NCBI GenBank assembly: GCA_029268305.1
Contig: JAJUGE010000002.1
Coordinates: 62,001 to 126,000, forward strand
Length of the DNA: 64,000 bases
Reading direction: 5' to 3'
From: Alphaproteobacteria bacterium
GTDB taxonomy: Bacteria > Pseudomonadota > Alphaproteobacteria > JAJUGE01
The notes below the pieces were generated by a model that was not told where the DNA came from, did not search any database, and saw only the letters and a program-made list of their open reading frames with translations. The position numbers and the translations under genes were made by a program. Below are positions 1 to 64,000 of the stretch, one piece after another (position 1 is the first letter of the stretch; every line of letters begins with the position of its first letter).

Positions 1-1953
1 CTGGTTTACCATGGCGGCGACAAGCTCTATGTGCCGGTCGAGAACATCGAGGTGCTCTCGCGCTTTGGCTCCGACGAGAGCAGCGCGCAGCTCGACCGGC
101 TTGGCGGCGTCCAGTGGCAGGCGCGGAAGGCCCGGCTGAAGAAGCGCATCCGCGAGATGGCGGACCAGCTCATCGCTATCGCCGCGCAGCGGACGCTGAA
201 ATCGGCCGAAATCTATCACCCGCCCGAAGGCGCCTACGACGAGTTCTGCGCCCGTTTCCCTTATCCCGAGACCGAGGACCAGCTTCGCGCGATCGAAGAC
301 GTCGTCGACGACCTAGCCGCCGGCCGGCCGATGGACCGCCTCGTCTGCGGCGACGTCGGTTTCGGCAAGACCGAGGTGGCGCTGCGTGCGGCGTTCGTCG
401 CGGCGATGTCCGGGATGCAGGTGGCGGTGGTGGTGCCGACGACATTACTCGCCCGTCAGCATTTCCAGACCTTCCGGGAGCGTTTCGCAGGCCTTCCGGT
501 GCGGATCGGTTTGCTGTCCCGCATGGTGACGGGCAAAGAAGCGAGCGCCGTCAAGGCGGGGCTTGCCGACGGCACCATCGACATCGTCATCGGCACGCAC
601 GCCGTTCTGGCGAAGAGCATCAGGATCAAACGGCTCGGCTTGCTCATCATCGACGAGGAACAGCATTTCGGCGTCGCACACAAGGAACGACTGAAGCAGC
701 TTCGCACCGATGTGCACGTGCTGACCCTCAGCGCCACCCCGATCCCGCGCACGCTGCAGATGGCGCTCTCCGGCGTGCGGGAGCTCAGCCTAATCGCCAC
801 GCCGCCTGTAGACCGGCTCGCGGTGCGTACCTTCGTCACCCCATACGATCCGCTTACCGTGCGAGAGGCGATCGTGCGCGAGCGGTTCCGCGGCGGGCAA
901 ACCTTCTATGTCTGCCCGCGCGTGAAGGATCTGCCGGAAGTCGTGGACGAGGTTAAGAAGCTCGTTCCGGATGCGAAGATCGCGGTCGCACATGGGGGCA
1001 TGGCATCGGGCGACCTCGAAGAGGTCATGTCCTCCTTCTACGACCGGAAATTCGACGTGCTGGTGTCGACCAACATTGTCGAATCCGGCCTCGATATCCC
1101 GACTGCCAACACGCTAATCGTGCACAGGGCGGATATGTTCGGGCTCGCCCAGCTCTATCAGCTTCGGGGACGGATCGGTCGGGGCAAGGTGAGGGCTTAT
1201 GCCTATCTCACGTTGCCGCCGCGCAAGATGCCGACGAAGGCGGCGGAGAAGCGGTTGCACATCATGCAGGCGCTGGACTCGCTCGGCGCCGGTTTCACTC
1301 TCGCCAGTCACGACCTGGACATTCGCGGGGCAGGCAATCTGCTCGGCGACGAGCAGTCCGGCCACATCAAGGAGGTCGGTATCGAGCTCTACCAGCAGAT
1401 GCTCGAGGATGCGGTCGCGGAGGCGAAGGCGGGCGGCGTCGAAGTCGAGACCGAGGACGCCTGGAGTCCACAGATCAATATCGGCACACCAGTCTTGATT
1501 CCCGAAACCTATGTGCCGGAACTCAGCATCCGCCTCGGGCTCTATCGACGGATTGCCTCGCTGGAGGACCGTAAGGAAATCGACGCTCTCGCCGCCGAAC
1601 TCATCGACCGGTTCGGGCCTCTCCCGGAGGAGGTGTCGAACTTGCTCGATATCGTGGCGATCAAGCGACTCTGCCGCGCCGCCGGCATCGACCGCGTGGA
1701 TGCAGGACCGAAGGGCGTGGTGATCGGCTTCCACAAGGACACTTTCGGCAACCCCGCCGGGCTTGTCGCCTATATCGCCCGTCAGAAGGGGACCGCGAAG
1801 GTCCGTCCCGACCAGCGCCTGGTCCTCCAGCGGAACTGGGACACCCCCAAGGCTCGCCTGGAGGGGGTTCAGAAAATCCTGAAGAGCCTCCGCTCCATCG
1901 CCACGCAGGATCAGTCCGGTTCCGCTGATGCCCGTGTTGCGGCGGCGCGCTGA
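1..1953 (+). CDS. mfd: Transcription-repair coupling factor Mfd, C-terminal part (5' end outside the window)
   Basis: Mfd is the ATP-dependent translocase that removes stalled RNA polymerase from damaged DNA and recruits UvrA. The frame is open from base 1 and reads LVYHGGDKLYVPVEN, which matches the RNA-polymerase-interacting region, so the upstream UvrB-like half lies outside the window; the GTG at 31 is an internal valine. Visible are Walker A (CGDVGFGKTE), the DEEQ box (IIDEEQHFGV), the helicase motif TLSATPIPRTL, the GRGKVRAYAY stretch of the second RecA lobe, and the C-terminal TRCF domain. The gene ends 3 bp before a convergent DsbA-like gene. Truncation is caused by the window edge, not by mutation. 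Confidence 0.96.
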   Translation: MVYHGGDKLYVPVENIEVLSRFGSDESSAQLDRLGGVQWQARKARLKKRIREMADQLIAIAAQRTLKSAEIYHPPEGAYDEFCARFPYPETEDQLRAIEDVVDDLAAGRPMDRLVCGDVGFGKTEVALRAAFVAAMSGMQVAVVVPTTLLARQHFQTFRERFAGLPVRIGLLSRMVTGKEASAVKAGLADGTIDIVIGTHAVLAKSIRIKRLGLLIIDEEQHFGVAHKERLKQLRTDVHVLTLSATPIPRTLQMALSGVRELSLIATPPVDRLAVRTFVTPYDPLTVREAIVRERFRGGQTFYVCPRVKDLPEVVDEVKKLVPDAKIAVAHGGMASGDLEEVMSSFYDRKFDVLVSTNIVESGLDIPTANTLIVHRADMFGLAQLYQLRGRIGRGKVRAYAYLTLPPRKMPTKAAEKRLHIMQALDSLGAGFTLASHDLDIRGAGNLLGDEQSGHIKEVGIELYQQMLEDAVAEAKAGGVEVETEDAWSPQINIGTPVLIPETYVPELSIRLGLYRRIASLEDRKEIDALAAELIDRFGPLPEEVSNLLDIVAIKRLCRAAGIDRVDAGPKGVVIGFHKDTFGNPAGLVAYIARQKGTAKVRPDQRLVLQRNWDTPKARLEGVQKILKSLRSIATQDQSGSADARVAAAR

Positions 1954-1956
1954 GGT

Positions 1957-2607
1957 TCAGGCAGAGGTGTTGTCGAGCGCGGGTGCGGTGCTCGCCACCA
2001 GGTCGAACAGGGGATAGAAGTACTCCGGCTCCTGCGCGCCCGAGATGGCATATGCTCCATCGACGATGAAGCAGGGGACGCCTTGGATGCCCATACCACG
2101 CGCGGCCGCGTCCTCTCGGGCTGCAGCTTCGACGCCTGCGTCGCCTTCCAGGCACCGTCGCGCCTCCTCGGGGTCGAGACCTGCGTCTTCGGCGAGTTCG
2201 ACGAGCGTTTCGGGATCGCCGATGTCACGGCCTTCGATGAAGTAACCGTTGAACAGGGCCTCGACCATCTCGTCCTGCAGTCCTGCGTCCGATGCATGCG
2301 CAATCATTCGATGCGAACGGAGCGTGTTCGGCGTGCGCGGGATCAGGTCGAAACGGAATTCGATGCCTTCCGAGGCTCCGACCCGCCGTATCGTTTCGTA
2401 GATGCGCCCGGCATCGGTGGAGCCGAACTTTGCCTTCAGATACTCGCCGCGGGGCATGCCTGTTGCTGGCATCCAAGGATTGAGCTGGAAGGCACGCCAA
2501 CGAATCGTCACCTTCAGCTCTGGCCGGGCGGCGAGCGCCCGCTCCAGCCGCCGCTTACCGATGAAGCACCAAGGACAGATGGTGTCCGAATAAATGTCGA
2601 TATGCAT
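1957..2607 (-). CDS. DsbA/FrnE-family thiol-disulfide oxidoreductase
   Basis: A cytoplasmic thioredoxin-fold oxidoreductase of the DsbA/FrnE family (216 aa). The N-terminus MHIDIYSDTICPWCFIG has a CPWC active site at about residues 11-14 directly after the first beta strand, as in FrnE and 2-hydroxychromene-2-carboxylate isomerase-like proteins. The C-terminal GVPCFIVDGAYAISGAQEP is the usual cis-Pro region of the fold. The frame stays open 39 codons upstream, but the family starts at this methionine. No signal peptide is visible. It converges on mfd and diverges from the SDR gene. Substrate unknown; the polyketide-related name FrnE should not be read as a pathway assignment. Confidence 0.88.
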   Translation of the reverse strand: MHIDIYSDTICPWCFIGKRRLERALAARPELKVTIRWRAFQLNPWMPATGMPRGEYLKAKFGSTDAGRIYETIRRVGASEGIEFRFDLIPRTPNTLRSHRMIAHASDAGLQDEMVEALFNGYFIEGRDIGDPETLVELAEDAGLDPEEARRCLEGDAGVEAAAREDAAARGMGIQGVPCFIVDGAYAISGAQEPEYFYPLFDLVASTAPALDNTSA

Positions 2608-2676
2608 TGGCTGGCACCCCGTCCGACCCGATCTCCGAGAGGCTAGTGCGATCTGCGAGAACGTCAAAGCGGCACA

Positions 2677-2706
2677 GGGCTCAGTCTTTATGGGCTCAGC
2701 CTTTAC
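2677..2706. repeat. 15-bp tandem repeat in a divergent promoter region
   Basis: Two adjacent 15-bp copies, GGGCTCAGTCTTTAT and GGGCTCAGCCTTTAC, agree at 13 of 15 positions. They lie in the roughly 165-bp gap between the divergent DsbA-like and SDR genes. This position would suit a pair of regulator-binding sites, but no regulator gene is nearby. Confidence 0.55.
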
Positions 2707-2774
2707 GTGTAGACGCATGGGCAAACTCCTCTGATCGGGCGAGGGGTGCCCGTGAGCCTCAGGAGGTTATGCTG

Positions 2775-3539
2775 ATGGATCTGTTCGAGCTTGGCGGCAA
2801 GACAGCCCTCGTGACGGGCGCCTCGCGAGGACTCGGACGCCAGTTTGCGCACACGCTGGCGCGGGCGGGTGCCGACCTCGTGCTCGCCGCGCGCGACCGC
2901 GAGAAGCTGGAAGCGGTGGCGGAAGAGATTCGCCTCATGGGCCGCCGGGCGTTCACGGTCGTGATGGATGTAACCGATCGCGCGATGGTAGTCGACGGGG
3001 TCAAGGCGGCCGAGGAAGCCGCGGGCCCGCTGCGGATTCTGGTAAACAATTCTGGGATCGCGATCACAAAGCGTCTGCTCGAGGTCGAAGAGGACGACTG
3101 GCGTGAGGTGATCGACACCAACCTGACCGGCGCCTGGTTCGTCGCCCAGGAGGTGGCGAGGGCGATGGCCGCGCACGGCGAGGGCGGCAGCATCGTCAAT
3201 ATCGCGTCGCTGCTCGGCGTGCGGACGCTGCCCGGTGTCGTCGGCTACAATGCCGCGAAGGCCGGGCTGATCCATCTGACGCGGGTGATGGCCATGGACT
3301 TGGCCCGACACTCGATCCGCGTAAACGCCCTTGCGCCGGGCTATTTCGCGACCGAGATGAACCAGGCCTTCTTCGAAAGCGAGCCCGGCAAGGCCATGAT
3401 CCGCCGTATCCCGCAACGGCGGCTAGGGCAGGAGGGCGATCTCGACGGGCCGCTTCTGCTGCTCGCCTCCGATGCGGGACGTTACGTGACAGGCCAGACC
3501 TTGCTGGTCGACGGCGGTCACTCCGTCGCCAGCATCTGA
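2775..3539 (+). CDS. Short-chain dehydrogenase/reductase (SDR family)
   Basis: A classical NAD(P)-dependent SDR of 254 aa. It shows the cofactor motif TGASRGLG, the NNSG motif, and the catalytic triad with Ser in NIASLLG and Tyr-Lys in YNAAK. The C-terminal YVTGQTLLVDGG is typical. The start was chosen by spacing: AGGAGG at 2761-2766 is only 2 nt from the ATG at 2769 but 8 nt from the ATG at 2775. The frame is open far upstream, which is composition only. It ends 3 bp from the convergent RidA-family gene. The substrate cannot be told from sequence; many such enzymes act on 3-hydroxyacyl or secondary alcohol substrates. Confidence 0.9.
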   Translation: MDLFELGGKTALVTGASRGLGRQFAHTLARAGADLVLAARDREKLEAVAEEIRLMGRRAFTVVMDVTDRAMVVDGVKAAEEAAGPLRILVNNSGIAITKRLLEVEEDDWREVIDTNLTGAWFVAQEVARAMAAHGEGGSIVNIASLLGVRTLPGVVGYNAAKAGLIHLTRVMAMDLARHSIRVNALAPGYFATEMNQAFFESEPGKAMIRRIPQRRLGQEGDLDGPLLLLASDAGRYVTGQTLLVDGGHSVASI

Positions 3540-3542
3540 CGG

Positions 3543-3941
3543 CTAGTTGTCGCCGCCGGCGCCCAGAATTGCCACGGCTTCGATCTCGACCAGGAGCTCG
3601 GGCGCGGCGAGGGCGCTGACCTCCACCAGGGTCGAGACGGGGAAGTCACCCGAGAACACTTCCCGTCGAGCCTTCCAGACCTCTTCTCGCTGCGTGATGT
3701 CGGTAACGAAGATGTTCACCTTCACCACATCGTTCATCTTGCCGCCGGCAGCACCGATCAGGTGCTTGATCTTGGCGAAGATGGCACGTGCCTGGGCATA
3801 CATGCTGTCGCCGCCTACGACCTCGGTGCCGGTTCGGGCCGTGAGGCCGGCGATAAAAACCTGGTTGCCCACGACCAGACAGTTCGACCAGGTTTCCGGC
3901 GGCGGCTCCGGCACTTGCGGGCTGGTGACGCGTTGCTTCAT
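3543..3941 (-). CDS. RidA/YjgF/UK114-family protein lacking the canonical arginine
   Basis: A 132-aa RidA-superfamily protein with the usual fold signatures VFIAGLTA, AKIKHLIGAAGG, VVKVNIFVTDI and the C-terminal VEIEAVAILG. Archetypal RidA deaminates reactive enamine/imine intermediates such as 2-aminoacrylate and needs an arginine in a PARS-like motif. Here the aligned stretch reads FPVSTLVEV, with Ser in place of Arg, so the archetypal activity is doubtful and one of the uncharacterised Rid subfamilies is more likely. GGGAGGAA lies just upstream of the ATG. It converges on the SDR gene. Confidence 0.87.
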   Translation of the reverse strand: MKQRVTSPQVPEPPPETWSNCLVVGNQVFIAGLTARTGTEVVGGDSMYAQARAIFAKIKHLIGAAGGKMNDVVKVNIFVTDITQREEVWKARREVFSGDFPVSTLVEVSALAAPELLVEIEAVAILGAGGDN

Positions 3942-4036
3942 CCGTTCCTCCCGATCGAATTGAACATTCTCATATGACGAAACCCGACTATGCTCCCGCG
4001 CGCTTCCGATCGGAAGCCCGATCCGAGGGACCCTCG

Positions 4037-4930
4037 ATGCCGATCATCAGCGCGACGAACCTGCAGAAGCGTTACGGCGCGCTCGAAGCGGTGCGGGGCG
4101 TCAGCTTCGAGATCGAAAGCGGGGCCTGCGTCGGCCTGTTGGGCCCGAATGGCGCCGGCAAGACGACGACGATGCGCATGCTGATGGGCCTGACCAGGCT
4201 CAGCGGCGGAGAGTTGAAACTGTTCGGGCGCCCGGTGGACGGTGTGGCGCGTGAGCGCCGGGCACGCATCGGCCTCGTGCCGCAGGACGATAATCTCGAT
4301 CCCGACTTGTCGGTCAGCCAGAACCTGCACATCTACGGACGCTATTTCTGCGTGCCCGAAGCCGAGCTATCGAAGCGGGTGCCGCAGCTCCTGGCGTTCA
4401 TGCAGCTGGAGGAGCGCGGCGACAGCCGGGTGATGCAGCTCTCGGGCGGGATGAAGCGTCGGTTGACGATCGCGCGCTCGCTTATCGCGAATCCCGACCT
4501 GATCATCCTCGACGAGCCGACGACGGGGCTCGACCCTCAGGCGAGGGTGCTGATCTGGCGGCGGCTGCTCGACCTCAAGCGCGAGGGCAAGACGCTCCTC
4601 CTCACCACCCACTATATGGACGAGGCGCAGCGCCTCTGTGACCGCATCATCATCATAGACGGAGGTGAGATTCTCGCCGAAGGAGCTCCCACGGATCTGA
4701 TCGACCGTTTCGTGAAGGGGCACGTGTTCGAGGTGCAGAAGCCGATCCCCGACGGGCTTCTGGTCGGGCCAGCGGAGTATGAAGATATCGGTGATTCCAT
4801 CCTTTTCTATACGGCCACGCCCTCTCAGTTCGCGGGCGGTCTGCCGGCGGGGGCGACCTACATCCACCGAGCAGCCAACCTGGAGGACGTGTTCCTGCGT
4901 CTCACCGGTCGCAGTCTGAGGGAGGGGTGA
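4037..4930 (+). CDS. ABC exporter ATP-binding protein (NodI/DrrA type)
   Basis: A 297-aa ATPase subunit of an ABC-2 type exporter. Visible are Walker A (GPNGAGKTT), the Q-loop region (GLVPQDDNLDPDLSV), the signature LSGGMKRRLTIARSL, Walker B (LIILDEPTTGLD) and the H-loop (LLTTHYMDEAQRL). The C-terminal extension TYIHRAANLEDVFLRLTGR is typical of NodI/DrrA exporters. The ATG at 4037 is chosen because GAGGGA lies 6 nt upstream; an earlier in-frame ATG at 3974 lacks a site and lies very close to the start of the divergent RidA gene. Its stop overlaps the permease start. Cargo unknown; no nodulation genes are present. Confidence 0.9.
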   Translation: MPIISATNLQKRYGALEAVRGVSFEIESGACVGLLGPNGAGKTTTMRMLMGLTRLSGGELKLFGRPVDGVARERRARIGLVPQDDNLDPDLSVSQNLHIYGRYFCVPEAELSKRVPQLLAFMQLEERGDSRVMQLSGGMKRRLTIARSLIANPDLIILDEPTTGLDPQARVLIWRRLLDLKREGKTLLLTTHYMDEAQRLCDRIIIIDGGEILAEGAPTDLIDRFVKGHVFEVQKPIPDGLLVGPAEYEDIGDSILFYTATPSQFAGGLPAGATYIHRAANLEDVFLRLTGRSLREG

Positions 4931-5712
4931 TGCTTCGGACGCAACCGTTCAATCGCTACACCTGGGCTGTCTGGCGGCGGCAGGCACTCGTCTGGCGCCA
5001 GCTAATCTGGTCGTCCATGGCGACGAACGTCGCGAACCCGCTCCTCTTCCTCTTCGCCTTCGGCTACGGGCTCGGGGCGGTGATCGACCGGATCGCCGGG
5101 CTCTCCTACCTCGAGTTCGTCGTGCCGGGCATGATGGCCTATTCCGCCATGTTCGCCTCCAGCTTCGAGACCACGATCAGCGCCTATGCGCGCTTTGACC
5201 TGCAGCGTACGTGGGATGCGATACTGGCGACACCCGTGGCGCTGTCGGAGCTTCTTCTGGGCGAGACGGTCTGGGCGGCCACCAAGGGCATGCTTTCCGC
5301 GATCAGCGTTCTCGTCGTCGGCTGGATTTGGGGCGGGGTGCCGTCGACCGGCGGCGCACTCCTCAGTCTTCCTGTCGTCGCGCTCGCCTGCCTCTGCTTC
5401 GCCGCCTGCGGCCTGGCGGCCACCGCGCACGCGAGATCGTGGGAGTTCTTCAGCTATTTCTTCACCTTCTGGGTCACGCCGATGTTCATCTTCTGCGGGA
5501 CCTTCTTCGAGATCGATCGTTTTCCGAGCTTCGTGCAGTGGCTGGCGTGGCTGCTGCCGATGTCGCACACCATCGCTATTGTCCGCCCGCTCATGACGGG
5601 ACTGCCGCTCGACGAAGGAATGGCGGTGATTCATATCGCCTATCTGCTCGCCCTGACCATCGCGGCATTTCTTCTTTCGGTGCACAGGATCGGCCGTCGT
5701 ATGTTCGACTGA
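4930..5712 (+). CDS. ABC-2 type exporter permease (NodJ/DrrB family)
   Basis: A 260-aa membrane subunit with about six hydrophobic segments. It has family-typical stretches YLEFVVPGMMAYSAMF and FDLQRTWDAILATPV, which resemble NodJ of rhizobia. The ATG shares one base with the stop of the ATPase gene (TGATG), and AGGGAGGGG sits immediately upstream, so the two are translationally coupled. A GTG 3 nt earlier is also possible. Together they form a two-gene exporter for a lipid, oligosaccharide or drug-like compound; the cargo cannot be read from sequence. An LLM oxidoreductase follows 35 nt downstream and may share the transcript. Confidence 0.9.
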   Translation: MLRTQPFNRYTWAVWRRQALVWRQLIWSSMATNVANPLLFLFAFGYGLGAVIDRIAGLSYLEFVVPGMMAYSAMFASSFETTISAYARFDLQRTWDAILATPVALSELLLGETVWAATKGMLSAISVLVVGWIWGGVPSTGGALLSLPVVALACLCFAACGLAATAHARSWEFFSYFFTFWVTPMFIFCGTFFEIDRFPSFVQWLAWLLPMSHTIAIVRPLMTGLPLDEGMAVIHIAYLLALTIAAFLLSVHRIGRRMFD

Positions 5713-5747
5713 CATGCAGACCGATAAGAAGCAGGAGATCCTCCAGG

Positions 5748-6656
5748 ATGGCCGACAAGAAACCCGCTCTCAGTCTGATCGCCACGCCGGGGCGGCGAAA
5801 GGCGATGTTCGAGGTCGCGCGCGAGGCGGAGCGCCGTGGCTATGCTGGCATCTACGTTCCGAGCCCCTTTGCCGGCTTTGCGTTCTGCCAGGCACTCGCG
5901 CACGAGACGAAGACGATACCGTTCGGCACCGCGATCGCGCCGATCTATACGCGTACCCCCGAAGATTATGCCCAGGCAGTCGGCTTCATCCACGAGGTCT
6001 CTGGCGGTCGCTTTCGCTTCGGCATCGGGGTGGCACACGAGCCGTCACTGGAGCGGATGGGCATCAAGCCGGGAAAGCCGCTCGCAGACACCCGGAGATT
6101 CGTCGAGCGGCTCCGGGCAACGCCAAGGGCAGGGGATCTGCCACCGATCGTGCTCGCCACGCTGCGAAGCAAGATGCTGGCGCTCGGGTCCGAGATCGGC
6201 GATGGCATCGTATTCGCCAACGGGGCTCGCTCGCACATGGCAAAATCCCTGAGCGGCCTCACTGAAGCACAACGGCGGGACGAGAACTTCTTCATCGGCG
6301 ACATGATCCCGACGTGCGTATCCGATGACATCGAGGCGGCCAAAGCAGTCAACCGGAAGACGCTCACCGGCTATCTTCAGCTTCCGAACTACAGAAACTA
6401 CTGGAAGGAAGCCGGCTACCGCGAAGAGATGGAAGCGGTAGAGGCAGCTATCGCGAAGGGCGACACGGCTTCACTGCCGAGCCTCATGAGCGACCGCTGG
6501 CTGGCGGATACCACGATCTTCGGCCCGCCCGCCAAGGTGCGCGAGGAGGTGCAGGCCTGGTACGAGGCGGGCATTCGCACGCCCATCCTCGTGCCGTCAT
6601 CGGCTGCCGGTAACGCGCTCAAGGCGGTCGAGGAGGTGATGGCCGTATTCGACTGA
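5748..6656 (+). CDS. LLM-class flavin-dependent oxidoreductase (first of three)
   Basis: A luciferase-like monooxygenase-fold (TIM-barrel) protein of 302 aa. Family hallmarks are the N-terminal barrel start, the FGTAIAPIYTRTPEDYAQ stretch, GRFRFGIGVAHEPSLERMG, and the C-terminal FGPPAKVREEVQAW followed by a GI-T-I-V-type strand. The start ATG has an AGGAG about 10 nt upstream. Members use FMN or the deazaflavin F420; the cofactor is not decidable here. It follows the ABC-2 exporter at 35 nt and converges on ehuA. It differs clearly from the two LLM proteins at 10.3 and 12.6 kb, so it is not a recent duplicate of them. Confidence 0.88.
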   Translation: MADKKPALSLIATPGRRKAMFEVAREAERRGYAGIYVPSPFAGFAFCQALAHETKTIPFGTAIAPIYTRTPEDYAQAVGFIHEVSGGRFRFGIGVAHEPSLERMGIKPGKPLADTRRFVERLRATPRAGDLPPIVLATLRSKMLALGSEIGDGIVFANGARSHMAKSLSGLTEAQRRDENFFIGDMIPTCVSDDIEAAKAVNRKTLTGYLQLPNYRNYWKEAGYREEMEAVEAAIAKGDTASLPSLMSDRWLADTTIFGPPAKVREEVQAWYEAGIRTPILVPSSAAGNALKAVEEVMAVFD

Positions 6657-6690
6657 CCTGCCGCTCCGCGGGAGTAGCGGCGATCAAGCT

Positions 6691-6715
6691 TCGCGCCGCT
6701 ATTCCTGCGGCGCGA
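6691..6715. terminator. GC hairpin between convergent genes, possible terminator
   Basis: TCGCGCCGC and GCGGCGCGA form a perfect 9-bp stem around a 7-nt loop, overlapping the ehuA stop codon and lying 34 bp past the end of the convergent LLM gene. There is no T-run on either side, so intrinsic termination is uncertain. Confidence 0.4.
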
Positions 6716-7478
6716 GGACAGCCTTCAGGAATTCGCGCGTCCTCGCCTCGCGCGGCTCGGTGAAGAGTTGGTCGGGCGGACCTTCTTCGACCATCCGGCC
6801 CTGGTCGAAGAAGCAGACGCGGTCGGAGACCTCGCGCGCGAACCGCATCTCGTGGGTGACGAGCAGCATGGTCAGGTCATGCTCGTGCGCGAGCTTGCCG
6901 ATGACGGTCAGCACCTCGCCGACGAGCTCCGGGTCGAGCGCAGAGGTCGGCTCGTCGAACAGCATGATCTTCGGGCGCATGGCGAGCGCACGCGCGATGC
7001 CGACGCGCTGTTGCTGGCCGCCGGAGAGCTGGTGCGGGAACTTGTCCGCCTGGTCTGCGAGGCCGACCAGCTCCAGCAGTTCCATCGCGCGCTCTCGCGC
7101 CTCCTGCTTCGACATCCCGAGCACCGCTATCGGGGCCTCGGTGATGTTGCGCAGCACCGTCATGTGTGGAAACAGGTTGAACTGCTGGAACACCATGCCG
7201 AGCAACTTGCGCATCTCACGCAGATGCGCCTCGCTCGCGGGCACGAGGCGGCCGTCCCGCTCTTCGTGCCACAGCGGGTGGCCGTCCACCCAGATCGTGC
7301 CCTCCTGGATCGGCTCGAGCGTCATCAGAATGCGAAGGACGGTGGATTTGCCGGAGCCGGACGGGCCGATGATCGAGACCTTTTCTCCGGGCTGTACGGT
7401 GAAGTCGAGCCGGTCGAGGACCGTAAGCGCGCCGAAGCGCTTCACGACCTTGTCGAAACGGATGATCGGTTCACTCAT
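6699..7478 (-). CDS. ehuA: Ectoine/hydroxyectoine-type ABC importer, ATP-binding protein EhuA
   Basis: A 259-aa ATPase that drives uptake of a compatible solute. Walker [11 protein letters not shown]-loop [15 protein letters not shown], signature [15 protein letters not shown], Walker [13 protein letters not shown] and the H-loop [10 protein letters not shown] are all present. The stretch [19 protein letters not shown] and the insertion with [17 protein letters not shown] are features I associate with EhuA rather than generic GlnQ/GltL ATPases. The ATG overlaps the ehuD stop by 4 nt. The frame is open upstream through ehuD, which is only composition. Specificity for ectoine is family-based inference. 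Confidence 0.85.
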
Positions 7479-8170
7479 CGCAGGGGAAGTCCCGTCTTCG
7501 GCAGGGCGCGATCCAGGAGCCGCACCAGGTAGGAGGCGATCAGTGTGAGCACGAGGTAGAGCGCCCCGACCATCGTGAACGGTACCAGATAGTTGAAGGT
7601 CTGATCGCCGATGATCTTGGCCACGTTGAGCACCTCGAGCACGGTGACGACCGAGAGTATCGGCACGTCCTTCATGATCGAAACGGCGTAGTTGCCGAGC
7701 GCCGGAATGATCCGCGGGATCGCCTGCGGCAGGATCACATGGGTGAAGGTGCGTCGTTCGGTCAGGTCGAGGGCGCGAGCCGCTTCCCTCTGGCCGGGAG
7801 GCACCGCCTCGATGCCGGCCCGGTAAACTTGGGACGTATAGGCACTGTATTGCACGCCGAGCGCGAGCGCGCCGGTCATGAATGCCGGCAGGACGATGCC
7901 GAACTCCGGGAGGACGTAGTAGAGGAAGAAGAGCTGCACAAGTAAGGGCGTGTCGCGCAGGAACTCGACGACGAAGCCCGTGACATAGCGGACGACACGA
8001 AACCGGGATTGGCGCAGTGCCGCAAAGATCAGGCCCAGGATCACCGCAATGAAGAAGCCCGCGACCGTCGCCTGGATGGTGACGACGAGGCCTAGGAGCA
8101 GCATCGGCAAGATGGAGGCGGCAAAGGCCAGATCGCCCTGGCCGGTTACCCACTCATATCCGAACAGCAT
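7475..8170 (-). CDS. ehuD: Ectoine-type ABC importer, permease EhuD
   Basis: A 231-aa inner-membrane permease of the polar-amino-acid (His/Glu/Gln) class. It has about five hydrophobic segments and the EAA loop [24 protein letters not shown] that contacts the ATPase. The motif [24 protein letters not shown] is typical of this class. It starts 3 nt after the ehuC stop and overlaps ehuA by 4 nt, so all four genes form one unit. The second permease is ehuC; the pair would form a heterodimer. The ectoine assignment follows from EhuA and EhuB and gene order B-C-D-A. Confidence 0.82.
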
Positions 8171-8173
8171 CCG

Positions 8174-8842
8174 CTAGGCCCTCGCTCGCCAGCGCGAGAC
8201 CCAGAATTCCAGTCCGCGCACAAAAGACGCCAGCACCAACGCCATGCCGAAGTACATGAACAGGATAATCGTGTAGACGGTGACGCTGTCCTGCGTGAAG
8301 TTGCGGATCTGCTCGGCGCGGAAGGCGAGATCGCCGAGGCTGATGAGCGAGACGAGTGCCGTATCCTTCAGGTTCTGCACCGCGAGGTTCGAGAAGGGCG
8401 GCATCATCTCCGGCAAGGCTTGTGGCAGCGCCACGCGCCAGAGCGTCTGCCGTCGGGTGAAGTTGAGAGCCCGGGCGGTCTCGAGCTGCGCGACCGGGAC
8501 CGCCTGCAATGACCCCCGCACGACCTCAGCGCCGTAGGCGCCGATGTTGAGCCCCAGAGCGAGCACGCCCGCGATCACGGGCGGCAAGCGCAGGTTGATC
8601 CCGATAAGATCGCCGACGAGCGGCAGGGCGAAATAGAGCCAGAAGAGCTGAACCAGGAGCGATGTGCCCCGGAATATCTCGATATAGACGACGCTCAGCC
8701 CCTTGATCGCCCAATTCGGCGACAGCTTGCCGATGCCGGCGGCGAAGGAGAGGAGCGCGCCGAGAACCATCGAGTAAACCGTCAGCTGAACGGTGACCCA
8801 GGCGCCTTCGAGCAGTGGCGGTAGGTATTCGGTCCAGTTCAT
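8174..8842 (-). CDS. ehuC: Ectoine-type ABC importer, permease EhuC
   Basis: A 222-aa polar-amino-acid-class permease. The N-terminus MNWTEYLPPLLEGAWVTVQL leads into the first membrane segment, followed by IEIFRGTSLLVQLFWLYFALP and the EAA-loop ETARALNFTRRQTLWRVALPQALP. It lies 55 nt downstream of the binding-protein gene and 3 nt before ehuD. Together with ehuD it would form the transmembrane channel of the importer. No feature sets its substrate apart from related amino-acid permeases; the name rests on its operon partners. Confidence 0.82.
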   Translation of the reverse strand: MNWTEYLPPLLEGAWVTVQLTVYSMVLGALLSFAAGIGKLSPNWAIKGLSVVYIEIFRGTSLLVQLFWLYFALPLVGDLIGINLRLPPVIAGVLALGLNIGAYGAEVVRGSLQAVPVAQLETARALNFTRRQTLWRVALPQALPEMMPPFSNLAVQNLKDTALVSLISLGDLAFRAEQIRNFTQDSVTVYTIILFMYFGMALVLASFVRGLEFWVSRWRARA

Positions 8843-8897
8843 CCGTAGGTTCCGGCGCGACGCTGGGCCCCGTCAGGGGCCAGGTACCCAGCTCGTA

Positions 8898-9767
8898 TCA
8901 GGGGCCGGCGCAGAGCTCTTCGGTCGTGTGGTCGAAGGATTTCTCGATGTCCTCCGGCGTGAAGCCGTAGCTCTCCAGGATCGAGCGCCACTCGTCCGTC
9001 TTCTTGAACGCGGCCAGCTCGATGTTGAACGCGTCGCGGAGCTCGGTGGAATCAGCGTTGAAATTGAAGCCACCCCAGCTCCGAACCTCCGTCCCATCGA
9101 TCACCGGATCCTGGAAGTCGGCCGCCAGCTCCACATTGTCGCTCTTCGACGCGAGCTCGCTTGCCGTGAGGCCAGTGGCGGCGTAGGCGTCCGCACGACC
9201 GTTGGCCACAGTGGAGATCGCGTCCGCATTCGATGCGATTGTGACGATGTTCTGCTGTGGCACGCCGAGGGCCTGGAGCATTTGCAGCTGGTCGGCGCCA
9301 GCCATCACCGCGACCTTCCCATCCCCCTCGGCGAAGTCTGAATAGGCATGGAGATCCTTCGGGTTGCCCGCTGCTACGAGCAAGCCCTCACCATAGGAGG
9401 TATTCGGCTCGGAGTAGATCACCTGTTCGCAGCGCTCCGGACGGATCGCCATCTCCGAAGCGGTCATGTCGAAACGGTTTGCCTGAAGGCCAGGGATGAG
9501 CGAGCTGAAATTCGTCACGACCCAGTCGATGTTGGCGGGGTCGAGGCCGAGGCGCTCGATCACGGCTTTCGCTACGTCGGGGCCGACGCCTTTCGTCTCG
9601 CCGGTCGGATCGACGAACCCGTAGGGGATCTCGTTGGCGACGGCAATGCGGATCTGGCCGCGCTCCTTGATCTCATCGAGCGTGACCGCTTGGGCAGCCG
9701 AGACTGTCAGCGCCAGCGCAGCCGTAGCAAGGGCGAGGCGATGCAAATAGTTCGAAGCTGCTTTCAT
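8898..9767 (-). CDS. ehuB: Ectoine/hydroxyectoine-type ABC importer, periplasmic binding protein EhuB
   Basis: A 289-aa exported binding protein of the SBP_bac_3 fold. The Sec signal peptide is MKAASNYLHRLALATAALAL ending near SAAQA. The mature part has IRIAVANEIPYGFVDPTGE, SSLIPGLQANRFDMTASEM, IRPERCEQVIYSEP and the C-terminal LRDAFNIELAAFKK and YGF, a pattern I recognise from EhuB. The ATG has a GGGAG upstream. Although the frame stays open about 138 codons further, the signal peptide fixes the start. First gene of ehuBCDA. No eutABCDE ectoine-degradation genes are in the window, so the solute may be used only as an osmoprotectant or be a related compound. Confidence 0.83.
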   Translation of the reverse strand: MKAASNYLHRLALATAALALTVSAAQAVTLDEIKERGQIRIAVANEIPYGFVDPTGETKGVGPDVAKAVIERLGLDPANIDWVVTNFSSLIPGLQANRFDMTASEMAIRPERCEQVIYSEPNTSYGEGLLVAAGNPKDLHAYSDFAEGDGKVAVMAGADQLQMLQALGVPQQNIVTIASNADAISTVANGRADAYAATGLTASELASKSDNVELAADFQDPVIDGTEVRSWGGFNFNADSTELRDAFNIELAAFKKTDEWRSILESYGFTPEDIEKSFDHTTEELCAGP

Positions 9768-10257
9768 CGGCTCATCTCCCGAATCTGTGAGACTTTCGCG
9801 CCTGGTCGGCAGGTGCCCAGGCGAAGCCGCGGACGAGCGGCACGGGATGCCCTCGGTGAGGGCCTCGGCAACACCCTTTCGAAGTGCCGCCTCGATGTCC
9901 AGAAGAATCTCACTCGTACTGCAGCAGGTGTGCCCCCAAGAGGCGGTTGCCCCTTCTTTGACGCTCTCTCTAACCCTTGGAGGAAGGACCAAGTCAAAAC
10001 GAACCGATCGCGTGAGGTGGTCATCACCTGCGAATACTGTGGAAGGACTTAAGGGGGAGCCCGGCGGTGCGTGGCACAAGACGCGAGGTTTCGAAGATGC
10101 TGGTTTGGGATTATGCGGCATCTGCATCGCTCGATGCCGAAGTAACGCTCGATGTATGAGATCGATGCGAGCCGAAACCACCCCTCAGGTAGGCTGACCG
10201 GGTACGGCGGGGGAAGCCTCGGTATCGCTGCACCGGAGCTTCCGCCCGATCCTGAGG
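9768..10257. other. 490-bp region without a supported gene; ehu promoter region
   Basis: This gap separates the ehuB start from the stop of the LLM gene at 10258, both on the minus strand. Frames open through it on both strands, but their products are Arg/Pro/Ser-rich and unlike known proteins, so I call none. The ehu promoter should lie in the part nearest 9767; no clear -35/-10 pair was recognised. The part nearest 10257 holds the nested inverted repeat listed separately. Confidence 0.6.
10183..10257. terminator. Nested inverted repeat after an LLM gene, possible terminator
   Basis: CCTCAGG (10183-10189) pairs with CCTGAGG (10251-10257). Inside it a bulged stem spans 10206-10246, pairing GGCG, GAAG, CTC and GGT with ACC, GAG, CTTC and CGCC. 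It begins directly after the stop codon of the minus-strand LLM gene. No T-run follows, so it may be a terminator or an mRNA 3'-end stabiliser. Confidence 0.4.
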
Positions 10258-11295
10258 TCAGTTCAGACGCGCCGCTTGCGCCATAACCTCGACCGCCTCG
10301 TCCTGCTTGGTCCGCACGGTCAACGATGTCGCTCCGGAGTCCTCCCAGGCGCGGTAGCGCTCCTTGATGCGGGCCGGCGGTCCGACCAGCGACTTCAGGT
10401 CCACCCATTCGTCCGGTATGGCCGCAGCCGCCTCGTCCTTGTGCCCGGCAAGGTACAGTTCCTGAACGCGTTCGGCCGCGTCCTTGAAGCCGCGTCGGAT
10501 GAACATGTCCTTGTGGAAGTTCTTGTCCTTATGGCCCATACCGCCGATGTAGAGGGCCTCTCGGGGCTTGAGCTTGTCGAGCGCCGCCTTCACGTCGTCG
10601 TTGACCTCGACGTGCACGGAAGCCTGGATCTCGAAGTTCTTGAGGGACTTGCCGTTCCCGGCGCGTCGGAAGCCTTCTTCGAGCCAGGGGAGATACTCGT
10701 GCAGGCTGCCCGGCACGAAGCCGAGCGGCAGCCATCCGTCGGCGATCTCTCCGGTCAGGCGCACGGTGGATTCGTTGCCGGTGCCCAGATAGATCGGGAT
10801 GTTCGGATTCATGTGGAGGATCGATTTGAGGGGCTTGCCGACTCCCAGAGCGCCTTCGCCGGTGTACGGCAGCGAAATCTCTCGCCCCTCGTGCGTCACC
10901 GGCTCTTCGCGCTGGAAGATTTTCCGCATGATCGACACGTAGTCCTTGATCCGATAGTAGGGCCGGCCCCATGGCTCGCCATACCAGCCTTCGACGATCT
11001 GCGGGCCCGAAACGCCGATGCCGACGATGAAGCGGTTGCCGCCGGCCATGGCATCCACTGTGGCTGCGCACATCGCGGCGTTCGCCGGCGTGCGCGCGGC
11101 GAGCTGCATGATCGCGGTTCCGAGCTTGATGCGGCTGGTCTTGGCTGCGAGGAAGGCAAGGGGAGTGACGGCGTCGGAGCCATAGGCTTCGGCGGTCCAG
11201 ACGGAGTCGTAGCCGAGAGCCTCGGCGCGTTGCACGCGCTCCACCGGCAGCTCCATGTATGCGCCGGAATAGCCGATCGAAAGGGCGAGCTTCAT
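10258..11295 (-). CDS. LLM-class oxidoreductase, F420-dependent-like (second of three)
   Basis: A 345-aa luciferase-like TIM-barrel enzyme. MKLALSIGYSGAYMELPVER opens the barrel; SVWTAEAYGSDAVTPLAFLA, IKLGTAIMQLAARTPANAAM and RFIVGIGVSGPQIVEGWYG are hallmarks of the family usually annotated as F420-dependent. These enzymes oxidise or oxygenate small organic substrates with a reduced flavin or deazaflavin. AAGGAA lies upstream of the ATG, and the gap to the preceding reductase gene is only 28 nt, so the two are cotranscribed. Use of F420 in this organism is unproven. A nested inverted repeat follows the stop. Confidence 0.88.
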   Translation of the reverse strand: MKLALSIGYSGAYMELPVERVQRAEALGYDSVWTAEAYGSDAVTPLAFLAAKTSRIKLGTAIMQLAARTPANAAMCAATVDAMAGGNRFIVGIGVSGPQIVEGWYGEPWGRPYYRIKDYVSIMRKIFQREEPVTHEGREISLPYTGEGALGVGKPLKSILHMNPNIPIYLGTGNESTVRLTGEIADGWLPLGFVPGSLHEYLPWLEEGFRRAGNGKSLKNFEIQASVHVEVNDDVKAALDKLKPREALYIGGMGHKDKNFHKDMFIRRGFKDAAERVQELYLAGHKDEAAAAIPDEWVDLKSLVGPPARIKERYRAWEDSGATSLTVRTKQDEAVEVMAQAARLN

Positions 11296-11323
11296 CAGAG
11301 CGTTCCTTGTTTTTCTTGATGGA

Positions 11324-12385
11324 TCAGATGTTGGACAGGCGAGCGATGTGATCGGGACTCGGCTCCAGCTCTCCCCGCTCCACGCGTCGGACGAGGTCGA
11401 CCATGGCGGCGTTCGCGGGGGCGGGAATCCCGACCTCCTCACCCTTTTCCACGACGAGGCCATTGAGGAACTCGATCTCGGTGCGGCGGCCCTTGATCAT
11501 GTCCTGTCCCATGGAGGGGCGCTGATCGTCGCTCTTGCCCTTGGAGGCGGTGATCATCAGGTCCTCGCATTTCGCGAGGGCGTCCGCGTCCCCCTGTCCG
11601 GCCTGCTCGAGGATGTCGGGCGGGATGTTGCCGATGTTCTCCAGCTCGTAGCCGAGAGCCTTGCCGATCCGCACCGCCTCGCTGCCGAGGCGGATGGCGA
11701 AGCGTCGGGTAAGCTCCATTCGGTCGTTTGCATTGCCGCCCTGGCCTGTCGCCGCCGAGAGGCCGTTACGCATGGAGTTGACGACTAGCTTCGACCAGCG
11801 CTCACCCCAGAGGTTCGTGGTGATCTTGCAGGTGTCGATGCGCGAGATCATCGCGTCGAGCATCTTCACGCGCTCGGTGATGCGGCCGTGCACCTCCCCG
11901 ACGCGGAAGACGATGTGGCCGGGGGAGCCGAGCGGGACCGTACGACGGATCTCGCCGGGGCCAGTCAGCTCGACCGAGATCTTGGAGGCTATGCACCCGA
12001 CGGTCTTGCCCCAGCCGACCACAGAAGCGATGCGCTCCTCGTTGATGCCGTTCTGGAGCGAGACCACGAAGCCACCTGGCGCCAGATACTGCTTGATCAT
12101 CATCGTCGCCCATTCCGTGTCGTAGGACTTCATCGACACGAAGGCGATATCCACCGGGGCCTGTTTAGAGAGCGACTGCAATTCGGTGATGTGCAGCGCC
12201 GGCACCTTCACGACGCAATGCTCTTCAGGTGTATAGCCCTTCAGATCAAACCCTACGGTCCGAATGCGCTCCACATTCTCCGGCCACGGGTCGACGAAGG
12301 TGACGTCTTCCCCGGTGCGAGCCAGATGGCCGCCGACATAGCCGCCGACCGCGCCGGCGCCCACCACGACGATGCGCTTGCCCAT
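11324..12385 (-). CDS. Ketopantoate reductase-family (PanE/ApbA-like) NAD(P)-dependent oxidoreductase
   Basis: A 353-aa protein with the Rossmann motif GAGAVGGYVGGHLARTG and an NADP-type start, an ApbA middle region (VSLQNGINEERIASVVG) and a C-terminal helical domain (GQDMIKGRRTEIEFLNGLV) that match 2-dehydropantoate 2-reductases. True PanE enzymes are usually about 300 aa; this longer form is common among paralogues acting on other 2-oxo acids. GGAGG precedes the ATG. It sits between two LLM genes, 28 nt upstream of the one at 10258, which suggests a role in a catabolic route more than in pantothenate synthesis. Confidence 0.85.
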   Translation of the reverse strand: MGKRIVVVGAGAVGGYVGGHLARTGEDVTFVDPWPENVERIRTVGFDLKGYTPEEHCVVKVPALHITELQSLSKQAPVDIAFVSMKSYDTEWATMMIKQYLAPGGFVVSLQNGINEERIASVVGWGKTVGCIASKISVELTGPGEIRRTVPLGSPGHIVFRVGEVHGRITERVKMLDAMISRIDTCKITTNLWGERWSKLVVNSMRNGLSAATGQGGNANDRMELTRRFAIRLGSEAVRIGKALGYELENIGNIPPDILEQAGQGDADALAKCEDLMITASKGKSDDQRPSMGQDMIKGRRTEIEFLNGLVVEKGEEVGIPAPANAAMVDLVRRVERGELEPSPDHIARLSNI

Positions 12386-12518
12386 CAATTCCTCCGCTTG
12401 CTTGGCGTTGCTGGCTGCGATCTTCGCTGATTCGTGCGGCTGAAACCACCAGCCTCGTCGGGAACAACCCCAGAAACCCGCCGATGGTCCCAAATGGCTC
12501 AAGCAGCACTCAAGCGGT

Positions 12519-12560
12519 GAGGGGCGATCGCCCGCACCTGCGGGTCGACGCGCACCCCTC
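12519..12560. terminator. Inverted repeat after an LLM gene, weak terminator candidate
   Basis: An outer pair GAGGGG (12519-12524) and CCCCTC (12555-12560) encloses a 5-bp hairpin CCCGC-ACCT-GCGGG (12531-12544). It lies about 10 nt past the stop of the minus-strand LLM gene at 12570. No T-run follows. Confidence 0.33.
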
Positions 12561-12569
12561 CCGGTAGAG

Positions 12570-13418
12570 CTAGGAAACCTGCCCCATCAGTCCGACGAAC
12601 CGGTCGAGTATCGGGAAAACCTCGTCTGCCTTCGCCGGCTGAACGTTGAAGACGACGCGGTCGACGCCGGCATCGCGATAGCGCTTGAGCTGGTCAGCAT
12701 CTTCGTCGCCACCGAAGACCGTGACCGGCAGCTCCTCGCGGGACCGATCAGACGCGTCGACCATCTCCCAGAACTTGGGCAGCACATCGAGTACGCCGTA
12801 GGTGGGCCGCCGGCCGTGCGGCACCCAACCGTTGCCGTAGCGGATCGCGCGTCTGGCACCCCAGGGGAACTCGCCGCCGACGAGAACGGGCGGATGCGGC
12901 TTCTGCACGGGCTTCGGCCACGTCATCATCGGGTTGAAGTCGACGAACTCGCCATGGTACTCCGGCTTTGATTTGGTCCAGATCGCCTTCATGGCTTCCA
13001 CCCGCTCGCGCATCAGCTTGTGCCTGCGCGAGAAATCGGTGCCATGGTTTTCCATCTCGTCGGCGTTCCAGCCGGCGCCGATGCCGAAAAGAAACCGGCC
13101 ATTCGACAGGAGGTCGAGCGTCGCCACTTCCTTGGCCGTCTGGATCGGGTCGCGCTGCACGACAAGACAAATCCCCGTCGCGAGCTTCAGGTTTTTCGTC
13201 ACCGAAGCTGCCGAAGCCAGGCCGACGAACGGGTCGATCACATCGTAGTACTTCTTCGGGAGCTCACCGCCTTGGGGCCAGGGTGATTTCCGCGAAAGCG
13301 GAATGTGCGAATGCTCCGGGAACCACATCGATTCAAATCCGCGCTCTTCGAGCGCGATGCCGAGCTGGGCTGGCGTCGTCGAGTAGTCGGTGCAGAACAT
13401 GGCAACGCCGAACTTCAT
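12570..13418 (-). CDS. LLM-class oxidoreductase, F420-dependent-like (third of three)
   Basis: A 282-aa luciferase-like enzyme. MKFGVAMFCTDYSTTPAQLG, FESMWFPEHSHIPLSR, ATGICLVVQRDPIQTAKEVA and GRFLFGIGAGWNADEMENHG are diagnostic of the subgroup annotated as F420-dependent with a conserved HSHIP-type segment. GGAGGAAC sits upstream of the chosen ATG at 13418; an ATG 24 nt earlier has the site behind it and is therefore unlikely. The gene is 184 bp upstream of the ketopantoate-reductase-like gene, on the same strand. Substrate unknown. Confidence 0.88.
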   Translation of the reverse strand: MKFGVAMFCTDYSTTPAQLGIALEERGFESMWFPEHSHIPLSRKSPWPQGGELPKKYYDVIDPFVGLASAASVTKNLKLATGICLVVQRDPIQTAKEVATLDLLSNGRFLFGIGAGWNADEMENHGTDFSRRHKLMRERVEAMKAIWTKSKPEYHGEFVDFNPMMTWPKPVQKPHPPVLVGGEFPWGARRAIRYGNGWVPHGRRPTYGVLDVLPKFWEMVDASDRSREELPVTVFGGDEDADQLKRYRDAGVDRVVFNVQPAKADEVFPILDRFVGLMGQVS

Positions 13419-13545
13419 GGCCGTTCCTCCAGGCGCGTGCATTCCAGATCATTGCGCAGCATCGGCGAGAAGGTTGGCCGTGTCACCAATATCGAGATGC
13501 ACGACCGTTCAAGGCTCTGGTCGTGGCCGCAGGCACGTTCCGGCG

Positions 13546-13575
13546 GCGGTGCGGAGCCGGTCGGCCCCGCACCGC
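13546..13575 (-). terminator. Strong hairpin at the end of the liv-type operon
   Basis: GCGGTGCGG and CCGCACCGC form a perfect 9-bp stem, extended inside by a further 3 bp after one mismatch, with a 4-nt loop. It begins 8 nt after the stop of the binding-protein gene, the last gene of the operon. It has no U-run, but position and stability fit transcript termination or 3'-end protection. Confidence 0.5.
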
Positions 13576-13582
13576 TCCATTC

Positions 13583-14818
13583 TCAGCTCTCCGGCCAGAC
13601 CGGCTCGGCCAGGGCGTATTCCGGCGGATAGACGGTCACCGGCTCTCCGTTCTGCCACTGCACGATCAGGATCGGCGCTTCCGCCCGTCGCCCGTTCTCG
13701 AGGAACCGCACGTCACCCGGGAAGGCCGCCCCTGGCCCTTCCGTCAGTTCCATGCGCCGAATTTCCTCGGCGACCTTCTCGCGGTCGGCAACCCCCGCAC
13801 GCTCCAACGCCTCCTTGAGGACCCAGACGTCGCCGTAGGCGGTGATGCTGTCCTGGGTGATCCAGGGCTCTCCCGTGCGCTGCTCGAAGCGCTCGATCAT
13901 TTCTTCCTGTCCCTTGATCCCCCAGGCCGGGACGATGAACAACAGGCCTTCGAGCAGTTCCTTACCCACTGTGTCGAGCAACTCCGGCGCGCCGATGTGG
14001 GCACCGTTGGCGACCACCGGCACGCGGATGCGGAACTCATGCAGTTTCTCCAGCAGCAGCTTGTCGTCCGGAATCGCCGTCGGCAGGAGCATCACGATAT
14101 CCGGCCGTGCCGAACGCACGCGCTGGACGAGCGGGGTGGCGTCCGACAGCGGCGGTGTGAACATCTCGTCCACCACCAGCTCCAGCCCGAGCTCTTCGAT
14201 CAGGCCCTCGCGCATCGGCTTGGCGAAGCTGACCGGCGCGGCTGTGTTGTCCATGATCAGGGCCACGGTCTCCGGCCGTTTGCCGGTCGTGGTTTCCGCC
14301 AACTCCACGATCGTGGGAAGCGCCGCCCGTGCCTGCGCCCCGCCCGTGGCCGAGGTCTGGAAGACATAGCGGAAGCCGCGCTCGGTGATGGCATCCGAAT
14401 AGGAGAGAGTCATCCAAGGCAGCCCTTCTCGCTCGGTCACTTCGGTGACCGCGAGGGTGAAGGAGCTCAACCAGGCGCCGGTGCCACCGATCAGATCGGG
14501 CTCTTGGGCGAGCACGCGCTGTGCCGCGTTCTTGGCCTTCTCGGCGGTGTCGCCGGCATCCGCCACCACGAGGCGCAACTTCGCACCACCGAGCGCCTTG
14601 ATACCGCCCTGCTCGTTGATCTCGTCGATCGCCATCTCGGCTCCGAGCCGCATCAGCTCGCCCTGGCGCGCCCAGGGTCCCGAGATCGGCGCGATCATCG
14701 CGATCTTCACCTCGTCCTGCGCATGAGCGCCGCTCCACACGCCGCCGAGCTGCATCACCAGCGTTGCGGCCGCGAAACCGGCAAGCAGCCTGCCGACGTG
14801 TCGTCCAATCGATGGCAT
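13583..14818 (-). CDS. Branched-chain amino acid-type ABC importer, periplasmic binding protein
   Basis: A 411-aa exported ligand-binding protein (Peripla_BP_6 type). A signal peptide runs through AGFAAATLVMQLGGVWSGAHA. The mature domain has VKIAMIAPISGPWARQGELM, EMAIDEINEQGGI, LIGGTGAWLSSF and QTSATGGAQARAALP, as in LivJ-like proteins. GGAGGGAG precedes the ATG. It is the last gene of the operon livH-livMG-livF-SBP, 20 nt after livF. The family binds amino acids but also amides, urea and aromatic acids; the nearby amidase makes an amide-like ligand a reasonable guess, not a conclusion. Confidence 0.88.
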   Translation of the reverse strand: MPSIGRHVGRLLAGFAAATLVMQLGGVWSGAHAQDEVKIAMIAPISGPWARQGELMRLGAEMAIDEINEQGGIKALGGAKLRLVVADAGDTAEKAKNAAQRVLAQEPDLIGGTGAWLSSFTLAVTEVTEREGLPWMTLSYSDAITERGFRYVFQTSATGGAQARAALPTIVELAETTTGKRPETVALIMDNTAAPVSFAKPMREGLIEELGLELVVDEMFTPPLSDATPLVQRVRSARPDIVMLLPTAIPDDKLLLEKLHEFRIRVPVVANGAHIGAPELLDTVGKELLEGLLFIVPAWGIKGQEEMIERFEQRTGEPWITQDSITAYGDVWVLKEALERAGVADREKVAEEIRRMELTEGPGAAFPGDVRFLENGRRAEAPILIVQWQNGEPVTVYPPEYALAEPVWPES

Positions 14819-14838
14819 CTCGCTCCCTCCTTTTATTG

Positions 14839-15523
<685 letters not shown>

Positions 15524-15546
<23 letters not shown>

Positions 15547-17305
15547 GTTCCATCCACTTCCGGCCGAGATAGGCCTCGATGACCTTCGGATCGCGGACGA
15601 CTTCCGCCGGCGGCCCCGCCGCCACGAGCCGTCCGTGGTCGAGGACACTGAACGTATCGGCGAGCCGCACCATGGCGTGCATGGTGTGCTCGATGATCAG
15701 CACGGTGGTTCCCTCGCGGTTGACCCGCTGGATAACGGAGAGGATGTCTTCCAGCTCCTGACGGCCGAGCCCGGCCAGGGTTTCGTCCAGCAGCAGGAGC
15801 CGGGGAGCGGGGGCAAGTGCGCGCGCCAGCTCCATGAGGCGCAACTCTCTGGTCGTCAGTCCTGCCGCCGGCGAATGGATCGTTGCGGCGCTCAAGCCGA
15901 CGGTGTCCAGCGCCTGCAGCGCCTTCCGACGCGCTTCGCCGTCGTCCCTCGTGCCGGCGAACGCGCCGACGATCACGTTCTGGAGGACCGTCATCCGCGG
16001 GAACGGGCGCATGACTTGGAAGGTGCGGCCGACGCCGCGCTGGCACACGTCGTGCGGCTTCAGGCCGACGAGACTGGTGCCGTCGAACCGGATGGAGCCG
16101 CTGTCCGGCGCGAGATAGCCGTTGATCACGTTGAAGAGCGTCGTTTTGCCGGCGCCGTTGGGCCCGATGATGCCGTGGATCTCCCCCTCGCTCACGGTAA
16201 GGGTGACCCCGTCCACCGCCCTCAGGCCGCCGAACGAACGGGTGACGCCCTCCAGTTCGAGAAGGGCGCGGCCCGCAAGCGGTTGCCGTCGCGGAACCAC
16301 GGGGCTAGCGGGAGCGGGCTCCGCATCCGTTACGGGGATGTCGGCGATGCCCGCTCTTGCAAACCATCGGTCGCGCACGCGCCAGTAGATTCCCTCCGGC
16401 GCCAGGAGGATGACGAGGATGATGGCGATGCCGTACACCACTCCCTGAATTCCGGGCACGATGTGACCCAGCTCGCCGTGCAGGATCTCCGCCAGCGGCA
16501 CCAGGATCACGGCGCCGATCACCGGTCCCCACAGCACGCCGACGCCGCCGAAAAGGCAGACGATCAATGCCTGGGCAGAGACCAGCACACCGAAGAGCGT
16601 CGGCGGCGTGACGACGAGAAGGACGACCGCATACAACCCGCCGGCCGCGGCCGCGGTGCCGCCGCTCACCATGATAGCGCGCATCTTCCACCGGAGCGCG
16701 GGAATGCCCGCAGCCTCGGCGGCGGGCTCGTTCTGCTTGATCGCGAGCAGCGACATCCCGAAGCGGGTCCGCTCCATCGCGAGGGCGACCAGCATCGAGG
16801 CGACGAGCAGAATCAGGGCCAGGAAGATGTAGACGCGAACGTCGTCGAACTGCATGTAGGCGGCCGGCGTGTCGCGCATCATCGGCAGCGCGACTTCCTG
16901 GTAGCCGAGCCATTCGAAGACGTAGAGCATCGCGAGCGGGTACGCGAGCATCGACAGGGCGAAATAGTGGCCCCGCAGACGGAAGGTGGGGAGGCCGATG
17001 ACGATGCCCGCGAGGATGCCGACGGCGATGCCGAGAAGGATGCCGAACCAGGGCGAGATCCCGTAGTCGACGAAGGCGATCGTCACAGTGAAGCCGCCGA
17101 GCCCGAAGAACGCCGCCTGACCGAACGAGATCTGGCCACTGTAGCCGCTCAGCATGTTCCAGGACTGGCCCATGACCGCCCAGATCAGAACCAGCGCCAT
17201 CATCAGTTGGTAATAGCGGCTCTGGACCACGAACGTGAGGATCACGTAGACGGCAACGAACGCGGCGATTCCGATCAGATCAGTGCGGAGGCTGCGTCCC
17301 GTCAT
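15524..17305 (-). CDS. Fused LivM permease - LivG ATPase
   Basis: A single 593-aa chain. Residues about 1-310 are a LivM-type permease (MLSGYSGQISFGQAAFFGLG; several membrane helices up to LLAPEGIYWRVRDRW). A proline/alanine-rich linker covers about 320-345. Residues about 347-593 are a LivG-type ATPase with Walker A GPNGAGKTT at 381-389 and Walker B LLLLDETLAGL at 503. The signature motif expected as LSxGQ reads GLTTRELRLMELARAL at 482-497, so the LSGGQ-like loop is degenerate. Such LivMG fusions occur in alphaproteobacteria. The fusion fixes permease and ATPase in a 1:1 ratio. It starts 4 nt after livH. Confidence 0.9.
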
Positions 17306-17309
17306 AGGC

Positions 17310-18251
17310 TCACGTTCGCTCCCAGACCCGGCCGAACAGCCCCTGCGGGCGGAGGAAGATGATCAGCAGGAAGACGACGAAGATCGCCGTGTTCTGCAAC
17401 TGGTAGGGCAGGAAGAGCGTCGACATCTGCTGCACGACGCCGATGGTCATGCCACCCCAGAACGCCCCCATGATGCTGCCGAGGCCGCCGAGCACCACAC
17501 CGGCATACATGATGATCACGAACTCGAAGCCGATGTACGGCTGGAACGACTGCGACGCGGCGAGCAGCCCGCCCGCCACCGCCGTGATCCCGACGCCGAG
17601 GCCGAAGGCGAACCGGTGCGAGCGATCCACGTCGATACCCATGTAGGCGGCGGCGATCGGATTGTCCGCAGCCGCCCGCAACGCCTTGCCGAGCCGCGCC
17701 CGGGAGAGGAACAGATACAGGGCGAAGGCGAGCGAAACCGCGACGACGAAGCTTACGGTGCGCGCCTGATTGAGAAAGATTTCCCAAATGTCCCACGACT
17801 GACGCGAAAGCGGGGTCTGCACGCTCACGGGCAGGGAGCCGAAGAGAATAAGGCCGCCGTTCTGGAGGAGGAGCGCGATGCCGAGTGTCAGGATGATCTG
17901 CGCGTAGTGGCCTTCGGCCTCGGCCGTGACCACGCGGGCGCCGGTGACGCGCGCTACCAGGAAACGGTGCGCGAACCAGCCGAGAACGAAGACGATGGGG
18001 CCGGCGAGCAAAGCGGCGGCGATCGGTCCCGCGTATGGCCCCAGGAAAGCGAGTGCGCCGAGGCCGGTGAAGAGGAAGTAGGCGGCATACATACCGACCA
18101 TCATGAAATCGCCATGCGCAAAGTTGATCACGCGCATGACGCCGAAGATCAGCCCGAGCCCGACGCACATCAGTGCGTAGGTGCCGCCGACCATCAATCC
18201 GGCAGCGAGCGACTGGAAGAAGTCGATCAGGAAGTAGTCGAAGTCGGACAC
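17310..18251 (-). CDS. livH: Branched-chain-type ABC importer permease LivH
   Basis: A 313-aa membrane permease with about eight hydrophobic segments. GLMVGGTYALMCVGLGLIFG, VINFAHGDFMMVGMYAAYF, GKALRAAADNPIAAAYMGID and AGVVLGGLGSIMGAFWGG are the LivH hallmarks. The start is GTG with a strong GGAGGAAGG upstream. It is the first gene of a four-gene operon (livH, livMG, livF, binding protein). The 154-bp region upstream carries inverted repeats and presumably the promoter. Substrate class: amino acids, amides or similar. Confidence 0.9.
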   Translation of the reverse strand: MSDFDYFLIDFFQSLAAGLMVGGTYALMCVGLGLIFGVMRVINFAHGDFMMVGMYAAYFLFTGLGALAFLGPYAGPIAAALLAGPIVFVLGWFAHRFLVARVTGARVVTAEAEGHYAQIILTLGIALLLQNGGLILFGSLPVSVQTPLSRQSWDIWEIFLNQARTVSFVVAVSLAFALYLFLSRARLGKALRAAADNPIAAAYMGIDVDRSHRFAFGLGVGITAVAGGLLAASQSFQPYIGFEFVIIMYAGVVLGGLGSIMGAFWGGMTIGVVQQMSTLFLPYQLQNTAIFVVFLLIIFLRPQGLFGRVWERT

Positions 18252-18335
18252 GACCCTTCCTTCCTCCCCTCGGCTGGCGTCCGCTCATCTCTGGCGGTGC
18301 CGTTGTTCTTCACCAGACGATAGCATGCGTCCCGA

Positions 18336-18399
18336 CTGCCGCAATCATCGAATCGGCAGGTGGGGGTGCGGCAGGCCGAGGGATCGGGGGTGCCTCGCC
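18336..18399. other. Overlapping inverted repeats between the AbrB-like gene and livH
   Basis: CTGCCGC (18336-18342) pairs with GCGGCAG (18368-18374) over a 25-nt loop, and a second 7-bp bulged stem lies at 18374-18399, ending 7 nt after the stop of the AbrB-like gene. The interval must terminate one unit and promote livH, so the first pair could be an operator and the second a terminator. Neither has a T-run. Confidence 0.35.
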
Positions 18400-18405
18400 G
18401 GGAGC

Positions 18406-19470
18406 TCAGGTGCGTTTCGCGCTCAGCCGAGCTCCGAGCCAGTGCAATCCCTGGAAGACGAGCGGCGTCGTCGGCACGATCATGAATATTCGCACCACGT
18501 GAAACGCACTCACCAGGGCCACGTCGAGGTGCAGCGCCTTTGCGGTGATGGACATTTCGGTGACCCCGCCGGGAGCGGTGGCGAGGATCATGGAAGCGAA
18601 GGGAGCCTCGACCACGAGGGTCCCGAGCAGCCCGAGACCCAGGCAGGCGCCGAGCAGGACAACGTTGCCGACCATCGTGGCGGTGAAAAATCCGTGCGCG
18701 CCACGAAGCGTGTCGCGGCTGAACATGGCGCCGAGCGAAGTCCCCAAGAGAACCTGCGAGATCGCGATCAGTATCGGAGGGATCGTCGAGAGCGTGATCC
18801 CGAAGCCGGTGATGGCGGCCGACAGCGTCATCGGACCGAGCAGCCATGCGTTCGGCAACCGGGCTTTCGCCGTCAGGACAGCGGCGACAACGGCCATCGC
18901 AATCAAGGCAGCGAGACCGATCGGGTCGAAGTGCGAAGAGCGGGTCACGAAATCGGGCACCCCGCCAACGCCGGACCAGGTGATGGCCGGGGGCACGATC
19001 GTGACGATGATCCCGACCCTAAGAGCCTGCGCGAAAGCGACGGGTGCGCCGTTGCCGCCGTGGCGCTCCGCCATCAGCGCCATCTCGGCGGCACCGCCCG
19101 GAACGCTCGCGAAATAGGCGGTAGGCCAGTCGATGCCGGTCATCCGCAACAGGAGAAGTCCGGCAAGGCAACCGAGAACCAGCACGAACGCGCCGGCGAA
19201 AAGCATCGCCCCCACATTGTCCATGAGAGCGGCGACCGTGACGGGCGTGAAGAAGAGGCCGATCGCGATGCCGAGCACGAGCTGTCCGACGCGGCGACCG
19301 ATGGTTGACACCGGAAGTCCGTGTCCGGCGACGTTCAGGGCGGCCGTGACGAGCAGAGCACCGATCAGCCAGGCCAACGGGACGTGCGCGAGCGAGCAGA
19401 GCCAGCCGCCGAATGCAGCCGGAACATAGGCGAGCAGCAGCCGGGCCGGGCCGCCTGGCACAAGAGACAT
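18406..19470 (-). CDS. AbrB-family integral membrane protein (PF05145-like)
   Basis: A 354-aa very hydrophobic protein with about ten membrane segments arranged as two homologous halves. Each half carries a related motif: SVPGGAAEMA at about residue 123 and TAPGGVTEMS at about residue 306. This duplicated PGG-EM pattern belongs to the AbrB membrane family, sometimes misnamed ammonia monooxygenase and unrelated to the Bacillus AbrB regulator. Biochemical role unknown; a permease is plausible. It follows the amidase gene after 2 nt, so it is in the same operon, which links it to the amidase substrate or product. Confidence 0.85.
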   Translation of the reverse strand: MSLVPGGPARLLLAYVPAAFGGWLCSLAHVPLAWLIGALLVTAALNVAGHGLPVSTIGRRVGQLVLGIAIGLFFTPVTVAALMDNVGAMLFAGAFVLVLGCLAGLLLLRMTGIDWPTAYFASVPGGAAEMALMAERHGGNGAPVAFAQALRVGIIVTIVPPAITWSGVGGVPDFVTRSSHFDPIGLAALIAMAVVAAVLTAKARLPNAWLLGPMTLSAAITGFGITLSTIPPILIAISQVLLGTSLGAMFSRDTLRGAHGFFTATMVGNVVLLGACLGLGLLGTLVVEAPFASMILATAPGGVTEMSITAKALHLDVALVSAFHVVRIFMIVPTTPLVFQGLHWLGARLSAKRT

Positions 19471-19472
19471 AT

Positions 19473-20921
19473 TTACTCCCGGGGCAAGGAAGGACGCCGA
19501 AGGTGCCAGTCCGTCTCCTGCTGGTAGGCGTGCCCCAGCGAGAACAGGCGCGGCTCGGCGAAGGGGCGGCCGACGAGCTGAATCGCTATTGGCAGGTTGC
19601 CGTCCGAGAAGCCGCAGGGAAGCGCCAGCGATGGCAGGCCCAGATAGTTGAACGGCCGCGTCGCCCGAGTGAGGCTCCCGACCATGCCGGGGATGGCGCC
19701 GGGATCGTCGACGTCGGTTTCCGCGATGGTCGGAACCGGCTGGGTGAGGACCGGCAGATGCAGCACGTCGACCTCGGCGAATGCGGTCCGGATGAACTCG
19801 CGCGTCACGCGACCGCGGAGGCCGAGCGCTTCGATATAGCGGGTGGCCGGCAACATCAGTCCGGCCTCGGTCCGGCTGTAGACGTGAACGGAGTAGTCCT
19901 GCGGCCGCTCGCGCATCCAGCGACCGTGCATCGCCGCTGCCTCGGACTTCGAGACCGCGTCGGCTAGGGCGAACAGCGTCCCGGGTGCGGGCATGTCGAA
20001 CGGTACGAGTCGCGCGCCGAGCCGCTCGAAGACGACGAGGCTAGCCTCGTGCGCCGCGCCGACCTGCGGGTGCAGGGGACCGAACGGCTCTCCTCGTGCC
20101 ACGCCGAGGCGCAGCCCACGCAGCGGCTGGCCCAGCAACTGCTCGAACGATGCGGCCGGGAGCCGGCTGGAGGTCGGGTCGCGCGGGTCGTAACCCGCGA
20201 TTGCCGAGAACACGAGCGCGCAGTCCTCGACGCTCCGGGCGAGGGGGCCGACGGTATCGAGCGACCAGGATCGTGGCATGGCGCCGTGCCTGCTGACACG
20301 GCCGTAGGTGGGCTTGATGCCGGCAACCCCGCAGATCGCCGCCGGCAGGCGGATCGACCCCCCGGTGTCGGAGCCGAGTGCGGCATAGACCTGGCCCGAG
20401 GCGACCGCCGCGCCGGACCCGCTCGAGGAGCCACCGGTGATGTGCGCAGTGTTCCAGGGGTTGCGCGCGTGGCCGTAATGGGCGTTATGGCCGGTCGGGC
20501 CGGCCGCAAACTCGGCCATGTTCAGGCCGCCCATGGTCACCGCGCCTGCCGCATCGAGGCGCTCGAGCAGTGTCGAGGTCTCTTCTCCCGTGAGCTCGCC
20601 GAGAATGGCCGACCCGCCGGAGACGGTGCTGCCCGCGCGCGTGAACATGTCCTTGTGCGCCAGCGGCACTCCGGCAAGCGGCCCCGGATCCTTGCCCGCG
20701 GCGAGCGCCTCGTCGACGGAGCGAGCCTGCGCGCGGGCGGTTTCCGCGTCTATCCGGACGAAGGCGTTCACATGCGGCTGCCATGATTCGATCCGCTGCA
20801 GGCTGTCTTCGACCGCCTCCACGGCCGAAATGCGCCGCTCGCGGATATCGCGCGCGATCTCGACGAGCGAGGGAAGGGGAGGGTTGTTGCCGGTGGCCGG
20901 CGGCATGCTCTCGACGCTCAT
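19473..20921 (-). CDS. Amidase signature-family hydrolase (AtzE/GatA-like)
   Basis: A 482-aa amidase with a complete Ser-cisSer-Lys machinery: Lys at about 90 in PLAHKDMF, the glycine/serine motif GGSSSGSGAAVASG at 163-176, and Ser at about 189 in GSDTGGSIRLPAA. These enzymes hydrolyse carboxamides to acid and ammonia. The ATG overlaps by 4 nt the stop of a 68-aa gene resembling AtzG, the small partner of the carboxybiuret hydrolase AtzE, so it may act as a two-subunit enzyme. It is not tRNA amidotransferase GatA in context, as gatB and gatC are absent. Followed after 2 nt by the AbrB-family gene. Confidence 0.9.
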   Translation of the reverse strand: MSVESMPPATGNNPPLPSLVEIARDIRERRISAVEAVEDSLQRIESWQPHVNAFVRIDAETARAQARSVDEALAAGKDPGPLAGVPLAHKDMFTRAGSTVSGGSAILGELTGEETSTLLERLDAAGAVTMGGLNMAEFAAGPTGHNAHYGHARNPWNTAHITGGSSSGSGAAVASGQVYAALGSDTGGSIRLPAAICGVAGIKPTYGRVSRHGAMPRSWSLDTVGPLARSVEDCALVFSAIAGYDPRDPTSSRLPAASFEQLLGQPLRGLRLGVARGEPFGPLHPQVGAAHEASLVVFERLGARLVPFDMPAPGTLFALADAVSKSEAAAMHGRWMRERPQDYSVHVYSRTEAGLMLPATRYIEALGLRGRVTREFIRTAFAEVDVLHLPVLTQPVPTIAETDVDDPGAIPGMVGSLTRATRPFNYLGLPSLALPCGFSDGNLPIAIQLVGRPFAEPRLFSLGHAYQQETDWHLRRPSLPRE

Positions 20922-21124
20922 TCGAAGCTCTCCGCTTCGGCTTCGAGCACGCCCAAGAAATGTGCCGGCTCGTCAAAAAAGCCGAAGCTCTTCGTCGCTG
21001 CCGCGAGTACGGCCTCGTTGATCGCGCCTGCCTCGCTGGCGAGCTCTGCCGCTCTGTCCGGCGAAAGCGTCATCTTCTGCATCTCGATCGCGTAGGCCGA
21101 GATCGTCATGGGCTTCACTTTCAT
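20918..21124 (-). CDS. Small AtzG-like (DUF4089-like) putative amidase subunit
   Basis: A 68-aa protein beginning MKVKPMTISAYAIEMQKM, with two amphipathic helices and a C-terminal segment FGFFDEPAHFLGVLEA. Size, helical make-up and position directly before an AtzE-like amidase with a 4-nt ATGA overlap match AtzG-type subunits, which resemble GatC and wrap around the amidase. GAGGAG lies upstream of the ATG at 21124; an upstream in-frame ATG at 21172 lacks one. Sequence similarity is weak by eye, so the call relies strongly on context. Confidence 0.62.
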   Translation of the reverse strand: MKVKPMTISAYAIEMQKMTLSPDRAAELASEAGAINEAVLAAATKSFGFFDEPAHFLGVLEAEAESFE

Positions 21125-21468
21125 CGCCAGCTCCTCTCTTGGTCTCGAATGCTGCCAGGATTCCCGTGTCACGTCGGAGGGGTGTCGATCGCAGACTCAG
21201 CAAATTTCGCGCCAGAGTGATGCCTCGGCTGTGGCTTTGCCATGCCGGAGTGTACCCGTTCTTCGATGGGCCTCATTCGCTCGTCGCTGTCTTGATACGG
21301 TCTTCGTGGGAGTGCGCGCCGCACGGCTGGCGATCCGGCTGCGCTGCCGCTTTTCGAATGGAGAGAAGCCGTCGCACTTGCAGCGGAAAAGGACGGTAAG
21401 CCAGCCTCGCGGTTGGGGCCCTCTCAGGCCTTGACCGATCCGCGGGCGACTGGCGCAATTTGGTCTGC
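21125..21468. other. 344-bp region upstream of the amidase operon; no supported gene
   Basis: The promoter of the AtzG-like/amidase operon should lie near 21130-21200 on the minus strand. Short open frames occur on both strands but lack start sites and family features. No inverted repeat or promoter pair was clear enough to report. Confidence 0.5.
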
Positions 21469-21558
21469 TGGCGGATGGGGTGGGATTCGAACCCACGAGG
21501 GGCGTAAACCCCTGCCGGTTTTCAAGACCGGTGCCTTCAACCGCTCGGCCACCCATCC
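21469..21558 (-). tRNA. tRNA-Ser (anticodon UGA)
   Basis: A 90-nt class II tRNA. The acceptor GGATGGG pairs with CCCATCC, followed by discriminator G and an encoded CCA (21471-21469). The D-arm has GCCGAGCGGTTGAAGGC, the anticodon stem ACCGG/CCGGT holds the loop with TGA, and a long variable arm follows, as in serine tRNAs. The T-arm GTGGG-TTCGAAT-CCCAC is perfect. It decodes UCA and other UCN codons. It sits between the amidase operon and the type I secretion genes; no integrase or repeated 3' end is visible nearby. Confidence 0.96.
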
Positions 21559-21874
21559 ATGATCGTGACGATCGCATGAATAGGGGCTCGCATTGCCGCG
21601 CGCAAGCCGATGCCGCGGCTGGCGTCGAAACTCCAAATTAAGGAAGAGCACATAGGTTTCCGCCGAGATCGGAACCGGCATCGCCGCCGAAGGCCGGTGA
21701 GATTCACCACAGACCGGGGCCGCTTGAGATGCGATGTTTCGGGTACGACAGCTGACAGGACTGGCGAATTTGTCGAAATTTCAAGGCCGATGCTGTAGTC
21801 TCGCCGTCTCGGAAGGGCGGCTCGGGGGCGAGCGATCGTCCATGAAATCGATACAACCGAACGGTTAGGAAGCC
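21559..21874. other. 316-bp divergent promoter region between tRNA-Ser and the secretion operon
   Basis: It holds the tRNA promoter (minus strand) and presumably that of the type I secretion genes (plus strand). For the latter a weak candidate is TTTGTC (21769-21774) and CTGTAG (21793-21798) with 18-bp spacing in a locally AT-rich stretch. An inverted repeat GATCGT-G-ACGATC lies at 21561-21573 near the expected tRNA start site. I see no coding sequence. Confidence 0.45.
21578..21606 (-). promoter_or_regulatory. Candidate promoter of tRNA-Ser
   Basis: On the minus strand CTTGCG (21606-21601) and CTATTC (21583-21578) are 17 bp apart. Each matches the alphaproteobacterial consensus CTTGAC / CTATAT at 4 of 6 positions. 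The -10 element lies 19 nt from the tRNA 5' end, which leaves a short leader. Confidence 0.45.
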
Positions 21875-23815
21875 ATGCAGCCTAACGACGCCCTGAGGCG
21901 AGCAAAGACGGGTGCCAAGCGCGCCGTGTGGATGGTCGCGATCTTCAGCCTGTTCGCCAACATGCTGATGCTGACGGTCCCGATCTTCATGTTGCAGATG
22001 TACGATCGGGTGATTCCGTCCCGCAATACGGACACGCTCCTGTTCCTCGGGCTCATGGCGGCCGTCGCACTGGGCGTGATGGCGGCGCTCGAGGGTGTGC
22101 GTGGCCGCATCATGGTCCGTCTCGGCACCTGGGTCGATCGGGAGTTGAGCGGTCCGCTGCTCGCCGGCGGCATGAACGACGCGTTGCGGGCCGGCGGCTC
22201 GCGCGGCGCGCAGGGGCTGCGCGACCTGGCCAGCATCCGCTCGTTCCTCACGGGATCGGGCATTTTCCCGTTATTCGATTTCCCGTGGGTGTTCATCTTC
22301 ATCCCGATCATCTTCCTGATGCACCCGATGCTCGGCTGGATCGCCCTGATCGGTGCGATCGTCGTGTTCGCCTTCGCGATCGCCAACGACGTCATGAACC
22401 GTGCCGACCTGAAGCTGGCCGGAGCGGAATCGATGCGCTCGCTCTATCGGGCGGATGCGGTGGTCCGCAACGCCGACGTGATCGCCGCCATGGGCATGAT
22501 GCCGGACATCGTCCGGCGCTGGAGCCAGGGCAATGACGTCGGACTCGGGTACATGACCAAGGCCGGGGAGCGCGCCGGCCTCATCTCCGCTGCCGCCAAG
22601 TATGTGCGACTCCTCCTCCAGATTCTGATGCTCGGCACCGGCGCCTGGCTGGTGACCGAGCACGTCATCACCGGTGGCGCTATGATCGCGGCGTCGATCA
22701 TCCTCGGGCGCGCGTTGGCACCGGTCGAGCAGTCGATCTCCGCCTATCGCGGTTTCGTCTCCGCCTGGAGCTCCTGGGGCAACATCACGCAGCTCCTGCA
22801 GCGGACGCCGAACCTGGGTGAAGGCATGACGCTGCCGAAGCCGCAGGGGCGCTTGGATGTCGAAGGTGTGACTTTCGTGCCGGCCGGCGGGCGGGAGCCG
22901 ATCATCCGGCAGGTGTCGTTCTCGCTGGAGCCGGGCGAGGCGCTCGGCCTGATCGGCGCTTCCGCGGCCGGCAAGACGACGCTCGCACGCCTGCTCGTCG
23001 GAAGCTGGTCGCCGAACGTCGGCAATGTTCGGCTCGACGGCGCCGACGTCGCCGCCTGGGAAGCGATCGATCGCGGGCGCCACATCGGATATCTGCCCCA
23101 GGACGTCGAGCTGTTCGACGGCACCGTCCGCGAAAACATCGCCCGCCTCCAGAACGCGGACGATGAGGAGATCGTCGAGGCCGCGAAGCTGGCGGGCGTC
23201 CACGAGACGATTCTGCGCTTGCCGGACGGCTACGACACCCAAATCGGGGAAGGCGGGGCCAAGCTCTCCGGCGGGCAGCGGCAACGGATAGCGCTTGCAC
23301 GGGCCGTGTTCGGGGACCCGCGGCTCGTCGTGTTGGACGAGCCGAACGCCAGCCTCGACTCGGAAGGTGAGACTGCGCTGTTGGAGGCGATCGACCGGTT
23401 GAAGGAGCGTGGCACCACCCTTGTGGTGATTGCGCATCGGCCGAGCATTCTCGCGCATGTCGACAAGCTGATGGTGATGCGCTTCGGACGCATCGAGATG
23501 TTCGGCCCGCGCGAGGAAATACTCGCGAAGGTGACACCGGCCCCGCGGATCGCCGCCGCCCAGGCCGAGGCGCGGCTCCGGCAGGGGCTGACATCGGGAC
23601 CGACTTCGAACAGCAATGTCGATGTGCAGGCTGAGGCCGACGAGGACGAGGATGATCCTTCGGCTACGCACATTGCGGACGGGGACCTGCGGGATCCGGG
23701 TCGGCAGGAAGCCGACTTCCGTCCGGCTGCGGCTCGTGAACAGACAGGGACAGCCGCGCCCCGGCCATCCTTCGTGGTTTCCGCGGGCAGCCATACGAAC
23801 GTGAGGTCGTCATGA
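21875..23815 (+). CDS. Type I secretion system permease/ATPase (PrtD family) with acidic C-terminal tail
   Basis: A 646-aa fused membrane-domain/ATPase exporter subunit in the inner membrane. There are hydrophobic segments at about 20-40, 55-75, 130-170 and 245-285. Walker A GASAAGKTT is at 361-369, signature LSGGQ at 464-468, Walker B LVVLDE at 484-489 and the H-loop His at about 521. It resembles PrtD/AprD/LipB, which export RTX proteases and lipases, and lacks the N-terminal C39-like domain of HlyB. An unusual tail after about residue 560 is rich in Asp/Glu and Ala (AEADEDEDDPS). The adaptor gene overlaps by 4 nt. No RTX substrate or TolC lies in the window. Confidence 0.92.
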   Translation: MQPNDALRRAKTGAKRAVWMVAIFSLFANMLMLTVPIFMLQMYDRVIPSRNTDTLLFLGLMAAVALGVMAALEGVRGRIMVRLGTWVDRELSGPLLAGGMNDALRAGGSRGAQGLRDLASIRSFLTGSGIFPLFDFPWVFIFIPIIFLMHPMLGWIALIGAIVVFAFAIANDVMNRADLKLAGAESMRSLYRADAVVRNADVIAAMGMMPDIVRRWSQGNDVGLGYMTKAGERAGLISAAAKYVRLLLQILMLGTGAWLVTEHVITGGAMIAASIILGRALAPVEQSISAYRGFVSAWSSWGNITQLLQRTPNLGEGMTLPKPQGRLDVEGVTFVPAGGREPIIRQVSFSLEPGEALGLIGASAAGKTTLARLLVGSWSPNVGNVRLDGADVAAWEAIDRGRHIGYLPQDVELFDGTVRENIARLQNADDEEIVEAAKLAGVHETILRLPDGYDTQIGEGGAKLSGGQRQRIALARAVFGDPRLVVLDEPNASLDSEGETALLEAIDRLKERGTTLVVIAHRPSILAHVDKLMVMRFGRIEMFGPREEILAKVTPAPRIAAAQAEARLRQGLTSGPTSNSNVDVQAEADEDEDDPSATHIADGDLRDPGRQEADFRPAAAREQTGTAAPRPSFVVSAGSHTNVRSS

Positions 23816-25191
23816 AACTGCCTATTCGGCGCGACAGCGGCGCCCCACTGGCGGGACGTGAGCTGTACCGACCCAACACCGACCGGCCTACCGTCGACGA
23901 CGAGGCGATCGGGATTCGCAAGCCTATACTGTTCGGCGTGGCATTGATCGCCGTCTTCTTCGGCGGCTTCGGCACCTGGGCTGCCCTTGCGCCGCTCGAC
24001 AGCGCCGCGATCGCTCCGGGGACGGTGGTCGTCGGTGGAAGCAGGAAGGCTATCCAGCACCTCGAAGGCGGCATCGTCAGCGAGGTGAAGGTCGAGGAGG
24101 GGAGCGAGGTCGAGGCCGGGGACCCGCTGATCGTCCTGGACGAAACCCAACCCGGCTCGTCGCTCGCGATGGTGCGGGGACGGCTGCGGACCGCCCTTGC
24201 CCTCGAGGCGCGCCTCGCGGCGGAGCGCGACGATAAGGATAGGATCGAGTTTCCCGAATGGATGGTGGCGGAGGCTGCAGAAAACCCGACCGTCGCCGAA
24301 GTGATGACCTCCCAGAACCGCATTTTCACCAGCCGGCGGGAGTCCGTCCTCAGCCAGAAGTCGATCCTGCAGCAGCGGATTGAGCAGTACAACGAGGAGA
24401 TTCGTGGACTTCAGGGCGAGATCGCATCGCAGTCCAATCAGCTCTCCCTGATTCAGGACGAGCTGAACGACGTCCGCTTCCTGTACGAGAAGGGGCTGGC
24501 GCGGCGCCCGCGGCTGCTGGCGCTCGAGCGGGAGGCATCGAACATCCAGGGTGCTCGTGCCCGGAATGTCGCGGCGATCGCGCGTGCGAAGCAGGCGATC
24601 GGCGAGGCGCAGATGCGGATGGCCGACCTCGACACGAACCTCCGGCGCGAAGTGGTCGAGCAGCTGCGGGAAGTCCAGTCCGAGATCGCCGACCTGTGGG
24701 AGAAGAATCGGTCGGCCGAGGACATCATGACCCGAACGGTCCTGCGGGCACCGGTATCGGGTGTCGTCGTCGGCCTGAACGTCTTCACGCAAGGGGCGGT
24801 GATCCGGCCCGGCGAGACGCTGATGGAGATCGTGCCGCGAGACGACGCACTGATTGTAGAAGCGAGGGTCGATCCGAACGACATCGATGTGGTGCATGCC
24901 GGCCTCGGAGCGCAGGTGCGCCTGACCGCGTTCAGCCAGCGGATCTCCCCGATCCTCAACGGGACCGTCGAGACGGTTTCCGCCGACCGCCGGGTCGACG
25001 AGAGGACCGGCATTCCCTACTACACCGCGCGGGTGCGGCTCGATCATCAGGATGAAGCCGGCGCCGCCGACTTCGAGCTCTACCCGGGAATGCCGGCAGA
25101 GGTGATGATCGTCACCGGCGAGCGGACCGCGCTGTCCTATCTCGTGCGGCCGCTGATCTACAGCTTCAACCGGGCTCTGCGTGAGAGTTGA
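23812..25191 (+). CDS. HlyD/PrtE-family type I secretion adaptor
   Basis: A 459-aa membrane-fusion protein bridging the ATPase to an outer-membrane channel. One membrane helix is at about 38-60 (ILFGVALIAVFFGGFGTWAAL). It is followed by APGTVVVGGSRKAIQHLEGGIV, the classic start of the HlyD lipoyl half-motif, a coiled-coil hairpin region at about 160-300, and the returning half APVSGVVVGLNVFTQGAVI. The start is coupled to the ATPase gene by ATGA. Its 3' end overlaps or abuts the M23 peptidase gene. Confidence 0.92.
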   Translation: MKLPIRRDSGAPLAGRELYRPNTDRPTVDDEAIGIRKPILFGVALIAVFFGGFGTWAALAPLDSAAIAPGTVVVGGSRKAIQHLEGGIVSEVKVEEGSEVEAGDPLIVLDETQPGSSLAMVRGRLRTALALEARLAAERDDKDRIEFPEWMVAEAAENPTVAEVMTSQNRIFTSRRESVLSQKSILQQRIEQYNEEIRGLQGEIASQSNQLSLIQDELNDVRFLYEKGLARRPRLLALEREASNIQGARARNVAAIARAKQAIGEAQMRMADLDTNLRREVVEQLREVQSEIADLWEKNRSAEDIMTRTVLRAPVSGVVVGLNVFTQGAVIRPGETLMEIVPRDDALIVEARVDPNDIDVVHAGLGAQVRLTAFSQRISPILNGTVETVSADRRVDERTGIPYYTARVRLDHQDEAGAADFELYPGMPAEVMIVTGERTALSYLVRPLIYSFNRALRES

Positions 25192-25207
25192 ACCCGAGCT
25201 TCGCCGG

Positions 25208-26212
25208 ATGATGCGGTCCAGCGCCGGTGCAACGGCGCTGGCGCTCCTGCTTCTGTTTGGCTCTGCCAACGCAGGGGGAGTGCCGGAGCTCCGTTTCCCA
25301 GTCGATTGCACTCCCGGGGAAGATTGCTGGATCTACCAGTATGTGGACACAGATCCGGGCCCCGGCGCACGCGACTACACATGCGGCTTACGCTCCTACG
25401 AAGGCCACAAAGGGACCGATATCGCGCTGGCCGACCTGAAGTCGATCGAGCGGGGGGTAACCGTCGTCGCCGCTGCCGAGGGAAAGGTCCGGAGCATCCG
25501 CGACGGGGTGCCCGACCGCCTGCATGACGGTCCGGGCGCGACCAGCGTCGAAGGTCGGGAGTGCGGGAACGGGGTGGCCATCCAGCACGGCGACGGCTGG
25601 GAGAGCATGTACTGCCACCTTCGTAATGGCAGCGTGCGGGTTCGACCGGGAGAGCAGGTCGACCAAGGGCAACCGATCGGCGAAATCGGTCTTTCGGGAA
25701 TGACCCAATTTCCACACCTGCACTTCGCTGTCCGATACGGTGAAGCGGCGATCGACCCGTTCACCGGGCCTGTCCCGCCGGAAGGATGCGGAGTACCGGG
25801 AGCGCCCCTGTGGAGCGATGCGGATCGCGAGGCGACCCGATACTCCCCGGTCGACATTTATCAGATCGGCGCTGCGGTGGAGGCGCCGGAGGCGGCGGCA
25901 GCATATGCGGGGGAGCTCGACGCCGACACCCTGCCGAGTTCCGCTCCGGCGCTCGTCGCATGGACCACGCTCGCCGCCGTGCGGGCCGGCGACCAGCTGA
26001 CCATCAGGCTCGTGTCGCCAGCGGGCGAGACGGTGGCTAAAAGCGAAACGATTCTCGAGAAGAACCAGATCCGGTACTTCGCCTATACCGGTCGCCGGCT
26101 AACGGGGCCTTCTTGGCCTTCCGGCGACTATCGCATCGAGGTCGCGCTCGTGCGGGAAGCCGGCGACCCATCCGTGCGCAAATCGGCCGACAGGATAATT
26201 ACCGTTCGATAA
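25208..26212 (+). CDS. Exported M23-family metallopeptidase (LytM-like)
   Basis: A 334-aa secreted protein. The signal peptide MMRSSAGATALALLLLFGSA ends near ANA. The M23 zinc ligands are visible: His67 and Asp71 in GHKGTDIAL, and His170/His172 in FPHLHFAV, with His137 in YCHLRN. It should therefore be catalytic, cutting peptidoglycan cross-links. Several cysteines (about 34, 40, 59, 119, 136) suggest disulfides. A C-terminal beta-rich region follows. A GTG at 25181, overlapping the adaptor stop, is an alternative start. It is in an apparent operon with the type I secretion genes. Confidence 0.86.
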   Translation: MMRSSAGATALALLLLFGSANAGGVPELRFPVDCTPGEDCWIYQYVDTDPGPGARDYTCGLRSYEGHKGTDIALADLKSIERGVTVVAAAEGKVRSIRDGVPDRLHDGPGATSVEGRECGNGVAIQHGDGWESMYCHLRNGSVRVRPGEQVDQGQPIGEIGLSGMTQFPHLHFAVRYGEAAIDPFTGPVPPEGCGVPGAPLWSDADREATRYSPVDIYQIGAAVEAPEAAAAYAGELDADTLPSSAPALVAWTTLAAVRAGDQLTIRLVSPAGETVAKSETILEKNQIRYFAYTGRRLTGPSWPSGDYRIEVALVREAGDPSVRKSADRIITVR

Positions 26213-26309
26213 TCTTCCCGCCTGATGCTTGCGCTCTCGCGCCGGGTGATGCATTCGTTCCACGCGGCGCGGTGCCGCATCGGATTCGACCCCAAGAAGG
26301 GATCCACGA

Positions 26310-27083
26310 ATGCCTGACAAGATGGTCCAGTGCGAGGTGAACGAGTTCGTCGCGCTCGTCCGCATGGCGAACCCACCGGTGAACGCGCAGAACCGTCAGT
26401 TCCACGAAGAGATGATGGAAACGTTCGACTCGCTGAGCGACCGCGACGACGTCCGCGTCGCTGTCCTCACCGGAAACGGGCGGATCTTCTCTGCAGGTGC
26501 GGACATCAAGGGCAGGGCATCCGAAGAGCGCGCCGCCGGAGAGAACTGGCAGCATAATCGGCGCGCGCGCGAATGCTTCCACTCGATCCTCGAGTGCAAG
26601 AAGCCGGTGATCGCGGCGATCGACGGCCCTGCGCTCGGCGCCGGGCTCGCGCTGGCAGCCTCCTGCGACATCCTGGTCGCCTCGGAAAAGGCGGTGCTGG
26701 GGCTGCCCGAAATCGACGTGGGTCTCCTCGGAGGCGGCCGGCACGCCATGCGCCTGTTCGGGCATTCGACCACCCGTCGCATGATGTTCACCGGATATCG
26801 GATTCCGGGGCCGGAGCTCTATAGGTTAGGCGTCGTCGAGGCATGCGTCCCGCCGGAGCAGTTGATGGACACGGCCATGGGGCTGGCACGAGAGATTGCC
26901 TCGAAGAGCCCGATCGCGATTCGCCTCGCCAAGCATGCTCTGAACACGATCGAGGAAATGAGCCTGCGCGACGGGTACCGGTTCGAACAGAACATGACCG
27001 TCGAACTCGGCGGTTACGAAGACTCGAAAGAAGCCATGCGAGCGTTCGCCGAAAAGAGGAAGCCCGTGTTCAAGGGCCGCTAA
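26310..27083 (+). CDS. Enoyl-CoA hydratase/isomerase-family (crotonase) protein with altered active site
   Basis: A 257-aa crotonase-fold enzyme acting on an acyl-CoA. The oxyanion-hole elements are FSAGADIKG (about 60-68) and GPALGAGLALAASCD. Of the two catalytic glutamates of true enoyl-CoA hydratases, the first is kept in GLPEIDVG (Glu134), but the second position (AMEMVLTG in rat enzyme) reads TRRMMFTG, with Arg157. A simple hydratase role is thus doubtful; isomerase, hydrolase or decarboxylase chemistry is possible. AAGAAGGGA precedes the ATG. No other beta-oxidation genes are adjacent. Confidence 0.87.
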   Translation: MPDKMVQCEVNEFVALVRMANPPVNAQNRQFHEEMMETFDSLSDRDDVRVAVLTGNGRIFSAGADIKGRASEERAAGENWQHNRRARECFHSILECKKPVIAAIDGPALGAGLALAASCDILVASEKAVLGLPEIDVGLLGGGRHAMRLFGHSTTRRMMFTGYRIPGPELYRLGVVEACVPPEQLMDTAMGLAREIASKSPIAIRLAKHALNTIEEMSLRDGYRFEQNMTVELGGYEDSKEAMRAFAEKRKPVFKGR

Positions 27084-27116
27084 ATCGGCCACGAACTGAA
27101 CACAATGTTGCCATTT

Positions 27117-27137
27117 TCTTCTGCGTGTGGCAGAAGA
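27117..27137. other. Hairpin between the crotonase gene and rlpA
   Basis: TCTTCTGC and GCAGAAGA form a perfect 8-bp stem with a GTGTG loop, 33 nt after the crotonase stop. Four T's precede it and none follow on the plus strand, so it is not a standard terminator. It may act on either the upstream mRNA end or the rlpA leader. Confidence 0.35.
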
Positions 27138-27317
27138 TGTCGGTAGGGTGCGGAAGCGCCTACAGTCATTCGCATTTCCTTACAGGGAGTTGGTTGATCG
27201 CCCGGCCCAACGGGTGAACGGCAGGGGAGAATTGGGTTCAACCCGATCTCCGACGACTTGCGAAATGCCGCAATTCTGCTGATCGACCGCTCAGACAGAA
27301 CGGGGGACGACACGCAA

Positions 27318-28175
27318 ATGCGGTCTTCTGCTGCGGCCAGATTGCTAGGTGCACTCATTCTTCCCCTAGTCTTCACCGCCTGTGCGCCTAACGACTTGAC
27401 GATCAAGCGTAACGCCCAGGCGAGCGGCGCCTACAAAGTCGGAACGCCGTACAAGGTCGGCGGGGTCTGGTATCATCCGGAGGAGAATCTGACCCACGTC
27501 GAATCCGGCGTCGCCTCGTGGTACGGCCCAAACTTTCACGGCCGGACGACCGCCAACGGCGAGATCTTCGACAGAAACGCACTGACCGCGGCGCATCCGA
27601 CGTTGCAGCTCCCGAGCGTCGTTCGCGTCACGAATCTGAGAAACGGGCGTGCAACGGTGGTGAGGGTGAACGACCGCGGCCCGTTTTCAGGCGGCCGCAT
27701 CATCGATCTGTCGGAGAAGGCTGCCTCGATCCTCGGTTTCAAGGCGCAGGGAACCACCAAAGTGAAGATCGAGGTGCTCGGATCCGACAGTGAGCACCTC
27801 GCGCAGCTTGCCCAGGCTGGGGCGAGCAGCGATGAGATGGAAGCCTATATGCTCGCCCGTTTCGGGCCGGAAGGCACGGGGGATGCCGCGGTCCAGATGG
27901 CAGCTGCGGCCCCGGCTCGGGCTCGGTCGATCCCCTCGACAGCCACCCGCGGCATCTTCGTGCAGGCGGGTGCGTTCTCCGACCGCGTAAATGCGGATCG
28001 GCTACGTGCGCGCCTGTCGCAGTATGGTCGCGCACTGGTAGACTCCGTCGACAAGTCGGGCAACCGCCTCTACCGGGTTCGTATCGGGCCGTTCGGCAGC
28101 GTCGACACGGCTGGGACCATGCTGGCGAGGCTGGTCGATGAAGGGCATGCCGGAGCCCAAGTGACGATCGACTGA
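27318..28175 (+). CDS. rlpA: RlpA-like septal lipoprotein with SPOR domain
   Basis: A 285-aa outer-membrane lipoprotein. The signal peptide ends in the lipobox-like VFTAC (Cys at about 22). The double-psi beta-barrel of RlpA follows: ASWYGPNFHGRTTANGE, FDRNALTAAHPTLQLPS, VRVNDRGPF. RlpA proteins are lytic transglycosylases acting on glycan stripped of peptides at the division site. The C-terminus (IFVQAGAFSDRVNADRLRAR) is a SPOR domain that binds such glycan. The ATG at 27318 is chosen because only it gives a lipoprotein signal. It heads the run rlpA-dacC-tmk-holB-metG-tatD. Confidence 0.9.
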   Translation: MRSSAAARLLGALILPLVFTACAPNDLTIKRNAQASGAYKVGTPYKVGGVWYHPEENLTHVESGVASWYGPNFHGRTTANGEIFDRNALTAAHPTLQLPSVVRVTNLRNGRATVVRVNDRGPFSGGRIIDLSEKAASILGFKAQGTTKVKIEVLGSDSEHLAQLAQAGASSDEMEAYMLARFGPEGTGDAAVQMAAAAPARARSIPSTATRGIFVQAGAFSDRVNADRLRARLSQYGRALVDSVDKSGNRLYRVRIGPFGSVDTAGTMLARLVDEGHAGAQVTID

Positions 28176-28260
28176 GCGCACGTAACCACCGGCACCCTTG
28201 CGGAGCGCAGCGCGAGCTTGCTATCCCTCCACTAATCCCGCGTGTCGAGGGACTTCCCAA

Positions 28261-29430
28261 ATGCGCTTATTCGATCACCACCCTTCACCGGCGCGCCGGA
28301 ACCGGATCGTCACCGCCGTGGCTTTGGTTGTTGGCCTGCTGTTTCAGGTTGCACCGGCCGCCAGCGAGGCGACGGACACGCCGGCCACACACGCCTATCT
28401 GATCGACACCAGCACCGGGACGGTGCTGCTGGAGAAGGCGGCTACCGAGCCGATGCCTCCCGCCTCGATGAGCAAGATGATGACCGTTTACATGGTCTTC
28501 GAACGGCTCAAGGATGGCTCCCTCAAACTCGACGAGACACTGCCGGTCAGTGAGAAAGCCTGGAAAAAGGGCGGCTCCAAGATGTTCGTCGAGGTCGGCA
28601 CGCGTGTCAGCGTTGGGGACCTTCTTCGGGGCATCATCGTCCAGTCCGGCAACGACGCTTGTATCGTGATCGCGGAAGGGCTCGCCGGGAGCGAGGAGGC
28701 ATTCGCGCAACGCATGACGGAAAAGGCGCGCGAAATCGGTCTCGAGCACAGCACCTTCGCGAACGCTACGGGATGGCCGGACCCCGGTCATATGATGTCC
28801 GCTCGAGATCTTGCCGTCCTGGCAGAGCGCCTGCGGCGGGATTTCCCGGACTACTACGAGCTTTTCGGCGAGCAGGAATTTACCTACCACGACATCACCC
28901 AACGGAATCGCAACCCGTTGCTCGGACGGGTGCCTGGCGTGGACGGCCTGAAGACCGGGCATACCGAAGCCTCGGGCTACGGTCTGACAGCCGCCGCCGA
29001 ACGGGAAGGGCGGCGGCTCGTCCTCGTCGTCAACGGTCTGGCGAGCGAGCGCGAGCGCGCGCGTGAATCGGAACGGTTGCTGGAGTGGGGGTTCCGCAAC
29101 TTCGAAGCCTACAGCCTCATCCGAAAGGGCGAGCCCGTTGAGCATGCAGACGTCTGGCTGGGCGCGGCGGCCACGGTGCCGTTGGTGCTCGAGGAGGACC
29201 TCGCAGTAACGCTCGATCGCGGTGCCCGGAGTGAAATGAAGGTCACCGTGAGCTTCGAAGGGCCCGTACCCGCGCCCATCCGCCAGGGCGAGCAAGTCGG
29301 CGTCCTGCGCGTGGAGGCTCCCGGAACGCCCACGATCGAGCGGCCGCTCTTAGCCGGAGCCGACGTCGAGCGGCTTGGCGTTGTGGGTCGTCTCGGCGCT
29401 GCCATTCGCCATCTCGTGCTTGGCACCTGA
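28261..29430 (+). CDS. dacC: D-alanyl-D-alanine carboxypeptidase (PBP5/6 type)
   Basis: A 389-aa periplasmic penicillin-binding protein that trims the terminal D-Ala from peptidoglycan stem peptides. A signal peptide covers about 1-35 (VTAVALVVGLLFQVAPAAS). Catalytic motifs are SMSK at 69-72, SGN in VQSGNDA and KTG in GLKTGHTE. A C-terminal PBP5_C beta domain follows and the extreme C-terminus is an amphipathic helix (LGAAIRHLVLG), the usual membrane anchor. GAGGGA lies upstream of the ATG. The frame extends upstream into non-coding sequence. Next gene is tmk, 34 nt away. Confidence 0.94.
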   Translation: MRLFDHHPSPARRNRIVTAVALVVGLLFQVAPAASEATDTPATHAYLIDTSTGTVLLEKAATEPMPPASMSKMMTVYMVFERLKDGSLKLDETLPVSEKAWKKGGSKMFVEVGTRVSVGDLLRGIIVQSGNDACIVIAEGLAGSEEAFAQRMTEKAREIGLEHSTFANATGWPDPGHMMSARDLAVLAERLRRDFPDYYELFGEQEFTYHDITQRNRNPLLGRVPGVDGLKTGHTEASGYGLTAAAEREGRRLVLVVNGLASERERARESERLLEWGFRNFEAYSLIRKGEPVEHADVWLGAAATVPLVLEEDLAVTLDRGARSEMKVTVSFEGPVPAPIRQGEQVGVLRVEAPGTPTIERPLLAGADVERLGVVGRLGAAIRHLVLGT

Positions 29431-29464
29431 GGTGGGGGCCGCCTAGCCGAAAGCCGATTCAGCC

Positions 29465-30100
29465 ATGAACATCGGACGGCTGATCACCTTCGAAGGGGGC
29501 GAGGGCGCCGGTAAATCGACACAGGCGCGTCTGCTCGCCGATGCACTCGAACCGCATACGGGAGAAGTTGTCCGAACGCGCGAGCCGGGCGGCACGCACT
29601 CGGCCGAAGCAGTGCGCCGACTGCTCGTCGAAGGGGACACCGGCCGCTGGCAGCCGGTGACAGAGGTGCTTCTTCATTACGCAGCCCGCAGCGAGCACGT
29701 TCATGACCTGATTCGCCCGGCGCTCTCGCGGGGGGCCTGGATCGTCTGCGATCGCTTCGCCGACTCCACCCTGGCTTACCAGGGTTATGGACTAGGCGTA
29801 GATCATCAATTGATTGCCGAGATCGACCGTCTCGTGCTGCAAGGACTCTGCCCCGATCTGACCTTCGTTCTGGATCTTCCGGCCGAACTGGGGCTGGCGA
29901 GGGCCACACGGCGCGCAGGTGGGGAAGAGCGCTACGAGAGCATGCCTCTTGGGCTGCACCAACGCCTTCGGAACGGATTTCTAGAGATCGCAGCAGCTCA
30001 CCCCGATCGTTGCGTGGTGATCGACGCCACGGCGGATCCGGAGTCCGTTCACCGCGAAATTTGGGATGCGACCGCGAAGCGGTTCGGGCTGCCAGTGTGA
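29465..30100 (+). CDS. tmk: Thymidylate kinase
   Basis: Phosphorylates dTMP to dTDP for DNA synthesis. At 211 aa it has the P-loop FEGGEGAGKST, the DR(F) motif VCDRFADSTLAYQGYG that binds the substrate base, and the LID region RATRRAGGEERYE. Length is standard. The stop shares one base with the holB start (TGATG), so translation of the DNA-polymerase clamp-loader subunit is coupled to it, an arrangement common in alphaproteobacteria. Confidence 0.96.
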   Translation: MNIGRLITFEGGEGAGKSTQARLLADALEPHTGEVVRTREPGGTHSAEAVRRLLVEGDTGRWQPVTEVLLHYAARSEHVHDLIRPALSRGAWIVCDRFADSTLAYQGYGLGVDHQLIAEIDRLVLQGLCPDLTFVLDLPAELGLARATRRAGGEERYESMPLGLHQRLRNGFLEIAAAHPDRCVVIDATADPESVHREIWDATAKRFGLPV

Positions 30101-31167
30101 TGGCGGTAGCCACAGCGAGGCAGGAAGCGGAAGCACTCGCACCGCGCGAGAATCCGGAGTTGGTCGGGCATGCCGGGGCGGAACGGCTGTTCCTGGATGC
30201 AGTCCGGTCGGGCCGCATGCACCATGCTTGGCTCATCACGGGACCTCCCGGCATCGGCAAGGCGACACTCGCCTACCGGATCGCTCGTTTCATGTTTGCG
30301 GAAGGCAGTACCTCGCCGGCCGCGCCAGCAGATCTCAGCATCGACTCGGCCTCGCCGGTATTCCGGCGCGTCGCCGCCGGCGGGCACACCGACCTCCTCA
30401 CGATCGAGCGCGGCATCGGACAGCGGGGTAATCTCCGCACCGAGATCGTGGTCGATGACGTCCGTCGGGTCGGGGAGTTTCTGCATCTCACGCCGGGCGA
30501 GGGTGGCTGGCGGATCGTCATCGTCGACAGCGCGGACGAGCTCAACCGCCACGCGGCCAATGCGCTGCTGAAGATCCTGGAAGAGCCTCCGGAGCGGGCG
30601 CTGGTCATCCTGGTGAGCCATAATCCGGGACGTCTCCTTCCCACTATCCGCTCGCGCTGCCGGACGTTATCGCTTTCGCCGCTCGGTCAAGCTGCAGTGA
30701 AGCGAGTGCTGTCATTGGTGGAGCCCGATTTCACGGGCGCTCAAGTAAAAGAGATTGCCCGGCTCTCCCGCGGGAGCGCAGGGTTTGCTCTGGATCTCGT
30801 CCGCCACGACGGACTGCGCCTCAACTCCGATCTTGAGGCGATCGTGTCCACGCTTCCGCGCCTCGATATACCTCTGATGCACGCGTTAGCGGAGAGGCTT
30901 GCTCCGGCGGCAGCGGAGCCCCGGTACCGCATCTTTCGTGAGCTTCTGATGCGATGGCTGGCCGACTCGATTCGACGCGTGGCCGAGGCGGGGAAGGGGG
31001 CTGACTTGGCCCTGACCGGCGGCCGGCGCGGCTCGCTTGATCGTTGGCTGGAGGTGTGGGAAAAGGTCGGCCGCCTCTTCGAGCGCGCGGACGCCGTCAA
31101 TCTCGATCGCAAACAGGTGCTCGTCGCCGCCTTCACGGCCGTGCAGCAGGCGAGCCGCCCCGCCTGA
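30100..31167 (+). CDS. holB: DNA polymerase III subunit delta'
   Basis: A 355-aa AAA+ clamp-loader subunit. HHAWLITGPPGIGKATLAYR contains a P-loop close to Walker A, and the SRC motif appears in TIRSRCRTLSL; LLKILEEPPERALVILVSHN is the conserved delta' segment. As usual for delta', it is thought not to hydrolyse ATP strongly and acts as a rigid part of the loader. The ATG overlaps the tmk stop by one base. The frame is open 30 codons further up inside tmk, which is ignored. metG follows after 58 nt. Confidence 0.94.
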   Translation: MAVATARQEAEALAPRENPELVGHAGAERLFLDAVRSGRMHHAWLITGPPGIGKATLAYRIARFMFAEGSTSPAAPADLSIDSASPVFRRVAAGGHTDLLTIERGIGQRGNLRTEIVVDDVRRVGEFLHLTPGEGGWRIVIVDSADELNRHAANALLKILEEPPERALVILVSHNPGRLLPTIRSRCRTLSLSPLGQAAVKRVLSLVEPDFTGAQVKEIARLSRGSAGFALDLVRHDGLRLNSDLEAIVSTLPRLDIPLMHALAERLAPAAAEPRYRIFRELLMRWLADSIRRVAEAGKGADLALTGGRRGSLDRWLEVWEKVGRLFERADAVNLDRKQVLVAAFTAVQQASRPA

Positions 31168-31225
31168 TACCGCGGCCGGCAGCGGCGCCGCATACGCCCG
31201 AGGCGGAACCCGAAGGAGTGTTGAG

Positions 31226-32794
31226 ATGGTTGCGCGCAAGGCGTTCTACGTGACGACCCCGATCTATTATGTGAACGACGATCCCCATATCGGGCATGCG
31301 TACACGACTCTCGCGTGCGACGTCCTCGCTCGATTCAAGCGTCTCGACGGTTACGACGTGCACTTCCTGACCGGGACGGACGAACACGGTCAGAAGGTCG
31401 AGAAGGCGGCGAAGATGGCGGGAGTCGATCCTCAGAGCTTCACCGATCGCGTCTCAGGCAACTTTCGCGCCCTTGCGCGGGCGATGAACTTCTCGAACGA
31501 CGACTTCATCCGGACGACCGAGCCGAGGCACGTGCGGGCGGCCCAGGCGATCTGGCAGAAGCTGGTCGAACGCGGGGAAATCTATCTGGGCTCCTATTCC
31601 GGGTGGTATGCCGTGCGCGACGAAGCTTTCTACGCTGAGAGCGAGCTTACGAAGCGCGAGGATGGAAGCCTTGTCGCGCCGAGCGGGGCTCCGGTGGAGT
31701 GGGTCGAGGAGCCGAGCTATTTCTTCCGTCTATCCGCATGGCAGGAGCGACTGCTCGAGTTCTACGAGAGCCATCCGGACTTCATCGCGCCGCCGAGCCG
31801 ACGTAACGAAGTGGTGAGCTTCGTCCGCGGCGGTTTGCTGGACTTGTCGGTTTCACGGACCAGCTTCGACTGGGGAATCGAGGTTCCCGGCGATCCCGAC
31901 CACGTGATGTATGTCTGGCTCGACGCGCTCACGAACTACATCAGCGCCGTCGGCTACCCTGATACGGGGAGCGAAACTTACCGCAAGTTCTGGCCCGCCG
32001 ATCTGCACATGGTGGGCAAGGACATCCTGCGCTTTCATGCCGTCTATTGGCCTGCATTCCTGATGGCAGCGGGTCTGGAGCCGCCGCGGCGGGTGTTTGC
32101 GCACGGCTGGTGGACGAACGAAGGGCAGAAGATCTCGAAGTCTCTTGGTAACGTCATCATCCCGTACGACCTGATCGAGCGATATGGTCTCGATCAGGTC
32201 CGTTACTTCCTTCTTCGGGAAGTTCCGTTCGGCAACGACGGCGATTTCTCGCATCGCTCGATGGTGACACGCATCAACGGCGAGCTTGCCAACGACTACG
32301 GCAATCTCTGCCAACGTGTGCTGTCGATGATCGCCCGTAATTGCGATGGCGCGGTTCCCACGCCGGCGACATTGACGACCGAGGACGTCGAGCTTCTTTC
32401 CGCAGCGGAGGCTCTGTTGGAACGCGTCCGGCCGGCGCTCGACGCACAGGCTTTTCACGAAGCTCTGGAGACGATCTGGAGTGTGGTGCGCGCGGCCAAC
32501 GTTTATGTCGACCGCCAGGCGCCGTGGACCTTGCGCAAGTCGGACACGGAGCGGATGGCAACCGTTCTCTACGTGCTCGCGGAGACTATCCGCCGCCTGG
32601 CCATCTTCACCCAACCTTTCATGCCCGACGCCTCCGCCCTAATTCTCGACCAGCTTGCGGTGCCGGCGGAAGCGCGTGATTTTTCGAGGATAGGAGAAGC
32701 CGGCGCGCTGACCGCCGGCACCCCGCTGCCCAAACCGAGTGGCGTGTTCCCTCGTTACGTCGAGAGCGAAGATGCAGCCGGGAGCCGGGGGTGA
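31226..32794 (+). CDS. metG: Methionyl-tRNA synthetase
   Basis: Charges tRNA-Met. A 522-aa class I synthetase with HIGH motif DPHIGHAYT at about 21-25 and KMSKS-type motif QKISKSLGN. It is the shorter form: the CxxC zinc knuckles of long MetRS are absent (SYSGWYAVRDEAFYAES instead), as in many alphaproteobacteria, and there is no C-terminal dimerisation tail. GAAGGAG lies 7 nt before the ATG. The stop shares one base with the tatD start. Confidence 0.95.
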   Translation: MVARKAFYVTTPIYYVNDDPHIGHAYTTLACDVLARFKRLDGYDVHFLTGTDEHGQKVEKAAKMAGVDPQSFTDRVSGNFRALARAMNFSNDDFIRTTEPRHVRAAQAIWQKLVERGEIYLGSYSGWYAVRDEAFYAESELTKREDGSLVAPSGAPVEWVEEPSYFFRLSAWQERLLEFYESHPDFIAPPSRRNEVVSFVRGGLLDLSVSRTSFDWGIEVPGDPDHVMYVWLDALTNYISAVGYPDTGSETYRKFWPADLHMVGKDILRFHAVYWPAFLMAAGLEPPRRVFAHGWWTNEGQKISKSLGNVIIPYDLIERYGLDQVRYFLLREVPFGNDGDFSHRSMVTRINGELANDYGNLCQRVLSMIARNCDGAVPTPATLTTEDVELLSAAEALLERVRPALDAQAFHEALETIWSVVRAANVYVDRQAPWTLRKSDTERMATVLYVLAETIRRLAIFTQPFMPDASALILDQLAVPAEARDFSRIGEAGALTAGTPLPKPSGVFPRYVESEDAAGSRG

Positions 32795-33588
32795 TGCTCG
32801 TCGACAGCCATTGTCACCTCGATTTTGAGAACTTCGAGGAAGATCTCGATGCCGTGGTCGAACGGGCACACGCTGCCGGCGTCGGGTTGATGGTGACGAT
32901 CTGCACCGCTCTCAGCCGCCTGGAGCACGTGCTGGCGATCGCGGAGCGGTATTCACGTGTCTACTGCGCAGCCGGTATTCACCCGCACCGCGTCGCGGAA
33001 GAGGGGGTGCCGAATTTGGAACGTCTGGTCGAGGTGACGCGGCATCCGAAAGTGGTTGGGCTCGGAGAGACCGGGCTCGACTACTTCTACGATCACAGCC
33101 CGCACGATCTGCAGCAGGAGTCTTTCCGCGTGCATATCCGCGCCGCCCGCGAAGGCGGGGTTCCGTTCATCGTCCACACGCGCGATGCCGATGCCGACAC
33201 AGCTCGGATCTTGCGGGAAGAATGCGGCGACGGCGGGGTGAGAGGCTTGTTGCACTGCTTCAGCTCGGGGCGAGAACTCGCAGATACAGCATTGAAACTT
33301 GGGATGTTCGTGTCGATCGCCGGCATGGTGACCTTCAGAAACGCGGAAGAACTCCGTCAAACGGTCTCGGGACTGCCGTCGGATCGCCTGCTCGTCGAGA
33401 CGGATGCTCCCTTTCTCGCGCCGGTGCCGAAGCGCGGCAAGCGGAACGAGCCTGCATTCGTCGTTCACACCGCTGAGACAGTCGCCAAACTGAAGAACCT
33501 CGAGCCGGAAGAGTTCGCAGCCATGAGCACCGCGAATTTCTTCAGGCTCTTCGACAAGGTTCCGGCCGAACTCTCCCAATGCGCGTAA
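32794..33588 (+). CDS. tatD: TatD-family metal-dependent DNase/deacylase
   Basis: A 264-aa TIM-barrel amidohydrolase. Metal ligands are seen in DSHCHLDF at the N-terminus, GETGLDYFYDHS, IVHTRDAD, LLHCFSSG and ETDAPFLAP. Members act as 3'-5' exonucleases or D-aminoacyl hydrolases; the cellular role is still debated. The ATG overlaps the metG stop (TGATG). A GTG 3 nt earlier is possible. The 3' end overlaps the MBL hydrolase gene by 10 nt. Its place after metG is standard. Confidence 0.93.
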   Translation: MLVDSHCHLDFENFEEDLDAVVERAHAAGVGLMVTICTALSRLEHVLAIAERYSRVYCAAGIHPHRVAEEGVPNLERLVEVTRHPKVVGLGETGLDYFYDHSPHDLQQESFRVHIRAAREGGVPFIVHTRDADADTARILREECGDGGVRGLLHCFSSGRELADTALKLGMFVSIAGMVTFRNAEELRQTVSGLPSDRLLVETDAPFLAPVPKRGKRNEPAFVVHTAETVAKLKNLEPEEFAAMSTANFFRLFDKVPAELSQCA

Positions 33589-34349
33589 CTGTTCTCGGTT
33601 GCGGCGGCTCGGGCGGTGTGCCGCTCGCAACCGGAGAATGGGGAGCCTGTGACCCCGCCAACCCGAAGAACCGCCGCCGCCGGCCATCGATCCTGATCGA
33701 AGATCGAGGTTTGACGATCCTCGTGGACACGGGGCCGGACGTACGGGAGCAACTGCTTGACGCCGGTTGCCGACACATCGACGCGATCCTCTACACCCAT
33801 GCACACGCCGATCATGTGCACGGTCTGGACGACGTCCGAGCTTTCAACAATGTCATGGGACGGCCGATCGATGCCTTCGGGACGGAAGGTACGCTCGCTG
33901 CGATCCGGGAGCGCTTTGCCTATGCCTTCGAAGCGATCGAGCCGGGGCACGGGTTCTATCGGCCGCAACTCAGTGCCAGGATCATCACCGAATATGAGCC
34001 GTTTCGCGTAGGCCATCTCGAGGTGTTGCCGTTCCGGCAGGACCACGGGCTCAGCCTCAGCACGGGCTTCCGGATCGGACGCTTCGCGTATTCGACCGAT
34101 GTAGTTGGGTTGGATGCGCGCGCGTTCGAAGCGCTCGCTGGCATCGAGGTATGGATCGTGGACTGCCTGCGCGAGCGGCCGCACATCACGCACGCGCATC
34201 TCGCGCAGACGCTCGAGTGGATCGAGCGCGTGGGCGCGCGACGAGCGGTCCTCACACACATGAATCACCAGACCGATTACGACACGCTCGCGGCGAAGCT
34301 GCCGGTCGGTGTCGAACCGGGCTATGACGGTCTGGTGCTGGAGCTCTGA
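33579..34349 (+). CDS. MBL-fold metallohydrolase (PhnP-like)
   Basis: A 256-aa metallo-beta-lactamase-fold hydrolase. It starts MRVTVLGCGGSGGVPLATGEWGAC, as in PhnP and coenzyme PQQ synthesis protein B relatives. The two-metal signature THAHADHVHGLDD is intact, with later ligands in FRQDHG, YSTDV and LTHMNHQTD. PhnP acts on cyclic phosphodiesters, but no phn genes are present, and the place behind tatD is the usual housekeeping locus, so the substrate remains open. The gene overlaps tatD by 10 nt. Confidence 0.9.
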   Translation: MRVTVLGCGGSGGVPLATGEWGACDPANPKNRRRRPSILIEDRGLTILVDTGPDVREQLLDAGCRHIDAILYTHAHADHVHGLDDVRAFNNVMGRPIDAFGTEGTLAAIRERFAYAFEAIEPGHGFYRPQLSARIITEYEPFRVGHLEVLPFRQDHGLSLSTGFRIGRFAYSTDVVGLDARAFEALAGIEVWIVDCLRERPHITHAHLAQTLEWIERVGARRAVLTHMNHQTDYDTLAAKLPVGVEPGYDGLVLEL

Positions 34350-34361
34350 TCCATGATTTCC

Positions 34362-34377
34362 CATAATATACATTATG
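34362..34377. promoter_or_regulatory. AT-rich inverted repeat upstream of mazG, possible operator or promoter
   Basis: CATAAT and ATTATG form a perfect inverted repeat around ATAC, within a strikingly AT-rich spot of a 119-bp intergenic region. It lies about 90 nt upstream of mazG and just after the MBL gene. It could be a regulator site; the AT content would also suit a -10 region. Confidence 0.35.
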
Positions 34378-34468
34378 CGACTTTCATCTTCATCCATTCG
34401 TCCTTGTAGAGGCTGGTCGGGTAGCCTACCCAGCTACGAGCCGTTGCACGCTGACGAGGAACGCTGCC

Positions 34469-35278
34469 ATGTCCGAGCGACCAATCGATCGCCTCCTGTC
34501 GATCATGCGTCGGCTACGTGATTCGGAACACGGTTGTCCATGGGACATCGAGCAGACATTCGCCACCATCGCGCCCTACACGATCGAGGAAGCCTACGAA
34601 GTCGCGGATGCCATCGCTTCCGGCGACATGGAGGCGCTGCGCGAAGAGCTCGGTGACCTGCTGCTGCAGGTGGCCTATCACGCGCAGATGGCGGCGGAAG
34701 CCGGCGCTTTCGACTTCGATGCGGTGGCCGATTCGATCTCGGACAAGATGATAGAGCGGCACCCTCACGTCTTTGCTGAAGCAGAGGTGAAGGACGCGCG
34801 GGAGCAAACCGTAGTCTGGGAAGCCCGAAAGGCTGACGAACGCGCGGCCCGGGCCGCCGCATCCGGACGAACGCCGAGCGTGCTCGACAACGTCCCGACC
34901 GCCCTTCCGGCACTGATGCGGGCGGAGAAGCTGCAGAAGCGAGCGGCCCGCGTCGGCTTCGACTGGCCGGACCCCGAACAGGTGATCGCCAAGATCGAGG
35001 AAGAGCTTCAGGAGCTTCGGGAGGAAATGGCTGCAGGAGCGAACGCAGACCGGCTCGAGGACGAAACCGGAGATCTGTTGTTCGCCGTGACAAACCTCGC
35101 GCGGCATCTGAAGGTCGACCCGGAAGCGGCTTTGCGACGGACCAATCGCAAGTTCGAGCGACGCTTTCGTGCGATCGAGCATCGTCTGGAACGGGAGGGC
35201 CGATCCATATCGGACGCCAGCCTAAACGAAATGGAGCTGGCTTGGCAGCAATCGAAGCAATCGGAAGACCTTCGGTAG
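34469..35278 (+). CDS. mazG: Nucleoside triphosphate pyrophosphohydrolase MazG
   Basis: A 269-aa housekeeping NTP pyrophosphatase with two MazG repeats. The first has MRRLRDSEHGCPWDIEQTF and EELGDLLLQVAYHAQMA, whose EExxE and ExxD acidic residues bind magnesium. The second has KIEEELQELREEM and LEDETGDLLFAVTNLARHL. It cleans non-canonical or excess NTPs and affects (p)ppGpp levels in other bacteria. In many relatives mazG sits next to hflX; here they are separated by three metabolic genes on 35.4-38.2 kb, suggesting an insertion or rearrangement. Confidence 0.95.
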   Translation: MSERPIDRLLSIMRRLRDSEHGCPWDIEQTFATIAPYTIEEAYEVADAIASGDMEALREELGDLLLQVAYHAQMAAEAGAFDFDAVADSISDKMIERHPHVFAEAEVKDAREQTVVWEARKADERAARAAASGRTPSVLDNVPTALPALMRAEKLQKRAARVGFDWPDPEQVIAKIEEELQELREEMAAGANADRLEDETGDLLFAVTNLARHLKVDPEAALRRTNRKFERRFRAIEHRLEREGRSISDASLNEMELAWQQSKQSEDLR

Positions 35279-35375
35279 GCTCTCAGCACCCGACACATTT
35301 CCGGATGCCCCTTCCCATCATACACTCGAGCGATCTGCCGCCTTTTCAGCGATTGCCCGAACGGGGAGGATGCGC

Positions 35376-36464
35376 ATGAAAGCTGCCGTGCTGCACGAAG
35401 TCGGACAGCCGTTGGTGATCGAGGAGATCGCGATCTCGAAACCGAGGCCACGCGAGGTGCTGATCCGGACCGCAGCGACTGGCGTCTGCCACAGCGATCT
35501 GCATTTCGTCGAGGGATTGTACCCCTATCAGCTCCCGGTCGTGCTGGGGCACGAAGCCGCCGGTGTGGTCGAGGCGGTCGGATCCGACGTTCGCTACGTA
35601 CAACCAGGCGACCACGTCATCACCTGCCTGTCGGCATTTTGCGGGCACTGCGACCAGTGCCTTACGGGACATATGTCGCTTTGTCAGAGCCCGGAGCTCA
35701 AACGGAGCGAGCAGGAAGAGTCCCGATTGTCATCGAACGGCGCCTTGCCGGTGCATCAGTTCATGAACCTCTCTTCGTTCGCGGAGCAGATGCTGGTGCA
35801 CGAGCACGCGCTCGTGAAGATCCGCCCGGACATGCCGCTCGACGTGGCGGCGCTGATCGGCTGCGCGGTGACGACGGGCGTCGGCGCGGTGCACAACACG
35901 GCGAAGGTGGAACTGGGCTCCACCGTGGCCGTGCTCGGGTGCGGCGGCATCGGCTTGTCCTGCATCAACGGCGCGACGATCGCGGGCGCTGCCCGCATCA
36001 TCGCCGTCGACCGGATAGCCTCGAAGCTGGAGCTTGCGCGACGCTTCGGTGCGACCGACGTGGTGAACCCGGCGGATGGGGATATCGTCAAGCAGGTCCG
36101 CGCCCTCACCGACGGCGGTGTGCACTACTCGTTCGAAGCGATCGGCCTCAAGGAGACGACGGAAAACGCGTTCCGAATGCTTCGGCCAGGTGGCACAGCG
36201 ACCGTGATCGGCATGATCCCTGTCGGCACCAGCATAGAGTTGCACGGGCCGGACTTTCTCCGTGAGAAGAAGATCCAGGGCTCGGCCATGGGCTCCAACC
36301 GCTTCAGGGTCGACATGCCGCGCTATGTCGACTTCTACCTCGCCGGAAAGCTCCGCCTCGACGATCTGATCTCGCGGCGCATCCGCCTCGACCAAGTCAA
36401 CGAGGCTCTGGCGGAGATGAAAACCGGCGAGGTCGCCCGCAGCGTGATCGTCTTCGAGCAGTGA
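35376..36464 (+). CDS. Zinc-dependent alcohol dehydrogenase (class III-like MDR)
   Basis: A 362-aa medium-chain dehydrogenase. Catalytic zinc ligands are in TGVCHSDLHF and GHEAAG; the structural zinc cysteines are CGHCDQCLTGHMSLC. The NAD-binding motif is GCGGIGLSC, followed by an acidic residue after the second strand (VDRIASKLE), favouring NAD. Two ATGs are close; GGGGAGG at 35363-35369 is 6 nt from the ATG at 35376, so that start is used. Overall it resembles the formaldehyde/aromatic alcohol dehydrogenase branch. It converges on the dehydrogenase at 36466. Confidence 0.9.
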   Translation: MKAAVLHEVGQPLVIEEIAISKPRPREVLIRTAATGVCHSDLHFVEGLYPYQLPVVLGHEAAGVVEAVGSDVRYVQPGDHVITCLSAFCGHCDQCLTGHMSLCQSPELKRSEQEESRLSSNGALPVHQFMNLSSFAEQMLVHEHALVKIRPDMPLDVAALIGCAVTTGVGAVHNTAKVELGSTVAVLGCGGIGLSCINGATIAGAARIIAVDRIASKLELARRFGATDVVNPADGDIVKQVRALTDGGVHYSFEAIGLKETTENAFRMLRPGGTATVIGMIPVGTSIELHGPDFLREKKIQGSAMGSNRFRVDMPRYVDFYLAGKLRLDDLISRRIRLDQVNEALAEMKTGEVARSVIVFEQ

Positions 36465-36465
36465 G

Positions 36466-37341
36466 CTATTTGTTCATCAGCAGGTGAATCAGGCTCGAAG
36501 TATCCCAACGACCGCCGCCACGCTCCTGAACGTGTGCGTAGAACTGGTCGACCAGAGCCGTGACCGGCAGGCGGGCGCCATTGCGGTTCGCCTCTTCCAG
36601 ACAGATGCCGAGATCCTTCCGCATCCAGTTGACCGCAAAGCCGAAATCGAACTTCCCCTCGATCATCGTCAGGCCGCGATTCTCCATCTGCCACGACTGA
36701 GCGGCACCTTTCGAGATCACATCCAGCACCTGCGGAACGTTGAGGCCCGCCTTGAGCCCGAAGTTCAGACCCTCCGACAAGGCCTGTAGCAGTCCCGCGA
36801 TGCAGATCTGGTTCACCATCTTGGTGAGCTGCCCTGCCCCGGCCTCGCCCATCAGCGTCACGGCGCGGCCATAGCAATCCATCACCGGCTTCGCCTTTTC
36901 GAACGGCTCCGGATCGCCGCCTACCATGACGGTGAGAACACCGTTCTCGGCGCCTGCCTGGCCGCCGGACACCGGTGCGTCGAGGCAGGCGATTCCCTTT
37001 TCCTTGCCAGCGGCGTGGATCTCCCGCGCGACCTCGGCGGAAGCGGTCGTATGGTCGACGAAGATCCCGCCGGGGCCGAGCCCGGCCAGGATGCCGTCGT
37101 CGCCGTAGACGACGCTGCGGAGATCGTCGTCGTTCCCGACGCAGGAGAAGACGATATCGCAGCCTCGTGCGGCTTCGGCCGGTGTGGCGGCGGAGTTGCC
37201 CTTGTACTTGCCCTTCCAGGCCTCCGCCTTCGAGGCCGTGCGATTATAGACGGTTACATCGTGGCCCGCGTTGGCGAGATGGCCGGCCATCGGGAACCCC
37301 ATGACTCCGAGACCGACGAAGGCGACCTTGTGCGTCGTCAT
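36466..37341 (-). CDS. 3-hydroxyisobutyrate dehydrogenase-family NAD(P)-dependent oxidoreductase
   Basis: A 291-aa beta-hydroxyacid dehydrogenase. The Rossmann motif is GLGVMGFPMAGHL with an Arg (YNRTASK) after the second strand, suggesting NADP. The substrate motif DAPVSGGQAGAENG and the catalytic Lys174 with Asn178 in GQLTKMVNQ are present. GGAGG lies upstream of the ATG at 37341, whereas the next ATG upstream (37359) has it behind, so the start is fixed. Could act on 3-hydroxyisobutyrate, tartronate semialdehyde or succinic semialdehyde; sequence alone does not decide. Confidence 0.9.
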   Translation of the reverse strand: MTTHKVAFVGLGVMGFPMAGHLANAGHDVTVYNRTASKAEAWKGKYKGNSAATPAEAARGCDIVFSCVGNDDDLRSVVYGDDGILAGLGPGGIFVDHTTASAEVAREIHAAGKEKGIACLDAPVSGGQAGAENGVLTVMVGGDPEPFEKAKPVMDCYGRAVTLMGEAGAGQLTKMVNQICIAGLLQALSEGLNFGLKAGLNVPQVLDVISKGAAQSWQMENRGLTMIEGKFDFGFAVNWMRKDLGICLEEANRNGARLPVTALVDQFYAHVQERGGGRWDTSSLIHLLMNK

Positions 37342-37413
37342 CGAAATAGACCTCCGCATTTCCGTGCTGGCCGCCGGAGTGTAGCGGGCCCCCGCTCGAC
37401 GGCGCAATGCGCG

Positions 37414-38238
37414 TCAATCCCGCTCGCCTTCCACGGGAATGAGCAGGCTGCTTCGGAATTCGTCCCACAGCTCGCGATCGGGCGTCATGAGCACACCTGG
37501 CACTGGCTCGGCCGGCGCATAGCGTTCCCCGTTGAGACGAGCCAGGTAACCGCCCGCCTCCTCGTGCATCAGGCAGCCGGCGGCGTGGTCCCACGGGTTC
37601 AGTCGCGTATACAATCCGAAGTGCATGCGACCTTGCAGGCGTGCGAGGTATTCCTGGCCGACGCAGCGAGCGTTGAAGACGTGCCCCAGGCGCCCCCTGC
37701 CCGGCCCCCAGATCTCACGGTAAGCCGCGCTCGTACGGTATTTCCGACCGTAGATGGAGCCGTTCATCTGGCGCAGCTGTGACGGCCGGCGCACCCTCAG
37801 GCGTCGGCCAGCCATCCAGGCCCCATCGCCGCGAGAGGCCACCGCCATGCGTCCGGTAGATGGATCGTATATCCAGCCGGCCACCGTCTCGCCGTGGCGG
37901 ACAAGCGCCACGATCACCGCAAAGATGGGCAACCCAGCAGCGAAGTTCGCGGTGCCGTCAAGCGGGTCCAGGACCCAAACGGGGTCGTTTCCGGCCAAGA
38001 GCCCGAGGCGCGCCCTATCGGCCGCAACCGCCTCCTCGCCCAGAACGACCGATCCGGGCATCAGGTCGGGGAGCGATTGCGTGAACCGACGCTCACTCGC
38101 GAGATCTACCGAAGTGACGAAGTCTCCCGGCGCCTTCTCGCCGATGTCCTCGGGATCCAGCGTCGCAAAGTGCGGCATCATCTCTTCGGCGGCGACCTCA
38201 CGGATGAGCGCCGAGACGCGCTCTATGTCTGGCAGCAT
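37414..38238 (-). CDS. Inositol monophosphatase-family phosphatase
   Basis: A 274-aa magnesium-dependent phosphatase of the IMPase superfamily. Metal ligands are in VVLGEEAV, WVLDPLDGTANFA and the C-terminal NPWDHAAGCLMHEEAGG. Members act on inositol phosphate, histidinol phosphate, 3'-phosphoadenosine phosphate or sugar phosphates. The HPxxD-type recognition residues that would settle this are not clear by eye. It lies 19 nt downstream of hflX on the same strand and may be read from its transcript. Confidence 0.88.
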   Translation of the reverse strand: MLPDIERVSALIREVAAEEMMPHFATLDPEDIGEKAPGDFVTSVDLASERRFTQSLPDLMPGSVVLGEEAVAADRARLGLLAGNDPVWVLDPLDGTANFAAGLPIFAVIVALVRHGETVAGWIYDPSTGRMAVASRGDGAWMAGRRLRVRRPSQLRQMNGSIYGRKYRTSAAYREIWGPGRGRLGHVFNARCVGQEYLARLQGRMHFGLYTRLNPWDHAAGCLMHEEAGGYLARLNGERYAPAEPVPGVLMTPDRELWDEFRSSLLIPVEGERD

Positions 38239-38257
38239 GCGGGTCGCGACCGATCTG

Positions 38258-39559
38258 TCATTCGGGTGTGAGGAAGCGCCGCTCGAACCGCGCGCGATCG
38301 GTGGCGTCGATACTCACTTCGAGATGAGCATCGCCGTGCTCATCGCTCCGGGTGAGAACTTGGCCGTGTTCGTACAACCACGCGAGCGCGGCTCCGTCCT
38401 GCAACGGCACGGAATACCGAACGATTTCATTGCCGGCGGACAGCAGCGAGTCGATCTTCCGCATCAGCTCGTCGCATCCCTCGCCCGTCGTGGCGGAAGT
38501 CGTGGCGACGTCGGCATTCGCTTCAGCGAGGCGCACGAACTGCACTCGCTCCTCTGCCCCCAGCAAGTCGATCTTGTTGAGCACCTCGATCCGCGGGCTC
38601 GCTTCGTCCCCGGTCATGCCGAGTTCCTCCAGCACCGCTTCCACGTCCGCCTTTTGGGCCGCTGTCTCCGGGTCCGCCACATCGCGCACATGGAGGATCA
38701 GGTCCGCCTCGATCACTTCCTCCAGCGTCGCCCGGAAGGCAGCGACCAGCTGGGTCGGCAGATCGGATATGAAGCCGACCGTGTCAGAGAGGATGACCTT
38801 CCGGCCGGAAGGGAGCCCGACCGCCCGCATGGTGGGATCAAGGGTCGCGAAAAGCTGGTCCTTCGCGAGGACACCCGCGCGAGTCAGGCGGTTGAAGAGC
38901 GTCGACTTACCCGCATTGGTGTAGCCAACCAGCGCCACGACGGGACACGCCATGCGTCGGCGTGACTCCCTGTGCAGCTCGCGCGTGCGCCGCACTTCCT
39001 CGAGATCACGGCGGATGCGAAGGATACGATCGTCCAGGATGCGGCGATCGAGCTCGATCTGCGCTTCGCCGGGGCCGCCCAGGAAGCCGGCACCACCACG
39101 CTGCCGCTCCAGGTGAGTCCATGAACGGACGAGCCGGGTCCGTTGGTAGGTCAGTGCAGCGAGCTCGACCTGGAGCCTGCCCTCGCGGGTCCGTGCTCTC
39201 GCGCCGAAGATCTCGAGGATCAACCCGGTACGGTCGATCACTTTGGCGCTCCAGGCGCGCTCGAGATTCCGCTGTTGCACTGGCGTAAGCGCCGTATCGA
39301 CGACAACGAGGCCCGCTTCGTGCTCCTTGATGAGCGCCGCCACTTCTTCGACGGTGCCCGCGCCGATCAGGGTCGCCGGCCGAGGCCGCATTACCCGGAC
39401 CACGCGCGCATCGAGAACGAGCAGATCGATCGCGGCAGCAAGTCCTACGGCCTCCGCGAGGCCAGACTCAGGCGAGCGGGTACGAGCGCGCGACAGAACG
39501 GGATGCAGGACGATTGCCCGCCCTGTCGCTTGCTCGTCAGGATTGCCCGATCGGATCAA
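38258..39559 (-). CDS. hflX: Ribosome-associated GTPase HflX
   Basis: A 433-aa GTPase that splits stalled or hibernating ribosomes, notably under heat stress. The N-terminal domain has [16 protein letters not shown] and the linker [13 protein letters not shown] that marks the family. The G-domain has G1 [10 protein letters not shown]3 DTVGFI and G4 NKID. The C-terminal extension is of normal length. Its ATG overlaps the hfq stop by 4 nt, so it is translated together with Hfq, the standard hfq-hflX pair. Confidence 0.95.
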
Positions 39560-39810
39560 CCGGCCGCCGCCTCGTCTTCAGAGGGGTCGAATAGATTTAT
39601 GGGAGCTGCTGGCATCACAGTAGAAATCGCGTGTTTGTAGACAAGCTGCGAGTGCCCGTCGCGCCTCAAGAGCACGGAGAAATTATCAAACCAGGTAATA
39701 ACCCCCTGCAGCTTAACGCCATTGATCAGAAAGACCGTAACTGGCGTCTTGTTTTTACGAACATGATTTAGAAAGACATCTTGTAGATTCTGGTTCTTTT
39801 GGGAGGACAT
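39556..39810 (-). CDS. hfq: RNA chaperone Hfq
   Basis: An 84-aa Sm-like protein that forms a hexameric ring, pairs small RNAs with mRNAs and, in diazotrophic alphaproteobacteria, helps nitrogen control. The Sm1 and Sm2 motifs are visible: [39 protein letters not shown] and YKHAISTV. The acidic short C-terminus is typical of alphaproteobacteria. The gene and its leader are clearly lower in GC (about 44% over 39661-39840) than the neighbours. GGGGAA lies upstream of the ATG; the stop is coupled to hflX. Confidence 0.97.
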
Positions 39811-39904
39811 GCCTCATTCCCCTGTTCTGATATTTGGACCGTTGCCTCTCTTTCGAGCCGAACCTCCTGCGGTCTGTTCGTCTGCTGGACCAACCCGACG
39901 GATC

Positions 39905-39931
39905 TTCCGACCCTCCAGAAAGAGGTCGGAA
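39905..39931. terminator. 8-bp hairpin between the HAD gene and hfq
   Basis: TTCCGACC and GGTCGGAA form a perfect stem around an 11-nt loop. On the minus strand it comes 38 nt after the HAD phosphatase stop and about 95 nt before hfq. No U-run follows, so partial termination, processing or regulator binding are all possible. Confidence 0.4.
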
Positions 39932-39968
39932 TGCACACACATTCCTGCCGCGTATATGGGCCAACCAC

Positions 39969-40643
39969 CTATGGTTGGCAACGGCGTTGGCGCACGAGGT
40001 TCCCGAGTGCCGTCAGGTCATCCACCACGATATCGGCAGTGACCCCCTCCGGCAGGGGGACTGGACTGGCACCGGGGTAACGGACGAGTACTGCCGTGCA
40101 GTCGGCCGCCCGGGCCGTCAGCATATCGGTTGCCGAATCGCCAACCATCCAGACATCGCGGCTGAGGTCCACCCCGCTCCCTGCGAGCGCGAGAAGCAGC
40201 GGCGCGCGGTCGGGCTTGTCCGCCTCGGCGTCAGTAGCGCCGACGATGCTGTGGAAATAGCGGGTCCAGCCGAGATGCTCGGCTTCACGTCTGAGATAAT
40301 CACCGCGTTTATTGCTGACTACCACCAGGGTCACGTCGGTCGAGCTCAGCCCCTTGATCAGCTCCTCGGCGCCGGCCAGCGGAACGAGTTCCGTGAGGTG
40401 ACGGGCCTCAAAGCTGCGATAGAAGAGAGCGCGCGCATCCCGCCAATGCTCGCCGAACAGCACAGGGAAGCTGTCTCGCTGCGACCGGCTGATTTTCTCC
40501 ATTGCTTCCGGCAAGGTCCATGGTCGATGGCCGAACGCGACCAGCGTCTCGTTCATGGCGGCATGGATGACCGGCCAATTGTCGACGAGAGTGCCGTCCC
40601 AATCGAGCACGAGCGCCGTCGGCGCGCGCATCGCACGGCTCAT
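39969..40643 (-). CDS. HAD-superfamily phosphatase (phosphoglycolate phosphatase-like)
   Basis: A 224-aa haloacid dehalogenase-like hydrolase. Motif I is LVLDWDGTLVDNW (nucleophile and acid Asp), motif II is VVSNKRG, the lysine of motif III is in EADKPDRAPL and motif IV is MVGDSATDM. The cap lies between motifs I and II, as in Gph-type phosphatases. The ATG overlaps the dat stop by 4 nt, so it is translationally coupled to it. Substrate unknown. Confidence 0.9.
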   Translation of the reverse strand: MSRAMRAPTALVLDWDGTLVDNWPVIHAAMNETLVAFGHRPWTLPEAMEKISRSQRDSFPVLFGEHWRDARALFYRSFEARHLTELVPLAGAEELIKGLSSTDVTLVVVSNKRGDYLRREAEHLGWTRYFHSIVGATDAEADKPDRAPLLLALAGSGVDLSRDVWMVGDSATDMLTARAADCTAVLVRYPGASPVPLPEGVTADIVVDDLTALGNLVRQRRCQP

Positions 40644-41503
40644 GCCTCCGCTCCTTCGCCTTCCATGTAGACTCGGTAAGCTTCGAACAGGCGGCGCGAA
40701 ACCGAGCCCGGCTTGCCGTTCCCGATCACCGCGTCATCGATCTGGACGATCGGCAGCACGTAAGAAGTGGCGCTGGTAATGAAGGCTTCGCGCGCCTCCT
40801 TCGCCTCCGCCAGCGTGAAAGGTCGCTCGATGAGCTCGATCCCTTCCTTGCGGGCGAGCTCCAATACCGATGCCCGGGTAATGCCGCCGAGAATCTCGTT
40901 ACCGGTCGGGCGCGTGACGAGTTGTCCGTCTCGGGTCACGATCCACGCGTTGGTCGAGGCACCTTCGCTGACGACGCCCTGCCCGTCGACGAACCAGGCC
41001 TCATAGGCGCCCACCTCGCGCGCTTGCTGTTTTGCGAGAACGTTCGGCAGCAGCGACGTCGATTTGATATCGCAACGCCCCCACCGAATCTCGGGCACCG
41101 AGACGACCCGTTTGCCGGTTTCCAGAACGAGAGGGTCTGGCGGCGGCTTGAGGGCGACCGTCATGACGATAGACGGGGTTGCATCGACCGGAAACGGGTG
41201 GTCACGCCGGGCGACGCCGCGTGTCACCTGAATGTAGATGATGCCCTGCCGGAGCCGGTTGCGGCGCAGGAGCTCCCGCATCACCACTCGCAGGGCCGAA
41301 CGACTCATCGGAGGCGCGATCCTGAGCTCCCACAGGGAGCGGTCGAGGCGATCCAGATGGCCCTGCTCGTCGACCAGCTTGCCCTTGTGCACGGCGACGA
41401 CCTCGTAGACACCGTCGGCGAACTGATAGCCTCGATCCTCGACGTGGACGAGCGCCGAGCGGTGCGGAACGTACCGCCCGTTGACGTACGAAATGCGTGA
41501 CAT
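40640..41503 (-). CDS. dat: D-amino acid aminotransferase / class IV PLP aminotransferase
   Basis: A 287-aa fold-type IV PLP enzyme. VEDRGYQFADGVYEVVAVHKG opens the active site; the Schiff-base lysine is in CDIKSTSLLPNVLAKQQA. The cofactor-phosphate loops are GGITRASVLEL and SEGASTNAW. It is most like D-alanine transaminases (D-Ala plus 2-oxoglutarate gives pyruvate plus D-Glu), but ADC lyase and branched-chain transaminases share this fold. The position between trkA and hfq is a conserved alphaproteobacterial arrangement. Confidence 0.9.
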   Translation of the reverse strand: MSRISYVNGRYVPHRSALVHVEDRGYQFADGVYEVVAVHKGKLVDEQGHLDRLDRSLWELRIAPPMSRSALRVVMRELLRRNRLRQGIIYIQVTRGVARRDHPFPVDATPSIVMTVALKPPPDPLVLETGKRVVSVPEIRWGRCDIKSTSLLPNVLAKQQAREVGAYEAWFVDGQGVVSEGASTNAWIVTRDGQLVTRPTGNEILGGITRASVLELARKEGIELIERPFTLAEAKEAREAFITSATSYVLPIVQIDDAVIGNGKPGSVSRRLFEAYRVYMEGEGAEA

Positions 41504-41537
41504 CTCTCGCGGATCCCCTCCGTGGTCAGCAGCGAGC

Positions 41538-42914
41538 CTAGAAGTACTCGAGCCTCACCGCAAACATCCGCTCCACCTTCTTCACCACGGTCTCCATCGA
41601 AAACAGCACGACCCGGTCCGCTGCCCGAACCACCGTGTCGCCGCGGGCGATGATTACAGCGTCGTCTCGCACGACCGCGCCGATGATCGACCCGGCCGGC
41701 AGCTTCACATCCCGGATCGGAGTACCGACGATGCTGGACGTTTCCAAGGCCTCGATCTCGAGCACCTCGGCGAAGCCGTCCCCGATCGAATGGACGGCCC
41801 GGATTCGACCGCGACGGACGTGCTGCAGGATCGTCGATACCGTGATCGAGCGAGGATTCACGACGACGTCGATGTCCAGGTACTGAATCAGCGGTGCGAA
41901 GGTCTGCTTGTTGACGAGAGCCACGGTCCGGCGCGCGCCGTAGCGTTTGGCCAGCAGGGAGACAAGTATGTTGGTCTCGTCATCATCCGTCAGCGTGATC
42001 ACCATCTCTGCTTTCCGGACGTTGGCCTCCTCCAGAATCTCAGGGTCGAGGGCATCTCCATGCAGCACGGTCGTCTGCGAGAGAGCCTGCGCTACCCGCT
42101 CCGCGCGGAGCTGGGTGCGCTCGATGATCTTGGCCGAGACCGACGGATGATCCTTCTCGATGAGATCGGCGAGACAGAGGCCGATATTGCCGCCGCCCAC
42201 GATGACGATGCGATGAGCCTCGGGCTCCTCGTGGCCGAAGGCTGCCATCGCGCGGCCGATATGGTTGCTGTCTGCGACGAAATAGACCTCGTCCCGGGGC
42301 AGCATCTGATCCTCGGGGCGAGGCACGAAGCTGCGCTCCCCGCGCACGATGCCGACGATGTTGATGTTCAGGTCGGGAAACAAAGCCGTCAGTTGGCGAA
42401 GCGGCGTGTTGATGATGGGACAATCCTCGGCCACCCGAACGCCGATCAGCCGGACCTTGCCATCCGCCAGCGGGATCATCTCCGAGGCGCCGGGGGCCGC
42501 CAACCGACGCACGACCGCACGCGCGACCTCCAGCTCCGGCGAGATGATCACGTCGATCGGCAGGTGATCGTGGCTGAACAGGTTCGCCCATTGCTGCTCG
42601 CGATAGACCTGCTGCCGGATCCGCGCGACCTTGGTCGGCACCTCGAACAGCGAGTGCGCGACCTGGCACGCGACCATGTTCACCTCGTCGGATTGAGTCG
42701 CGGCGATGATCATGTCGGCGTCGTTCGCGCCCGCCTGCTCAAGGATGTCGGGGTGCGACGCGAAACCGACGACCGCCTTCACATCCAGGGTGTCGCTGAT
42801 CTTCTGGATCAACTCGGCCGACTGGTCGATGACCGTCACGTCATTGGCTTCGGACGCGAGATATCGCGCGATATTGCTGCCGACCTGCCCGGCGCCGCAG
42901 ACGATAACCTTCAT
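41538..42914 (-). CDS. trkA: Trk potassium uptake regulatory subunit TrkA
   Basis: A 458-aa cytoplasmic gating subunit with two RCK halves. The first Rossmann motif is VIVCGAGQVGSNIARYLA and the second is VIVGGGNIGLCLADLIE, each followed by a TrkA-C domain (MLPRDEVYFVADS; LPAGSIIGAVVRDDAVI). It binds NAD(H)/ATP and controls TrkH/TrkG channels in the membrane. No trkH lies in the window, so the channel is encoded elsewhere. It follows ntrX by 29 nt, as in many alphaproteobacteria, and is probably in the ntr transcript. Confidence 0.95.
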   Translation of the reverse strand: MKVIVCGAGQVGSNIARYLASEANDVTVIDQSAELIQKISDTLDVKAVVGFASHPDILEQAGANDADMIIAATQSDEVNMVACQVAHSLFEVPTKVARIRQQVYREQQWANLFSHDHLPIDVIISPELEVARAVVRRLAAPGASEMIPLADGKVRLIGVRVAEDCPIINTPLRQLTALFPDLNINIVGIVRGERSFVPRPEDQMLPRDEVYFVADSNHIGRAMAAFGHEEPEAHRIVIVGGGNIGLCLADLIEKDHPSVSAKIIERTQLRAERVAQALSQTTVLHGDALDPEILEEANVRKAEMVITLTDDDETNILVSLLAKRYGARRTVALVNKQTFAPLIQYLDIDVVVNPRSITVSTILQHVRRGRIRAVHSIGDGFAEVLEIEALETSSIVGTPIRDVKLPAGSIIGAVVRDDAVIIARGDTVVRAADRVVLFSMETVVKKVERMFAVRLEYF

Positions 42915-42943
42915 CGGGTTTGTCCCTCCCGGATCGCCGGAAG

Positions 42944-44338
42944 CTAGGCGCGCTCGCCAGCGACCTGTACGCCGAGGGCCTTCAGTTTGCGATGCAGCGC
43001 GGAACGCTCCATGCCGACGAACACGGCTGTCCTGGAAATGTTGCCCCCGAATCGATTCACTTGCGCCAGCAGATACTCTCGCTCGAAAACTTCACGCGCC
43101 TCCCGGAGCGGGAGCCGCATCATTTCTTCGCCCTTGTCGAGGTGGAGCATGCTGGGCGTGACGGCGCTGATGTCCGGCGGCAGCATGTCGGCGCGGATGG
43201 GGTCGCGCGGATCGCCGGTCGCCATGATGAGCAGCCAGTCCATCACGTTACGGAGCTGACGGACATTGCCAGGCCAGTCGTACGCCTGTAGGACCGCAAG
43301 CGCGTCGTCGCCGATCTCCCGAAGCGGCAAGCCCGCCACGGATGCCGAATGCTTCAGGAAATGCGCCGCAAGCAGCGGAATATCTTCGCGTCGATGACGC
43401 AAGGGCGGAACCTGTAGCGGCACGACGTTCAATCGATAGAGAAGATCCTCGCGGAACCGGCCCGCTCCCGTCTCCTCCATAAGATCCCGATTGGACGAAG
43501 CGATCACTCTCACGTCGACCTGAACGCGCTGGGTGCCGCCGACGCGCTGAAAGGTCTGTTCCTGCAGGACACGCACGATCTTCCCCTGGGTCTGCAGGGG
43601 CATGTCGGCAACCTCGTCCAGCAGAAGGGTCCCGCCGTGCGCCTGTTCGAACAAGCCGACGCGCCCGGGAGATCCGGCGCCGTCCGCGCCGCTCTCGACG
43701 CCGAACAGCTCGATCTCCATCCGATCCGGACTCATGGTTGCGCAGTTGACCACGACGAACGGGCCGCTCGAACGCCGCGACTGCCTGTGCAGCAGCCGCG
43801 CCGCAACCTCCTTGCCCGAGCCGGCGGGACCGCTGATCAGCACGCGGCTGCCCGTGGGGGCCACGCGCTCGATCGCCTGGCGCACGGCGGAGATGGCACT
43901 CGATACGCCGATGAGCTCGGTCGGCCCGCCTGCCCGCAGGCGAAGCTCCTCGTTCTCCCGCCGGAGCGCTGCCGCCTCGATCGCCCGGGCGATGACCAGC
44001 AGCAGCCGATCCGCCTTGAACGGCTTCTCGATGAAGTCGTAGGCGCCCTCCTGGATGGCGGCGACAGCTGTCTCGATGGTTCCGTGACCGCTGATCATCA
44101 CCACCGGCACCAATGGATGCTCCTGCTTGAGCACACGAAGCAGCTCGAGCCCGTCCAGCTCGCTCTTCTCAAGCCATACGTCCAGGATGATCAAGCTCGG
44201 TTGCCGCGCGCGCACCGCTTCGAGCGCTTCCTGGCTGTCCTTGGCGGAGCGAGTCTCGTACCCCTCGTCGCCGAGGATGCCGGCGATGAGCATGCGGATA
44301 TCCGCCTCGTCATCGACTATGAGAATGTCACCCGCCAT
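42944..44338 (-). CDS. ntrX: Nitrogen-related response regulator NtrX, without the GAFTGA loop
   Basis: A 464-aa regulator paired with NtrY. The receiver domain has phosphoacceptor Asp53 in LIILDVW and Lys in FIEKPF. The AAA+ domain has Walker A GPAGSGKE at 170-177 and GGTLLLDEVADMP. The sigma-54 contact loop GAFTGA, present in NtrC as [10 protein letters not shown], is replaced by GVESGADGAGS at 213-223. It therefore should not activate sigma-54 RNA polymerase and may regulate other promoters. The Fis-type HTH is in NISRTAVFVGMERSALHRKL. The ATG at 44338 follows an in-frame TTG. Starts 26 nt after ntrY. Confidence 0.94.
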   Translation of the reverse strand: MAGDILIVDDEADIRMLIAGILGDEGYETRSAKDSQEALEAVRARQPSLIILDVWLEKSELDGLELLRVLKQEHPLVPVVMISGHGTIETAVAAIQEGAYDFIEKPFKADRLLLVIARAIEAAALRRENEELRLRAGGPTELIGVSSAISAVRQAIERVAPTGSRVLISGPAGSGKEVAARLLHRQSRRSSGPFVVVNCATMSPDRMEIELFGVESGADGAGSPGRVGLFEQAHGGTLLLDEVADMPLQTQGKIVRVLQEQTFQRVGGTQRVQVDVRVIASSNRDLMEETGAGRFREDLLYRLNVVPLQVPPLRHRREDIPLLAAHFLKHSASVAGLPLREIGDDALAVLQAYDWPGNVRQLRNVMDWLLIMATGDPRDPIRADMLPPDISAVTPSMLHLDKGEEMMRLPLREAREVFEREYLLAQVNRFGGNISRTAVFVGMERSALHRKLKALGVQVAGERA

Positions 44339-44364
44339 CAAACAGCTGTCATCAAATCCGAGTT

Positions 44365-46629
44365 CTATCCGCTATGCGCGGTCTTCGGAGCCTCGCTCGC
44401 GCCCGACGCCTCGAAGGCAACGGATTCGGGTGGCGGGAACGAGACGCACACGCGGGCACCGCCGTCAGGCCGATCGGAGAAGGCGATCTCACCCCCATGG
44501 TCCTCCATGATCTTCTTGACAATGGCAAGCCCCAGGCCCGTTCCTTTCGTACGTGTGGTCACATAGGGCTCGGTCAGCTTGTCCAACAGGGCGTGCGGCA
44601 AGCCGACGCCATTGTCTTCTACGGTGAGCGATATCGAGCCCTCCGTTTCCTCGATCGCCACTCCGACCCAGCCGCTCGGGCCATCCGGCTCGGCTTCCAG
44701 TCTCGCGGCGACGGCATCCGAGGCATTCTGAAGCAAATTGGTCAGAACCTGACCTATCTGCCGGCGATCGCACATTACCGAGGTACGCCCGCGCGGCTCC
44801 TTCAGTTCAAAGGTGATCTCGGGCTGAGCCTGCCTCTGCAGAAACACCGATTGCCGGGCGAGCTCGAACAGGTCGGTCGGCTTCATGACCGGCACCGGCA
44901 TCCGCGCGAAGGAGGAGAACTCGTCCACCATCCGCCGAAGATCGTCCACCTGCCGCACGATGGTGTCGGTGCACTCCCGGAACGTATCCGGGTCCGATTC
45001 GATCTCCTTGAGGTACTTGCGCCGGAGTCGCTCTGCCGACAGCTGGATCGGCGTCAGCGGATTCTTGATTTCGTGCGCAATGCGCCGCGCGATGTCCGAC
45101 CACGCCGCCTTCCGCTGGGCGGAGAGCAACTCGGTGATGTCGGTGAATGTAACGACATGGCCGCTCACGACGTTGTTCTCGCCCTCGGCGGTAACCCTGA
45201 CGAGAAGAGTACGAACCCGGCCGTCCGGCGCGAGATCCACCTGATGCTCCACCGTCCGCCAGGGACGGCGCTGCGCGTCCTCGAGTGCCGGAGCCATCTC
45301 AGGCACCACGTCCGCGAGCTTTTTCCCGACGTGATCCTGAAGGTCCAGAAGAAGCAGCTCTGAAGCCACGCGGTTGGGCAGCTTTATGTGCCCCTCCGCG
45401 TCCAGGCCGATGACGCCCGAAGCCACTCCGGACAGAACCGCTTCGGTGAAGCGCCGGCGCTCGTCCAGTTGGCGGTTTGCTTCGACCAGCTCGTGCCGCT
45501 GTGCCTCGAGCTGGCTTGTCATGCGATTGAACGCCCGGCTGAGCGTGTCGAGCTCGTTGCTGGTGTCCGCCGCCTGCACCCGCACCGTGAGATCCCCCGC
45601 CCGTACGCGCTCTGCCGCCTCGACGAGGCGGGTCACCGGCCGTGCGAGCGATGACGCAAACTGGAAGCCGACCCAGACGGCCGCCAGGAGGAAAAGGAGC
45701 GCTACAGTCGCAAACAGGATCGCGAACGTGATTTCAATCCGGACGCGCTGGCCCTCGGCGCTCTCGTACGCCGAAACGGCTTCACGGACACGCTCCAGGT
45801 GATTGAGGACCCGCCGCTCGACATAGCGCCCGACATAGAGGAAGCCGCCGTCGAAGCTTTGCAGCCGCACGAGCGCGCGAATGCGGTCGTCGTCGTCGCT
45901 CGTGAGCGTCGGAACACCACCTCGGAGCGCCTCTTCGAGCGCCCACTCAGGCACCGGCTCGAAACTGAGACCGAACGTCAGCCCCGATCGCGCGAGGACC
46001 CTGCCCTCCGAATCGAACACGACAGCCTCGGTCAGCGCGCGGATGCGGGCCTGTGTATCGACGAACTGCTGCAACCGCCTGGGATTGGCGAACAGAACCG
46101 GCCCCTCGCGATTGAGGTCGTTCGCCATTGCCAGAACGTCCCCCACGATCACTTGCTTATGTTCGGTGAGGTAGGCTTCGGCAACGGCGACCGATTCATC
46201 TAGGGCGGTTCGCACCCGATCGCTGAACCAGCTTTGCAGCCCGAAGTGAAAGAACAGAACCGAGAAGCACGCCACGACGATCGCCGGAACAACCGCGATG
46301 ACGCTGAACAGGACCACCAGCCGCACATGAAGCCGGGACCCCGCCTGTTGTCGGCGTCGCCCGGCCCAGAGAACCACGATGCTGCGAGCGATGATTGCGC
46401 CGAGGCTCAGAAGGCAGATCAGGTCGACGAGCAGCAGCGTGAGAACGTTACGGGAATCGGGCCGGATGAAAGGGACGCCGCCCGTCATGACGGCATAGGT
46501 GAGTATGCCGCTGAGGATCGCGATTACGGCGAGCCCGATCGCGACCTTCTGCCCGATGCGGCGTCCTTCCAGCCGATCCTTGAGATGGCGACGGACTCGA
46601 CCGCCCATGGTCGAACTATCGACAGCCAT
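44365..46629 (-). CDS. ntrY: Membrane sensor histidine kinase NtrY
   Basis: A 754-aa sensor kinase. The N-terminus has three closely spaced membrane helices, an extracytoplasmic loop of about 160 residues, and a fourth helix (ILFATVALLFLLAAVWVGFQF), then HAMP (AERVRAGDLTVRV), PAS (FTEAVLSGVASGVIGLD) and the HisKA H-box RRIAHEIKNPLTPIQLSAERL. The ATPase N-, G1- and G2-boxes follow (LTNLLQNASDAV, DNGVGLP, TGLGLAIVKK). NtrY phosphorylates NtrX and senses nitrogen or redox state. The ATG at 46629 is used; a TTG 15 nt upstream is possible. It is 64 nt after ntrC. Confidence 0.94.
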   Translation of the reverse strand: MAVDSSTMGGRVRRHLKDRLEGRRIGQKVAIGLAVIAILSGILTYAVMTGGVPFIRPDSRNVLTLLLVDLICLLSLGAIIARSIVVLWAGRRRQQAGSRLHVRLVVLFSVIAVVPAIVVACFSVLFFHFGLQSWFSDRVRTALDESVAVAEAYLTEHKQVIVGDVLAMANDLNREGPVLFANPRRLQQFVDTQARIRALTEAVVFDSEGRVLARSGLTFGLSFEPVPEWALEEALRGGVPTLTSDDDDRIRALVRLQSFDGGFLYVGRYVERRVLNHLERVREAVSAYESAEGQRVRIEITFAILFATVALLFLLAAVWVGFQFASSLARPVTRLVEAAERVRAGDLTVRVQAADTSNELDTLSRAFNRMTSQLEAQRHELVEANRQLDERRRFTEAVLSGVASGVIGLDAEGHIKLPNRVASELLLLDLQDHVGKKLADVVPEMAPALEDAQRRPWRTVEHQVDLAPDGRVRTLLVRVTAEGENNVVSGHVVTFTDITELLSAQRKAAWSDIARRIAHEIKNPLTPIQLSAERLRRKYLKEIESDPDTFRECTDTIVRQVDDLRRMVDEFSSFARMPVPVMKPTDLFELARQSVFLQRQAQPEITFELKEPRGRTSVMCDRRQIGQVLTNLLQNASDAVAARLEAEPDGPSGWVGVAIEETEGSISLTVEDNGVGLPHALLDKLTEPYVTTRTKGTGLGLAIVKKIMEDHGGEIAFSDRPDGGARVCVSFPPPESVAFEASGASEAPKTAHSG

Positions 46630-46693
46630 GTGCGTGGTCTGCAATGAGCCTCAGCCGTTTCGGGGCCGAACACCGGCCCCGATCGGCCTTACC

Positions 46694-48145
46694 CTATCTG
46701 ACGCCGCGCACGACAGGAATATCCAAGTCGCGGATCTTCTTCCGCAGGGTGTTCCGGTTCAGCCCGAGCAACTGTGCCGCCTTGATCTGGTTCCCGCGGG
46801 TGGCACCCAGAGTCAGGGTGATGAGCGGACGCTCCAGTTCATGCAGTACCCGATCGTACAAGCCCGGCGGCGGTAGCGCACCGTTGTGTGCCTCGAAATA
46901 CTCCCGCAGATGGCGCTCGATGGCGCCACTCAGCGAACCGTCCTGATCCTCGTCCTCTTCACCTTCCTTCTGGGGTGCAGGCGCGGCCTCGACCAGTTCG
47001 CTCTCTATGATGTCGATGCCGATCACCTCTTCCGAATAGAGAGCGGCCAGACGACGAACCAGATTCTCGAGCTCGCGAACGTTTCCAGGCCAGCGATAGG
47101 TCTGGAGGCGTTGCACCGCTGCGGCATCAAGGCGCTTGGCTGGAAGGCCCTCCTCAACCACCCGCGCCAGGAAGTGCCGAACGAGCTCGGGAATGTCTTC
47201 GGTCCGTTCGCGCAGCGGTGGCAGCCGGATGGGAACGACGTTGAGCCGGTAGAAAAGGTCCTCGCGAAAGAGCCCCTGGCGGATCAGCAATCTGAGGTCG
47301 CGGTGCGTAGCGGCGACGATGCGAACGTTCGCGCGGATCGGCACCCGGCCCCCCACCGTCGTGTACTCGCCCTGTTGCAGCACACGAAGGAGCCGCGTCT
47401 GCGCCTCGATCGGCATGTCACCGATCTCGTCGAGAAAGAGGGTGCCGCCATCCGCCTGCTCGAAGCGGCCGGGCGAGCGCGCCGTAGCGCCGGTGAATGC
47501 GCCCTTCTCGTGTCCGAACAGCTCGCTCTCGATCAACTCCCGTGGGATCGCCGCCATGTTCACGGCTACGAACGGCCCGTTACGACGGCGGCCGTAGTCG
47601 TGGAGCGCGCGCGCGACGAGCTCCTTGCCGGTGCCGGATTCACCGACGATCATTACCGACAGGTCCGTACCCATCAGCCTTGCGAGGGTGCGGTAAATCT
47701 CCTGCATGGCCGGTGACCGCCCGATCAGCGGCAGTTGCTCCTCATCGGCGTCTCGGGCCGCGACGGTCGAGCGCTCGACCGGTTCGCTGAGCGCCCGTTG
47801 CACGACGGCCAGCAGCTCCTTCAGATCGAACGGCTTTGGGAGATATTCGAACGCGCCTCGCTCCGTCGCACGGACAGCCGTCATCAGCGTGCTGTGGGCA
47901 CTCATGACGATAATCCGCAGACCCGGGCGCAACTTGCGGATACGGGGGATCAGGTCGAGCCCGTTCTCATCCGGCATGACGACGTCGGTGATCACGAGAT
48001 CGCCGATCCCGTCCGAGATCCACTGCCACAACGTCGCGGCGTTTCCAGTGCTTCGGACCTCATGGCCGGCGCGCCCGAGTGCCTGGGTGAGGACGGTGCG
48101 AACGCTGCGATCGTCATCGGCTACCAGTATCGTAGCGCCACTCAT
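46694..48145 (-). CDS. ntrC: Nitrogen regulation response regulator NtrC
   Basis: A 483-aa sigma-54 activator. Receiver Asp54 is in [13 protein letters not shown]. The AAA+ domain has Walker A GESGTGKE, the intact GAFTGA loop, Walker [14 protein letters not shown] and the arginine-finger region [16 protein letters not shown]. The C-terminal Fis HTH is [20 protein letters not shown]. Phosphorylated by NtrB under nitrogen limitation, it turns on glnA, amtB and similar genes. Candidate targets in this window include the importer and amidase genes, but no sigma-54 promoter was recognised there. Directly follows ntrB. Confidence 0.97.
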
Positions 48146-49291
48146 CTATCGGGCCTCCTCGTCGCGGGACATCGGCAACATGACGCGAAACACTGTCCGC
48201 CGGGGCTCGGAATCGAACTCGATGATCCCGCCATGCTCACCGACAATCTTCGCTACCAATGCAAGGCCCAGGCCGTGACCGCCGGGCTTGGTCGTCACGA
48301 ACGGATCGAACAGGTGCTGTTTCAGATCCTCGGGGATACCGTCACCATTGTCCTGGATGGAAATGGCGATCGGAACGGCCACGCTCTCCCCGCCCCCGCG
48401 GAGGGACAAACGCACGCCATGTCGGAAGGCCGTGGATACCTGGATTTCGCCTCCTTCTTCCGGAGCGGCATCGGCCGCGTTCTTCACGAGGTTCATGAAC
48501 ACCTGCACCAGTTGGTCGCGGTCGGCCAGAACCGGTGGAAGCGAGGGGTCGTAGTTCTGTACGAGCTCGAGATGACGGGCGAAACTGGTTCTTGCGACCT
48601 TGAGCACATGATCTAGCACCTCGTGAATGTTCACCGATCGTCTCGGCGCCGGCCGAGGATCGGAGAACACGTCCATCCGGTCGACCAGGCCGCAGATCCT
48701 GTCCGCCTCGTCGCAGATCAGTTGGGTGAGCTCCCTGTCTCCCGCACTCGCGCCGTCCTCGAGCAACTGCGCCGCGGCTCGAATGCCTGCCAGCGGGTTC
48801 TTGACCTCATGCGCCAGGATAGCCGCCATCCCGGAGACCGAGCGGGCGGCATTGCGGTGCGTGAGCTGCTGATCGATCCGATGGGCGATCGAGAGTTGCG
48901 TGATCGCGATCACCACCGTGCCGGGAGGTGCTGCGCCCTCGCCGGAGGGGTCGCCCAGAGGCGATGCTTGCACGTTGACGGTCTGTGCCGGAAACCTTGG
49001 GGAGTCCAGCACCACCTCGTACTCCGTCAGACTGTAGCCTTTCGCGCGAACCCGCCGCACCATGTCGAGAACGGGATGGTTTGGCGCGACGAGGTCGTTC
49101 AGGCTCATCCCGACCAGATAGGCCGCACTCAACTGCAAGAGTTCCTCTGCAGCCGAGTTGACGTATTGCACCGCGTCGTGCCGGTCGACAACGATGACGG
49201 CTCCTGCCAGTGCATTGAGCACGTGCCTCAGGTCGAGATCCGCGGGGCGAGAGAGTGTCGCCTGCGTCGGTTGAGCCGTCGGCGTGCTCAT
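48146..49291 (-). CDS. ntrB: Nitrogen regulation sensor kinase NtrB (GlnL)
   Basis: A 381-aa soluble kinase/phosphatase controlled by PII. The N-terminal PAS domain has [20 protein letters not shown]; the H-box is [21 protein letters not shown]; ATPase boxes are [22 protein letters not shown] and [13 protein letters not shown]. No membrane segment, as expected. The start at 49291 was chosen over an open extension of 35 codons that reads through AT-rich promoter sequence. It abuts ntrC. In many relatives dusB (nifR3) precedes ntrB; here the divergent neighbour is ispDF. Confidence 0.95.
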
Positions 49292-49508
49292 GCCAATTTC
49301 CCGAGCGGGCGGAGTGAATTGCAGCACATATTTTAGGCACTTCCTTTTATGCCCATATCGTGAGCAGAAACTAAACCTGACACCTGCAGATGGCAAGATG
49401 TTGGTGCAGCCGATGTGCGACCGGCACCTTGGCTTGCCGCCCTGCGCCGGTTACGTTGGCGCACGCCTCTGGGCTAGGTTCGCTGCCCCTCGAAGAAAGG
49501 ACATCGGT
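49292..49508. promoter_or_regulatory. Divergent promoter region of ntrBC and ispDF
   Basis: A 217-bp interval with an AT-rich core at about 49320-49375, flanked by GC-rich coding sequence. On the minus strand TAAAAT (near 49335) fits a -10 element for ntrB, but no matching -35 was seen. No GG-N10-GC sigma-54 element was found. Confidence 0.4.
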
Positions 49509-50666
49509 GTGAAGGCTGCAGCCCTGATCGTTGCTGCCGGCCGCGGGACCCGTGTAGGCGGGGGCCCGAAGCAGTACAGACTGCTCGGCGGCAAGCCGGT
49601 GCTCCGGCGGACGGTCGAGGCGTTTCTACGGCACCCCGAGATCGATACGGTTCGTTGTGTCATCCACCCCGATGATGCGTCGGAGTATGCTGCTGCCGTC
49701 GACGGGTTCGTGCTTCTCGATCCGGTATCAGGTGGGCGATCGCGGCAAGATTCCGTCCGGATGGGCCTGGAAAGTCTGGAGGGTATGGCCCCCGATATCG
49801 TGCTCATCCATGACGCGGCGAGGCCTTTCGTGTCTGCCGCCGTCATCGATGCCTGCCTGAAGGGCCTGGATGCCGCGGAAGGCGCCATCGCCGCGATGCA
49901 GGTCCACGACACGCTGAAACGCGGCGACCAGCAAGGAGCCATCGCGGCAACGATCGACCGAACGAACTTGTGGCACGCGCAGACACCCCAGGCGTTCCGC
50001 TTTGATGCTATTCTCCGCGCCCATCGTAGCGCACTCGGCCACGAGCTCACCGACGACGCCGCCGTCGCCGAGCGTGCGGGTCTGCGCGTCGTGCTCACGC
50101 CGGGCAGCCACGAGAACGTCAAGATCACCACGATCGCAGATCTGGTCGATGCGGAGAGTAGAGTGAGCGAAGGGCAGCGAATTTGCCGGACTGGCATAGG
50201 CTTCGACGTGCATCGTCTAGGTCCGGGAGACCGGGTCATCATTTGCGGAGTCGAGATTCCGCATGATGGCGCGCTGGTCGGTCATTCCGACGCCGACGTC
50301 GGATTGCACGCGATTACCGACGCGGTCCTGGGGGCGATTGCCGCCGGTGACATCGGAACCCACTTCCCGCCGAGCGACCATCGTTGGCGTGGTGCGGACT
50401 CGTCCGTGTTCGCCCGGCACGCGGCGGAACTCGTCCACGCTCGCGGCGGGCGTATCGAGAACATCGACGTCACCATAATCTGCGAGCGTCCGAAGATCGG
50501 CCCTCACCGCCCGGCGATGGTAGCCAAGTTGGCGGACATCTTCGGCCTGCAGGTGGAGTGCGTAAGCGTCAAGGCGACCACTACCGAAGGTCTGGGATTC
50601 ACCGGCCGCGGCCAGGGAATCGCTGCTCAGGCCGCAACCTCGATAAGCTTCGCCCTTTCGTCTTGA
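49509..50666 (+). CDS. ispDF: Bifunctional IspD/IspF of the MEP isoprenoid pathway
   Basis: A 385-aa fusion of two non-consecutive enzymes. Residues 1 to about 225 are IspD (CDP-ME synthase): [38 protein letters not shown]. From about 227 on it is IspF (MEcPP synthase): [31 protein letters not shown] and [14 protein letters not shown]. Such fusions are normal in alphaproteobacteria. The GTG start has AAAGGA 7 nt upstream; the frame is open further up through promoter sequence, which is disregarded. The 3' end is coupled to pgpA by TTGA. Confidence 0.96.
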
Positions 50667-51163
50667 AAGCTCCGTTTCGCCGGCCGCGGCTCCCGGCACC
50701 GCCCCTCTATCATCCAAGCAGCCTGATTGCGACCTGGTTCGGATCGGGGCACCTGCCGTGGGTGCCGGGAACCTGGGGTTCGCTGGTGGCGCTGCCGATT
50801 GCCTGGCTTCTGGTCGAGGCGGGCGGACGTCAGGTGCTCGCCGTGGCCGCCGTGCTCGCCTTCCTGCTGGGCTGCTGGGCTGCGGGCGCATACGAGCGGG
50901 CGACCGGAGGTCACGATCCCGGTCCGGTAGTGATCGACGAGGTGGCCGCGCAGTGGTGCGTCCTGCTAGTCGTTCCCACCGATATCGTGCTCTATATCGT
51001 CGGCTTCTTCCTGTTTCGGGCCGCCGACATTGTGAAGCCGTGGCCGGCCAGCGTGATCGATCGGCGTATGCAAGGTGGCATCGGCGTCATGCTCGACGAC
51101 GTCATTGCCGCGGCCTATGCAGCCGCAGCGTTGTATGCAATTTGGTGGGTGATCGGCACATGA
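50663..51163 (+). CDS. pgpA: Phosphatidylglycerophosphatase A
   Basis: A 166-aa membrane phosphatase making phosphatidylglycerol from its phosphate. The family signature [19 protein letters not shown] is followed by about three membrane helices and DEVAAQW and [12 protein letters not shown]. No ATG or GTG precedes the signature in frame; the only sensible start is TTG at 50663, which overlaps the ispDF stop (TTGA) and gives the normal length. That makes its translation dependent on ispDF. The stop overlaps the pncC ATG by 4 nt. Confidence 0.9.
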
Positions 51164-51666
51164 AGCTGTTTCCCGATGCACTGTTCGACCTCGCGCAGGA
51201 AACCATTCGGGATCTATTGCGCTCGCGCCGACGAATCACGACCGCTGAATCATGCACCGGTGGCCTGATCGCGGCCCTCCTGACCGAGGTGCCCGGCTCA
51301 TCGGACGTGCTCGGCCGCGGGTTCGTCACCTACTCGAACGAGGCGAAGGAGAAGGTGCTCGGCGTCTCGGGCAAGACTCTCCGCCAGTTCGGGGCGGTTA
51401 GCGTACAGACGGTTCGCGAGATGGCGGAAGGTGCGCTCGTCGCCGCGGATCACGATGCCAACATCGCGGTCGCGGTAAGTGGCGTCGCGGGTCCGGGCGG
51501 GGGCTCCGAGGAGAAGCCGGTCGGGACGGTGCACATCGCCGTCGCCGTGCGGGGCGCACGCACGACCGACGAGAAATTTCTGTTTTCTGGCGGCCGCACC
51601 GAGGTGCGGGTGGCGACGGTGCAGGAAGCGCTTCGGATGGTGCGAGAGCGAGCCTCGGAGGTCTGA
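51160..51666 (+). CDS. pncC: Nicotinamide-nucleotide amidase (CinA C-terminal domain protein)
   Basis: A 168-aa stand-alone CinA-C domain. [22 protein letters not shown] contains the catalytic Ser; [18 protein letters not shown] and [20 protein letters not shown] are the other two family signatures. PncC deamidates nicotinamide mononucleotide, feeding NAD salvage. The N-terminal COG1058 domain of full CinA is absent, which is common in alphaproteobacteria. Last gene of ispDF-pgpA-pncC; it converges on the enolase-superfamily gene with 11 bp between them. Confidence 0.93.
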
Positions 51667-51677
51667 CGGCCGTACTC

Positions 51678-52778
51678 TTAGCGAGACGCCTCGACCTTCC
51701 GCCAGTCGACCAGATCATGGAGACCGGTCGAAGGTGGAAGCGTCACGTGCCCGCTTGCGACCGCCAATGGAGCGGTGACGTACTCCTCGGCGAACTGGAA
51801 GTAGAACGTCTCTTCGCAAGGGAGATCGATGGCCCCGGAGGGGAGAGCACTCGCGAGCGAAAGGGCCACGACTGCGCCGAGCGAGGTGGTGGCTCCGAGG
51901 CCGACACAAACGCTGACTCCGGCCTCCTCGGCAGCGGCTGCGATATCGAGCGATTCCGTGATTCCGGACTTCGGCACCTTGACCGATATCGCCTCAGCCC
52001 CGGCATCGATGAAAAGTCGTGCCTGCTCGATGCTGCGGCAGGCGCCATCGACGAGAATCGGTACGGCGGAAGCTTCCTTGATGTGTCGGAACTCGCTCGA
52101 GGGCGAGAGCGGACAAGGATCTTCCGCGACCTCGACCCCGAACTCCGCAAGCATCTGCGTCGCACGGCCGACCTCGGCGGGCTCGCAAGCGCCGTTGAAG
52201 TCCGCATAGAGACGCAGGTCCGGCCCTACCGCGGCGCGGATTGCTCCGAGCGCGGCGCGATCCGTCGCCAGCCCCTGCCCCGTCTTCACCTTGAATGTCT
52301 CGAAGCCGTAGCGGACGCGCATGTCCTCCGCTTCGTGTGCCATGACGCGAGGCTCTGCCCGCGTGAGCGTCCAGGAAACCGGCACCGAATCGCCGCCGCC
52401 GCCGAGGTGCTGCCAGAGCGGGCGACCCGAGGCCTGGGCGCGGAGGTCCCAGCAGGCGGTATCGATCACCGATTTTGCGAGCGCATGCTCCGGCACCACG
52501 CGCAACGCGCGCGCCACCGCCTTCGGGTCGGCGAGATCGACCCCCTGCAAACGGGGCAGGAAAATCTCCTCCAGAACTACCGGCAGTGTCTTGGCGGTGG
52601 CGCCGGTCCAGTTGAGACGCAGCACTGCTTCGCCGACACCCATGAATCCGGCATCGGTCTCAAGAACGAGGAGGAGAAGGTCGACACCGTCTTCGGCGTG
52701 GTTGACCCATTGCACCGCGCGTCGGTAATGCAGGCGGATCGTGTGGATGCGGTGGCCGGTGAGCTTCAAGGAGGTCAT
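51678..52778 (-). CDS. Enolase-superfamily enzyme, mandelate racemase/muconate-lactonizing type
   Basis: A 366-aa enzyme. The N-terminal capping domain is followed by a barrel with the KxK motif in TFKVKTG (163-165), metal ligands Asp193 (YADFNGA), Glu219 (VAEDPC) and Asp244 (LVDGAC), and a lysine at about 267 in SVKVPKSG. A Lys on each side of the active site marks the MLE subgroup: cycloisomerases, dipeptide epimerases, o-succinylbenzoate synthases and racemases. The ATG overlaps the coq10 stop by 4 nt. No menaquinone or aromatic-degradation genes are adjacent, so the reaction is unknown. Confidence 0.88.
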   Translation of the reverse strand: MTSLKLTGHRIHTIRLHYRRAVQWVNHAEDGVDLLLLVLETDAGFMGVGEAVLRLNWTGATAKTLPVVLEEIFLPRLQGVDLADPKAVARALRVVPEHALAKSVIDTACWDLRAQASGRPLWQHLGGGGDSVPVSWTLTRAEPRVMAHEAEDMRVRYGFETFKVKTGQGLATDRAALGAIRAAVGPDLRLYADFNGACEPAEVGRATQMLAEFGVEVAEDPCPLSPSSEFRHIKEASAVPILVDGACRSIEQARLFIDAGAEAISVKVPKSGITESLDIAAAAEEAGVSVCVGLGATTSLGAVVALSLASALPSGAIDLPCEETFYFQFAEEYVTAPLAVASGHVTLPPSTGLHDLVDWRKVEASR

Positions 52779-53260
52779 CCCAGGCCAGGGTGATTTTGTG
52801 CCTGGCTCTCCTGGCCTTCGGGTGCCGGCAGCGGCTCGTACATCTGATGCGCTCTCGCCTCGAATGCCGCGACCATGCGCCGGACGGCTTCGTTGAACAG
52901 CGCGCCGATGAGCTTCTGCAGGATGGCGGAGCGAAACTCGAAATCGACGTAAAAGTCGATAACGCATCCGCCCGGAACAGCCTCGAAAATCCAGTGATTA
53001 TTCAGATAGCGAAGCGGCCCTTGGGTATAGGCCACATCGACTCGGTGGGGCCTGCTCAACTCGACGCGAGACGTGAACCGCTCGCGAATCATCTTGAAGC
53101 CGATGATCAGGTCGGCGATCAGAACATTGCCTTCCCGGCTCCTCACTCTGGCGCCTACGCACCAGGGCAGAAACTCCGGATAGCGCTCGACATCCGCCAC
53201 CAGGTCGAACAACTGCTCGGGCTTGTAGGGAAGAAAGCGACGTTCTGCGTGTGTGGGCAT
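52775..53260 (-). CDS. coq10: Coenzyme Q-binding COQ10-family START-domain protein
   Basis: A 161-aa START/polyketide-cyclase fold protein. The N-terminus MPTHAERRFLPYKPEQLFDL and WCVGARVRSREGN are typical of COQ10/RatA-like proteins; FKMIRERFTSRV and LNNHWIFEAVPGG follow. In mitochondria and alphaproteobacteria COQ10 carries ubiquinone to respiratory complexes. It lies 15 nt after lipA, its normal position. The C-terminal tail is short and polar. Coupled by ATGA to the MR/MLE gene. Confidence 0.92.
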   Translation of the reverse strand: MPTHAERRFLPYKPEQLFDLVADVERYPEFLPWCVGARVRSREGNVLIADLIIGFKMIRERFTSRVELSRPHRVDVAYTQGPLRYLNNHWIFEAVPGGCVIDFYVDFEFRSAILQKLIGALFNEAVRRMVAAFEARAHQMYEPLPAPEGQESQAQNHPGLG

Positions 53261-53275
53261 GAAAGATCCTGAAGG

Positions 53276-54289
53276 TCACCCGGCGGCCGCCAGCCGCGCC
53301 TCTCGGGCCGCACGCAGCTTCTCGAAGTCTTCGCCGGCATGATAGGAGGAGCGGGTGAGCGGCGAGGACGAAACCATCAGGAAGCCTTTGCCGTACGCCA
53401 TCTTCTCGTATGACCTGAACTCTTCCGGCGTGACGAACCGGTCCACCGGATGGTGCTTGCGGGTCGGCTGCAGGTATTGCCCGATCGTCAGAAAATCGAC
53501 ATCGGCCGCCCGCAGATCATCCATTACCTGCTGCAGATCCTGACGGGTTTCGCCGAGCCCCACCATCAGCCCCGACTTGGTGAAGAGCGACGGATCGAGC
53601 TCCTTCGCCCGGTCGAGCAACCTCAGGCTGGCGTAATACCGCGCGCCGGGCCGTACTTCCGGATAGAGCTTCGGTACCGTCTCCAGATTGTGGTTGAAAA
53701 CGTCAGGCCGGGCCTCCACGACGGTTTCGAGTGCGCCCGGCTTGCGCAGGAAATCCGGCGTCAGTACCTCGATCGTGGTCTGTGGCGATTGCGCCCTGAT
53801 CTTCCTGATCACCTTCGCGAACTGTCCGGCGCCGCCGTCTTCGAGGTCGTCCCGGTCGACGGAGGTGATCACGACATGCTCGAGACCGAGCTCAGCGACC
53901 GCCCGTGCGACATTGTCCGGCTCGTGCGGGTCGAGCCGGTCCGGCCGGCCGGTCGCGACGTTGCAAAATGCGCACGCCCGGGTACAAACGGAGCCCAGGA
54001 TCATCATGGTGGCGTGCCGCTTCGCCCAACACTCGCCGATGTTGGGGCAGCCCGCCTCTTCACACACGGTCGCGAGCTTGTTTTCGCGGACGATCCGGCG
54101 CGTCTCCTGATATTCACGCGACGTGGGGGCCTTTACCCGGATCCAGGGCGGCTTGCGCATTACCGGACTTTCGGGGCGGTTCACCTTCTCGGGATGGCGA
54201 ACGCTGCGCAAGTGGGCGGACCCGACGGTTTGTAATGTAGACCGTACGTCCGCCTCGTCTGGATCGACTGAAATCATCCGTTCCGTCAT
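53276..54289 (-). CDS. lipA: Lipoyl synthase
   Basis: A 337-aa radical SAM enzyme that inserts two sulfurs into octanoyl groups on lipoyl domains. The auxiliary cluster cysteines are [12 protein letters not shown]; the radical SAM motif is [10 protein letters not shown]; the C-terminal [10 protein letters not shown] supplies the serine ligand of the auxiliary cluster. It sits 3 nt after lpdA, next to the pyruvate dehydrogenase genes whose E2 and E1-beta lipoyl domains it would modify. lipB is not in the window. Confidence 0.97.
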
Positions 54290-54292
54290 GGC

Positions 54293-55693
54293 CTAGAAAT
54301 GTATGGCCCGGCCATAAGCGTCAAGCACGGACTCGTGCATCATCTCTGACAGTGTCGGGTGCGGGAACACCGTGTGCATCAGCTCGGCTTCGGTGGTTTC
54401 CAGATTCCTGGCGATGACGTATCCCTGGATCAGCTCCGTCACCTCGGCACCGACCATGTGCGCGCCGAGGAACTCTCCGGTCTCAGCATCGAATACTGTC
54501 TTGACCATGCCCTCGGGCTCACCGAGCGCAATGGCTTTGCCGTTGCCGATATAGGGGAAGCGACCGACCTTCACTTCATGTCCGGCTTCTTTGGCGGCTG
54601 CTTCGGTGAGCCCGACGCTCGCGATCTGCGGCCGGCAGTAGGTGCAGCCGGGAATCCGGGTGACGTCCAGCGGGTGGACACCCTTTATCCCTGCGATCCG
54701 CTCGACGCACAGGACGCCCTCGTGGCTCGCCTTGTGGGCCAGCCACGGCGGCCCGACCACGTCACCGATTGCGTAGATACCGTCCTCGCCGGTGCGCAGC
54801 CACTCGTCGACCTCGATGTGGCCGCGGTCGAGCTTTATCTTCGTGTTCTCGATGCCGATATCCTCGACGTTGGCGGTGATTCCGACAGCGAGGATCACGC
54901 GATCAACTGTGATTTGCTCCGCTTTGTCGCCGGTGACGATCTCGGCGGAGACACTATCGCCGTTCGCTTTCACCTTCCGGACTTCGGCGCCCGTACGGAT
55001 CTGTATCCCCTGCTTCTCGAAGGCCTTGCGGGCGAATGCCGAAATTTCTTCATCCTCGGCGGGAAGGATGCGGTCGACGACTTCGGCAACCGTTACCTCG
55101 GCTCCCATGTCACGATAGAAGCTGGCGAACTCCATGCCGATTGCGCCGGAGCCGATCACGAGCAGTGACGCCGGCATGCTTTCCGGGACCATGGCCTCCC
55201 GGTAGGTCCACACGAGCTTCCCGTCGGGCTCGATGCCCGGGAGCGTGCGCGCTCGGGCGCCGGTCGCCAGAATGATGTGGCCGGCGCTGAGTTCCTCGGA
55301 CTTGCCGCTCTTGTCCTCGACCGTGACCTTGCCCTTCCCCCCGAGCCGGCCGTGCCCCTTGTGGACCGTCACCTTGTTCTTCCTGAGAAGGTGCTCGACG
55401 CCGGCCGAGAGCTGCTTGGCTACATTCCTCGACCGCTTCACCACTTTCGCAATATCGAACGATATGTCCTTGGCCGATAGGCCAAAGGCGTCGAGCTCGT
55501 TCAGAATGTGGCGGATTTCGGAGGTGCGAAGCAGCGCCTTCGTCGGGATGCATCCCCAGTTGAGGCAGATCCCGCCGAGATGCTCGCGCTCGATAACGGC
55601 CGTCTTCATGCCGAGCTGTGCAGCTCGGATCGCCGCGACGTAGCCGCCCGGCCCCCCTCCGACGACGATCAGATCATAGCTCGTGTCCGCCAC
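54293..55693 (-). CDS. lpdA: Dihydrolipoyl dehydrogenase (E3)
   Basis: A 466-aa FAD/NAD flavoenzyme that reoxidises dihydrolipoyl groups. FAD motif VVGGGPGGYVAAIRAAQ, redox disulfide GGICLNWGCIPTKALL, NAD motif VIGSGAIGMEFASFY and the C-terminal HTVFPHPTLSE with the catalytic His-Glu pair. No N-terminal lipoyl domain is attached, in contrast to some bacteria. It lies between pdhC and lipA. Confidence 0.97.
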   Translation of the reverse strand: MADTSYDLIVVGGGPGGYVAAIRAAQLGMKTAVIEREHLGGICLNWGCIPTKALLRTSEIRHILNELDAFGLSAKDISFDIAKVVKRSRNVAKQLSAGVEHLLRKNKVTVHKGHGRLGGKGKVTVEDKSGKSEELSAGHIILATGARARTLPGIEPDGKLVWTYREAMVPESMPASLLVIGSGAIGMEFASFYRDMGAEVTVAEVVDRILPAEDEEISAFARKAFEKQGIQIRTGAEVRKVKANGDSVSAEIVTGDKAEQITVDRVILAVGITANVEDIGIENTKIKLDRGHIEVDEWLRTGEDGIYAIGDVVGPPWLAHKASHEGVLCVERIAGIKGVHPLDVTRIPGCTYCRPQIASVGLTEAAAKEAGHEVKVGRFPYIGNGKAIALGEPEGMVKTVFDAETGEFLGAHMVGAEVTELIQGYVIARNLETTEAELMHTVFPHPTLSEMMHESVLDAYGRAIHF

Positions 55694-55735
55694 AGGGCCT
55701 CCGAACTGTCCGGGTTGCGAGCCGCCGCTGTCGGC

Positions 55736-57229
55736 TCAGAAGAGCATCGCCGCGGGAAACTCGATTAGCGACTTGAAAGCACCGAGAAGCTCCGCGCCGA
55801 TCGCACCATCGACCACGCGATGATCGCAGGAAAGCGTACAGGTCATCAGGTTTGCTACCTCCAGCTTGCCTTCTCTCACGATCGGCCGCTGCTCGCTAGC
55901 ACCGATCGCGAGGATGCACGACTGAGGCGGATTGATGACGGCGTCGAACTGCTTGATTCCGTACATCCCGAGGTTGGAGATGCTGACGGTGCCGCCCTGA
56001 TACTCCTCCGGCTTCAGCTTCCCGTCCCTCGCGCGCGCCGCCAGGTCCCGCATCTCCGCCGATATGGCTGCCAACCCCTTCTGGTCGGCATTGCGGACCA
56101 CAGGTGTGATCAAACCGCCCTCGATCGCGACCGCGACCGAGACGTCGACCGATCGATATTTGAGAAGGCCTTCTTCGCTCCACGAGGCATTGGCGGCGGG
56201 AACCCTCCGCATCGCCAGAGCGAGAGCCTTGATGACGAAATCATTGATCGACAGCTTTACACCTTCTGGCGCCCGCGAGTTCATTTCCGCACGAACGCGA
56301 ACGAGTTCGTCTACCTCGCAATCGACCGTCAGATAGAAATGCGGGATCGTCTGTTTCGCCTCGGTCAGGCGCCGCGCGATGATCTTCCGCATCGAGGAAT
56401 GCGGCACGAGGTCGTATTCCGGCAGCCCCGGCTGCTCCGTCGGCGCGATTGCAGGTTGCGCCGTCGGGGAAGCCGCTCGCTCCGCCTCCTTGGGAACGCG
56501 CACGCCCTCCTTCTTCGCCTTCTCGACATCGCTCTTGACGATCCTGCCGTGCGGACCGCTTCCCTCGATCGCTTCAAGCGGGATACCCGCCTCGGTCGCC
56601 AGCCGGCGCGCGAGCGGACTCGCGAAGATCCTGCCATTACCGCCTGTCGCAGACGCCCCATTCCCACGAGATGCCGCCTGGGGTTCGCCGCTGCCGCTTC
56701 TGAGGGCTTCGATGTCCGCCTTCACGATTTTACCGCCGGGCCCGGAACCGGCGACGCCCGACAGATCGATACCGGCCTGGCGCGCCATCCGGGCCGCCAG
56801 CGGGGTTGCCTTGGCATCCGAAGTAGCCCCAGTCGGATCTGGCGCTTCTCCACCAGATGGCTTTGCTCTTGCCGGTGACTCGTCGCTTTCCCGACCCTCC
56901 GGTTCATCCGGCTCCTCGGCTGTCTCGGTCGGCTGCGGCCCCTTCTCCTGATCGACTGCCGCGTCATCCAACGCGCTCGAATCTTCCCCTTCTTCGAGAA
57001 GGATCGCGATCACGGAGTTTACCGCCACGCCTTCGGTGCCTTCGGGCACCACGATCTTGCCGACGACGCCCTCGTCGACAGCCTCGACCTCCATCGTCGC
57101 CTTGTCCGTTTCGATTTCCGCGACGACATCGCCGGCGCGCACCTCGTCTCCCTCCTTCACATTCCACTTCACGAGGGTGCCCTCGGTCATGGTGGGAGAC
57201 AGAGCCGGCATCAGGATATTGGTCGACAT
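55736..57229 (-). CDS. pdhC: Pyruvate dehydrogenase E2 (dihydrolipoyl acetyltransferase) with two E3-binding domains
   Basis: A 497-aa core subunit. The lipoyl domain is at 1-78 with Lys43 in ETDKATMEV. An acidic linker (about 85-135) follows. Then come two separate peripheral subunit-binding domains: [13 protein letters not shown]...[12 protein letters not shown] at 141-176 and [13 protein letters not shown]...[12 protein letters not shown] at 203-237. Usually there is one. The catalytic domain has [11 protein letters not shown] and [15 protein letters not shown] lies upstream of the ATG; an open extension of 51 codons overlaps pdhB and is rejected. Confidence 0.95.
56996..57229 (-). repeat. 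Lipoyl-domain coding repeat, copy in pdhC
   Basis: The first 78 codons of pdhC closely match those of pdhB (58485-58718) in protein and DNA. Shared peptide blocks include [23 protein letters not shown] and [18 protein letters not shown]. Exact DNA identity exceeds 20 bp in places. This is a domain duplication, possibly kept similar by gene conversion. Confidence 0.75.
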
Positions 57230-57281
57230 CGGCGGGTCCTCGGAGATCGTCGTGGAAGGAAAGCCGGCTCCGTAGCTCGGG

Positions 57282-58718
57282 TCACCGATAGCAGACGGCT
57301 TTGGCTGCGTTGACGATCGTTTCCGGTTGCGGAAGCGCGAGCTTCTCGAGGTTGGCCGCGTAGGGCAACGGAACGTCCACACCGGTCACGCGCGTTACCG
57401 GTGCGTCGAGATAATCGAACGCTTCTTCCATCATCACGGCCGCAAGCTCGGAGCCGATTCCGGCAAAGGGCCACCCTTCCTCGACGCTGACGAGCCGATT
57501 GGTCTTCTTCACGGACTCCACCACCGTTTCCCGGTCCAGCGGCCGGATGGTCCGGAGGTCTATTACCTCGGCTTCTATGCCTTCTTTCGCCAGTTCCTCG
57601 GCGGCGGCAAGCGCATGGTGGCACATCAGCGAAAATGCAGTGATGGTGACGTCCGTGCCTTCGCGGAGAACCCGTGCCCGGCCGATCGGAACGGTGAAGT
57701 CCGGGTCGGTCGGAACCTCGAAGCTGTAGCCGTAGAGAATCTCGTTCTCGAGGAAGATCACCGGGTTCGGGTCGCGAATCGCCGATTTCAGCAGTCCCTT
57801 GGCATCCGCCGCCGAGTAGGGGGCCACGACAATCAGTCCCGGGCAGTGCGCATACCAGCTGGCATAGCACTGAGAGTGCTGGGCCGCGACGCGTGCCGCT
57901 GCGCCATTCGGGCCACGAAACACGATCGGGCAGCCCATCTGCCCGCCTGACATATAAAGGGTCTTCGCGGCGGAATTGACGATCTGGTCGATCGCCTGCA
58001 TGGCGAAGTTGAACGTCATGAACTCGATGATCGGGCGCAGTCCGGCGAATGCCGCGCCGACGCCCAGCCCGGCGAACGCATGCTCGGTGATAGGCGTGTC
58101 CACCACGCGACGCGCCCCGAACTCGTCCAGCAAGCCCTGACTGACCTTGTACGCGCCCTGATACTCGGCAACCTCTTCCCCCATGAGGAATACCGATTCG
58201 TCCCGGCGCATCTCCTCGGCCATGGCATCACGCAACGCTTCGCGAACCGTGATCTTCGTCGTTTCGCCCCAAGCCGCTTCGTCTTCCGCCGGCGCTCGCC
58301 GTTGCGGCGGAGGCGCCACCGCCGCCTGGCGCGCGGGCCTCTCGCGCTCTTTTGCGCTCTCTTCCTGCGCGTCGGCCGATTGATCCGGTTGAGAGGCGCC
58401 GTTGCCCCGGTCTCGTTTCGGCTCCGCGTCCGGGGCTGCCTTGTCGACGGCCTCGTCGAGGGCGCTGGCATCTTCATCCTCACCGAGGAGAAGCGCGATC
58501 GGCGTGTTCACCGCCACGCCTTCGCTGCCCTCTTCGACCAGCAGCCGACCGAGACGACCCTCGTCGACCGCTTCGACCTCCATCGTCGCCTTGTCGGTCT
58601 CGATCTCGGCGATCACATCGCCCGCTCGTACCTCGTCGCCCTCCTTCTTCAGCCACTTGGCGAGCTTACCTTCCGTCATGGTCGGCGACAGGGCCGGCAT
58701 GAGCACTTCGATCGGCAT
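57282..58718 (-). CDS. pdhB: Pyruvate dehydrogenase E1 beta with N-terminal lipoyl domain
   Basis: A 478-aa subunit. Residues 1-78 form a lipoyl domain (Lys42 in ETDKATMEV), and a charged Ala/Pro-rich linker runs to about 150. The transketolase-like domain then starts with [17 protein letters not shown] and includes [17 protein letters not shown], the pyrimidine-binding region, and the C-terminal domain from about 345. An E1-beta with its own lipoyl domain is a known alphaproteobacterial feature. The lipoyl domain is almost identical to that of pdhC. Starts 31 nt after pdhA. Confidence 0.96.
58485..58718 (-). repeat. Lipoyl-domain coding repeat, copy in pdhB
   Basis: Partner of the pdhC copy at 56996-57229. 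Both encode a complete lipoyl domain with the target lysine in ETDKATMEV. Divergence is concentrated at the surface strand after the lysine hairpin. Confidence 0.75.
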
Positions 58719-58749
58719 GGTGAGTTCCGTCCCTGAGATCGCCGCGGCT

Positions 58750-59823
58750 TCAGGCTTCCGCGAGCACGTCGGTGTAGAGCTCGGACGGATCCGGCTCGGG
58801 GCTGTTGCGGGCGAACTCCTCCGCTTCGGAGACGATCTGCTTGATGTTGCCGTCGATCTCCTTCAACGCGGCTTCGTCCACGACCCCGGCCTCCAGAAGG
58901 CGTTCCCGGTAATGGTCGATCGGATCGCGTTCCGCCCTCATCTTGTTCACCTCGTCGCGCGAACGGTATTTGGCCGGGTCGGACATGGAATGGCCGCGAT
59001 AGCGGTAGGTTTCCATCTCAAGGATGATCGGCCCCTTGGTGCGCGCGTGCTCGACCGCGGCGTCGCCGGCCTTTCGCACCGCCAGAACATCCATGCCGTC
59101 GACAGCTTCGCCAGGAATGCCATAGCCGGCGCCGCGCTTGTGCAGCCCCTCGCCGGCCGCGGCACGCGCAACTGACGTCCCCATGCCGTACCTGTTATTC
59201 TCGATGATGAAGACGATCGGCAGCGACCAGAGCGCTGCCATGTTCATCGTTTCGGCCACCTGCCCCTGATTCGCGGCGCCGTCCCCATAATAGGTGAGGC
59301 TGACATTGTCGGTGCCGTTGTATTTATGAGCAAAGGCGAGCCCCGCCCCGATCGGCACCTGGGCGCCGACGATGCCGTGCCCGCCGAAGAAGTTCTTCTC
59401 GCGGCTGAACATGTGCATCGAGCCGCCCTTCCCCTTCGAGTACCCGCCGCGCCGGCCGGTCAACTCAGCCATTACTCCTTTCGGATCCATACCGGTGGCC
59501 AGCATATGCCCATGGTCGCGATACCCGGTGATAACGGTGTCGCCCTCCCGGATCGCCGCCTGCATGCCGACCACAACCGCTTCCTGGCCGATGTAGAGAT
59601 GGCAGAAGCCGCCGATGAGGCCCATTCCGTAGAGCTGTCCGGCCTTCTCCTCGAATCGCCGGATCAGAAGCATGTCACGGTAGTAGCCGATCAGCTCGTC
59701 CCGGTCGCCGGAGAGCGCATCGTCTCGCCGCTTTCGGCCTTTCGGCTTCGTAGCTGCCGCTCCAGACGCCTTGCTCGAAGCACTGGCGGACCGCTTCGAT
59801 GCGGTTCTCGTCCGCGTCGCCAT
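58750..59823 (-). CDS. pdhA: Pyruvate dehydrogenase E1 alpha
   Basis: A 357-aa thiamine-diphosphate enzyme subunit that decarboxylates pyruvate. After a Lys/Ala/Ser-rich N-terminal arm of about 40 residues comes [20 protein letters not shown]. The ThDP motif [31 protein letters not shown] and the phosphorylation-loop-like [15 protein letters not shown] are present. GGGGAGAG precedes the ATG at 59823. The open extension to 59910 crosses the putative promoter and is excluded. First gene of pdhABC-lpdA-lipA. Confidence 0.96.
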
Positions 59824-59878
59824 GATCTCTCCCCGCTGTGCCGGATCCCAGCCGATGGCTGAAACACGAACGCTCTGA

Positions 59879-59907
59879 TTGGTACCGCGTTCCTGACGCG
59901 GATTCAA
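59879..59907 (-). promoter_or_regulatory. Candidate pdhA promoter with an inverted repeat filling the spacer
   Basis: On the minus strand TTGAAT (59907-59902) and TACCAA (59884-59879) are separated by exactly 17 bp, and those 17 bp are CCGCGT-CAGGA-ACGCGG, a perfect 6-bp inverted repeat. The hexamers are weak, but a repeat exactly within the spacer would be an ideal operator. The leader to the pdhA ATG would be about 50 nt. Confidence 0.4.
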
Positions 59908-59961
59908 CACTGGCTAATATATTGAAACAGCGACAGAAATCGTCTATTAACTAGATTATGG

Positions 59962-60324
59962 TTATTCCCCGGGGCGCGTGACGCGGACAGGACGCTCCCG
60001 ACCCTCGTCCTTTGACCTATACAGGATAATTCTATCGTTCGGATGCGCCATATCGAGCAGCAGGCGCGTGCGCTCCTCGAGTAGGTCCGGGTCCAGGCTC
60101 TCCGCCTTCAGCAGGGCCACCCGGGCCTCCAGTCCCGCTTTCCGCTCGGCCACGTGAGCACGGATCTGCTCCGCTTCCGCTATCCGTTCGTTAAGCGTGA
60201 CGACAGCGAAAAAGCCACGGTCCCCGTAGGTCGCGTGATAGATGAAATAGGCGGCGACGCTGCACATCACCAGCGGGCCGAGCATGACCCGGATCCGCCG
60301 CCTGATCTCCAACCAAAGCATCAT
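59962..60324 (-). CDS. ftsB: FtsB/DivIC-like septum formation initiator
   Basis: A 120-aa bitopic membrane protein. A single membrane helix lies at about 14-30 (MLGPLVMCSVAAYFIYHA), followed by a coiled coil at about 40-78 (LNERIAEAEQIRAHVAERK) and the conserved end DPDLLEERTRLLLDMAHPNDRIIL. This matches the FtsB part of the FtsQLB divisome. Two consecutive ATGs can start it. It lies between eno and pdhA, its usual place in alphaproteobacteria. Sequence similarity in this family is low, so the name relies on topology and context. Confidence 0.85.
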   Translation of the reverse strand: MMLWLEIRRRIRVMLGPLVMCSVAAYFIYHATYGDRGFFAVVTLNERIAEAEQIRAHVAERKAGLEARVALLKAESLDPDLLEERTRLLLDMAHPNDRIILYRSKDEGRERPVRVTRPGE

Positions 60325-60367
60325 GTGCCGAGAATCCCAGCGATTCGCGGTCCGTCAATCGAATTCT

Positions 60368-61669
<1,302 letters not shown>

Positions 61670-62536
61670 TCAAGGTTTCGGAGCATCGGACGAAGAAGAG
61701 TTGGGGCTCGGCCGCTTGGCGATCTGGTCGAGAGCGGCGAGAACCTGAACGATCTGCTCGATCTGCGCGAGCGGAATCATGTTGGGGCCATCGCTCGGCG
61801 CGCTGTCCGGATCCTGATGCGTCTCCATGAAGACGGCCGCGACGCCCACCGCCACCGCCGCCCGAGCCAGCACCGGCACGAACTCACGCTGTCCCCCGCT
61901 GCTGGTGCCCTGCCCGCCGGGCTGCTGCACAGAATGCGTCGCGTCGAAGACCACCGGGAACCCGGTCTCGGCCATGATCGGGAGCGAGCGTATGTCGGAG
62001 ACGAGGGTGTTGTAGCCGAAACTGACGCCGCGTTCCGTCAGGAGAACGTTCTCGTTGCCGGCGGAGACCAGCTTCGCAGCCACGTTCTTCATGTCCCATG
62101 GCGCCAGAAACTGCCCCTTTTTCACATTGACCGCCCGGCCGGTGCGCGCCGCTGCGACCAGAAGATCGGTCTGCCGGCACAGGAACGCGGGAATCTGCAG
62201 CACATCGACGGCTTCGGCCACGGGGGCGCACTGCTCTTCGGTATGGACATCCGTCAGTACCGGGCAATTCCACCGCTCCCGGACTTCAGCCAGGATGGGC
62301 AGGGCCTTCTTCATTCCGATGCCGCGCGGGCTGTTGAGGCTCGTCCGGTTCGCCTTGTCGAACGAGGTCTTGTAGATCAGACCGATCCCGCACCGCCGCG
62401 CGATCTCGACCAATGCCTGCGAGGTCTCGAGTGCATGCTCGCGGCTCTCGAGCGCACACGGGCCCGCGATCAGCGCAAACGGCAAGTCGTTGCCGACCTC
62501 GATGCCGCCGATGCGGATATGGCGGGTCACTGTCAT
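61670..62536 (-). CDS. kdsA: 3-deoxy-8-phosphooctulonate (KDO-8-P) synthase
   Basis: A 288-aa aldolase making KDO 8-phosphate for lipopolysaccharide from arabinose 5-phosphate and [56 protein letters not shown] and [12 protein letters not shown] are the family motifs. The last one contains the residues around the PEP site. The Cys in AGPC occurs in both the metal-dependent and independent types, so metal need is not settled here. Its presence implies an LPS-bearing outer membrane. Starts 10 nt after pyrG. Confidence 0.97.
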
Positions 62537-62546
62537 GCGCAGAGTC

Positions 62547-64000
<1,454 letters not shown>

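Follow-up and report, generated by a model that had tools for sequence, protein, structure and literature searches.

Does the tight coupling of an MR/MLE-type enolase-superfamily gene to a coq10-type gene, at the end of a pdh-lipA operon, tell us anything about a shared function of the two products? The question arises in the window (the whole stretch of 64,000 nucleotides analysed here), where the interval 51678-53260 consists of two minus-strand genes, one MR/MLE-type and one coq10-type. Our answer, to which we give a probability of about 0.8, is that the gene encodes a catabolic-type enzyme of the MLE subgroup which was inserted between coq10 and pncC, with no sign of a link to ubiquinone or lipoate. 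The result is thus mainly a negative one: that a gene overlaps a housekeeping gene tightly, by ATGA, is no evidence that the two share a function. The features of the locus are (coordinates, strand, description, and basis where recorded):

51160..51666, plus strand, pncC/CinA C-terminal-type gene, convergent (ORF, Pfam, NCBIfam)
51678..52778, minus strand, MR/MLE-type enolase-superfamily enzyme, 366 aa plus stop (ORF, Pfam, NCBIfam, alignment)
52775..52778, minus strand, ATGA made up of the coq10 TGA stop and the MR/MLE ATG start (sequence)
52775..53260, minus strand, coq10/RatA-type protein (Polyketide_cyc), 161 aa plus stop (ORF, Pfam, alignment)
53276..54289, minus strand, lipA, lipoyl synthase (ORF, Pfam, NCBIfam)
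54293..55693, minus strand, lpd, dihydrolipoamide dehydrogenase (E3)
55736..57382, minus strand, pdhC, E2 acyltransferase (mechanical ORF, real start probably more internal)
57282..58718, minus strand, pdhB, E1 beta with lipoyl domain
58750..59910, minus strand, pdhA, E1 alpha (mechanical ORF)

The MR/MLE gene comes last after pdhA-pdhB-pdhC-lpd-lipA-coq10, at the end of the pdh-lipA operon as a preceding sequence-only reading of this DNA had claimed, and the overlap of its ATG with the coq10 stop, also described there, is indeed seen in the sequence (junction GGATGACC, with ATGA common to both genes). The mechanical ORF of the gene starts upstream of this ATG, at 52967; as homologues from other genomes align with the protein only from about the ATG at 52778, the overlapping ATG is the likely start. 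Translation of the MR/MLE gene is probably coupled to that of coq10 through the ATGA. The overlap itself is ordinary and its kind is frequent in the window: exactly 4 bp are shared in 5 of the 41 adjacent same-strand pairs among the mechanical gene calls. A second ATGA stop/start, between pgpA and pncC, lies at 51160-51163 on the plus strand and was missed by the mechanical calls. On the strand opposite the MR/MLE gene a Shine-Dalgarno-like AAGGAGG run is found at 52768-52774 (plus strand), inside the first MR/MLE codons; its position opposite the start is probably a coincidence. A scan of 51500-54400 returned neither promoters nor terminators, but as shuffled sequence would be expected to give just 0.1 and 1.6, respectively, this negative carries little weight. 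The partner protein has an ordinary length and a tail that varies among the eight sequences aligned; with the NCBIfam RatA model it scores 92.1 of 258 bits, i.e. under the cut-off; in calling it coq10 we keep the name given earlier, which we take to be the usual convention.

On the other side of the MR/MLE gene the convergent pncC follows, the two stops being 11 bp apart. The window has the same genes in the same order as the convergent alphaproteobacterial arrangement lpd-lipA-coq10/pncC-pgpA-ispDF, but contains one extra gene, MR/MLE, between coq10 and pncC. For a comparison of this junction we used 59 relatives including the genome of the window, none of the others being of the same genus. 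coq10 matches were found in 47 of the 59 (46 without the own genome) and MR/MLE matches with E up to 0.001 in 31 (30 without it; for genome G057 34 of 40 candidates were scored). Thirty coq10 loci, the own and 29 others, were compared over about 1.4–1.5 kb beyond coq10. The sequence-only reading had proposed that a stable coupling might mark a new side reaction, and the pairing did not turn out to be conserved: in tblastn searches with seven window proteins (E up to 1e-6) the MR/MLE gene stood beside coq10 in none of the 29 other loci, so that within the sample the overlap is seen in its own genome only. The nearest other coq10/MR/MLE pair lies about 60 kb apart on contig C4 of genome G001 (judged by eye among pairs sharing a contig in 58 relatives), and assemblies in many contigs may conceal neighbours. 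G001 is the only other genome of the family/order in the sample; its coq10 locus lacks the MR/MLE gene, and a DUF6134 gene converges on coq10 instead. This absence does not date the insertion.

coq10 and pncC lie tail to tail in 12 of the 29 other loci, with a gap of at most 135 bp or overlapping (large negative gaps in L047 and L069 reflect an in-frame stop inside the matched stretch). In 6 of the 29 pncC is 508–1015 bp away from coq10, and in the remaining 11 it was not found within about 1.4–1.5 kb past coq10. Five of the six wider slots (L043, L050, L055, L062, L063) are filled with recognisable genes unrelated to MR/MLE: a response regulator, two Rce1-like proteases (L050 and L055), an Asp/Glu racemase-family protein and a thioesterase; in the sixth (L068) no gene was recognised. 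Different unrelated genes occupy the slot across alphaproteobacterial genomes, and the junction looks like a permissive operon end.

The sequence-only reading had also raised a recent insertion between coq10 and pncC. The insertion agrees with the tail-to-tail neighbours in 12 of the 29 other loci, but codon usage and GC3 are native-like and give no support to its being recent. The codon log-likelihood of the MR/MLE gene is −1.044 compared with −1.027 on average (sd 0.083) in 50 other window genes, 23 of which score lower, and its GC3 is 0.771 compared with 0.782 (sd 0.052; 21 of 50 lower). In composition the gene matches the window, so either it is no recent arrival or its source was a genome of similar make-up. 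At the edges of the insertion only short, imperfect repeats of up to 26 nt occur, and no transposon signature was found there. We infer an insertion rather than repeated loss: the gene would have entered where the convergent coq10 and pncC meet with their 3′ ends, and would now terminate the pdh-lpd-lipA-coq10 operon, with which it is presumably co-transcribed.

Judged from its sequence, the protein clearly belongs to the MR/MLE family, with both Pfam domains over their cut-offs (MR_MLE_C, PF13378, 129.8 bits with a cut-off of 29.4; MR_MLE_N, PF02746, 40 bits with a cut-off of 22). In a four-sequence alignment of the window protein with L011, L081 and L085 the positions K163, K165, D193, N195, E219, D244 and K267 are invariant, and the same seven are kept in L082, L083 and L084. 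These include what we take, for the MLE subgroup, to be the metal ligands (D193, E219 and D244) and the active-site lysines, with the KxK motif K163/K165 presumably on one side and K267 on the other. The earlier statement that all metal ligands and both lysines are present is borne out at the level of predicted positions. The best match among proteins of solved structure is the dipeptide epimerase 3jva (E 1.1e-34), with whose D, E and D the three acidic positions align, and the muconate cycloisomerase 3dg3 matches with E 5.4e-33; KxK, D, E, D and K align in both. Enzymes of this superfamily remove the proton alpha to a carboxylate. By the same chemistry the window protein would stabilise the resulting enediolate by a metal ion coordinated by D193, E219 and D244, K165 and K267 would act as bases, and the product would be a racemised, epimerised or cyclo-isomerised acid.

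Which acid this might be does not follow from the family models. None of the 16 matched NCBIfam models reaches its curated cut-off; the best, for muconate/chloromuconate cycloisomerase (TIGR02534), gives 137.3 bits with a cut-off of 334.95. The models for L-Ala-D/L-Glu epimerase, DgcA racemase and cis-3-hydroxy-L-proline dehydratase likewise stay below theirs (NF041118, 66.9 of 500; NF011708, 67.2 of 343; NF042940, 87.9 of 400; NF043002, 80.6 of 500). With every match far under its cut-off, no reaction can be assigned. For the barrel fold with an N-terminal capping domain that is expected of the subgroup, AlphaFold2, with the window protein and L011 as its only two rows, gave a model of mean pLDDT 46.2, on which nothing here relies.

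Close homologues were few in the genomes searched. A class-wide search of 385 genomes gave five matches, including the own, at E up to 1e-35, and a phylum-wide search of 398 genomes gave the own alone at E up to 1e-40 (at most five best candidates scored per genome in both; the two sets partly overlap). The search of genome contigs returned one relative, L011 (49%), and a plasmid collection 817 records, all below 60% identity, with 31.4% in the top-ranked row. At 45% identity or more the searches gave just L011 (49%) and L081 (45%), and in the tree these form a supported clade with the window protein (99/100); L082, L083, L084 and L085 are 27–32% identical to it and fall on two separate branches. 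For the tree, row ownpar_L002 was disregarded (671 aa, a wrongly picked ORF) and the paralogues L005, L009 and L010 were left out. The clade is one among many MR/MLE enzymes without an assigned substrate.

The neighbourhoods of these six homologues were the other point on which the proposed side reaction depended, and they too point elsewhere: the loci lie mostly beside transport or catabolic genes, and no match to coq10, lipA, lpd, pncC, pgpA or ispDF was found in any of them (E up to 1e-4; 7.5–17.5 kb). L011 is accompanied by a MarR regulator, an enoyl-CoA hydratase, an acyl-CoA ligase-type protein, a cupin, an Asp/Glu racemase-family protein, an FAD protein and three TctC-type receptors, two over the cut-off and one under it, the latter directly before MR/MLE. 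Around L081 we found a gamma-glutamyltranspeptidase, two SDRs, two 2-hydroxyacid dehydrogenases, an ornithine cyclodeaminase-type protein, an aldehyde dehydrogenase and one protein without a Pfam match. This cluster comes after a block reading as lspA-ileS-ribF (names by eye), so the second relative also lies near housekeeping genes. In L082 and L084 MR/MLE is directly followed by TctC-TctB-TctA, a tripartite tricarboxylate transporter. The direct neighbours in L083 are not catabolic enzymes but a PGA_cap (capsule-type) protein and an ABC permease; TctA is found about 5 kb from there, as is a TctC that narrowly misses its cut-off. L085 adjoins UbiD-type, Glyoxalase and Amidohydrolase genes. 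Since the relatives keep company with transport and breakdown genes of an unrelated kind, the pairing with coq10 looks incidental. The mixed company of L081 and L083 slightly lowers our confidence in the main reading. Two observations had been named at the outset as telling against a side reaction, an overlap unique to this genome and homologues mostly beside unrelated catabolic genes, and in our sample this is largely what is seen. The window copy itself has no catabolic neighbours; its role here could therefore have changed.

A similar setting has been described for AMDase genes: according to that study (PMC4996985), an MR/MLE gene is present in 61% of the available AMDase neighbourhoods, together with TTT genes. 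L011, L082, L083 and L084 are likewise near TTT-family genes, whereas the window gene has no TTT neighbour. The Asp/Glu-racemase-family neighbour of L011 lacks, by eye, the GTS and SCG motifs given for AMDase in that study. For this reason, and because the window gene has no gene of this type next to it, we dropped the idea of an AMDase pathway. At the level of titles and abstract openings, a literature search found no link between coq10 and MR/MLE.

The same observations bear on the other ways in which the locus might be explained. Native-like codon usage, intact catalytic positions and the 4-bp overlap speak for a kept and probably expressed gene, as would be expected had it taken on a housekeeping side reaction (of PDH, lipoate or ubiquinone), with the ATGA matching its output to that of the coq10-type protein. 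However, the pair is missing at 29 other coq10 loci and in G001, the homologue loci are without coq10 or lipA, and overlaps of this length are frequent in the window, which makes such a recruitment highly improbable. A further reading, in which the window protein belongs with L011 and L081 to a small, unnamed MLE-subgroup clade with an uncharacterised carboxylate reaction, and in which the gene has in this lineage come under the PDH/lipoate/coq10 operon to serve central metabolism and not a catabolic pathway, we also consider very unlikely.

As no genome compared other than its own has the gene at this place, and unrelated genes fill the slot elsewhere, it might also be a passive passenger with little current function here. 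This seems unlikely in view of its full-length frame, its retained catalytic residues and its window-like codon usage. An assembly error that wrongly joined MR/MLE to coq10 is hardly credible, even for a draft genome of 226 contigs (91.85% complete): coq10 and pncC, each other's usual partners, stand on either side, the contig measures 134 kb and the composition matches. Indeed, a chimera is improbable because its far side would hardly regain the usual partner. We thus retain the reading of an inserted MLE-subgroup enzyme of the catabolic kind.

The genome of the window contains ten MR/MLE matches (window gene included) and 11 TctC receptor matches, located on contigs C31, C9, C6, C175, C27, C17, C3, C5 and C66. 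The FAD protein of the L011 locus has own-genome homologues of 44, 39 and 39% on contigs C45, C59 and C3; as they sit on other contigs, they do not indicate an L011-like cluster around the window gene. In genome G113, the stretch L085:5893-8562 carries a second MR/MLE gene, about 29% identical to the query, that adjoins a UbiD-type decarboxylase gene with Glyoxalase-family genes nearby; this MR/MLE-UbiD neighbourhood perhaps belongs to an aromatic-acid pathway.
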